The position numbers were made by a program, and so were the translations under genes. DNA of 31,100 bases from a virus. Where the stretch lies: the IMG/VR virus record IMGVR_UViG_3300032083_000797, positions 1 through 31,100 of that record; one strand, 5' to 3'. Positions 1 to 31,100 of this stretch are shown in pieces. Below the pieces are notes generated by a model. That model had not been told where the DNA came from. It made no database searches and saw nothing but the letters and a program-made list of their open reading frames with translations. Numbering within the stretch: the first letter of the stretch is position 1; the number at the start of each line of letters is the position of its first letter.

Positions 1-232
1 TTTCAGCGTAGTGACGGACATACCATGAAGCCATAGGATCACCTGCTCGTAAAGTAAATATTGGTTCTGCCATATGCTTAGTACCATTTGGAACAACTTG
101 CGCGTTCATGGGTCTGCCATCCTTGCTAATTTGATAGCGTAGTACAATATCGTGGCTCTGTGCTAGTGGAAACTCGTCATGCAGACTAGTTTTTCCGTCT
201 TCGGTTATTCTTATAAAATTAGTCGTGTACAT
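1..232 (-). CDS. Hypothetical protein, 3' part outside the window
   Basis: This is the start of a leftward gene; only the first 77 codons are in the window. The ATG at 232-230 shares one base with the stop of the preceding gene (TAATG junction) and is preceded by a strong ribosome binding site (AGGAGA) inside that gene, so the two are translationally coupled. The visible part begins MYTTNFIRITEDG and is mixed polar and hydrophobic, with no signal peptide or membrane segment. I do not recognise a family. It is the last visible gene of the methyltransferase operon. Confidence 0.7.
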   Translation of the reverse strand, partial: MYTTNFIRITEDGKTSLHDEFPLAQSHDIVLRYQISKDGRPMNAQVVPNGTKHMAEPIFTLRAGDPMASWYVRHYAE

Positions 233-600
233 TAGTCTTTCTCCTTTAAATATTCATTTATGTCTTCAATCATTCTTTCTGCTTCTAGGCGAATAAACTC
301 TCTTTCCACTTGCAATGCTAACTTCTCCATCTCATCTTTTGACATAAATTCAACTACTTCACTTTCCTCTTTTAAAAGTTCTATACGGGCTGTGTTCCAA
401 TCTGCAAATGATACGCCTTCCATCTCATCAAATTCTTCCTTATCTCTTAAATATGCACCCAAAAGAGTATCTTTTTCTAAATACTCGGTTAAAGTCTCCC
501 TATTTTCTAAACGGGCTATTGCTTCATCATCACCCATATTCTTTAAGGTCTTAATCACACCTTGTTCAAACTTTGATCTAAATTTAATTACATTGCACAT
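232..600 (-). CDS. Hypothetical acidic helical protein
   Basis: 122 residues, strongly charged, with many Glu and Lys arranged as in long amphipathic helices (for example residues 85-120, ending EDINEYLKEKD). There is no signal peptide, membrane segment or Cys pattern, and I do not recognise a family. The start lies inside the 3' end of the methyltransferase gene (17-base overlap) and the end overlaps the next gene by one base, so it sits in the middle of a coupled leftward operon. A small acidic protein next to a DNA methyltransferase could be a regulator or an anti-host factor, but nothing in the sequence decides this. Confidence 0.75.
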   Translation of the reverse strand: MCNVIKFRSKFEQGVIKTLKNMGDDEAIARLENRETLTEYLEKDTLLGAYLRDKEEFDEMEGVSFADWNTARIELLKEESEVVEFMSKDEMEKLALQVEREFIRLEAERMIEDINEYLKEKD

Positions 601-1591
601 TACGATTATATCCTTCTACTTCTAATATTGCATTTCCAATAATTTCGGGTATTTGTGGGACTACTGCGTTACCTAACTGTTTAAGTCTGTCCATCCTTCG
701 GGGTATCCCATTAGCCACTCGACCCACTGCGGGTTCAGTGAGCCACTGATTTTTGATGGCTTTACAGCAGTCGATAGACCTATTTGTTTTTTCAACTTTA
801 TCCGTCTTTTTATTGACGGGTCGCTCATGTTTCCCCTGTCTCTGTTGTCGCTTGCTTGTGGTGTCGGCCATAGTTTCTTCACTTCCATATGCAGCACCGC
901 ATCCCCTAAGCTGTTTGTCATCGGGTTTCTGCTTGTTTTTGCCATCGTTTCTGGCTTGCGCGGTAGAAACCTGTCGCTGCAAGTTGGTGTCGGCCATAGC
1001 TGCGTCGTCTGCGGAACTACTTGTTCCCTCAAATTCGAAGATCGTTGTCTGCGTCCCGTCTGGCTTTCTTTGAAACTCCCCGAAATCCCCGCAGGAAGAT
1101 GATCCATCGTGTTCGGCGTGGCCCACAATCCAGAGCCTGTCTCGTCTATGTTTGGCGTTGAGGGCGACAGCTGGAATAACAAACGTCCTTGTTCGGTAGT
1201 TTTCACTTTCCAAGTCAGCAAGCACACTGTCGAGCCCCATATTGATGTGTCCAGCAACATTTTCTCCAATAACCCAAGTGGGCCTGTGTTTTTGGATGAG
1301 CTTAAACATAGCTGGCCAGAGGTGGCGGTCATCTTCCGCGCCTTTTCGCTTCCCGGCAAAACTGAATGGCTGACAAGGGTATCCGCCGGTAATAATGTCA
1401 ACTGTTCCGTCATAATCTATTGTCCTTACATCTTTGTAGATTGGCACTTCAGGCCAATGTTTTTTTAATACTTTCTGGGCTTTTTCGTCATACTCGCAAA
1501 ACGCAACAGTTTCAAAACCGCCTGTACGTTCTAATCCAAGAGAGAAGCCGCCAATACCGCTAAACAAGTCTAGTAGCTTTAACTTCTCCAT
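584..1591 (-). CDS. DNA cytosine-5 methyltransferase (Dcm/HhaI type)
   Basis: 335 residues, normal length for a phage C5 methyltransferase. It transfers a methyl group from S-adenosylmethionine to C5 of cytosine in a short target. Visible motifs: I, DLFSGIGGF (residues 8-16, AdoMet binding); IV, GGYPCQPFSFAGKR with catalytic Cys73; VI, ENV at 110-112; VIII, HRRDRLWIVG at 148-157; and IX-X, with LKQLGNAVVPQ near 303-313. The stretch at about 158-285 is the target recognition region and is polar and low in complexity. No restriction endonuclease lies beside it, so it most likely protects phage DNA from host restriction or marks it (inference). It starts 2 bases after the HTH gene and overlaps the next gene by 17 bases. 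Oddity: most of its length also carries a second long open frame on the same strand. Target specificity cannot be read from the sequence. Confidence 0.95.
   Translation of the reverse strand: MEKLKLLDLFSGIGGFSLGLERTGGFETVAFCEYDEKAQKVLKKHWPEVPIYKDVRTIDYDGTVDIITGGYPCQPFSFAGKRKGAEDDRHLWPAMFKLIQKHRPTWVIGENVAGHINMGLDSVLADLESENYRTRTFVIPAVALNAKHRRDRLWIVGHAEHDGSSSCGDFGEFQRKPDGTQTTIFEFEGTSSSADDAAMADTNLQRQVSTAQARNDGKNKQKPDDKQLRGCGAAYGSEETMADTTSKRQQRQGKHERPVNKKTDKVEKTNRSIDCCKAIKNQWLTEPAVGRVANGIPRRMDRLKQLGNAVVPQIPEIIGNAILEVEGYNRNVQCN
673..1413 (-). CDS. Overprinted second frame inside the methyltransferase gene
   Basis: A 246-codon ATG-started frame on the same strand as the methyltransferase but in a different frame, and wholly inside it. 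It is not random-looking. It has three copies of an LW(A/P)TP motif (residues 96-100, 139-143, 181-185), each followed three or four residues later by D, and ends with NPQWVEWLMGYPEGWTDL (227-244). From memory, WPTPxxSD and LNPxWVEWLMGxPxGW motifs occur in annotated phage proteins, including the C-terminal part of some phage C5 methyltransferases. Against it: I see no good ribosome binding site before 1413, and conserved motifs in the main frame can produce a conserved shadow (the ADT of the main frame gives WPTP here). It is listed because it may be real dual coding; it may equally be a shadow. Confidence 0.35.
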   Translation of the reverse strand: MTEQLTLLPADTLVSHSVLPGSEKARKMTATSGQLCLSSSKNTGPLGLLEKMLLDTSIWGSTVCLLTWKVKTTEQGRLLFQLSPSTPNIDETGSGLWATPNTMDHLPAGISGSFKESQTGRRQRSSNLREQVVPQTTQLWPTPTCSDRFLPRKPETMAKTSRNPMTNSLGDAVLHMEVKKLWPTPQASDNRDRGNMSDPSIKRRIKLKKQIGLSTAVKPSKISGSLNPQWVEWLMGYPEGWTDLNS

Positions 1592-1593
1592 TG

Positions 1594-1788
1594 TTAGCCC
1601 TTCAGCCCAAAATGCTCGGCTTCAAATTTTTCAATTTCCTCGATTGGAAAGCTAATACGAGCCTTCTCACCAAGCCCGTGGGTACGATATTTCGGCACAC
1701 GCTTGTTCTTTTTTAAATTGTACAGCCATACACGGGTAATGCCCCATCTGTCGGCAAGCTCTTGAGGTGTTAAATCTTTTTCGTTCAT
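1594..1788 (-). CDS. Small HTH DNA-binding protein (AlpA/excisionase-like)
   Basis: 64 residues. Residues about 7-35 (TPQELADRWGITRVWLYNLK) form a winged-helix or MerR-type helix-turn-helix like those of AlpA and phage excisionase-type regulators, followed by a basic wing (KKNKRVPKYR) and an acidic C-terminal helix. No effector domain is present. The ATG is preceded by AGGAGAT. It is the first gene of the leftward operon and ends 2 bases before the methyltransferase start. Its place next to a divergent promoter region suggests that it regulates that region, perhaps switching between the leftward and rightward operons; that role is inference. Confidence 0.8.
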   Translation of the reverse strand: MNEKDLTPQELADRWGITRVWLYNLKKNKRVPKYRTHGLGEKARISFPIEEIEKFEAEHFGLKG

Positions 1789-1868
1789 TTTTTATCTCCT
1801 AAATAAATCGGCTTAATTGCCATTTCTTTATAAGAATACACATTTGGATTGTGTTTACAAGAAAAAAA

Positions 1869-1899
1869 TTTACATAAAAAATTATTGCTATATATATAG
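1869..1899 (+). promoter_or_regulatory. Putative early promoter, first copy
   Basis: TTTACA at 1869-1874 (5 of 6 matches to a sigma70 -35 box), a 13-base spacer, then CTATATATATAG at 1888-1899, which holds TATATA hexamers at usable -10 spacings of 16-18 bases. The same layout, with the same 12-base core and spacer length, recurs at 2304-2334. It lies 30 bases before the RusA-like gene, in the 141-base gap between divergent operons. The core is a perfect palindrome, so it could also be an operator. Both divergent genes share the leader GGAGATAAAAAATG. Confidence 0.55.
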
Positions 1900-1929
1900 A
1901 GAGTATAAAAAAATAATTGGAGATAAAAA

Positions 1930-2307
1930 ATGTTAATCCATGAAATCGAGTTACCTTACCCGCCATCAACAAATGCTCTTTGGGGCATTGGTCGGGGGCG
2001 AATGTTCAAAACTAAGAAGTATGCTGAGTGGATAGAAAGATGTAAAAAGGAAATTGTCTGGGAAAAAAAGCCGCCCATAGATTACCCATTTGAAATAGAA
2101 ATCGTGGTGGGTAGGAAGCGTAATAAGGACGGCTCACTGTCCAAAGTTAAGGCAGATATAGATAACAGAGGCAAGTCCACAATGGACATCTTAGAGGGTA
2201 TTGGTGTCTTTATTAATGACCATTTAGCGGAGCGAGTAGACATGAAATGGAGTACGGAATTTCAGGGCGCAAGAATAAAAATATGGAAATATGAAAAACA
2301 TGGTTGA
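1930..2307 (+). CDS. rusA: RusA-like Holliday junction resolvase
   Basis: 125 residues, matching RusA in length. RusA is a dimeric Mg2+-dependent nuclease that resolves four-way junctions; phages use it to clean up branched replication and packaging intermediates. The N-terminus has the typical ELPYPPSTNALW. The catalytic aspartates can be assigned as D77 and D79 in ADIDNRGKSTMD and D98 in INDHLAERVD; the D77-to-D98 spacing of 21 equals that of D70 and D91 in E. coli RusA (family knowledge). The ATG has GGAGAT 7 bases upstream. It is the first gene of the rightward replication operon, and a promoter for the next gene overlaps its last codons. Confidence 0.9.
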   Translation: MLIHEIELPYPPSTNALWGIGRGRMFKTKKYAEWIERCKKEIVWEKKPPIDYPFEIEIVVGRKRNKDGSLSKVKADIDNRGKSTMDILEGIGVFINDHLAERVDMKWSTEFQGARIKIWKYEKHG

Positions 2308-2334
2308 CTTATCATTATATATCTATATATATAG
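2304..2334 (+). promoter_or_regulatory. Putative early promoter, second copy
   Basis: TTGACT at 2304-2309 (5 of 6 to the -35 consensus), a 13-base spacer, and CTATATATATAG at 2323-2334, repeating the layout at 1869-1899. It begins in the stop region of the RusA-like gene and ends 31 bases before the next start, so it would give the rest of the replication operon its own transcription start. Confidence 0.55.
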
Positions 2335-2365
2335 GGTACTACTTAAACAAAACGGAGAAAAACAA

Positions 2366-2602
2366 ATGCACAAAGACTTCAATTATTACCTAGCCGAAGA
2401 TATAACCATCAGAGTTGAAGTTTGGTATCGTGAATGCGATGGCGAATTTATCATTGATGAAATAACTGCCACCAATCCTGATAATGGAATGGATATTTTT
2501 GGCGAACTTAAAGGTCTGTACGAAAGAAAATTCAGCAGTTGCGAATTTATTTCTGTGGCAGATAAAATCACAAATCAAGCTGAAGAGTATTGGAATTTAT
2601 AA
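2366..2602 (+). CDS. Hypothetical protein
   Basis: 78 residues. I chose the ATG at 2366 because ACGGAGAAA lies just upstream, the same ribosome binding motif used by the small minus-strand genes near 7.4-7.8 kb; an upstream in-frame start at 2291 lies before the promoter and lacks such a site. The protein is mixed alpha/beta and acidic, beginning MHKDFNYYLAEDITIRVEVW and ending EEYWNL, with no membrane or signal segment. I do not recognise a family. It sits between the resolvase and the nuclease and its stop abuts the nuclease ATG, so it is probably co-expressed with DNA metabolism genes. Confidence 0.75.
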   Translation: MHKDFNYYLAEDITIRVEVWYRECDGEFIIDEITATNPDNGMDIFGELKGLYERKFSSCEFISVADKITNQAEEYWNL

Positions 2603-3388
2603 ATGACTACACCTCTGCAAAAAATCAATAAGAAGGCGCATAGCGCATCATCTATTAACAAGTTTATCGCGCAACCTGCGTCATGGGTTATGAGCTACGT
2701 TTATGGCGTATATGGCTCTGGAAGCCCTGCGATGAGCCGTGGTAAGGCGGCAGAGGTGGGCTATGACCATTACATCAATGGCGGTGAGTTTGGCGGTAGC
2801 TTAGAGAGCGCAGTATCTGCCGCCACACGCTATTACAACAAGGATACCGCCTTGCAGGGCTGTGATGAGGCAAAACGCGAAAAGGAGCGCAATGCCTTAC
2901 ACGGTTTTATAGAGCAAACAATCGAGGCTTTTGAGCCGTTTGGATTTCCGACATCATCTCAAAACAAATTGGAGTTAGTGTTAGAAGGCGTGGCAGACCC
3001 GTTTGTGGGTTATGACGACTACTGCTTTGCTCCGCAGGGCGATGACCCAAGACCGATTAGTATTGATCTCAAGACTACGCACAGGTTACCGAGCGATATT
3101 AGTGATGCCCACAAGCGACAGCTATCGCTGTATCAGGCTATGAAGCCTGACCATAAAATTATGATTGCATATTGCACATCAAAGAAGAATAAAATTTTTA
3201 CACTTGACAGTGACGAGGCAGCTGAAATATTAAATGAGATTAGATCAGCGGCTCAGACTGTAGAGAGATTATTAGCAATTTACGATGATCCGAAGGAATT
3301 GAAAGGATTATACGCGCCAGATTTCAGTAGTTTTTACTGGAGTGATCCCATTTCGCGTACAGAGGCTAAACGCATTTGGGGTTATTAA
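2603..3388 (+). CDS. PD-(D/E)XK nuclease (RecB/Cas4-like exonuclease)
   Basis: 261 residues with the order of a phage RecB-type nuclease: SASSINKF...W near residues 14-28; the MSRGKAAE motif at 44-51; D132 in GVADPF; D155 and K157 in SIDLKTTH, the (D/E)xK of the metal site; and Q173 in RQLSLYQ. Such enzymes degrade or resect DNA ends with Mg2+ and usually pair with an SSB or annealing protein in phage recombination. The next gene is indeed a probable ssDNA-binding protein. The start directly follows the preceding stop (TAAATG) with only a weak upstream site, which suggests coupled translation. No helicase domain is attached. Polarity and substrate cannot be read from the sequence. Confidence 0.85.
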   Translation: MTTPLQKINKKAHSASSINKFIAQPASWVMSYVYGVYGSGSPAMSRGKAAEVGYDHYINGGEFGGSLESAVSAATRYYNKDTALQGCDEAKREKERNALHGFIEQTIEAFEPFGFPTSSQNKLELVLEGVADPFVGYDDYCFAPQGDDPRPISIDLKTTHRLPSDISDAHKRQLSLYQAMKPDHKIMIAYCTSKKNKIFTLDSDEAAEILNEIRSAAQTVERLLAIYDDPKELKGLYAPDFSSFYWSDPISRTEAKRIWGY

Positions 3389-3401
3389 AATCAATTAGCC
3401 C

Positions 3402-3430
3402 AAACTTTAAACTTTAAACTTTAAAACTTT
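3402..3430 (+). repeat. Four tandem AAACTTT units
   Basis: Three perfect head-to-tail 7-base units (3402-3422), one extra A, then a fourth unit (3424-3430). It lies in the 60-base gap before the SSB-like gene, just 5' of its ribosome binding site (GAAAGGAAA). It is a simple tandem repeat; a regulatory role is possible but not shown. Confidence 0.9.
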
Positions 3431-3448
3431 TCTTGAAAGGAAAAAACA

Positions 3449-4003
3449 ATGCCATTAAATTTTAACACAAATGACGGTTCAGCAGGAGCTTACATCAGAT
3501 TCATGCCATCAGTAGGCGCATGGATGCTAGACGGTGACGAGATCGAGGTGAAGCAGTTCATCATGGACTTAGAAAACATCTCAACGGGATGGGGTAAGTT
3601 CGAGGCAGGGCAAGCACCATTATGGGTGTGGGATGCTGATCTCTCTACTCTTGCACCAAGACCTGCCGAGGATGGATTCAAGCGTGGATTCAAGGTCAAT
3701 ATGTTTAGCAAGACTAGCTTTGGCGATGAGCCAGTGCGTGAATTTGCTACGACAGGAACTGGACCGCAAATGGGACTTCAGGCGGTTTATGCTCAGTATG
3801 AGAAGGAGGCTCCAACAAACGAGGGTAAAGTTCCCGTGGTTGAGTATTCTGGGTCAGTGCCGACAAAGGTTGGCAAGGGCAATACTCGTATCCCAACACT
3901 TAAAATTGTTAAGTGGGTCGCAAGACCTTCAGAGTTACAGGCAGAGGCGGTTTCTTCCCCTACCATCTCTGCACAGCCAGATGATATTGAAGATGAATTT
4001 TAA
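3449..4003 (+). CDS. Probable single-stranded DNA-binding protein
   Basis: 184 residues. The body is rich in beta-type segments and aromatic residues (GAYIRFMPSVGAWML, PLWVWDADL). The C-terminal 30 or so residues are Pro/Ser-rich linker ending in the acidic tail DDIEDEF with a terminal Phe. That tail is typical of phage and bacterial SSBs, where it recruits partner enzymes. I cannot see a textbook OB-fold motif, so the call rests on tail, size and position: directly after a recombination nuclease and before the primase-helicase. The start has a clear AAAGGAAA site. It would coat ssDNA during replication and recombination. It could instead be another acidic-tailed replication accessory. Confidence 0.6.
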   Translation: MPLNFNTNDGSAGAYIRFMPSVGAWMLDGDEIEVKQFIMDLENISTGWGKFEAGQAPLWVWDADLSTLAPRPAEDGFKRGFKVNMFSKTSFGDEPVREFATTGTGPQMGLQAVYAQYEKEAPTNEGKVPVVEYSGSVPTKVGKGNTRIPTLKIVKWVARPSELQAEAVSSPTISAQPDDIEDEF

Positions 4004-4017
4004 TATCTGAAGGCTCT

Positions 4018-4053
4018 AAGCGGCTAGGTGTTCTCTCCGTCATCTAGCCGCTT
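4018..4053 (+). terminator. Hairpin between the SSB-like and primase genes
   Basis: A perfect 10-bp stem, AAGCGGCTAG (4018-4027) with CTAGCCGCTT (4044-4053), and a 16-base loop, followed by TTACCTTTAT. The U-run is weak, so this is more likely an attenuator or partial terminator, or an mRNA 3' end stabiliser, than a complete stop. It lies 14 bases after the SSB-like stop codon and would reduce expression of the primase-helicase relative to the SSB. Confidence 0.6.
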
Positions 4054-4087
4054 TTACCTTTATGCGGGGAGGCTAAGGAGAGACAAT

Positions 4088-5959
4088 TTGACAGCAGATA
4101 TAATAAACAAGGCACTTGAAGTTGCAGAAAACTATCCTGTATTTCCATGCAACAGCAAAAAGCAGCCCCTATGCAAGTGGCGAGAAGCCGCAACGCAAGA
4201 CCCAAATAAAATTGAGCTAATGTTTTCTAATCCCAATGCCAAGTTAATTGGTATGCCAACGGGATACGCTTCAGGGATATCCGTCATCGACATTGATGTT
4301 AACAACGGCAAGCAGGGCAAGAAGTGGCTTGAAGACAATAGAGATAAATTAGGAAATACGCTCTACGCTCAGACGCAGTCGGGCGGTTGGCATTTTTACT
4401 ATAACCATAAGGATGGGCTTGCCAATGCGGCAGGATTAGGCAATGGGGCGGTGGACATACGCGGTGAAGGCGGATATGTGATCACAGCTCCCTCAGACGG
4501 CTATAAATTTTTAAATGACGAGGATTTAATTGATTTCCCTGACTTTCTGTTAGGGTCATCACTTCCCGAAGTTTTTACCCCTAATAACACTGAGCCAGTT
4601 ACCGATATGTTCGGAAGCATAACTGACGGGCGTGAAAAGTACATGAGCGATCTGGTTTATGCGAGCATAATGAATTACCGCAAGGATAACGGCTCTCTGC
4701 CATCCGAAGAGTACATGGTTGAGAATGTGTGGACTATTTACGCATTAAAGGTGAAATCACGCCACAGTGACGGCTTAGAGGCTGAGGATCGCGGCATTAC
4801 GATGTTCATGAAGAAGGTGCGCTCAACTTTAGCCAAGTTAAGCCGTAATGATGCGCCTGTGATTGGCGAGTTTGACGATCCGGAGCCGATGCCTGAGTAT
4901 GTGGAAGTTGATGATCAGGGCGAGCGAAAATTTGATATACCCGTGATGTTTAATAGTGACATCAAAGATATGCCACCCCCGTCTTTTCTTGTTGCGCCCT
5001 ATATACTTGAAAATAGTTTTGCAGTTCTGTTTGGCGCACCCGCATCATACAAGTCATTCCTGGCGTTAGATTGGGCGTTAAGCATCGCTCATGGCGTAGA
5101 CTGGAATGGGCGGGCGGTGAAGCAGGGTTGGGTCGTGTATTTAGCCTTAGAGGGTCAGCAGGGCTATAAGCAACGGCAGTTGGCTTGGCACAATGAAAAT
5201 GGCTTAGACATGAATGACGCACAGCTTGCGACCGTGACTGTGCCTGTTTGCCTTGCTGATCCTGCACAGGATGGCGCAGATATTTATAAGCTGATGGAGA
5301 GTCTAGATTACTCATTAAAGGATAAGGATATAAAGCTAATCGTAATCGACACGTTAGCTCGATCCTTTACAGGTCACGAGGAGAACTCGTCTTTATGCAT
5401 GGGCGTATTCTGTAAAAATACATCTTTGTTAATGCAGAGATATGACTGCGCCTTGTTAACTGTGCATCATTCGGGCAAAAATTTTGAATTAGGCTTAAGA
5501 GGAAGTTCAGCCCTCCAAGGCGCAGCTGATTCTACGTTTAGTATAAAACGTCAGGGCGATAGCATGGTGACTTGCTTGAAGACCACTAAGCAAAAAGACA
5601 CTGAGGAGGCAGAGCCATTATTTTTAGAGGCACGAGAAGTTTCTTGGCACGAGGCATTAGGTGTTGAGCAGACATCGCTAGTGCTTGATCCGAGAGATGC
5701 GCCACCGAAGAAAATAAAAATGTCGGACGATCAGAGGGTCGCATTAAATATTTTAGATAGCCTGCTGCAAGATCAAAATGCGATTGAAAAAGATGGGAAT
5801 GGACTATATGGAATTAGAGAAAGTTTGTTCCGAGATGTTGTCGTAAATAGCCTTCCAAATTTAGAAAAACGTCAGGCTTGGCACAATTTCAAAAAACGCA
5901 TGGAAAAAGCCGAATTGATTAAAGTTATCAACGGCTTAATCAGTAAAGTTAATGTATAA
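4088..5959 (+). CDS. Bifunctional Prim-Pol primase / RepA-type helicase
   Basis: 623 residues from a TTG at 4088, chosen because AAGGAGA lies 7 bases upstream; the longer in-frame GTG at 4028 falls inside the preceding hairpin and lacks a site. The N-terminal domain is a Prim-Pol primase/polymerase: VIDIDVNNGKQG with metal ligands D68 and D70, then GGWHFYY. The C-terminal domain is a RecA-fold hexameric helicase like RepA/AAA_25: Walker A GAPASYKS (316-323), Walker B LIVIDT with D421, then LLTVHHSGK and RGSSALQGAADS sensor motifs. It would prime and unwind at the phage origin. A dense repeat cluster follows the stop codon directly, as an origin beside its replication gene would. No DNA polymerase gene is visible, so elongation must come from the host or from outside the window. 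Confidence 0.9.
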   Translation: MTADIINKALEVAENYPVFPCNSKKQPLCKWREAATQDPNKIELMFSNPNAKLIGMPTGYASGISVIDIDVNNGKQGKKWLEDNRDKLGNTLYAQTQSGGWHFYYNHKDGLANAAGLGNGAVDIRGEGGYVITAPSDGYKFLNDEDLIDFPDFLLGSSLPEVFTPNNTEPVTDMFGSITDGREKYMSDLVYASIMNYRKDNGSLPSEEYMVENVWTIYALKVKSRHSDGLEAEDRGITMFMKKVRSTLAKLSRNDAPVIGEFDDPEPMPEYVEVDDQGERKFDIPVMFNSDIKDMPPPSFLVAPYILENSFAVLFGAPASYKSFLALDWALSIAHGVDWNGRAVKQGWVVYLALEGQQGYKQRQLAWHNENGLDMNDAQLATVTVPVCLADPAQDGADIYKLMESLDYSLKDKDIKLIVIDTLARSFTGHEENSSLCMGVFCKNTSLLMQRYDCALLTVHHSGKNFELGLRGSSALQGAADSTFSIKRQGDSMVTCLKTTKQKDTEEAEPLFLEAREVSWHEALGVEQTSLVLDPRDAPPKKIKMSDDQRVALNILDSLLQDQNAIEKDGNGLYGIRESLFRDVVVNSLPNLEKRQAWHNFKKRMEKAELIKVINGLISKVNV

Positions 5960-5966
5960 GGTGAGA

Positions 5967-6176
5967 ACGTGTACGCTATAAATAAATATAAACAGCAATT
6001 CAGTGATTTTTTAAGTGCGTACACGGGGCGTACACGTTTAACAAAATCCATTAAAAACAATGTCTTAGATAGCGTAAACGTGTACGTTTTAGGCAGACGT
6101 GTACGTTTTGACGTTTACGCGTCTAGCGTACACGTCCGTACACGTCCCCCTATAAGGGGGCGTGGACGTTTACGTC
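5967..6176. repeat. Iteron-like repeat cluster, candidate replication origin
   Basis: About ten copies or near copies of the 9-base palindrome-like unit ACGTGTACG / CGTACACGT: 5967-5975, 6018-6025 (8 bases), 6029-6037, 6073-6081 (variant CGTAAACGT), 6078-6087, 6097-6106, 6111-6119 (variant ACGTTTACG), 6127-6135, 6137-6145, and 6166-6174 (variant). Two perfect 10-base copies are tandem at 6127-6146 (CGTACACGTC twice), one helical turn apart. They are followed by a hairpin, CCCCCT-ATA-AGGGGG (6146-6160), and a second palindrome, GACGT-TT-ACGTC (6165-6176). Reading the rest of the window, I found only isolated single partial matches. The position immediately after the primase-helicase supports an origin or initiator-binding site (inference). 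A 75-codon frame through the cluster looks like translated repeats. Confidence 0.65.
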
Positions 6177-6221
6177 TAGATGATTACATCGTATAAAAAA
6201 ACAGATTGGAGAATAGAATAA

Positions 6222-6518
6222 ATGTTGTGGGATAGCAAAAATGCAAAGAGAGAGAGAAATCTTAAAATATTAAAAATGATTGACGATGGAAATACGGTTT
6301 CGGCAATAGCAAAAAAATTTGGTATTTCGAGAACGCGCGTTCATCAGATAAATCAGGCAAAAGTTTTTTGGGATAAAAAACAGAAATTGTATAACGCAAT
6401 AAAAACGAGCCATTATTTTTTTCCTGAAAAATCACTTGAGGATTTGGCAGATCACTTTCATATGCCAGTACCAACAATAAAAAAAATTTTAGAGGAGTAC
6501 TACAATGACAAAGACTAA
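6222..6518 (+). CDS. Helix-turn-helix DNA-binding protein
   Basis: 98 residues with two HTH-like segments. The first, at 24-46 (TVSAIAKKFGISRTRVHQIN), closely resembles sigma region 4 or resolvase-type HTHs. The second, at 71-92, has the pattern SLEDLADHFHMPVPTIKKIL. The N-terminus is basic. The ATG is preceded by TTGGAGAA. The start lies 46 bases after the iteron cluster and the end overlaps the next gene by 14 bases. Possible jobs are iteron or origin binding, or control of the early-late switch; the sequence does not choose between them. Confidence 0.75.
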   Translation: MLWDSKNAKRERNLKILKMIDDGNTVSAIAKKFGISRTRVHQINQAKVFWDKKQKLYNAIKTSHYFFPEKSLEDLADHFHMPVPTIKKILEEYYNDKD

Positions 6519-7104
6519 AAGAAAATCACGAGATGACTTAGAAGCAATCGGAAAATTTGATCCGTACATTGAGCGAAACAAGTGGGATCACGATATTATT
6601 CACGGGGCTTTAAAGCCTTATGATAAACTTGTGAGCGACTTGGAGATCCGATGGGGATATGACCGGCTACCTCAATTAGTATCGCCTGAGACAGCCGCAA
6701 AGTTCCAGACCGCCAAAGCTAAAATGGATGCGGCTATAGCCTATGAGAAAAACCCCCAGGAGGCAGTTAACAAGATAGGCGTGATGATGCGAGGTTGGCA
6801 AGCGTTAGAGAAGGAGGCTATGAAGAACGGTCATAAGCCGTTTCCGCCTGACGTGTGGGTAGCCTGTGTTGGTGAAGAGCATGGCAAGCTGCCCTTAGAA
6901 ATTGCGATTGTGAAGGATAGTGCTGACGCATCGCTAACTAAGCTAACTAAAAAGAAAGGCATTACAACTTATAGTTTGGTTGAGATCGCCAGAATTGTCA
7001 GATTATTCGAGGGTCAGAAAAAAGAAATCCCAAAAATCAAGGAATTGTTTCCAGATAGCGAAATAAAAAAAGTAGCGTGGAAGGATGACGAGATACCGTT
7101 TTAA
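6505..7104 (+). CDS. Unknown protein with an SSB-like C-terminal tip
   Basis: 199 residues, charged and without membrane or signal segments. The N-terminus is basic (TKTKRKSRDD) and the middle is helical. It ends WKDDEIPF, almost the conserved tip of bacterial SSB (DDDIPF in E. coli, family knowledge), the peptide through which SSB recruits PriA, RecO, RecQ, exonuclease I and others. The rest does not look like an OB fold to me. The gene overlaps the HTH gene and is the last of the replication operon, with a terminator 82 bases after its stop. It may dock on host SSB-interacting enzymes or be a diverged ssDNA-binding protein. I do not recognise the family. Confidence 0.75.
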   Translation: MTKTKRKSRDDLEAIGKFDPYIERNKWDHDIIHGALKPYDKLVSDLEIRWGYDRLPQLVSPETAAKFQTAKAKMDAAIAYEKNPQEAVNKIGVMMRGWQALEKEAMKNGHKPFPPDVWVACVGEEHGKLPLEIAIVKDSADASLTKLTKKKGITTYSLVEIARIVRLFEGQKKEIPKIKELFPDSEIKKVAWKDDEIPF

Positions 7105-7146
7105 AAAGTTATTGTGACTTTAAAAAATCGTGATATAAAAAAAAGT

Positions 7147-7178
7147 GCAGGGTTTTTTTGATTTTGTTTTTGCCCTGC
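7147..7178 (-). terminator. Rho-independent terminator of the small-gene operon
   Basis: Stem GCAGGG (7147-7152) with CCCTGC (7173-7178) and a 20-base T-rich loop. Read on the minus strand it is followed by AC and eight U (complement of 7137-7144), the right arrangement to stop the leftward small-gene operon. On the plus strand no U-run follows. Confidence 0.7.
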
Positions 7179-7185
7179 TCCTTTC

Positions 7186-7230
7186 AGAGGCTATCGGTTT
7201 TTCTCCTTCTCCGATAGCCTCTACTTTTTT
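7186..7230 (+). terminator. Rho-independent terminator of the replication operon
   Basis: A perfect 12-bp stem, AGAGGCTATCGG (7186-7197) with CCGATAGCCTCT (7211-7222), a 13-base pyrimidine-rich loop, then AC and six T. It stops rightward transcription after 7104. On the minus strand GAAAGG follows, so it is one-directional. With 7147-7178 it forms a crossed pair, each transcript passing through the other's hairpin before reaching its own. Confidence 0.85.
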
Positions 7231-7232
7231 GG

Positions 7233-7367
7233 CTATAGTAATGAGCCACCTAGCAGAATAAGAACTGCCATTGAAAATAGGAAGGCGGCAAAGGCGAAAC
7301 TTCCTAATATAAATTCGATTAAGGACATTTTAAAGTTTGCCCTGATTAATTTTATTGCTTCTAACAT
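7233..7367 (-). CDS. Small single-pass membrane protein
   Basis: 44 residues, beginning MLEAIKLIRANFKMSL, then a continuous hydrophobic segment of about 25 residues (FILGSFAFAAFLFSMAVLIL) up to the end GGSLL. The basic N-terminus suggests N-in topology. The ATG has ACGGAGAAA upstream, the same motif as in the next two genes. It is the last gene of the leftward small-gene operon, 3 bases from the plus-strand terminator's U-run. No family is recognised. Tiny membrane proteins in phage early regions often affect host membrane functions, but nothing here shows that. Confidence 0.6.
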   Translation of the reverse strand: MLEAIKLIRANFKMSLIEFILGSFAFAAFLFSMAVLILLGGSLL

Positions 7368-7389
7368 TTTGTTTCTCCGTTTGGTTAAT

Positions 7390-7563
7390 TTAAGAGTTAA
7401 GGTGCTTATAATTCTGGATAGTGTCGTGCGCTGATTTTAACCACTGATGATCTATATCACTCAGCATACAACTTGCCATTGGATGTTTTTGCTCATATTC
7501 AATTAATGCTTTGGCATTTTTTACGCTACCTAATGCTTTAAATTTCTCTAGTAACTTGTTCAT
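7390..7563 (-). CDS. Small hypothetical protein
   Basis: 57 residues, beginning MNKLLEKFKALGSVKNAKAL and ending NYKHLNS: basic, helical N-terminal half, one Cys, no membrane segment. The start is well supported by CGGAGAAA and by a 58-base leader that is also found before the next upstream gene. No family is recognised. Confidence 0.6.
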   Translation of the reverse strand: MNKLLEKFKALGSVKNAKALIEYEQKHPMASCMLSDIDHQWLKSAHDTIQNYKHLNS

Positions 7564-7617
7564 TTTATTTCTCCGTTTTGTTGTGGCATTATTGCCTTTA
7601 AGATTGTTTAACCTTAT
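7560..7617 (-). repeat. Repeated gene leader, copy A
   Basis: An approximately 58-base segment ending at the start codon of the 57-residue gene. It is nearly the same as 7787-7846: the ribosome binding site and AT spacer are identical (shared TTTATTTCTCCGTTTTG on the plus strand), followed by a GGCA-N4-TGCC inverted repeat and a TTAAGATT block. It reaches into the stop codon of the preceding gene. Confidence 0.85.
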
Positions 7618-7790
7618 TGACTTGTTTTCTCCCCCTTTACAACTCTATGTGAGTTTGGACCACATTTGAAAGAGGCGTTTTTCTCGTTGCAAAACTTTTC
7701 TGCTTCTTCACGAGTTTCAAATTCAGCGACAACATCATCCCATGTCATGTCACCACTTGCACCAAAATTATTTACTGTAAATTTAGTCAT
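7614..7790 (-). CDS. Small hypothetical protein
   Basis: 58 residues from the ATG at 7790, which has CGGAGAAA upstream; a longer in-frame start at 7892 would run through the leader repeat and is rejected. It begins MTKFTVNNFGASGDMTWDDV, has an acidic helical middle (ETREEAEKFCNEKN) and two Cys, and ends GEKTSQ. The pattern of a short beta strand followed by a helix that begins TREEAEKF resembles small phage proteins of unknown function. The stop lies inside the leader of the next gene. Confidence 0.65.
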   Translation of the reverse strand: MTKFTVNNFGASGDMTWDDVVAEFETREEAEKFCNEKNASFKCGPNSHRVVKGEKTSQ

Positions 7791-7846
7791 TTTATTTCTC
7801 CGTTTTGTTTGTGGCATCATTGCCGTTAAGATTTTTTTAATCTTAT
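7787..7846 (-). repeat. Repeated gene leader, copy B
   Basis: The second copy of the leader at 7560-7617, differing by a few substitutions and short indels. It adds a clear AAGATT-N5-AATCTT inverted repeat. The two copies precede unrelated small proteins, so the leader rather than the gene was duplicated. A shared regulatory or mRNA-stability role is inferred. Confidence 0.85.
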
Positions 7847-7851
7847 GCGAA

Positions 7852-7868
7852 GGGCTGCTGAACAGCCC
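7852..7868 (-). other. Intercistronic hairpin
   Basis: Perfect 6-bp stem GGGCTG (7852-7857) with CAGCCC (7863-7868) and a 5-base loop, 15 bases past the stop codon of the 107-residue minus-strand gene. No U-run follows on either strand, so it is likely an mRNA-processing or stability hairpin or a weak attenuator. Confidence 0.5.
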
Positions 7869-7882
7869 CTCTAATAAAATTA

Positions 7883-8206
7883 CTAAGACCAAGTTGTAAT
7901 TTTGATAGTTCTCGGCGCATATCCATAAGAGGCTATTCTTGCCAATGCTCGCTCAGTAGATGAAAATTTTGAGCAGCCTGTAACTATTTCCAATGAGCCG
8001 TCTTCGTGATGAATTTCTATGTCGTGGTTTCCATCTATAACGACTTGGTTTTTTGGGCTGTGATAAGCGGGCAGGTCGACGCACATTTTATGAACAATAA
8101 AACCAACTTTATCATTCCAATGATCGACCAATTCATAAGCTCGCTCTTCGCTTGTTGTGGCAGCCACTATTTCTTTTTTGTCGTTTACTATTGTGTATGT
8201 AGTCAT
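7883..8206 (-). CDS. Hypothetical protein
   Basis: 107 residues, first gene of the leftward small-gene operon. The ATG at 8206 has AAAAGGAAAA upstream. It begins MTTYTIVNDKKEIVAATTSE, a beta hairpin followed by ERAYELVDHW, and has scattered His and Asp (HEDGSLEIVTG), two Cys, and no membrane segment. I do not recognise a family. The operon is separated from the virion operon by a 151-base AT-rich divergent region. Confidence 0.7.
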   Translation of the reverse strand: MTTYTIVNDKKEIVAATTSEERAYELVDHWNDKVGFIVHKMCVDLPAYHSPKNQVVIDGNHDIEIHHEDGSLEIVTGCSKFSSTERALARIASYGYAPRTIKITTWS

Positions 8207-8294
8207 TTTGTTTTCCTTTTGTGTTTGTTTGTATAAACAAATGTAAACTATAAAAATAATATTGCAAGCAAAAAATGAAAAAAGTTTATTTTTT

Positions 8295-8323
8295 TTTAAA
8301 AACAGCGCAAATCGTGCTATAAT
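8295..8323 (+). promoter_or_regulatory. Extended -10 promoter of the virion operon
   Basis: A perfect TATAAT at 8318-8323 preceded by TG and one base (TGCTATAAT), an extended -10 element. A weak -35 (TTTAAA, 8295-8300) lies 17 bases upstream. It is 34 bases before the TTG start of the first packaging and virion gene, in the 151-base gap 8207-8357. The rest of the gap is A/T tracts, possibly with a weak promoter toward the minus strand. Confidence 0.6.
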
Positions 8324-8357
8324 TTGGTAATTTTTCGGACTAAGGTAAGGAAATAAA

Positions 8358-8741
8358 TTGACAACGAAAAAAAGACCAGTTGGAAGACCCAGTTTTATGC
8401 CTACTGACGAGCAACGCGCAAGCGTTTATGATATGGCGAAGTATGGCGTTCCGCATGAACATATCGCCTCTACTATTGGCGAAAATGGTATTAACTCAGA
8501 CACCTTAAAAAAACACTTCAGCGAAGAGTTGCTGAGAGGTAAAGCCGAGGCAAGCGCGGCTATTGGTCAAACTCTCTTTGAAAAAGCTAGGAATGGTTGC
8601 TCCAGTAGCTTGATTTGGTGGTCAAAATCGCAGATGGGGTGGACAGGTGAGCAGAAAATTGATTTAACCAGTTCTGATAAATCTATGACACCTCAAGTCA
8701 TTGAGCGGGTTATCGTGAAAGATGATAAAGATGGCTGTTAG
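8358..8741 (+). CDS. Terminase small subunit-like protein
   Basis: 127 residues from a TTG at 8358 with GTAAGGAA upstream. It begins TTKKRPVGRPSFMPTDEQR, followed by an HTH (YGVPHEHIASTIGENGINSDTLKKHF), then AEASAAIGQTLFEKARNG and SLIWWSKSQMGW. This is the layout I know from phage homeodomain-like small terminases, which recognise the packaging site and hand DNA to the large subunit. The acidic C-terminus (IVKDDKDGC) fits a partner-binding tail. It is the first gene of the virion operon, but the large subunit does not follow it as usual and is not visible anywhere in the window. It could instead be a related DNA-binding protein. Confidence 0.65.
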   Translation: MTTKKRPVGRPSFMPTDEQRASVYDMAKYGVPHEHIASTIGENGINSDTLKKHFSEELLRGKAEASAAIGQTLFEKARNGCSSSLIWWSKSQMGWTGEQKIDLTSSDKSMTPQVIERVIVKDDKDGC

Positions 8742-10899
8742 TATTGATCCAGACAGTAAAATTTTAGGCGTTTTAAACTTTATAAAAGACGCATCTAGTG
8801 GCGTTCATCAAAACCCGTGGGACAATATACGCGATAAGGTTGGCGGCTTACTTTACAATACGTTGGTTGAGCCACAGGAATACCAAACACCTGTATTTGA
8901 TACTGGGCAGACCCAACAATTCGCAGATACTCATAACGCTATGCTTCCAGAGCGAGGCTCTAAGCAATCAATGTTACTACCATTCGGTTATGACGAGCAG
9001 GGCAATATAGAACCCGCTATTCCATCATTAGTGCGTGATGTAGGGCTTGGTGCTTTTGGATTGCTTGGTGAATACGAAAAAGCCCAGACAGGTACAGGTT
9101 ATGGGTCATTGGATGATATAACGCCACAGGAAACCGCTAATAGTATGCAAGGATTGCTTGAGGTGATGACGGGTGGCTCTGTTACTTCTGCGCCTAAAGG
9201 TGCGTTGCGTACTGGCTTTGCGAGGGACAACGTTAAGAAGACAACAGGCTTGTTGAATGATGTTGATGATTTAGGCTTCTATTCTCCTACAGAGCGATTA
9301 GCAGCTAACCTACAGCCAAAAGGTACAGGTCAACAGTATCTAGGAATACTTTCAAAAGGCGATGGTCAAGGCTCAAGAATACAAGAAGAAATGGCTGATA
9401 TGGGGCTTGATACTTGGCTACAGGGCAAGGGTAAGGTAAGCCGTGATGAGGTTCTTGATTATATCGGTGATAACAGGTTGCGGTATGGTAAGGAGGTTTT
9501 GAAATCAGGAAATCCTTATCCGTATAGAACGAGTGACGATTGGCAAGATGCTGTTATGAGTGCAGAACGTAGAGGAGATTTTGATGAGGCACAAAGAATA
9601 ACCGAAGCGTGGGAAAGTTCGGAGGGGTTTGGCTCGGCAGGAGATACTCGATACCAAAAATACTCCCAAGAGGGCGGCACAAACTACCAAGAGGGATTGT
9701 TGACTGTTCCAGAAAGAAATAAAATAACTTACAATCAAGATAATGTGTTGCCGTTAGACGCAACGCATCCTGCGGCAAGTGACCCTGATAGATTTTGGTA
9801 TTTTGAAGCACCAGATAGAGGTATTGATAAGCAAGTATTTCAAATTCCCAAGAGTAGATTTAACTCTACTGGTGAGGTATCAAGGCAAGAGGCTAAAGAT
9901 TATATCATTAGGTCTAAACAACCTGAAATGTCGCGTACAGAAAACTATTCTTCCCCCCACTACGATCAAGCCAACATCGGCTTAACAACCCGCACACAAT
10001 CCTTCAACACGCCAGACGGTAACAGCGTTCACCTAATGGACGAGCTACAGAGTGATTGGCATCAAGAGGGTAAGAAGAAGGGGTATAGAATTGATGCGGA
10101 ACAAGAGAAGGCTAGGTTAAAGGCTGAACAAGAAAATATAATAGAAGAAGCAAATAAATATACATCGGTTGGTCAGGACGCACCAACTAGGATAACGGAC
10201 GCTTATACAGCTAACTCAAATAGATTGGCGCAATTAGAAGTACAAGAAATAAGAGGTGTACCCAACGCACCCGCAAAGCAATCATGGATGAACCAAGGCA
10301 TTAAAAAGGAAATCAACCAAACTATAGCAGATGGCAGAGATTACTTTGCGTGGACAGGTGGAAAGCAACAGATTGATAGATATGAAGAGGCAATGCGTCA
10401 AAATGTAGATGAGATTATTTATGAAGTTGGTGATGATGGCAAATACTTTGTAGATGTTAGTAAGAATAATTCACTTGTTTATGAAAATAGCGGTTTAAGT
10501 ATAGAAGAAGTTGAGAAGATTTTTGGGAAAGATATTGCTAAACAAATAAAAAATAATAATGGTGAAGTTGCTTCAAAACTAAGACCAGACGCTAGAACTT
10601 TATCTGGTGATGATTTAGCAATAGGCGGTGAAGGCATGAAATCTTTCTACGACAAGGACGTAAAAAAGCGCACTGAAAAGATTATTAAACGCCTTGATCC
10701 TAACGCCAAGGTTGAAGTTATAGAGTTAGATAACGGCAATAAAGTTTGGGGTGTTAAGATTACTGACAAGATGCGCTATAAAGTAAAGAGCGAAGGTATG
10801 CCGTTATATTCCATCGCCCCAATCGCAGGTGCAGGATTACTTGGCGCAGGAATGATGCGACAGGAAGAGCAACAGCCACAACAAGGAATACTTAACTAA
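8722..10899 (+). CDS. Large polyvalent-type virion-region protein, function unknown
   Basis: 725 residues; the ATG at 8731 is a near-equal alternative start. The gene overlaps the small terminase gene by 20 bases. It has a polar, low-complexity N-terminal 300 residues, then a block I recall from large polyvalent proteins of podoviruses and mobile elements: HLMDELQSDWHQEGKKKGY (437-455), then a W...KKEINQTIADGRDYFAWTGGKQQIDRYEEAM segment in three conserved parts, a GEGMKSFYDK motif and a C-terminal MRYKVKSEGMPLY. The last 30 residues include a hydrophobic Gly/Ala stretch (IAPIAGAGLLGAGMM) and a Gln-rich end. The biochemical activity of that block is not known to me. Its position and size fit a protein packaged in, or injected from, the virion (inference). 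Confidence 0.7.
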   Translation: MIKMAVSIDPDSKILGVLNFIKDASSGVHQNPWDNIRDKVGGLLYNTLVEPQEYQTPVFDTGQTQQFADTHNAMLPERGSKQSMLLPFGYDEQGNIEPAIPSLVRDVGLGAFGLLGEYEKAQTGTGYGSLDDITPQETANSMQGLLEVMTGGSVTSAPKGALRTGFARDNVKKTTGLLNDVDDLGFYSPTERLAANLQPKGTGQQYLGILSKGDGQGSRIQEEMADMGLDTWLQGKGKVSRDEVLDYIGDNRLRYGKEVLKSGNPYPYRTSDDWQDAVMSAERRGDFDEAQRITEAWESSEGFGSAGDTRYQKYSQEGGTNYQEGLLTVPERNKITYNQDNVLPLDATHPAASDPDRFWYFEAPDRGIDKQVFQIPKSRFNSTGEVSRQEAKDYIIRSKQPEMSRTENYSSPHYDQANIGLTTRTQSFNTPDGNSVHLMDELQSDWHQEGKKKGYRIDAEQEKARLKAEQENIIEEANKYTSVGQDAPTRITDAYTANSNRLAQLEVQEIRGVPNAPAKQSWMNQGIKKEINQTIADGRDYFAWTGGKQQIDRYEEAMRQNVDEIIYEVGDDGKYFVDVSKNNSLVYENSGLSIEEVEKIFGKDIAKQIKNNNGEVASKLRPDARTLSGDDLAIGGEGMKSFYDKDVKKRTEKIIKRLDPNAKVEVIELDNGNKVWGVKITDKMRYKVKSEGMPLYSIAPIAGAGLLGAGMMRQEEQQPQQGILN

Positions 10900-11162
10900 T
10901 GCCAACTAAAGACAGCAGACTAAAAAGAGTAGGCGTGTCAGGCTATAACAAGCCAAAGCGCACCCCAAGCCACAAGACCAAGTCGCATGTTGTAGTAGCT
11001 AAGTCAGGCGATCAGATTAAGACCATAAGATTTGGTCAACAAGGCAAGACAGGCGACAAGACGATGACTAAGCGGGCAAAATCATTTAAGGCGCGACATG
11101 CCAAGAACATCGCCAAGGGTAAGATGTCTGCGGCATATTGGGCAAATAAAGTGAAATGGTAA
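10899..11162 (+). CDS. Small basic protein (DUF6321-like)
   Basis: 87 residues, very rich in Lys and Arg. It contains KPKRTPSHKTKSHVVVAKSG, an IKTIRFGQQG strand, and ends FKARHAKNIAKGKMSAAYWA NKVKW (space inserted). From memory this matches a conserved small protein of marine phages labelled DUF6321. No function is known. The ATG overlaps the preceding stop by one base (TAATG). The charge suggests nucleic-acid binding, perhaps packaged with DNA. Confidence 0.8.
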   Translation: MPTKDSRLKRVGVSGYNKPKRTPSHKTKSHVVVAKSGDQIKTIRFGQQGKTGDKTMTKRAKSFKARHAKNIAKGKMSAAYWANKVKW

Positions 11163-11176
11163 AAACAATTATGAGT

Positions 11177-11198
11177 AATAACAAAACAATGTTATTAT
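11177..11198 (+). other. AT-rich hairpin between small basic genes
   Basis: TAATAACA (11177-11184) pairs perfectly with TGTTATTA (11191-11198) around a 6-base loop, in the 63-base gap after the DUF6321-like gene. The stem is weak and no U-run follows, so it is not a good terminator. It may be an mRNA-end or processing signal. Confidence 0.35.
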
Positions 11199-11225
11199 CG
11201 TAAAAATTGCAACAAGGATATAACA

Positions 11226-11375
11226 ATGCCAAAGGGACTATACGCAAATATTCACGCTAAGAGAAAGCGCATCAAGGCGGGCAGTAAGGAGAAGATGCGG
11301 AAGGTTGGCGCAAAGGGCGCACCAACGGCAAAGGCTTTTAAGAAGGCGGCTAAGACTGCAAGAAAGAAAAAGTAA
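11226..11375 (+). CDS. 49-residue Lys-rich conserved marine-phage protein
   Basis: 49 residues starting MPKGLYANIHAKRKRIKAGS and ending TARKKK, with nearly half the residues Lys, Arg or Ala. I recognise the MP(K/R)GLYANIHAKRKRI start as recurring in marine phage genomes, usually between packaging and tail-fibre genes. AAGGAT lies 10 bases upstream, and the stop abuts the adaptor start (TAAATG). No function is known. Histone-like charge suggests DNA or capsid-interior binding (inference). Confidence 0.85.
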   Translation: MPKGLYANIHAKRKRIKAGSKEKMRKVGAKGAPTAKAFKKAAKTARKKK

Positions 11376-11999
11376 ATGGCAATTACAAGCTACGCAGAAT
11401 TAAAAACGGCTATTGCGGATTTCTTAAACCGCGATGACTTAACGTCTGCCATCCCTAACTTTATTGCGTTAGCGGAGGCTGACTTTAACCGTAAAATAAG
11501 ACATTGGCGCATGGAAGGCAGATCGTCTGCCACCATCGACACGCAGTATTCTGGCATCCCCGCAGACTGGTTAGAAACTATTAGGTTCAATATTTCAACG
11601 GACAGTGGCACTCAACGCCTAGAACTTATCAGTCATGCGGAGATGGCAGAGCGCAGACACCAGAAAGACGACATTGCGGGAACGCCTCAGTTCTACGCTA
11701 TGTCAGGCGGTCAGTTTGAGGTTGCGCCAACGCCAGATGAAAGCTACACGGCTGATCTGCTATACTATCAAACTATTGACGCACTCAGCGACAGCAACAC
11801 AAGCAACTGGATACTGACGTATCACCCAGACGCCTATTTATATACGGCACTGGTACACAGCGCACCGTATCTAAATGAAGACCAACGAGCTACAACGTGG
11901 GCGGCACTAAGCCAATCAGCCGTAGACGGAATTAACCAAAGTGACAACGAGGCACGTTTTAGCGGAACGGGTCTTAGAATGAAAATCAGGAGCTATTAA
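11376..11999 (+). CDS. Head-tail adaptor protein (SU10 adaptor-like)
   Basis: 207 residues starting MAITSYAELKTAIADFLNRD, followed by FIALAEADFNRKIRHW. That helix-rich N-terminus is characteristic of the podovirus adaptor that binds below the portal and joins it to the tail nozzle (SU10-type and T7 gp11-like role). The middle has FYAMSGGQFEVAPTPDESYT and LLYYQTI. The end, LRMKIRSY, is basic. It is followed immediately by structural genes. The call rests on family memory plus context. Confidence 0.75.
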   Translation: MAITSYAELKTAIADFLNRDDLTSAIPNFIALAEADFNRKIRHWRMEGRSSATIDTQYSGIPADWLETIRFNISTDSGTQRLELISHAEMAERRHQKDDIAGTPQFYAMSGGQFEVAPTPDESYTADLLYYQTIDALSDSNTSNWILTYHPDAYLYTALVHSAPYLNEDQRATTWAALSQSAVDGINQSDNEARFSGTGLRMKIRSY

Positions 12000-12386
12000 A
12001 TGTCATTCTCAAACGAATTTGAAACCAGAGCATTACAGTGGGTATTTACCACAGGATCGCCAACAAGACCAACTGCGTGGCACTTGGCACTATTTACAAG
12101 CAATCCAGATGAAGATGGAAGCGGTACTGAGGTATCAACGTCAGGCACGGCATATGCCCGTGAAGCCGTGACATTTACCGTGTCAGGCAACACCGCGACA
12201 AACAGTGGCGCGATTGAATACGCCACCGCAACAGCCTCATTCGGCACTGTCAGCCATGTAGGCGTTTACGATGCGAGTACGGGCGGCAACTTGATTGCCT
12301 ATGCCGCACTATCATCAAGCAAGGCGATTGATACGGGCGACATTTTACGCATCCCTGCGGGCGATCTTGATATAACATTGGATTAA
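12000..12386 (+). CDS. Tail fibre or appendage protein
   Basis: 128 residues, beginning MSFSNEFETRALQWVFTTGS, then a beta-rich Ser/Thr/Gly body with WHLALFTSNP and FGTVSHVGVYDASTGGNLIAYA. This is a pattern I know from small phage tail fibre or appendage proteins, often encoded beside an adaptor. The start directly follows the adaptor stop (TAAATG). It probably forms a beta-sandwich on the virion. No enzymatic motif is visible. Confidence 0.65.
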   Translation: MSFSNEFETRALQWVFTTGSPTRPTAWHLALFTSNPDEDGSGTEVSTSGTAYAREAVTFTVSGNTATNSGAIEYATATASFGTVSHVGVYDASTGGNLIAYAALSSSKAIDTGDILRIPAGDLDITLD

Positions 12387-12389
12387 TCA

Positions 12390-13049
12390 ATGGCGGTTTA
12401 TCGTGGCGGCTATGGTCTTAGTACTTACGGCAATTATTCTTATGGATTAGATGGCTCTATCTTAGCCGCTGCCGCCACAGTTATCACTGTTGGCTCAGTA
12501 GTCGGATCGTCTGTCAGAATACGCGATGCCGCATTAGCCGTAACTGCCACCGCAACCGCATCCGCATCCGTTAATATCGTAAAAGATGTATTGGCTACGG
12601 CTAATGCAACCGCAAGTAATAGCTCTGCGGTAGTACGAATTAGAGATGCGTCAAGTACCATATCTGCGTCTGCGGCTAATACAGCGTCAGCAGAACGCCT
12701 AACGACTGTTTCGGCTACATCCCTACCTAGCGCATCACTTACGGCACTGTGTAAGCGTGTGAGGGACGCAGAGGCAACATCTACACCAACATCCACGATT
12801 ACGGCTAATGCTGTTGCGGTGTTTGAGTTATCCGCAAATGTTGCGGCTAATTTATCAATTACGGCAAATGTTTCCGCAATTAAAGAAACATCTGTGACAA
12901 CATCAATAAGTTGTGCTACAATATGCAACGCAACTTACAAGTGGAATGATAACTCGATTACGTCTGAGGCTTGGACGGATCAACCAATAACTGAAGAAAT
13001 ATGGACAGACGTAAGCGATACGTCTACAGACTGGCAAGAGGTAGCATAA
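12390..13049 (+). CDS. Ala/Thr/Ser-repeat structural protein with Trp-rich C-terminus
   Basis: 219 residues. After a Gly/Tyr N-terminus ([16 protein letters not shown]) comes a run of degenerate repeats in which VRIRDA or a similar motif alternates with Ala/Thr/Ser-rich beta segments ([46 protein letters not shown]). The last 45 residues have four Trp in a W-(N/T)D-x pattern ([29 protein letters not shown]). Its position between two tail proteins suggests a fibrous virion part. No family is assigned. It ends one base before the next ATG. Confidence 0.7.
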
Positions 13050-13050
13050 T

Positions 13051-14241
13051 ATGGCTGATACAACTACAACAACTTACGGCTTGACTAAGCCAGAAGTAGG
13101 TGCGTCCGAGGATACTTGGGGTACTAAGATTAATGACAACTTGGATGACATTGATAATCTTCTTGATGGCACAACGCCCCTTACAACTATTGATGTAACA
13201 GGTGACGTAACTGTTGGTGACCAAGTTATAATTGGAACAAGCGGTGTCGCAACAACGTCAGGAGACGACTTAATTGTTGGTCAGATTGATGCGAATGATT
13301 ACGGTCTTACCATAAAATCTGGTTCGGCAAATAGCGGCAACATCTTTTTCGGTGACGATGATGTTACAACGGTCGCATCACGAATGGGACGTATCGCTTA
13401 TGACCATTCAGACAATAGTATGTTTTTTAATACTAATAGTCAGACAGCCTTAACTATTGACAGCTCACAAGATGCCACCTTCGCGGGTGATATTAATTTT
13501 TCGAATGCTTCACCAAATGTTTTACTTGACGCTGATAATGACCGCTTAGTTGTATCTGGCGGTGACGCAACGTCAAGTGGTGCAAATATTATTTTTTATG
13601 GCGACAATCATGCAACTAATGCCGATAAAATGATTTTTCGCAACAGTGCCACAACAGCACTAACAATAAATGCTTCAGGAGACGCCACCTTTGAGAATGA
13701 TGTTCAGGTGAATGGTGGCATTAATGTTATCAATGACCCTATTGACTTTAGTGGTGCGAGGTCTGATACAGCAGGTGTAGCTACATATGGTAGCATTGCT
13801 ACAAGATTGTGGGCTTTCCGTTGCGCGACATCAGGTACTTCTTTGAATTGGGATTACAACAGTGTTCATCGTGCTCAAATGTTAGTTACAGGTGATTGGA
13901 GAAATGCAAATAACTCATATGGTGCAATCTCTGATATACGCTTAAAACAAGATATAACTGACGCTAATTCACAGTGGGATGACGTAAAGGCTTTTAAGTT
14001 TAAAAATTACAGGTTTAAGTCTGAGGTTGAAGCAGACGAAAATGCTAAAACCCATCTAGGAGTTATCGCACAAGATTTATTAGAAACCTCTGCGGGGTTA
14101 GTTACTCGCAGTGAGGGTGAAGAATATTATGGCGTAAACTACATGCTTATGTGTATAAAGGCAGTCGGTGCATTGCAAGAAGCTATGACAAAAATTGAAG
14201 ATTTAGAGGCGAGGGTTGCCACATTAGAAAGCGCAGAATAA
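13051..14241 (+). CDS. Tail fibre with self-cleaving S74 chaperone domain
   Basis: 396 residues. The N-terminus ([20 protein letters not shown]) is the usual virion-attachment start of podovirus fibres. The middle has beta-helix-type repeats ([15 protein letters not shown] and [15 protein letters not shown]). The C-terminus is an intramolecular chaperone of peptidase family S74: SDIRLKQDI with the Ser294/Lys299 pair, [27 protein letters not shown] and a closing coiled coil ([18 protein letters not shown]). In this family the chaperone trimerises the fibre and then cuts itself off before the Ser, here releasing about 103 residues (family knowledge). This protein probably decides host binding. 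Confidence 0.88.
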
Positions 14242-14520
14242 ATGCTTGATTGGTCACGGATAAAAATGCCTAAACTTATCGTCAAGATAGATAAGAAGGG
14301 TTGGTTCAAGGGTTGCGGATTACACCATGCCGCAATCGTTGCCTTTACAATTTTACTGGGTCACTACATCGGCTTCGGTGAATTTATGGCGGCATTTGGT
14401 GTCGGGTGGTATAGCTGCAAGGAATATGGCGGTCAGATTTACCCGCCAAAAGTTTTTGAGGTGATGGACTTTGTAGCACCCGCAATGGTGTCGCTAATAT
14501 ATTTAGTAGCGGTAAGTTAG
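14242..14520 (+). CDS. Small membrane protein, two predicted helices
   Basis: 92 residues. A basic N-terminus (KMPKLIVKIDKKGWFKG) is followed by a hydrophobic helix with GLHHAAIVAFTILLGHYIGF, a loop GVGWYSCKEYGGQIYPP, and a second helix FVAPAMVSLIYLVAV at the C-terminus. I recall similar proteins (FEVMDF...P) beside tail-fibre genes in marine phages. The function is unknown; holin-like or virion membrane roles are possible. The ATG directly follows the fibre stop. Confidence 0.7.
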   Translation: MLDWSRIKMPKLIVKIDKKGWFKGCGLHHAAIVAFTILLGHYIGFGEFMAAFGVGWYSCKEYGGQIYPPKVFEVMDFVAPAMVSLIYLVAVS

Positions 14521-14541
14521 CTACGTTAACTAGGAATTGCT

Positions 14542-16020
14542 ATGGCATTAGTACCATTAGATATACAGATGGGCTTCAAAAACAACGGCACAGAGTTTCA
14601 AAGCTCAAACCGTTGGCTTGATGGCAATCTTGTACGTTGGCATCAAAACAGCATAAGACCGATAGGCGGTTGGGAAGTTCGCGTAAGTAGTGCATTTTCT
14701 AATCCTGCTCGCGCAATGGTTGCATGGCAAGACTTGAGCGAGGACAGGCGTTATGCCGCAGGAACGTCAGACAAATTATATGCCGTAAGCGCAAGCCATA
14801 CTGTCACGGACATTACTCCTGCCACACTAACTACAGGTATTGTTGATGCAGACTTAAATAATGGATATGGCGGCTCATTTTACGGTCAAGACTACTACGG
14901 TACTGAGCGTGTCCCCAGTGGGATTTACTCAGAGGCAACAACATGGTCATTGGATAACTGGGGCGAATACTTAGTCGCCTGTAGCGTTGCCGATGGCAAG
15001 TTGTGGGAGTGGCAGTTAGATGTCGCCAGTGATGCGGCAGTGATTGCTAATGCGCCAACAGACAACTTAGGCTTGCTAGTTACCGAGGAGCGTTTTCTCT
15101 TTGCGTTAGGCGCAGGAGGCAATCCCCGTAAGGTTCAGTGGTCTGACCGTGAGGATAACACCACATGGACACCTGCCGCCACTAACGAGGCAGGAGACAT
15201 TGAGCTTCAAACTTCAGGTCAAATTATGGCAGGAGTTAGAACTAGGGGTCAGTCACTAATTATTACAGACATTGACGCACACAGCGCAACCTATATCGGA
15301 TCGCCATATGTATATGGCTTTGACCGTGTCGGAGCGTCTTGCGGTCTTATAGCAAGAAAGGCTGTTGCCGCAACGGATGCGGGTGTCATGTGGATGGGTC
15401 AGAAGAACTTCTTCTTATATGATGGCGCAAAGGTTCAGGAAGTGCCGTGTGAAGTTTGGGATCATGTGTTTACCGACATCAACAGGGCGCAAGTTAGCAA
15501 GGCGTGGGCAACTACGGTGGCGCAGCATGGCGAGGTTTGGTTCTACTACCCGTCAGGCGACTCGACAGAGATCGACAGCTATGTGGCTTACGATTATCGT
15601 GAGGGTCACTGGCTTATAGGAAGTCTTTCTAGAACGTCAGGCTTTGACCGTGGCGTATTTAAAAACCCAATTTTCTCAGACGTAGGCGGCAACGTGTATA
15701 ACCATGAAAAGGGCTTGAACTACGATGGCGGTACGGTCTTTGCTGAGACAGGATCAATAAGTATTGGTTCAGGCGACAATGTGATGTCCGTAAATAAGTT
15801 AATACCAGACGAGCTAACGCAGGGCGATGTTGCGGTTACATTTAAGACTAGATTTCATCCCAATGACACCGAGCGCAGTTACGGCTCTTACAGCATGGCT
15901 AATCCAACAAGTGTACGCTTCTCAGGTCGTCAGATACGAATGAGGATTGAGGGCGCAAGGCTTGCAGATTGGCGTGTAGGCACAATGCGTATTGACGTAA
16001 CACCGAGAGGTAAGAGATAG
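14542..16020 (+). CDS. Tail nozzle / DNA-stabilisation-type structural protein
   Basis: 492 residues, beginning MALVPLDIQMGFKNNGTEFQ, then WLDGNLVRWHQNSIRPIGGW. This start is typical of the large beta-propeller-like podovirus tail protein often annotated as packaged DNA stabilisation protein and equivalent to the tail nozzle. The body has repeated beta segments with Trp and Asp (VQWSDREDNTTWTPA, GVMWMGQKNFFLYDG, YVAYDYREGHWLIG). In the virion it would extend the adaptor and close or guide DNA at the tail tip. The start has TAGGAATT upstream. The call is from family resemblance. Confidence 0.75.
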   Translation: MALVPLDIQMGFKNNGTEFQSSNRWLDGNLVRWHQNSIRPIGGWEVRVSSAFSNPARAMVAWQDLSEDRRYAAGTSDKLYAVSASHTVTDITPATLTTGIVDADLNNGYGGSFYGQDYYGTERVPSGIYSEATTWSLDNWGEYLVACSVADGKLWEWQLDVASDAAVIANAPTDNLGLLVTEERFLFALGAGGNPRKVQWSDREDNTTWTPAATNEAGDIELQTSGQIMAGVRTRGQSLIITDIDAHSATYIGSPYVYGFDRVGASCGLIARKAVAATDAGVMWMGQKNFFLYDGAKVQEVPCEVWDHVFTDINRAQVSKAWATTVAQHGEVWFYYPSGDSTEIDSYVAYDYREGHWLIGSLSRTSGFDRGVFKNPIFSDVGGNVYNHEKGLNYDGGTVFAETGSISIGSGDNVMSVNKLIPDELTQGDVAVTFKTRFHPNDTERSYGSYSMANPTSVRFSGRQIRMRIEGARLADWRVGTMRIDVTPRGKR

Positions 16021-16677
16021 ATGCCCGCACCAGTATTACCACCTATAGGCAATGACTGGCGAGATTGGGGTCGTCAATTAACGCTATATTTAAGGCGTAC
16101 CTTATCTATACTTCAGTTTAAAAATGCTGACGACATACCTGCCGATAATGGAATTATATTGTGGGACGAGGAGAATGGCTACCCAGTGGTGTCAAAGAAC
16201 AATGAGTTCAGGCAAATTGTCTTGGCTGATGGCTATGCCTCATTTACTAAAGCCGCCAGTGTTGCGTTTGCCAGTGCGGATACTGAGCAAGTTATCACAT
16301 ATGATACGCCAATATATATTGACGGTATCTCTCAAGGCACACCGACAAGTCGAATTGTCTTTGAGGAGGGCGGCAACTACTTCCTGTCTTTTACGGCACA
16401 AATATACAGCACAAACTCATCAACTATTGACTTTTACTTCTTCCCTAAGATTAATGGAACGGCAGTTACAGGATCAACTATCAAGGCAAATTTACACGGC
16501 AATGGCGAAACCACAGTCGTGTCACGGTCAGCAATATTTTCTGTTAATGCCGATGACTACTTAGAGGTGGCGTGTGCCTGTAGCAGTACAGACGGAAGTT
16601 TAAATGCGTTTGCGGCTACGGCTTTTGCCCCTGCCACACCGTCAACGACACTGGCAATTACGAGGATTAGCGCATGA
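16021..16677 (+). CDS. Structural protein, probable tail appendage
   Basis: 218 residues. It begins PAPVLPPIGNDWRDWGRQLT, a virion-attachment-like helix, and continues with ILWDEENGYPVVSKNNEFRQ and a C-terminal beta sandwich (NYFLSFTAQIYSTNSSTIDF, then YLEVACACSSTDGSLNAFAA) that resembles C1q/TNF-like or collar-type receptor heads. No catalytic motif. The ATG directly follows the nozzle gene stop, and the end overlaps the next gene by 4 bases (ATGA). Likely a tail appendage (inference). Confidence 0.65.
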   Translation: MPAPVLPPIGNDWRDWGRQLTLYLRRTLSILQFKNADDIPADNGIILWDEENGYPVVSKNNEFRQIVLADGYASFTKAASVAFASADTEQVITYDTPIYIDGISQGTPTSRIVFEEGGNYFLSFTAQIYSTNSSTIDFYFFPKINGTAVTGSTIKANLHGNGETTVVSRSAIFSVNADDYLEVACACSSTDGSLNAFAATAFAPATPSTTLAITRISA

Positions 16678-17030
16678 CTGAGCTAGACAGAGTAAGACCG
16701 TGGCTTGAGGCGGCACTAAGGCATGGCGGCAATACCCATGACTGGGAGGACGTAGTTCAGGGATTAGTTGATGGTCGTATGCAGTTGTGGACGGGCGACA
16801 AGTCTGCCGCAGTAACTGAGATACTCGTGTATCCTAAAAAAAAGGTTTTGCACGTTTTCCTTGCAGGTGGTACAATGTCACAACTTATAGATATGATTGA
16901 CGATGCTGCCGAGTGGGGCAAAGCCCAAGGATGCACTGGAATGACCCTAAGTGGTCGCAATGGATGGAAGCGTATATTATCCAAACTTGGGTGGGACGCT
17001 AAAATGGTAGTAATGGAAAAGGAAATATAA
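16674..17030 (+). CDS. GNAT-fold protein, T7 gp13-like
   Basis: 118 residues. The order helix, QLWTGDKSAAVTEILVYPKK, VLHVFLAGGTMSQLIDMIDD, AAEWGKAQGCTGMTLSGRNG, WKRILSKLGWDAKMVVMEKEI (listed as separate pieces) follows the strands and helices of an N-acetyltransferase fold. Podovirus proteins of this size in the tail region (the T7 internal core protein gp13 group) share this fold. I do not see a clear acetyl-CoA loop (Q/RxxGxG/A), so catalytic activity is doubtful. It is coupled to the preceding gene by ATGA. Probably a small virion or assembly protein. Confidence 0.6.
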   Translation: MTELDRVRPWLEAALRHGGNTHDWEDVVQGLVDGRMQLWTGDKSAAVTEILVYPKKKVLHVFLAGGTMSQLIDMIDDAAEWGKAQGCTGMTLSGRNGWKRILSKLGWDAKMVVMEKEI

Positions 17031-17651
17031 ATGTCAGGCGGTAAAGGCGGTAGCCAAACAACAGCAGTGGAAGTTCCCCCACATGTAAGTGATGCGGCAA
17101 GACGCAATCTCAAAAGGGCAGACAAAATTGCAGGTATTGGCTATACGCCTTACTTTGGCGCAGACGTAGCGGCAATGACACCGATGCAACAGGCGGCTAT
17201 GCAAGGCACAAACCAGATGGCTTCAGCCTTTGGATTGCCGAGTGTAAGTGACCCGATGGCAGGTATGCCACAGGCTCAAGACTTTGGCGGTATGCAAGCA
17301 TATTCGTCAGCACCTTTATTTGAGCAATCCTTACAGTCATTAGCCCAGAATAGACCAGAGCAGTATAAGGCTATAGAGGGTATGTTCAATCCGACAGGCG
17401 GCACAAATTATGCTAGTGGCTATGGTAGTGGCGGTGGATATGGTAGTGGCTATGGATACGGCACAAATACGGGCGGTGGCGTAAGTTATTCAGGTGGTGG
17501 CTTATTGCAGGAAATAGAGGCTAACGATCCCACACCTCAAGGCATGACACGCATGGAATATAACTTGATGAAAAACCCTAACAAGTATGCCACCAAGTCA
17601 TTTACAGACGATGAGTTAGAGCAGCAATACTACAATACAGGATTACTATAA
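17031..17651 (+). CDS. Gly-rich virion-region protein
   Basis: 206 residues. It starts SGGKGGSQTTAVEVPPHVSD, then a helical part YTPYFGADVAAMTPMQQAAM, a Met/Gln/Gly-rich middle and a marked Gly-Tyr-Ser repeat around residues 123-158 (YGSGGGYGSGYGYGTNTGGG), then a polar helical C-terminus. The start and the FTPYxGxxVA(A/G)(M/L)(T/S)PMQ pattern are familiar from marine phage proteins encoded before another virion protein, without known function. It overlaps the next gene by one base (TAATG). Possibly a minor virion or ejected protein. Confidence 0.7.
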   Translation: MSGGKGGSQTTAVEVPPHVSDAARRNLKRADKIAGIGYTPYFGADVAAMTPMQQAAMQGTNQMASAFGLPSVSDPMAGMPQAQDFGGMQAYSSAPLFEQSLQSLAQNRPEQYKAIEGMFNPTGGTNYASGYGSGGGYGSGYGYGTNTGGGVSYSGGGLLQEIEANDPTPQGMTRMEYNLMKNPNKYATKSFTDDELEQQYYNTGLL

Positions 17652-18331
17652 TGGCTAACGCAGGAAACCCACAGGCAGTAGAGACAACGTCAACACAGCC
17701 TAACATATATCAGCAATCCGCAGGGGCATATACTCAGGCACTTGACAAGGCGGCAACGCCTACGGCAATGGGTGACGTATCACAATACTATAACCCATAT
17801 GAAAGCCAAGTGGTTGACACCACCCTAGCTGACATTGATCGTTCACGGCTAATGGCTCAAAACCAATTAGGCGCACAGGCTACACAGGCAGGGGCATTTG
17901 GCGGTAGCAGACAGGGTATTGCCGAGGCTGAAACAAATAGAGCCTATGCAGATCAGGCGGCACGAACTGCCGCACAGCTAAGACAGCAGGGCTTTGCACA
18001 GGCGCAAAATGTTGCAATGGGCGATGTCGGATTAGGATTGCAGCAAGCGCAACAACTTGGCTCATTATCCAACTTAGGCTTTGGCATGGGTCAGGGCATA
18101 CAGCAACAGCAGATGCAACAAGGTCTGCAACAGCAAGTTCTTAACCAAGCTCTTATTGATGCGGCAAAGGGTCAGTATTCAGGCTACACTGGCGCACCAA
18201 TGCAATCCCTACAAGCACCATTAGCGGCTTTAGGCGTAGGTGGTAATCTTGAAAAAACTCAGACGGCAACAAAAAATCCTGGGTTCTTTGATTACTTACA
18301 GTTAGGCGCAAGTCTTATAAAACCATTTTAA
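17651..18331 (+). CDS. Gln/Ala-rich virion-region protein
   Basis: 226 residues with long Gln/Ala-rich amphipathic helices: YYNPYESQVVDTTLADIDRS, GAFGGSRQGIAEAETNRAY, AARTAAQLRQQGFAQAQNVA, and many Q-G-L repeats. The C-terminus is hydrophobic (FFDYLQLGASLIKPF). The pattern YxNPYxxxVVDTTLADIDR...GAFGGSR is one I know from podoviruses of marine bacteria. It forms a coupled pair with the preceding Gly-rich gene. Probably a helical internal or ejection protein (inference). Confidence 0.7.
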   Translation: MANAGNPQAVETTSTQPNIYQQSAGAYTQALDKAATPTAMGDVSQYYNPYESQVVDTTLADIDRSRLMAQNQLGAQATQAGAFGGSRQGIAEAETNRAYADQAARTAAQLRQQGFAQAQNVAMGDVGLGLQQAQQLGSLSNLGFGMGQGIQQQQMQQGLQQQVLNQALIDAAKGQYSGYTGAPMQSLQAPLAALGVGGNLEKTQTATKNPGFFDYLQLGASLIKPF

Positions 18332-18347
18332 CTTAGGATAACATAAG

Positions 18348-19616
18348 ATGGCAATGAACTTAAATTTAATACCAACACCGACATTAGAGGCAGAGCAGTT
18401 TAGTGTTCCTCCTTATCAGGGTCAACAACAGCCTATGCAACAGCCTATGCCTGAACAGCCTATGCAACAGCCTCAAGGCTTACTAGGTCGCATTGGCGCA
18501 GGTATTAAGCGTAGTGTGCAAGACCCAAACTTTATGGATCGTCTGACTATTGGCTTGGGCGGTATGACTATGAATCCTAACGAAGCTCTTATGGGTTTGG
18601 CGCAGAATAGGATTAATCAACGTCAGAAGTTGGGGCTAATTAACGAGCAGAAAAATAGAACGATTGAAGCCTTGAAGAGAATGAATACGCCACAGGCTAT
18701 GAGAGCGTTGCAGTTTTTAGATTCAGGTGGCGATGTTGGTAATGCCTTGAGTATGGCTTTTGAGAAGCCAAAATCTAGTATAAAAATTATTGAAGGAAAG
18801 GTAGTTGATCTTACAGACCTAAATAATCCTAAAGTTGTTTACGAAGGTGGCAAGGATAGTAATATAGAAATTATTGACGGAAAGGCAGTTGATCTTACAG
18901 ACCCAAATAATCCTAAAGTTGTTTACGACGGTGGCAAAACTACTGCTCGTGAAGCTAAAATACAAGATTATATGAACACATATAATATCACTAGGGAAGA
19001 GGCAGTTTCTTTTATGTCTAACCGATTCAGACAAGAAGTGGATACTTTTGGAAATCTCAGAATAATAGATACACTTACTAATAAAGAAGTATCTTCAACA
19101 AAACCTAAAATTGACGAAGTTGATAAGACTGTTGAGAGTACGATTGATCAGACAGGCTATGACTTCCCTGCGTTATTTACAGGAGAGAGCCTAATTGGTA
19201 GTGTTGCTCAACCCGTCTCAGGTATTTTCGATATAGACAGTCCTTATCTTGAAAAAAGAAAAAAGGCTGAAAATTACCTTAATATAACAAACCAACAAAC
19301 TATGGCGGCATTAAAAAAGTCTACAAGACCTTTGGCGAGAGAGTACGAAGAAATTTCTAACATATTGCTAAAAGGTGGAGTTACAAAGACATCACGAAAC
19401 GCTGCCAGTCAAGCGCAAGAAGTAATTGATCTGTTGACTAAACAACTTGACTTAGAAACTAAATCGGCAACATATGACTCTACTGGACAGGCTTTAGGGC
19501 AGTCGAAAGAGGCTATAGATGAATTAAATAATGTTATTCAAAGGTATAAAAACATTTTAAGTGGATTAAAACCTAAACCCAGAAGGTCTTTGACTGAAAT
19601 AATGGAAGCGAGATAA
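18348..19616 (+). CDS. Virion-region protein with N-terminal QPM repeats and an internal duplication
   Basis: 422 residues. The N-terminus has QQPMQQPMPEQPMQQPQG, a Gln-Pro-Met repeat, followed by GLLGRIGAGIKRSVQDPNFM and a conserved-looking MDRLTIGLGGMTMNPNEAL. Residues about 145-200 are two 28-residue tandem copies of IxIIxGKxVDLTDxNNPKVVY. The C-terminal part is helical and charged (ALGQSKEAIDELNNVIQRYK), with coiled-coil character. The start has TTAGGATAA upstream. Base composition becomes AT-rich from about 18.75 kb onward. It is probably an internal or ejection protein; no family is assigned. Confidence 0.7.
   Translation: MAMNLNLIPTPTLEAEQFSVPPYQGQQQPMQQPMPEQPMQQPQGLLGRIGAGIKRSVQDPNFMDRLTIGLGGMTMNPNEALMGLAQNRINQRQKLGLINEQKNRTIEALKRMNTPQAMRALQFLDSGGDVGNALSMAFEKPKSSIKIIEGKVVDLTDLNNPKVVYEGGKDSNIEIIDGKAVDLTDPNNPKVVYDGGKTTAREAKIQDYMNTYNITREEAVSFMSNRFRQEVDTFGNLRIIDTLTNKEVSSTKPKIDEVDKTVESTIDQTGYDFPALFTGESLIGSVAQPVSGIFDIDSPYLEKRKKAENYLNITNQQTMAALKKSTRPLAREYEEISNILLKGGVTKTSRNAASQAQEVIDLLTKQLDLETKSATYDSTGQALGQSKEAIDELNNVIQRYKNILSGLKPKPRRSLTEIMEAR
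18784..18937 (+). repeat. 70-base direct repeat in frame (28-codon period)
   Basis: 18784-18853 and 18868-18937 are near-identical, 84 bases apart, so the reading frame is kept and the protein gains a 28-residue tandem repeat. Few substitutions separate the copies (GAA/GAC, GTA/GCA, CTA/CCA), which points to a recent duplication. Confidence 0.95.
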
Positions 19617-19619
19617 CTA

Positions 19620-22382
19620 ATGGAACGTATTTCTAAGTCAAAGATAAATGAAATGATAGATGAGGGGTATAGTGAGCAAGAAGTTTCGGAGTTCATTGCA
19701 TCTAAATTTAATTTAACTGATCAACTAGATCAAGTATTAGAGAACGATTACTCGTACTCTAATTTCTTAGATTATGTATCTGGTAATGAAGCTCAAGATT
19801 ATTCTTCTGCAACCCGTTTGGATGCTGTGGGAGCAGGTGGAACTTCTGGTCTTGTTGATTTAACTAGCGCAATACTTGGTGCGCCCGCTGATCTTGGCGC
19901 AACAGTTATAGAAGAGGCGGTTGATGCGCCTTATCAAGTTTATAAGCGTTTGACAACGCCTCTGTCAGAAAAAAAAGAAATGTTTGAGAGGGGTGAATTT
20001 GAATTTCCTAAAGTTTTGGAGTTTGAAAAACCGTTTTTAGGTTCAGATTACATTTCTGAAAAAATAAGGTCTGGGTATGATAAGTCAGGTTTTCCTATTG
20101 CGGAAAAAAAAGATTTGCCTGTTAGTTTAAGACCTTACTATACTGGGGGTGAAACTTTTACAACTGGTTTAGGTGTATTAGCTGCGCCCTACGCTGCTGC
20201 ACGAAACCCTAAGAGAGTAGCTAATGTTTTTCAGCCTTTGGTTGAAAGGGCAATATCTTCACCTAAATCATATTTTTCATCAGAGATACCTGCATTAGCA
20301 AGCGCATCAATAGCGGGTGGGTTATCTGAAAAAGTTTTTCCTGATAACCCATACGCCAGAATTGCAGCAGAAGTTACATCAGGTTTACTAAATCCTTCTC
20401 AATACGCAACATCTCTTGTCAATAAATTTACTCGTTCACCAAAAACTAATATTCAAGATAAGGCTTCAGAGGTAGCGCAAAGTTTTGTTACCTCTAGAGG
20501 AGAATCTCCTTCTGACGTAGCAAAAATATTGGAGTCTCCTGATATAAGTGGTGTAACTCTTACACCTGCCATGAGAACTGAAAGTCAAGGATTATTAGAT
20601 TTAGAGGGATATGTTTCTAAAATATCCCCAAATTTTAGTGAAGCACGAGACAGCCTTACAGCTAAAAGTTTGTCGAACTTGCAAGAAGGCATACAAAAAC
20701 TCACAACTCAGGGTAAGCCCGAATTGATAACTCAAGCCACTAAGCAAAGATTTCAAGATATTAATAATAATTTAGACATGATGGTGGCTAATTTTGAAAA
20801 TGCCGCACTAGATGCAAGATCAAGTATAACTTCACTTACAAGTAAAGATAAAATTGAAAAATCTCTTAATGCAGTAAAATTAATGAGGTCTTCCCTAAAG
20901 AACGCAAGAGATCAAGAAAATATATTGTGGAATCAAGTTGATAAAGATGTTGTTTTACCACCTCAACTTATTACCAACGTAAGAGACGCAATAAAAAGAA
21001 ATGCCTTAAAGAGTGAGCCTCTCCCTCCTCTGGTTAGCAGAGAATTAAAAAGAATGAAAAAAGAAGGTGTCCTTAGCGGTGATGCCTTAAAATTTAGGTC
21101 AGAATTACTATCAGAGGCAAGACAAGCTAGAGGAAAAGGTGATTTTATTGTGGCGGCACGATACAATGACGCTGCCTCTGAAATACTTGATAGTGTAACA
21201 GACATGATGCCTAGAAGCGAAGAAGTTTTGCAAGCCACCGAATATTCTAACAAGTTACATAATGTGTTTACTCGATCATTTGCGGGAAAGTCGTCTTCTA
21301 GAGGAAGGTTAGGTGAAGAAAGAATTTCACCTGAAACTATGCTAGAAAAGGCTTATGGTCAGGGAGGTACTCAAGCTAAAGTGCAATTTGAGGAATTATC
21401 ATCAGCCGCAAAAATGGGTGATGAGGCTGTATCAGGTAACTTATCGTCTAAATTGGCAGAAGAGTCTGAGGCTTTTTTAAGTATTGTTTCTAAAGATTTG
21501 TTAGATGAGTCAGGTCAAGTAACTTCAAATAAAATTAATAATTTCTTATCCAAGAATGAGTCTTTGCTAAATGACTTCCCGTCCTTAAAAAAGAAGTTGA
21601 TCAATGTAAAAAATGTAAATCAGGAATTAAAAAGAATATCCTCAGATGCTAAAACAGCAAGACAAATTATAAATAGTAGAACTATTTTTGGTAACGTATT
21701 AAAAACTGACAGCCCTGAAGTTGTTGTAAAAAATGTTATGAAAAGTGATAATTTAACCAGAGATTATACGCAATTAGCAAAAATGGCAAAAAGGGGAGGA
21801 GAAGACGCAGTTTTAGGGTTAAAGTCATTAACTATTAAAAATATGTTTGATGCTTCACTAGATAAAAAAGGACTGATCAATTTCCAACAATTAAAAAATC
21901 TAATTTCAAAAGGATTTTCTAAAGAAGGAAGAGGCGTTTTAGATTTAATGTCTAGAAATAATCTGATAGACAATTCTTCAATAAAGTATTTAGAAGAATT
22001 GACTGACAGGGGATTAGCTATACAAAAAATAAAAAATAGCTCAAGACCTATTACAGAAGATTTGCCAAATGATTTTTTAAGCGATGCGTTGGAGAGACTC
22101 GCGGGGGTGAAGTTAGGTGCAGCAGTAGGAAAGGCTACTTCATCAGAAAACTCCTTAATGTTAGCTAGTGCGGGTGTTAGGTTTATTAAAAAAGGGTCTA
22201 ATTTCTTTAAAAAAATTCCTATAAAAGCAACTCAAGACTTACTAGTAAATGCTGCGTCTGATCCAAAACTTATGAGGATGTTGCTATTAAGACCTAGAAG
22301 TCTAAATCAGCAAATGGCGTTAGAAAGAAACATTAAGGCGTACTTGCTATCTTCAGGAATAAATTTTGATAAGGAACAATAA
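19620..22382 (+). CDS. Large internal virion (DNA ejection) protein candidate
   Basis: 920 residues, the largest product here. Residues about 70-105 are hydrophobic and Gly/Ala-rich (AGGTSGLVDLTSAILGAPAD). The remainder is mostly long charged helices with coiled-coil character (about residues 320-880), ending in a basic region (RMLLLRPRSLNQQMALERNI). There is no lysozyme or transglycosylase motif that I can recognise. Very long helical proteins between the tail genes and the portal are usually internal core or ejection proteins that leave the capsid with the DNA and span the envelope; that role is inferred. The gene is notably AT-rich: 21721-21780 has 15 G+C of 60, against 30 of 60 at 22501-22560 in the portal gene. 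Confidence 0.65.
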   Translation: MERISKSKINEMIDEGYSEQEVSEFIASKFNLTDQLDQVLENDYSYSNFLDYVSGNEAQDYSSATRLDAVGAGGTSGLVDLTSAILGAPADLGATVIEEAVDAPYQVYKRLTTPLSEKKEMFERGEFEFPKVLEFEKPFLGSDYISEKIRSGYDKSGFPIAEKKDLPVSLRPYYTGGETFTTGLGVLAAPYAAARNPKRVANVFQPLVERAISSPKSYFSSEIPALASASIAGGLSEKVFPDNPYARIAAEVTSGLLNPSQYATSLVNKFTRSPKTNIQDKASEVAQSFVTSRGESPSDVAKILESPDISGVTLTPAMRTESQGLLDLEGYVSKISPNFSEARDSLTAKSLSNLQEGIQKLTTQGKPELITQATKQRFQDINNNLDMMVANFENAALDARSSITSLTSKDKIEKSLNAVKLMRSSLKNARDQENILWNQVDKDVVLPPQLITNVRDAIKRNALKSEPLPPLVSRELKRMKKEGVLSGDALKFRSELLSEARQARGKGDFIVAARYNDAASEILDSVTDMMPRSEEVLQATEYSNKLHNVFTRSFAGKSSSRGRLGEERISPETMLEKAYGQGGTQAKVQFEELSSAAKMGDEAVSGNLSSKLAEESEAFLSIVSKDLLDESGQVTSNKINNFLSKNESLLNDFPSLKKKLINVKNVNQELKRISSDAKTARQIINSRTIFGNVLKTDSPEVVVKNVMKSDNLTRDYTQLAKMAKRGGEDAVLGLKSLTIKNMFDASLDKKGLINFQQLKNLISKGFSKEGRGVLDLMSRNNLIDNSSIKYLEELTDRGLAIQKIKNSSRPITEDLPNDFLSDALERLAGVKLGAAVGKATSSENSLMLASAGVRFIKKGSNFFKKIPIKATQDLLVNAASDPKLMRMLLLRPRSLNQQMALERNIKAYLLSSGINFDKEQ

Positions 22383-24491
22383 ATGCAACCGAAAAAGTTA
22401 AGCGAAGAAGAAGTAAGCAATGCCGTATCCGTAGCAGTACGGGAGGCAGTTGACTTTGTTGAGAGTGAGATAGCTCCAGACCGCATCAAGGCGCAACGCT
22501 ACTTTGATGGCGAAAGCTATTTAGGCAGTGAGGAGGGCAGATCGCAAGTTGTGGCGACTAAGTGCCGTGACACTATCAGGTCTGTAAAGCCATCGCTAAT
22601 GCGTGTTTTTTTGCAAAGCGGTACGCCAGTAGAATTTATGCCGAGAAGACCAGAAACCGTTCAGGCGGCAGAGCAAGCCACCAAGTATGCGGAATATGTA
22701 TTTGACCGCAATGATGGCTTCAGCATTATTGGTGATGTATTTCATGATGCGCTAATCAAGAAAATTGGCGTTGCCAAGGTTTATTATGACGAGACAGAGG
22801 AAGTAGAATTTGATGAATATTCTGGAATTACTGAAGACCAAATTGAACTTATACGTCAAGACCCTGACACAGATATTATTGAGCAGCGTACAATTATTGA
22901 GGCTCAAGTTGACGAGATGGGCTTACAAATTCAACCTGCAAGTTACGAAATTAAAGTTGCTCATACTCACAAAGATGGGCAGATAAAGATTAAGTCAATC
23001 GCACCTGAAGACTTCTTTGTGGATCGTGATGCCGTGTCTATTGAAGACTGCTATGTATGCGGTCACTCAAGTACAGGTCGTGTCGGTGACTTAGTTGCGA
23101 TGGGCTTTGACTTTGAGGAAGTATATAGATTATCTGGCACAAGTGACAGCACCGTATCAGACGAGGAGGAGTTTGCCCGCAGAGGTTGGGACGACAACAG
23201 CGAGACTGACAGCTCTATTGACCCATCAATGAGGCGTGTTCTTATTACTGAGGCTTACATGAAGATGGACATTGAGGGCGTAGGCGTAGCCAGAATGTAC
23301 AAGTTTTTATGTGCGGGTCAGGACTTTGAGGTATTGGATTATGAAGTCTGTGACTACAATCCATTTGCCGTGTTTGAGGTTGACCCAGAGCCGCATACGT
23401 TTTTTGGTCGGTCACTAGTTGACATTATTATTGACGATCAAGACGCATCGACATCATTACTCCGTGGCTTATTAGATAACATCGCGATGATGAACAATCC
23501 GAGGATTGTGGTTAATGATGCGATGGTAAACTTAGACGACATGCTGAACAATGAAATTGGCGGCATTGTCAGGGCTAAAGATATTAACCAAGTTCGTGAG
23601 ATGACTGTAGGCGGTGCGGCTTCTGCGGCACTACCTGCGATGTCTTACTACGATGAGAGCATAAGAGCCAAGACAGGCGTGTCTGGTGCGTCTATGGGCA
23701 TGGATACCGATGTTTTGCAGTCACAGACTGCGGCAGGTGTTAATGCGGCTGTACAGGCTGCCAGTGCCGTTTCAGAGCTAATAGCCAGAACGCTTGCCGA
23801 GGGAGGCATGAAGCAGATGTTTGACATCATTGCCAAGTTGGCAAGGCAACACCCGAACCCTGATGAGGTTATGCGTGTTGACGGTCAATTCGTTCCCGTA
23901 GACCCCGCCTCTTGGGGTACTGAGATTGACATTACGGCTAATGTCGGACTGGGTAATAATAAACATGCGGAACGTGCCGCCACACTACAGCAAGCATTGC
24001 AATTACAGATGCAGGTGTATCAGGGCTATGGCGCACAAAATGGTTTAGTTACGCTTACAAACATACGCAACACCATTGCCGACATTATGCAGTTAGGCGG
24101 TGTGCCTAACGCTGATAGATACGTCATGCCAATGTCTATGGAGCGTGAGCAGCAGATGATGCAACAGCAACAGATGATGCAGCAGCAAGCTCAAGGCAAT
24201 CAGCAAGCCTCCGATCCAAATATGGCATTTATGGAGACTGAGCGACTAAAGACTGCGACTAAGGCTCAAGTTGATATGCAGAAGGCGATGATGGAAAACC
24301 AACGCAAGATGCACGAATTAGGCATGAAAGACGACTTAGACCGTGACCAGATGGCTCAAGACTTACTGGTTGATGCGGCTAAAGTTGTTGGTCAGTATGG
24401 AACTAATGTTGACGTTGCAAGAATTAAGGCAGAACAAAATGCGCCAAGACCGCATAATCTGCAAATGATGGGAATGAACCCTAATGGATAA
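22383..24491 (+). CDS. Portal protein (P22/podovirus type)
   Basis: 702 residues, normal for a P22-type portal. The portal is the 12-mer ring at one capsid vertex through which DNA enters and leaves and to which the adaptor binds. Typical features: the N-terminal helix EEVSNAVSVAVREAVDFVES; DRIKAQRYFDGE; RDTIRSVKPSLMRVFLQSG; the clip and wing region with APEDFFVDRDA; HTFFGRSLVDIIIDDQDAS and LRGLLDNIAMMNNPRIVV; and a Met/Gln-rich barrel-like C-terminus (EREQQMMQQQQMMQQQAQGN). The ATG directly follows the preceding stop, and the end overlaps the next gene by 8 bases. Gene order portal, small gene, scaffold, capsid is the standard head module. Confidence 0.92.
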   Translation: MQPKKLSEEEVSNAVSVAVREAVDFVESEIAPDRIKAQRYFDGESYLGSEEGRSQVVATKCRDTIRSVKPSLMRVFLQSGTPVEFMPRRPETVQAAEQATKYAEYVFDRNDGFSIIGDVFHDALIKKIGVAKVYYDETEEVEFDEYSGITEDQIELIRQDPDTDIIEQRTIIEAQVDEMGLQIQPASYEIKVAHTHKDGQIKIKSIAPEDFFVDRDAVSIEDCYVCGHSSTGRVGDLVAMGFDFEEVYRLSGTSDSTVSDEEEFARRGWDDNSETDSSIDPSMRRVLITEAYMKMDIEGVGVARMYKFLCAGQDFEVLDYEVCDYNPFAVFEVDPEPHTFFGRSLVDIIIDDQDASTSLLRGLLDNIAMMNNPRIVVNDAMVNLDDMLNNEIGGIVRAKDINQVREMTVGGAASAALPAMSYYDESIRAKTGVSGASMGMDTDVLQSQTAAGVNAAVQAASAVSELIARTLAEGGMKQMFDIIAKLARQHPNPDEVMRVDGQFVPVDPASWGTEIDITANVGLGNNKHAERAATLQQALQLQMQVYQGYGAQNGLVTLTNIRNTIADIMQLGGVPNADRYVMPMSMEREQQMMQQQQMMQQQAQGNQQASDPNMAFMETERLKTATKAQVDMQKAMMENQRKMHELGMKDDLDRDQMAQDLLVDAAKVVGQYGTNVDVARIKAEQNAPRPHNLQMMGMNPNG

Positions 24492-24711
24492 GAAAGCTCG
24501 CGCACATCACGCAGAAAATTTAATGCGTGATGATGTTTTACAGGATGCCTTTAATATGGTAGAAAAATATTACATTGATACAATTATCAGTGGTAGCGCG
24601 AGTATTGATGACGTTTTGGAAGCAAGGCAATCTATACTCGCATTAAAACGAGTAAAGAGCCAAATCCAGACCTACATAGTAGATGGAAAGCTCCTAGAAC
24701 GAAAGGAATAG
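24484..24711 (+). CDS. Small helical head-module protein
   Basis: 75 residues, beginning DKKARAHHAENLMRDDVLQD and then AFNMVEKYYIDTIISGSASI, helical and charged with no membrane segment. It overlaps the portal end by 8 bases and ends 3 bases before the scaffold start. A small protein here in marine podoviruses is usually unnamed; it may help portal or scaffold assembly. The pattern of two helices joined by a short Ser/Gly loop is all I can see. Confidence 0.7.
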   Translation: MDKKARAHHAENLMRDDVLQDAFNMVEKYYIDTIISGSASIDDVLEARQSILALKRVKSQIQTYIVDGKLLERKE

Positions 24712-24714
24712 ATC

Positions 24715-25713
24715 GTGGAAAATACGATTACACTAGATCAGGCGGCAGACCGCCTAGTAGCACAACCTGAAGCTGAAGCCGAGGCAGTAGATACTACTCA
24801 AGACGTTGAAGTTGAAACTGAGGAAACTGAAGAAGAAGTTGTGACAGCCGAGCCAGAGGCTGAAGAAGTTGAAGCGGAAGCGGATACTACTGACGAGGAA
24901 GATGAAAGTGCGGAAGTAAGTGCATCTGACGAAACGGATGAAGCCGATGATGAAGAAAGCGATGGCTACGAGACACCTCAAACAGTCACTGTCAAAGTTG
25001 ATGGTGAGGAAGTTGACGTTACCCTTGAAGACCTAAAACGCTCCTATTCTGGGCAAGGCAAAATCCAGAAGGGTATGCAGGAAGCCGCAGAGCTACGAAA
25101 GCAAAGCGAGGAAATGTATCAAGCCCTTCAAGCCGAACAGCAACGGTTTTTGCAAAATGTTGAGGCAATGCAACAGCAGGGTCTCAAGGCAATGCCAACA
25201 CCGCCTGATGACGCGATGCTTGAGACAGACCCTATTGGTTATATGCAGGATAAAGCTACATATGACAAGGCTGTCACTGAGTATCAAACTCAACAGGCAG
25301 AAATACAGAACATGCAAAAGCAACAAAATGCTATGCAGCAACAGGCTCAAGAGCAGTACCTACAACAGCAAGCACAAATTGTGCAGGACATTGTACCTGA
25401 ACTTAAAAACCCTGAAGTTGCAGGTAAATTCAAGGAAAGCCTAATTAAGACAGGCATTGAATCCTACGGATTTACGCAAGACGAAATGTCAAGCATTATG
25501 GATGCCAGAGCAGTCGCTGTGTTGAGTGACGCATACAGGTGGCGAGAGTTACAGTCTAGTAAGGTTAAGGCTAAGAAGAAGCCGCAAGCACCTAGAAATG
25601 TCAAGCCAACTGCCAAAAGGCAGACACCACAAAAAGTTGTTCGGAATAAGCAACTAAAGGCAGCAAAAAATAGCGGTAGATTAGAAGATTTCGCTAGTTT
25701 GCTCCTTGAATAA
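24715..25713 (+). CDS. Capsid scaffolding protein
   Basis: 332 residues from a GTG at 24715 with AAAGGAA upstream. Residues about 14-85 are extremely acidic (Glu/Asp tracts such as VETEETEEEVVTAEPEAEEV). A VTVKVDGEEVDVTLEDLKRS segment follows, then a Gln-rich coiled coil (about 125-215), and the C-terminus is strongly basic (SSKVKAKKKPQAPRNVKPTA). This order (acidic, coiled coil, basic capsid-binding end) is that of podovirus scaffolds, which guide procapsid assembly and then leave. It lies directly before the capsid gene, as expected. Confidence 0.9.
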   Translation: MENTITLDQAADRLVAQPEAEAEAVDTTQDVEVETEETEEEVVTAEPEAEEVEAEADTTDEEDESAEVSASDETDEADDEESDGYETPQTVTVKVDGEEVDVTLEDLKRSYSGQGKIQKGMQEAAELRKQSEEMYQALQAEQQRFLQNVEAMQQQGLKAMPTPPDDAMLETDPIGYMQDKATYDKAVTEYQTQQAEIQNMQKQQNAMQQQAQEQYLQQQAQIVQDIVPELKNPEVAGKFKESLIKTGIESYGFTQDEMSSIMDARAVAVLSDAYRWRELQSSKVKAKKKPQAPRNVKPTAKRQTPQKVVRNKQLKAAKNSGRLEDFASLLLE

Positions 25714-25747
25714 TTTAATCGGTTAAGCTCAGAAAAGGACTTTTAAC

Positions 25748-26704
25748 ATGACACAACCAACAAATACTTTCGACTCATATGATGCAAACGGCATCAGAGA
25801 AGACTTGGAAGACGTAATTTATGACGTTTCTCCAGAAGAAACACCTTTCTACACTGCATGTGCAAAGGTAAAGGCTACTAACACACTGCATGAATGGCAG
25901 ACAGACGCACTTCGCGCATCAGCCGCTAACGCTCACGTTGAGGGCGATGACACTGCTGCGGAAGCTCGTGTCGGAACTTCACGCCTTGGGAACTACACGC
26001 AAATCTTTAAAAATGCTGTAGTAATTCCTGCGACAGACAACGGCTTAAATAAAGCAGGTCGCGCCAAGGAAATGGCATACCAAGTGATGAAGATCGCCAA
26101 GGAGCAGAAGCTTGATATTGAAAAGGCTCTTTTCGATAACAACGCTCGTGTTGCAGGTAACGCAACAACTGCTCGTGAACTTGCGGGCGCACCGTCATGG
26201 CTCATCACTAACACAGTGTTTGGTGCTAATGAAGGCGCAGACGCAACTGGTGACGGTACAGACGCTCGTACAGACGAGACAACTGCACTAACTGCCTTTG
26301 ACCAAGACAAGTTTGACACTGTCATGCAGTCAATTTGGGAAAATGGCGGAAAGCCTGACTCTGTATATCTTTCAGCCTTCCAAATGAACAAGGCACTTGG
26401 ATTCACAGGTAATAACAACCAACGCTCAACAGTTAAGTCAGAAGACGAATCTGTGGTTAAGCATATGTCAGTATATGTAACACCGTGGGGAACTGTAGAG
26501 TTTAAGCCAACCAGAGAGAACCGCTCTCGTGATATATTCATCATGCAGGACGATCACTGGGCTACTGCGGTACTTCGTCCTACTAAGAACGAGGCACTTG
26601 GTAAGTCAGGTGACTCTGAGAAGCGTCAAGTTGTTACTGAACTTACACTAGTATGTCGTAATGAAAAGGCATCTGGCGGTATCTTCGATAACACAACTTC
26701 ATAA
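25748..26704 (+). CDS. Major capsid protein (HK97 fold, SU10/DUF5309-like)
   Basis: 318 residues. The N-terminus TFDSYDANGIREDLEDVIYD is typical of capsid proteins of this group; it continues with SPEETPFYTACAKVKATNTL, HEWQTDALRA, RLGNYTQIFKNAVVIPATDN and, near the end, WGTVEFKPTRENRSRDIFIM and DHWATAVLRP. These match the N-arm, spine helix and P-domain pattern of the SU10-type family (DUF5309), from memory. It forms the icosahedral shell. The start has AAAAGGAC upstream in a 34-base gap. A strong terminator follows, as usual for a highly expressed capsid gene ending its transcript. Confidence 0.92.
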   Translation: MTQPTNTFDSYDANGIREDLEDVIYDVSPEETPFYTACAKVKATNTLHEWQTDALRASAANAHVEGDDTAAEARVGTSRLGNYTQIFKNAVVIPATDNGLNKAGRAKEMAYQVMKIAKEQKLDIEKALFDNNARVAGNATTARELAGAPSWLITNTVFGANEGADATGDGTDARTDETTALTAFDQDKFDTVMQSIWENGGKPDSVYLSAFQMNKALGFTGNNNQRSTVKSEDESVVKHMSVYVTPWGTVEFKPTRENRSRDIFIMQDDHWATAVLRPTKNEALGKSGDSEKRQVVTELTLVCRNEKASGGIFDNTTS

Positions 26705-26709
26705 TACCC

Positions 26710-26744
26710 TTGGGGGGTGGCTTCGGCTATCCCCCAACTTTTTT
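26710..26744 (+). terminator. Strong terminator with a UUCG tetraloop after the capsid gene
   Basis: Stem 26710-26721 pairs with 26726-26737 (12 pairs, two of them G-U) and closes on a C(UUCG)G tetraloop, followed by C and six T. The CUUCGG loop is among the most stable RNA tetraloops. It should end most virion transcripts five bases after the capsid stop. On the minus strand there is no U-run. Confidence 0.9.
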
Positions 26745-26759
26745 ACTTAGGACATTAAA

Positions 26760-27050
26760 ATGAAAATCAATGAAAAAATACACTACAACGAGCAGGACGA
26801 TAAGATTATTATTGAGGAAACTCACGACTATAACCCTGTTTTAGAGAAAGCCAAAAACATGCGTTCCGCAGGAATGACAGACTTTGGCGAAAGTAAATTA
26901 GTAGGAATGATCCCGATGAAAGTTTGGGCTGAGTGGGCTAAGAAGTGGGGCGTAAAGGCAAGTGACAGTCACGCCATGAAGGAAGTAGTTGCCCGTGAAT
27001 TAGCTGATCCAGACAATGCGGCATTCCGAGTATGGGAAGGCACATATTAA
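26760..27050 (+). CDS. Hypothetical protein downstream of the capsid gene
   Basis: 96 residues, soluble and charged. It begins MKINEKIHYNEQDDKIIIEE, continues THDYNPVLEKAKNMRSAGMT, and then has KVWAEWAKKWGVKASDSHAM and ends AFRVWEGTY. I recall proteins with this HDYxPVLExA...RSAG and VxAxWAKxWGV pattern right after capsid genes in marine phages, with no known function. The ATG is preceded by TTAGGACATTAAA. Possibly a minor head or head-completion protein. Confidence 0.75.
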   Translation: MKINEKIHYNEQDDKIIIEETHDYNPVLEKAKNMRSAGMTDFGESKLVGMIPMKVWAEWAKKWGVKASDSHAMKEVVARELADPDNAAFRVWEGTY

Positions 27051-27051
27051 A

Positions 27052-27258
27052 ATGTCAGAAGACTTAAACCAACAGATCGGCAGACTTGAGGCTCAAGTTG
27101 AGGCAATGCAAAAGTCAACCGATGAGATACGCCAAGACGTTAAGGCACTTACTGAGAGTATGAATAAGTGGCGAGGCGCAGGTGCAATTCTTTTATTAGT
27201 TGGTACGGTCTTTGGCTTCTTAATTGACGGTATATTGTCATTACTTACAAGATCATAA
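27052..27258 (+). CDS. Coiled-coil protein with C-terminal membrane helix
   Basis: 68 residues from the ATG at 27052; the preceding gene's stop (TAA) ends one base earlier. Residues 3-38 (SEDLNQQIGRLEAQVEAMQK and on) form a coiled coil, and residues about 42-64 (GAGAILLLVGTVFGFLIDGI) a membrane helix close to the C-terminus. The last 25 bases overlap a lipoprotein-like frame in the -1 frame. The topology (large N-terminal cytoplasmic coil, short tail) fits small holin-associated or hemolysin-like membrane proteins of phage lysis regions. Confidence 0.75.
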   Translation: MSEDLNQQIGRLEAQVEAMQKSTDEIRQDVKALTESMNKWRGAGAILLLVGTVFGFLIDGILSLLTRS

Positions 27259-27443
27259 TTTTATTTTTATTAGGTGGGTGCGCGAATACGAGTTACACAC
27301 AATACTGCCCAGAAAAAGATTTACGATGTCAGACCAACCTCAACGCTCAAACGCTTTATCTTATTGGCGAAAAAAATGCGGCAGTCGAACTGCTCTGTGG
27401 GTTGTCGGAATATCAATCTGTCTTGGATTGTCAGACGCAGTAG
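27234..27443 (+). CDS. Embedded lipoprotein frame, candidate o-spanin
   Basis: A 69-codon open frame with no ATG, GTG or TTG start; coding would have to begin at ATT (27234 or 27240) or through a frame change. The translation is nonetheless very lipoprotein-like: basic N-terminus TYK, a hydrophobic stretch IIILFLL, and a lipobox LLGGC (Cys at 27279-27281), then ANTSYTQYCPEKDLRCQTNL and ELLCGLSEYQSVLDCQTQ with four more Cys, fit for two disulfides. It overlaps the end of the coiled-coil membrane gene by 25 bases and the start of the next exported protein by 118 bases in a third frame. Overlapped outer-membrane lipoproteins are typical of Rz1-type spanins, and an inner-membrane candidate lies at 28733. 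Expression is uncertain. Confidence 0.4.
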   Translation: MVITYKIIILFLLGGCANTSYTQYCPEKDLRCQTNLNAQTLYLIGEKNAAVELLCGLSEYQSVLDCQTQ

Positions 27444-28060
27444 CGCAAGATGTGACAGGCGATCTTAATACTAATACGAATATTAGTGATGCCACGGTTG
27501 ACAGCAATAACACACAAGAAACCATCAATTATAATGGCGCAGGAAGTAGCCCAGGATCTCAGCCACCACCTTCCGCAATATCCCCAACAGTTATAGGCGG
27601 TGGCGGTCAGGATAGCTGCTTAATACCTAAAACAGGCGGCATACAAGTAAGTCTCTTTGGTTTTAGCTTTGGCGGTATGGAGCAAGACGATGAGTGCAAC
27701 AGACGCAAGGATGCCCGATTAATTGGTACGCCACAGCAGATAGGCGGCATGGGATTACAAGTCTCAGGTATATCCGTTATGTGTGGCAATGCGGAAGTGT
27801 TCAAGGCAATGGCATTAGCGAATACACCATGCCCCGTAATGGACGTTGACAAGGGTAAGCTATTAGTAGGTCGTGAGGCATTTGAAATGATGCGTGGCGA
27901 TCCAAAGAGTTTTGTGGTAGGATACCGCAAGGACAAAAAGTTCTGGGATAATTTATTAAGAATAGGTAAGGAATTAGATGATGTTGAAAAAGCTACTGAT
28001 AGCCGCAGTGTTTCTGAGCGTTTTAGGTCAAGCCGCACACGCAGACGAAACGGTCGCTAA
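27326..28060 (+). CDS. Exported conserved phage protein
   Basis: 244 residues from the ATG at 27326; in-frame starts further upstream would lie before the signal peptide region. Residues about 15-41 look like a signal peptide (WRKK, then TALWVVGISICLGL, cleavage after AVA). The mature part begins polar and Asn/Pro-rich, then has GGGGQDSCLIPKTGGIQVSL, FGFSFGGMEQDDECNRRKDA and CPVMDVDKGK, motifs I recognise from unnamed proteins of marine podoviruses. The Cys residues are spaced as if paired. The C-terminus is basic. Its first 118 bases overlap the lipoprotein frame and its last 83 bases overlap the next gene. The ribosome binding site is weak. Function unknown; perhaps an envelope or virion-surface protein. 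Confidence 0.75.
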   Translation: MSDQPQRSNALSYWRKKCGSRTALWVVGISICLGLSDAVAQDVTGDLNTNTNISDATVDSNNTQETINYNGAGSSPGSQPPPSAISPTVIGGGGQDSCLIPKTGGIQVSLFGFSFGGMEQDDECNRRKDARLIGTPQQIGGMGLQVSGISVMCGNAEVFKAMALANTPCPVMDVDKGKLLVGREAFEMMRGDPKSFVVGYRKDKKFWDNLLRIGKELDDVEKATDSRSVSERFRSSRTRRRNGR

Positions 28061-28736
28061 TCTTTATAATGCGGCAGACGCAATACGTCAGAAGTTAGAG
28101 TTATCTAATCACGCATGGACAGTCGATATGCATGCCCATCAGGGTAACATTGTTGAAACAGGTGTTAGCAACGAGGCTATGATTAGTGAGACTATGGTGG
28201 TTCAATACAATAACGCAATTCAAAACGTCTTAAACACAAGTTACTTGACAGCTAAAGATGTCTTTGAGGAAAAGCATAACGAGGCGATTGATAATATGCA
28301 TATGGCTATTGATGACCTTATGGGCGCGACAACCAAGCTATCTACAGTTAGTGTAGTTGCTGAGTTAGCAGTTAATGCAGATACTACGCAGGAGCAGTTA
28401 CAGGTACAGCAAGCACTAGCGCAGACCGACATGACAATTACTGAGACTGATGTTAATAACTATAACACCGCCTTAAATGATGTTGAGAAGTTTGCACAGC
28501 AAGCAGGTGCATTTTTAAGTGCCGCACAAGATGACAGCATTACGAGTGCAGTTGATAACTATTCAGCGCAAAACAATATTGCGGTGGCTTCATATAGTGC
28601 CATTGAGTATACGCAGGATATTGATAAGTTTGTAATTAGCTATGACAATGACTTGTATATGTCGTTTTCAGGCTTCTTCCAGAACAAGATGGTTAGTGCT
28701 GATGATATTTACAATAATACGATGTATGTACAATGA
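27978..28736 (+). CDS. Exported helical protein
   Basis: 252 residues. Signal peptide: MMLKKLLIAAVFLSVLGQAA followed by HA and DE, with likely cleavage after AHA. TAAGGAA upstream supports 27978; 27981 is an alternative ATG. The mature part is helical and Asp/Ala/Asn-rich (ETMVVQYNNAIQNVLNTSYL; AQQAGAFLSAAQDDSITSAV), with no Cys and no catalytic motif I recognise. It overlaps the preceding gene by 83 bases, so the signal peptide is dual-coding, and it overlaps the next start by 4 bases (ATGA). It probably acts in the periplasm or on the virion; function unknown. Confidence 0.75.
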   Translation: MMLKKLLIAAVFLSVLGQAAHADETVANLYNAADAIRQKLELSNHAWTVDMHAHQGNIVETGVSNEAMISETMVVQYNNAIQNVLNTSYLTAKDVFEEKHNEAIDNMHMAIDDLMGATTKLSTVSVVAELAVNADTTQEQLQVQQALAQTDMTITETDVNNYNTALNDVEKFAQQAGAFLSAAQDDSITSAVDNYSAQNNIAVASYSAIEYTQDIDKFVISYDNDLYMSFSGFFQNKMVSADDIYNNTMYVQ

Positions 28737-29173
28737 GTGAAGTAAGTCTAAGCGGATTAAAGGCGGTATGGCTTACTCTGGCATTACCGGTATTATCTGG
28801 TATTAGCGGTGCAATATACTTTGGCTATGACGCAATAAAGCGTTTTGAGATAGTCGAGGATAGCAATGGCGAATACTCATCTGATATAGGTGAATTAAGG
28901 GGTGGTCTGACCGCAATACAGAGCCGTACACAGTCGTTAGAGCAAGCCATGCAGGATAATGACGTTAGAGGGCTTGCGCCAAAACTGAGCGAAATAAGCA
29001 CTCAAATGGAAACGATCTTAGAACAGCAGAAAGAATTACTTGACTTGCGTAGTAAAGTTGAGAAGTCAGAAACTATAACTAATGGCTTGGGTGACAAGCT
29101 AGACAAGTATAATACCGAAATAGAGGACTTGTGGGAGGCTTTTGACGAGGCTGTCAAAAACCCATTAAAATAA
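28733..29173 (+). CDS. Membrane-anchored coiled-coil protein, i-spanin-like
   Basis: 146 residues. One membrane helix near the N-terminus (residues about 11-32, AVWLTLALPVLSGISGAIYF) is followed by a polar region of about 110 residues with strong heptad character (QSRTQSLEQAMQDN, KLSEISTQMETILEQQKELL, LRSKVEKSETITNGLGDKLD). A short cytoplasmic N-terminus and a long periplasmic coiled coil is the topology of inner-membrane spanins, which bring the two membranes together at the end of lysis. It sits just before holin and endolysin. The matching o-spanin could be the lipoprotein frame at 27234. The assignment is inferred from topology and context. Confidence 0.6.
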   Translation: MSEVSLSGLKAVWLTLALPVLSGISGAIYFGYDAIKRFEIVEDSNGEYSSDIGELRGGLTAIQSRTQSLEQAMQDNDVRGLAPKLSEISTQMETILEQQKELLDLRSKVEKSETITNGLGDKLDKYNTEIEDLWEAFDEAVKNPLK

Positions 29174-29182
29174 GGAAATGAT

Positions 29183-29557
29183 ATGTTAAGTCAGCTAATA
29201 TCTCCAATTACAGGATTGCTAGATAAGGTAATCACAGACAAAGACCAAGCGGCTAAATTGGCACACGAGATCGCCACAATGTCTGAGAGACATGCACAGG
29301 AGTTAGCCAAGGGTCAGCTAGAAGTTAACAAGGCAGAGGCTGAGACAGGCTCACTATTTATTGGTGGTTGGAGACCATTTGTCGGATGGATATCCGGTCT
29401 TGGATTATTATACAATGTCATAATAGCTCAAATACTTGGAATATGGTTTACTGTCCCAGAAGTTGATGCGTCACTGTTAACGCCAGTGTTAATGGGTATG
29501 CTAGGAATGGGCGCAATGCGCTCATACGAAAAGAAGTCAGGTGTAGCTAAAAAATGA
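29183..29557 (+). CDS. Holin (GTA 3TM-like)
   Basis: 124 residues. A charged N-terminal helix (DKDQAAKLAHEIATMSERHA and on) is followed by GSLFIGGWRPFVGWISGLGL, LYNVIIAQILGIWF and SLLTPVLMGMLGMGAMRSYE, giving about three membrane segments. The SxFxxGWRPFVGW signature matches the holin family first described from gene transfer agents (GTA_holin_3TM, from memory). It would make the holes that start lysis and release the endolysin. AAGGAAATGAT lies upstream, and the end overlaps the endolysin by 4 bases (ATGA). Confidence 0.88.
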   Translation: MLSQLISPITGLLDKVITDKDQAAKLAHEIATMSERHAQELAKGQLEVNKAEAETGSLFIGGWRPFVGWISGLGLLYNVIIAQILGIWFTVPEVDASLLTPVLMGMLGMGAMRSYEKKSGVAKK

Positions 29558-29967
29558 ATAAGCTAATTGAACAATTAAAGATACACGAAGGTATGAAGCT
29601 GAAGCCCTACAAGTGTACGGCAGGTAAGCTAACAATCGGAATTGGCAGAAATCTTGAGGATGTAGGCATCTCAGAAGACGAGGCTAATATGTTACTTCGT
29701 CACGACATCCAAGAGGCAACAAGGCAACTGCTACACGCCTTCCCGTGGATGGTTGACTTTAATGATGCACGAATAAGTGCCATGATAAATTTCACTTTTA
29801 ATGTCGGCATTGGCACAGTCAAGAAATTTGAAAACACGCTTGCTTATATGCAGTCAGGCGATTGGGATAAGGCGGCAGACGAGATGATGGACAGCCGATG
29901 GGCGAGGCAAGTAGGCAATCGCGCCATCGAGGTTACTGACCAAATCAGAACTGGAAAATGGCGTTAG
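29554..29967 (+). CDS. Endolysin, GH24 lysozyme (T4 type)
   Basis: 137 residues. It hydrolyses the beta-1,4 bond between MurNAc and GlcNAc in peptidoglycan. The active-site motif E-8-(D/C)-5-T is intact as Glu12, Cys21 and Thr27 (HEGMKLKPYKCTAGKLTIGI), with Cys in place of the Asp20 of T4 lysozyme, as in many phage endolysins of this family. The C-terminal part has NFTFNVGIGTVKKFENTLA and RWARQVGNRAIEVTDQIRTG, also typical. No signal peptide or SAR domain is present, so it needs the holin encoded just upstream (4-base overlap). Its 3' end overlaps a convergent gene by 23 bases, leaving no terminator between them. Confidence 0.95.
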   Translation: MNKLIEQLKIHEGMKLKPYKCTAGKLTIGIGRNLEDVGISEDEANMLLRHDIQEATRQLLHAFPWMVDFNDARISAMINFTFNVGIGTVKKFENTLAYMQSGDWDKAADEMMDSRWARQVGNRAIEVTDQIRTGKWR

Positions 29968-30565
29968 GATTATTTTTCAAGTAAATATTCTGCTTATTTT
30001 CGGGCATCATCTGCAAGAAGTCAAAGGGCGTTAATTTTATGCCTTTTTCCTCTGCCATATAAATTAACAAGTTGACATATTTAGGCTGCACATAGATATA
30101 CTGATCTCGCCTCTTTTGAAAGTTTTCAATCGTTTTCGGCAAGCATCCAAGCCTGTCTGCAACTTCCATCTTGCCGCCCAACTTTTCAATCAAGTCACCA
30201 ATAAATAATTTATTTTTAATTGCCTTTTTTGACAATACAATATGGCTGACTTCCTTTTTAAAATTATGATGTTCAATACCCTTTAGACGAGTTAGCGCAT
30301 CCTGCTTATGAGTTATGTCAACTTCAATCGCCTTGCGGTTATTTTTGACTTCAATCTTCTCATAAGTTTCGGGCAAGTCTTTTATCATTTTCAGTGCGTA
30401 TCGCGTTAATACTTCTAACTTTTCGTTGTTTTTAACGCCTTGATTAATAACCGCCTGAACGTCAATTTTACTTAATGGGTAATACTCTCTTATTGTGTGA
30501 TAAACAGTTTTATTTGTAAGTTCCTCTAAAACCATTTGTTTTACTATTTCTCTGCTTGTAAGCAT
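29945..30565 (-). CDS. Hypothetical protein with an HTH-like segment
   Basis: 206 residues from an ATG with AAAAGGAGAAAA upstream, lying in the end of the preceding gene. It is basic and helical. Residues about 124-155 (DLIEKLGGKMEVADRLGC, then LPKTIENFQKRRDQ) look like a helix-turn-helix of the Cro/XRE or YdaS kind, and the C-terminal part (VQPKYVNLLIYMAEEKGIKL) resembles what follows such domains. The N-terminal half resembles no family that I know. A transcription regulator is plausible. It is convergent with the lysis genes and co-directional with the metallophosphoesterase 17 bases upstream. Confidence 0.7.
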   Translation of the reverse strand: MLTSREIVKQMVLEELTNKTVYHTIREYYPLSKIDVQAVINQGVKNNEKLEVLTRYALKMIKDLPETYEKIEVKNNRKAIEVDITHKQDALTRLKGIEHHNFKKEVSHIVLSKKAIKNKLFIGDLIEKLGGKMEVADRLGCLPKTIENFQKRRDQYIYVQPKYVNLLIYMAEEKGIKLTPFDFLQMMPENKQNIYLKNNPNAIFQF

Positions 30566-30582
30566 TTTGTTTTTTCTCCTTT

Positions 30583-31100
30583 TTATATCCCTAGTATTGC
30601 AGGGTTTACAATATTTCGTCCAATCTCACCAAATTCAGAATGAAAGTAAATCGCCTTCATAGTCTGCTTGGCTCTGTATCCGCCATCGCTTGCATATGCG
30701 TCCTTTGGCGCGAGTATGCCAAAGCTCTCAATCATAATCCCTGCAAATTCACGCTGTATGTCGTGGTGAATGTGACCTGTCATAATAGTACGGTACTTAG
30801 TATCGCCCCAAATCTTCGGGTAGTCACTAGCTATCACAAGTGGCAACTTATCCATCTTAATCTTGTCACCGTGGTGTGTGCCGATAAGGTTGTTACCGAA
30901 TTGAAACACATGACAATTCTGCGGTGACCTGTCTACAGTTACTCTTGGCTCATTTTCATAATGCAAGAAAAAAGTCTCCTGAAGAATAACAGTCGAGCTT
31001 TCATCGTGATTGCCCTTCTCAATAATCAGTCGCACGTTCTTATGCTTCTTGAGTGCCGCATTAACTAAATACCTTATGGTTCTAATTGCGGCTCTCACAA
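30583..31100 (-). CDS. Metallophosphoesterase, N-terminus outside the window
   Basis: About 172 codons of the C-terminal part are visible; the reading frame is open to the edge. Calcineurin-type motifs are present: GNHD in IIEKGNHDESS near the edge, GTHHGDK, and GHIHHD in MTGHIHHD, the His/Asn ligands of a two-metal centre. The earlier DxH and GDxxD motifs would lie outside. These enzymes cleave phosphodiester bonds; phage members are variously nucleases or nucleotide phosphoesterases, and substrate is not readable here. The end, NPAILGI, abuts the ribosome binding site of the next leftward gene. Confidence 0.85.
   Translation of the reverse strand, partial: VRAAIRTIRYLVNAALKKHKNVRLIIEKGNHDESSTVILQETFFLHYENEPRVTVDRSPQNCHVFQFGNNLIGTHHGDKIKMDKLPLVIASDYPKIWGDTKYRTIMTGHIHHDIQREFAGIMIESFGILAPKDAYASDGGYRAKQTMKAIYFHSEFGEIGRNIVNPAILGI

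Follow-up and report, generated by a model that had tools for sequence, protein, structure and literature searches.

Introduction

In the SaPIs, the Rep protein uses its C-terminal domain to recognise iterons that lie just past the 3' end of its gene (Ubeda et al. 2007, as cited in PMC7581432), and the isolated C-terminal domain of SCCmec Cch2 binds its putative origin (PMC7581432). For the Gram-negative PICIs, a rep-ori segment taken from E. coli allowed a plasmid to replicate, and replication suffered when the origin was lost (Fillol-Salom 2018, PMC6092414). In the V. cholerae PLE the RepA DNA-binding domain and the origin covary and are exchanged as a module, only matched pairs replicate, and an origin-cutting nuclease is the proposed selective force (PMC8263062).

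The window analysed here is a whole IMG/VR virus contig of 31.1 kb. As in the SaPI/PICI rep-ori regions, its candidate origin, judged by the position of a repeat cluster, is located directly 3' of the initiator-helicase gene, short iterons flank AT-rich DNA, and the C-terminal domain of the helicase is the proposed origin reader. SaPI Rep is of the Cch AAA+ initiator-helicase type, whereas the helicase of the window has a RepA/RecA-fold AAA_25 domain fused to a Prim-Pol domain. A further difference is that SaPI/PICI satellites use helper-phage structural proteins, whereas the window phage encodes its own portal, capsid (major head), tail-fibre and other virion proteins. Short words in both orientations, irregular spacing and AT-rich gaps match the SaPI/PICI origins, while the cluster does not fit a classical iteron plasmid with tandem, evenly spaced iterons of 17-22 bp in the same direction. 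The suggestion, made from the sequence alone, of an iteron-like origin after the primase-helicase draws good support from the comparative data; the candidate origin is of the SaPI/PICI kind in its layout and not of the classical 17-22 bp kind.

Covariation of a DNA-binding domain with its origin, and their exchange as a module, is shared with the PLE, whose initiator differs in not being described as a helicase, in its N-terminal DNA-binding domain, and in having iterons of about 30 bp in two types instead of dozens of words. The RepA-RepB'-RepC system of RSF1010 (IncQ) combines the same helicase fold with a primase; there a separate RepC binds the iterons, whereas in the window phage the proposed reader is fused to the helicase, and no RepC-like protein was matched among the replication-region proteins searched. 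The pRN1 ORF904/Bordetella phage BPP-1 type (PMC4234260) likewise has a single protein that combines a Prim-Pol domain, a helicase and a winged helix at the C-terminus, with an origin element directly 3' of the gene, and differs in its SF3 helicase and stem-loop of about 100 nt, where the window has AAA_25, a 15-nt hairpin and many short repeats. No description of this phage module with a residue-level code was found in the open-access literature searched, which is not proof of absence. What appears to be new is the layout in tailed phages with a RepA-fold primase-helicase, the dozens of words and the residue-level code.

The cluster is considered, with a probability of about 85%, to be the origin of the phage, with the adjacent primase-helicase as the initiator that reads the repeats through its C-terminal winged helix. 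The features of the region are summarized in Table 1.

Table 1. Features of the proposed origin region, in window coordinates
Feature	Position	Strand	Basis or remarks
Iteron-like cluster, proposed replication origin	5967..6174	.	Site counts, shuffles, comparative layout
CGTNNACG site starts	5968, 6018, 6029, 6073, 6079, 6098, 6112, 6127, 6137, 6161, 6167		
Perfect 10-bp tandem pair CGTACACGTC	6127..6146	.	
Hairpin CCCCCT-ATA-AGGGGG, 15 nt	6146..6160	.	Without T tail
AT-rich stretch between repeats, candidate melting site	5976..6017	.	AT profile
Second AT-rich stretch between repeats, candidate melting site	6037..6072	.	AT profile
Primase-helicase, 643 aa	4028..5959	+	Prim-Pol 29-171, AAA_25 306-485 (Pfam), C-terminal winged helix
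C-terminal winged-helix domain, residues 567-643, proposed repeat reader	5726..5956	+	AlphaFold; window/L005 divergence
Block without alignable L005 DNA: C-terminal domain, repeats, HTH ORF	5704..6504	.	blastn
HTH protein, 98 aa, alternative binder	6222..6518	+	Not found in five closest relatives
Conserved 199-aa protein closing the exchanged block	6505..7104	+	No Pfam or PHROG match

Repeat cluster

The cluster starts 8 bp past the stop codon of the primase-helicase gene. Where the sequence-only reading had noticed about ten repeat copies, 11 CGTNNACG sites in both orientations were counted, seven of which are the exact words CGTGTACG/CGTACACG; only four more CGTNNACG sites occur in the rest of the record. 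Dinucleotide shuffles gave a mean of 3.6 CGTNNACG sites for the whole record. When the 221-bp region was shuffled 2000 times, such sites numbered 0.48 on average and never more than 4, and exact words at most 2 against the 7 real ones. No 7-mer with more than four copies was found in other 250-bp stretches of the record, which agrees with the earlier statement that the unit is not clustered elsewhere. The repeat units are 8-9 bp long and irregularly spaced at 6 to 50 bp. The tandem pair and the hairpin of the sequence-only reading were both recovered at the expected places. AT content reaches 70-85% in parts of the two AT-rich stretches; as in SaPI/PICI origins, AT-rich DNA lies between repeat groups, though here as two gaps between uneven groups.

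As an intrinsic terminator the hairpin was ruled out, a T run following it on neither strand. The region searched gave no Rfam match and no tRNA. Cumulative GC skew, proposed earlier as a check, has no extremum at the cluster and turns only near 1.5-2 kb and 29.5-30 kb; because these turns coincide with changes in gene direction, the skew is uninformative as an origin marker here and speaks neither for nor against the cluster.

Primase-helicase

The best solved structure for the core of the protein is the RSF1010 RepA hexameric helicase (1olo/1nlf/1g8y), with Foldseek E 2.4e-11 for 1olo_B and phmmer E 0.0053 for 1g8y, a likeness that concerns the fold. AlphaFold predicts residues 567-643 as a winged helix (pLDDT about 88-95), in the order helix 567-581, strands 586-588 and 594-597, helices 598-608 and 615-627, and strands 631-634 and 637-640. 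Helix 615-627 is the proposed recognition helix. For the corresponding domain of a related helicase, L174, the structure matches were mostly winged-helix proteins (CRP, forkhead, MukF, ORC); at Foldseek E 0.04 or worse and a best Z of 7.8, these matches support the fold only. Pfam searches with isolated C-terminal domains gave weak HTH matches and no confident family, and a PDB sequence search with a C-terminal profile returned nothing convincing.

Comparison with the nearest relative

The nearest relative, L005, shares 92% DNA identity with the window at 2592-5703, has no alignable DNA at 5704-6504 and shares 76% identity from 6505 onwards (blastn). The helicase cores are almost identical, and the last 80 or so residues are about 40% identical. 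CGTNNACG is absent from the corresponding place in L005, where AAGGACA forms another array with seven copies (p below 0.01) and a GC hairpin of similar kind is also found. The alignment break together with the new C-terminal domain and the new word indicates that domain and repeats were exchanged together. Absence of the repeats from close relatives had been named as evidence against an origin; L005 does lack CGTNNACG, yet it carries a different array beside a different C-terminal domain. Since the word of the window follows this helicase in one genome only, the case for the window rests on the layout and on the contrast with L005.

Layout in related helicases

The comparison drew on 80 viral loci encoding related helicases, supplemented with annotated phages and plasmids; removal of near-duplicates left 57 non-redundant helicases. 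A significant 7-mer cluster within 350 bp past the helicase stop codon was scored. Such a locus-specific cluster was found in 34 of 56 non-redundant loci, against 1/53 upstream, 1/171 random and 3/57 end-of-gene controls; the other 22 of the 56 gave no significant cluster by the 7-mer test. The words vary by locus (TGCGGAA, GGGGACA, CGGTACA, TGAACCA, ACTTCCG, TGGGACA, GTCCGAA and others). Hairpins with a TATA apex are present in 13/56 downstream regions, compared with 3/168 random and 1/51 upstream regions.

Among isolates, the array after the helicase is GCGGAGAT x12 in Rhizobium phage RHph_N65, GCGTGACA x12 in Rhizobium phage 16-3, ACTACAAA x9 in Roseobacter phage CRP-811 and CGGACA x6 in Vibrio phage 1.076.O. 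Salicola CGphi29, Idiomarinaceae 1N2-2 and Alteromonas PB15 also have an array there, and the helicase-array module is found in Caenibius plasmid p1, whose circular record of 38 kb also carries genes for a terminase, a capsid protein and an integrase. Repeats after the helicase were not found in Mycobacterium phage Klein and ct76p945. On the sequences compared, hundreds of phages and satellites have the array-after-helicase layout, each with its own repeat word.

A genome-contig scan for close relatives returned only a weak 29-residue match. As a search probe for collections the repeat word alone was discarded, its matches being mostly unrelated and the word not diagnostic by itself: such a helicase was held by 1/119 stretches with a CGTACACGT pair and by 4/78 with a AAAGTGGG triple, and among these helicase-bearing stretches the array stood right after the stop codon in L285 only. 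In two other loci, L247 (about 12130) and L261 (about 9893), AAGTGGG clusters lie some 470 bp upstream of the 5' end of the related helicase gene.

Covariation of repeat word and C-terminal domain

Over the 57 loci, motif similarity followed C-terminal similarity when the core was held fixed (partial rank correlation 0.36, 0/500 permutations) and did not follow core similarity when the C-terminus was held fixed (-0.07). For the 27 loci with an alignable C-terminus, the recognition helix gave 0.44 after control for the core and for the remaining part of the C-terminal domain (0/1000 permutations). Shared ancestry is only partly controlled for by these permutations. The cores of L188 and L204 are nearly identical while their helices and words differ (GTAGACG, GGGACA), and L188 and L205 have a common helix and word despite more distant cores. 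In these comparisons the repeat words follow the predicted recognition helix, not the helicase core.

The covariation extends to one residue and one base. The C-terminal domains of L164, L166, L170, L174, L179 and L186 are 89-97% identical to that of L174 and vary at residue 53 of the L174 domain model, which is within helix 45-62 of the predicted winged helix. Helices with YW-G-R go with nine ACCACA and 0-1 ACTACA, those with YW-L-R with nine ACTACA plus four ACCACA, and those with YW-S-R (L164/L166) with a mixed array of 4 ACTACA and 5 ACCACA. This mixed array, found where the variable position is Ser, may represent a step in a change of specificity.

Satellite-like elements of E. coli

The C-terminal end and array of a 'helicase RepA family protein' were matched in 552 of 5426 E. 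coli genomes, in satellite-like elements. The 16 copies read divide without exception: those with Asn in the helix have 6-8 AGTGAG repeats and those with His 6-8 AGTGGG repeats; the 16 were hand-picked from a ranked list, several being near-identical, and represent five distinct helix versions. Two of these five differ by Asn/His alone, within K-N/H-FRRW. Asn-adenine and His-guanine are common contacts, and the chemistry of the pairing fits. The helicase-array module is carried by elements with AlpA, Icd-like, DUF4222, helicase RepA, SSB and capsid genes in L219-L234 and about 550 E. coli genomes. Some E. coli loci keep DUF4222 with a different DNA primase family protein, which indicates that the replication module itself is exchanged.

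Proposed mechanism and alternatives

The initiator and origin are best read as a self-contained module, in which the helicase-primase would be loaded, through its C-terminal domain, onto the iterons that follow its gene. Binding of the CGTNNACG repeats by the winged helix, for which the evidence is indirect because it comes from the covariation of word and helix, would bring RepA-fold helicase subunits together to either side of AT-rich DNA. There the strands would open and the helicase ring assemble, the fused Prim-Pol domain would prime, perhaps at the hairpin with the TATA apex, and primers would be extended by host or other proteins as the origin fires. Word and reading helix would evolve as a matched pair exchanged as one block, and it is proposed that for this reason each phage starts only its own origin.

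The repeats might instead be operators for the HTH protein encoded at 6222, or for the primase-helicase itself, and the region a regulatory hub, not an origin. The HTH ORF has a DNA-binding fold and lies inside the block exchanged together with the repeats, but no counterpart was detectable in the five closest relatives (L005, L132-L135), and the HTH protein was rejected as a conserved binder. Arrays also accompany helicases whose neighbouring small ORFs are different or missing, and relatives such as L005 keep the layout despite missing the HTH ORF. The words covary with the helicase recognition helix, and seven to eleven dispersed sites would be a large number for a single operator. We regard the operator explanation as improbable, and the neighbouring HTH gene as unlikely to encode a conserved repeat binder. 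An origin between the replication enzyme and an HTH gene had been envisaged from the sequence alone; the comparison supports the placement after the primase-helicase and points to the C-terminal winged helix of that enzyme, not to the HTH protein, as the probable conserved reader.

Covariation shows recognition, not purpose, and the packaging gene cluster begins about 2 kb downstream of the repeats, so binding by the C-terminal domain could instead serve copy control, partition, packaging or the exclusion of related phages, with replication starting at another place. Against this, the proposed binder forms one protein with the helicase and primase, the array contains AT-rich gaps and hairpins, and plasmid replication from this layout is documented for an E. 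coli PICI (PMC6092414); such a purpose is judged slightly less probable still. A functionless expansion of repeats, by chance or mutation, is conceivable for one non-coding gap in one genome, and the relatives lacking a significant cluster might be held in its favour. It is refuted by the control regions of the same loci, with no cluster in any of 41 other non-coding gaps or of 56 regions that follow other long ORFs, and by the conservation between L170 and L186, in which 0/64 repeat bases and 35/111 flanking bases differ; its probability is negligible.

Beyond the origin reading for this phage, we lean, with clearly less assurance, towards a large class of replicons, not described so far, in phages and satellites. 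In this class a RepA-fold (DnaB-like) helicase would read its own origin, a fast-changing winged helix and its iterons would co-diversify and be exchanged as a block, and dozens of mutually exclusive words would obey a residue-to-base code (Asn to A, His to G at one position). The layout points from sequence alone to a probable origin and its proposed reader in many uncultured and cultured phages, and a layout stated as unique to PICIs is extended to tailed phages, whose helicase has another fold. RepA-fold helicases would no longer need an initiator and a loader of separate kind. The loci also offer initiator/origin pairs as a natural library, in which some pairs are distinguished by a single helix residue and a single base, of use for protein-DNA recognition, origin exclusivity between co-infecting elements and origin-directed nuclease targeting.

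Other features of the window

No Pfam or PHROG family was matched by the 725-aa ORF at 8722-10899, which adjoins a small-terminase-like gene and may be a divergent large terminase. The 422-aa ORF at 18348-19616, for which no family match was obtained, contains an 84-bp tandem repeat at 18779-18937 (1.9 copies, 93% matches). Near-identical leaders (ATTTTATTTCTCCGTTTTGTT-TGTGGCAT-ATTGCC-TTAAGATT) are located within 7365-7850 upstream of small minus-strand ORFs, with copies at about 7563-7620 and 7791-7845 and a shorter one near 7368; the element is also present in L005.
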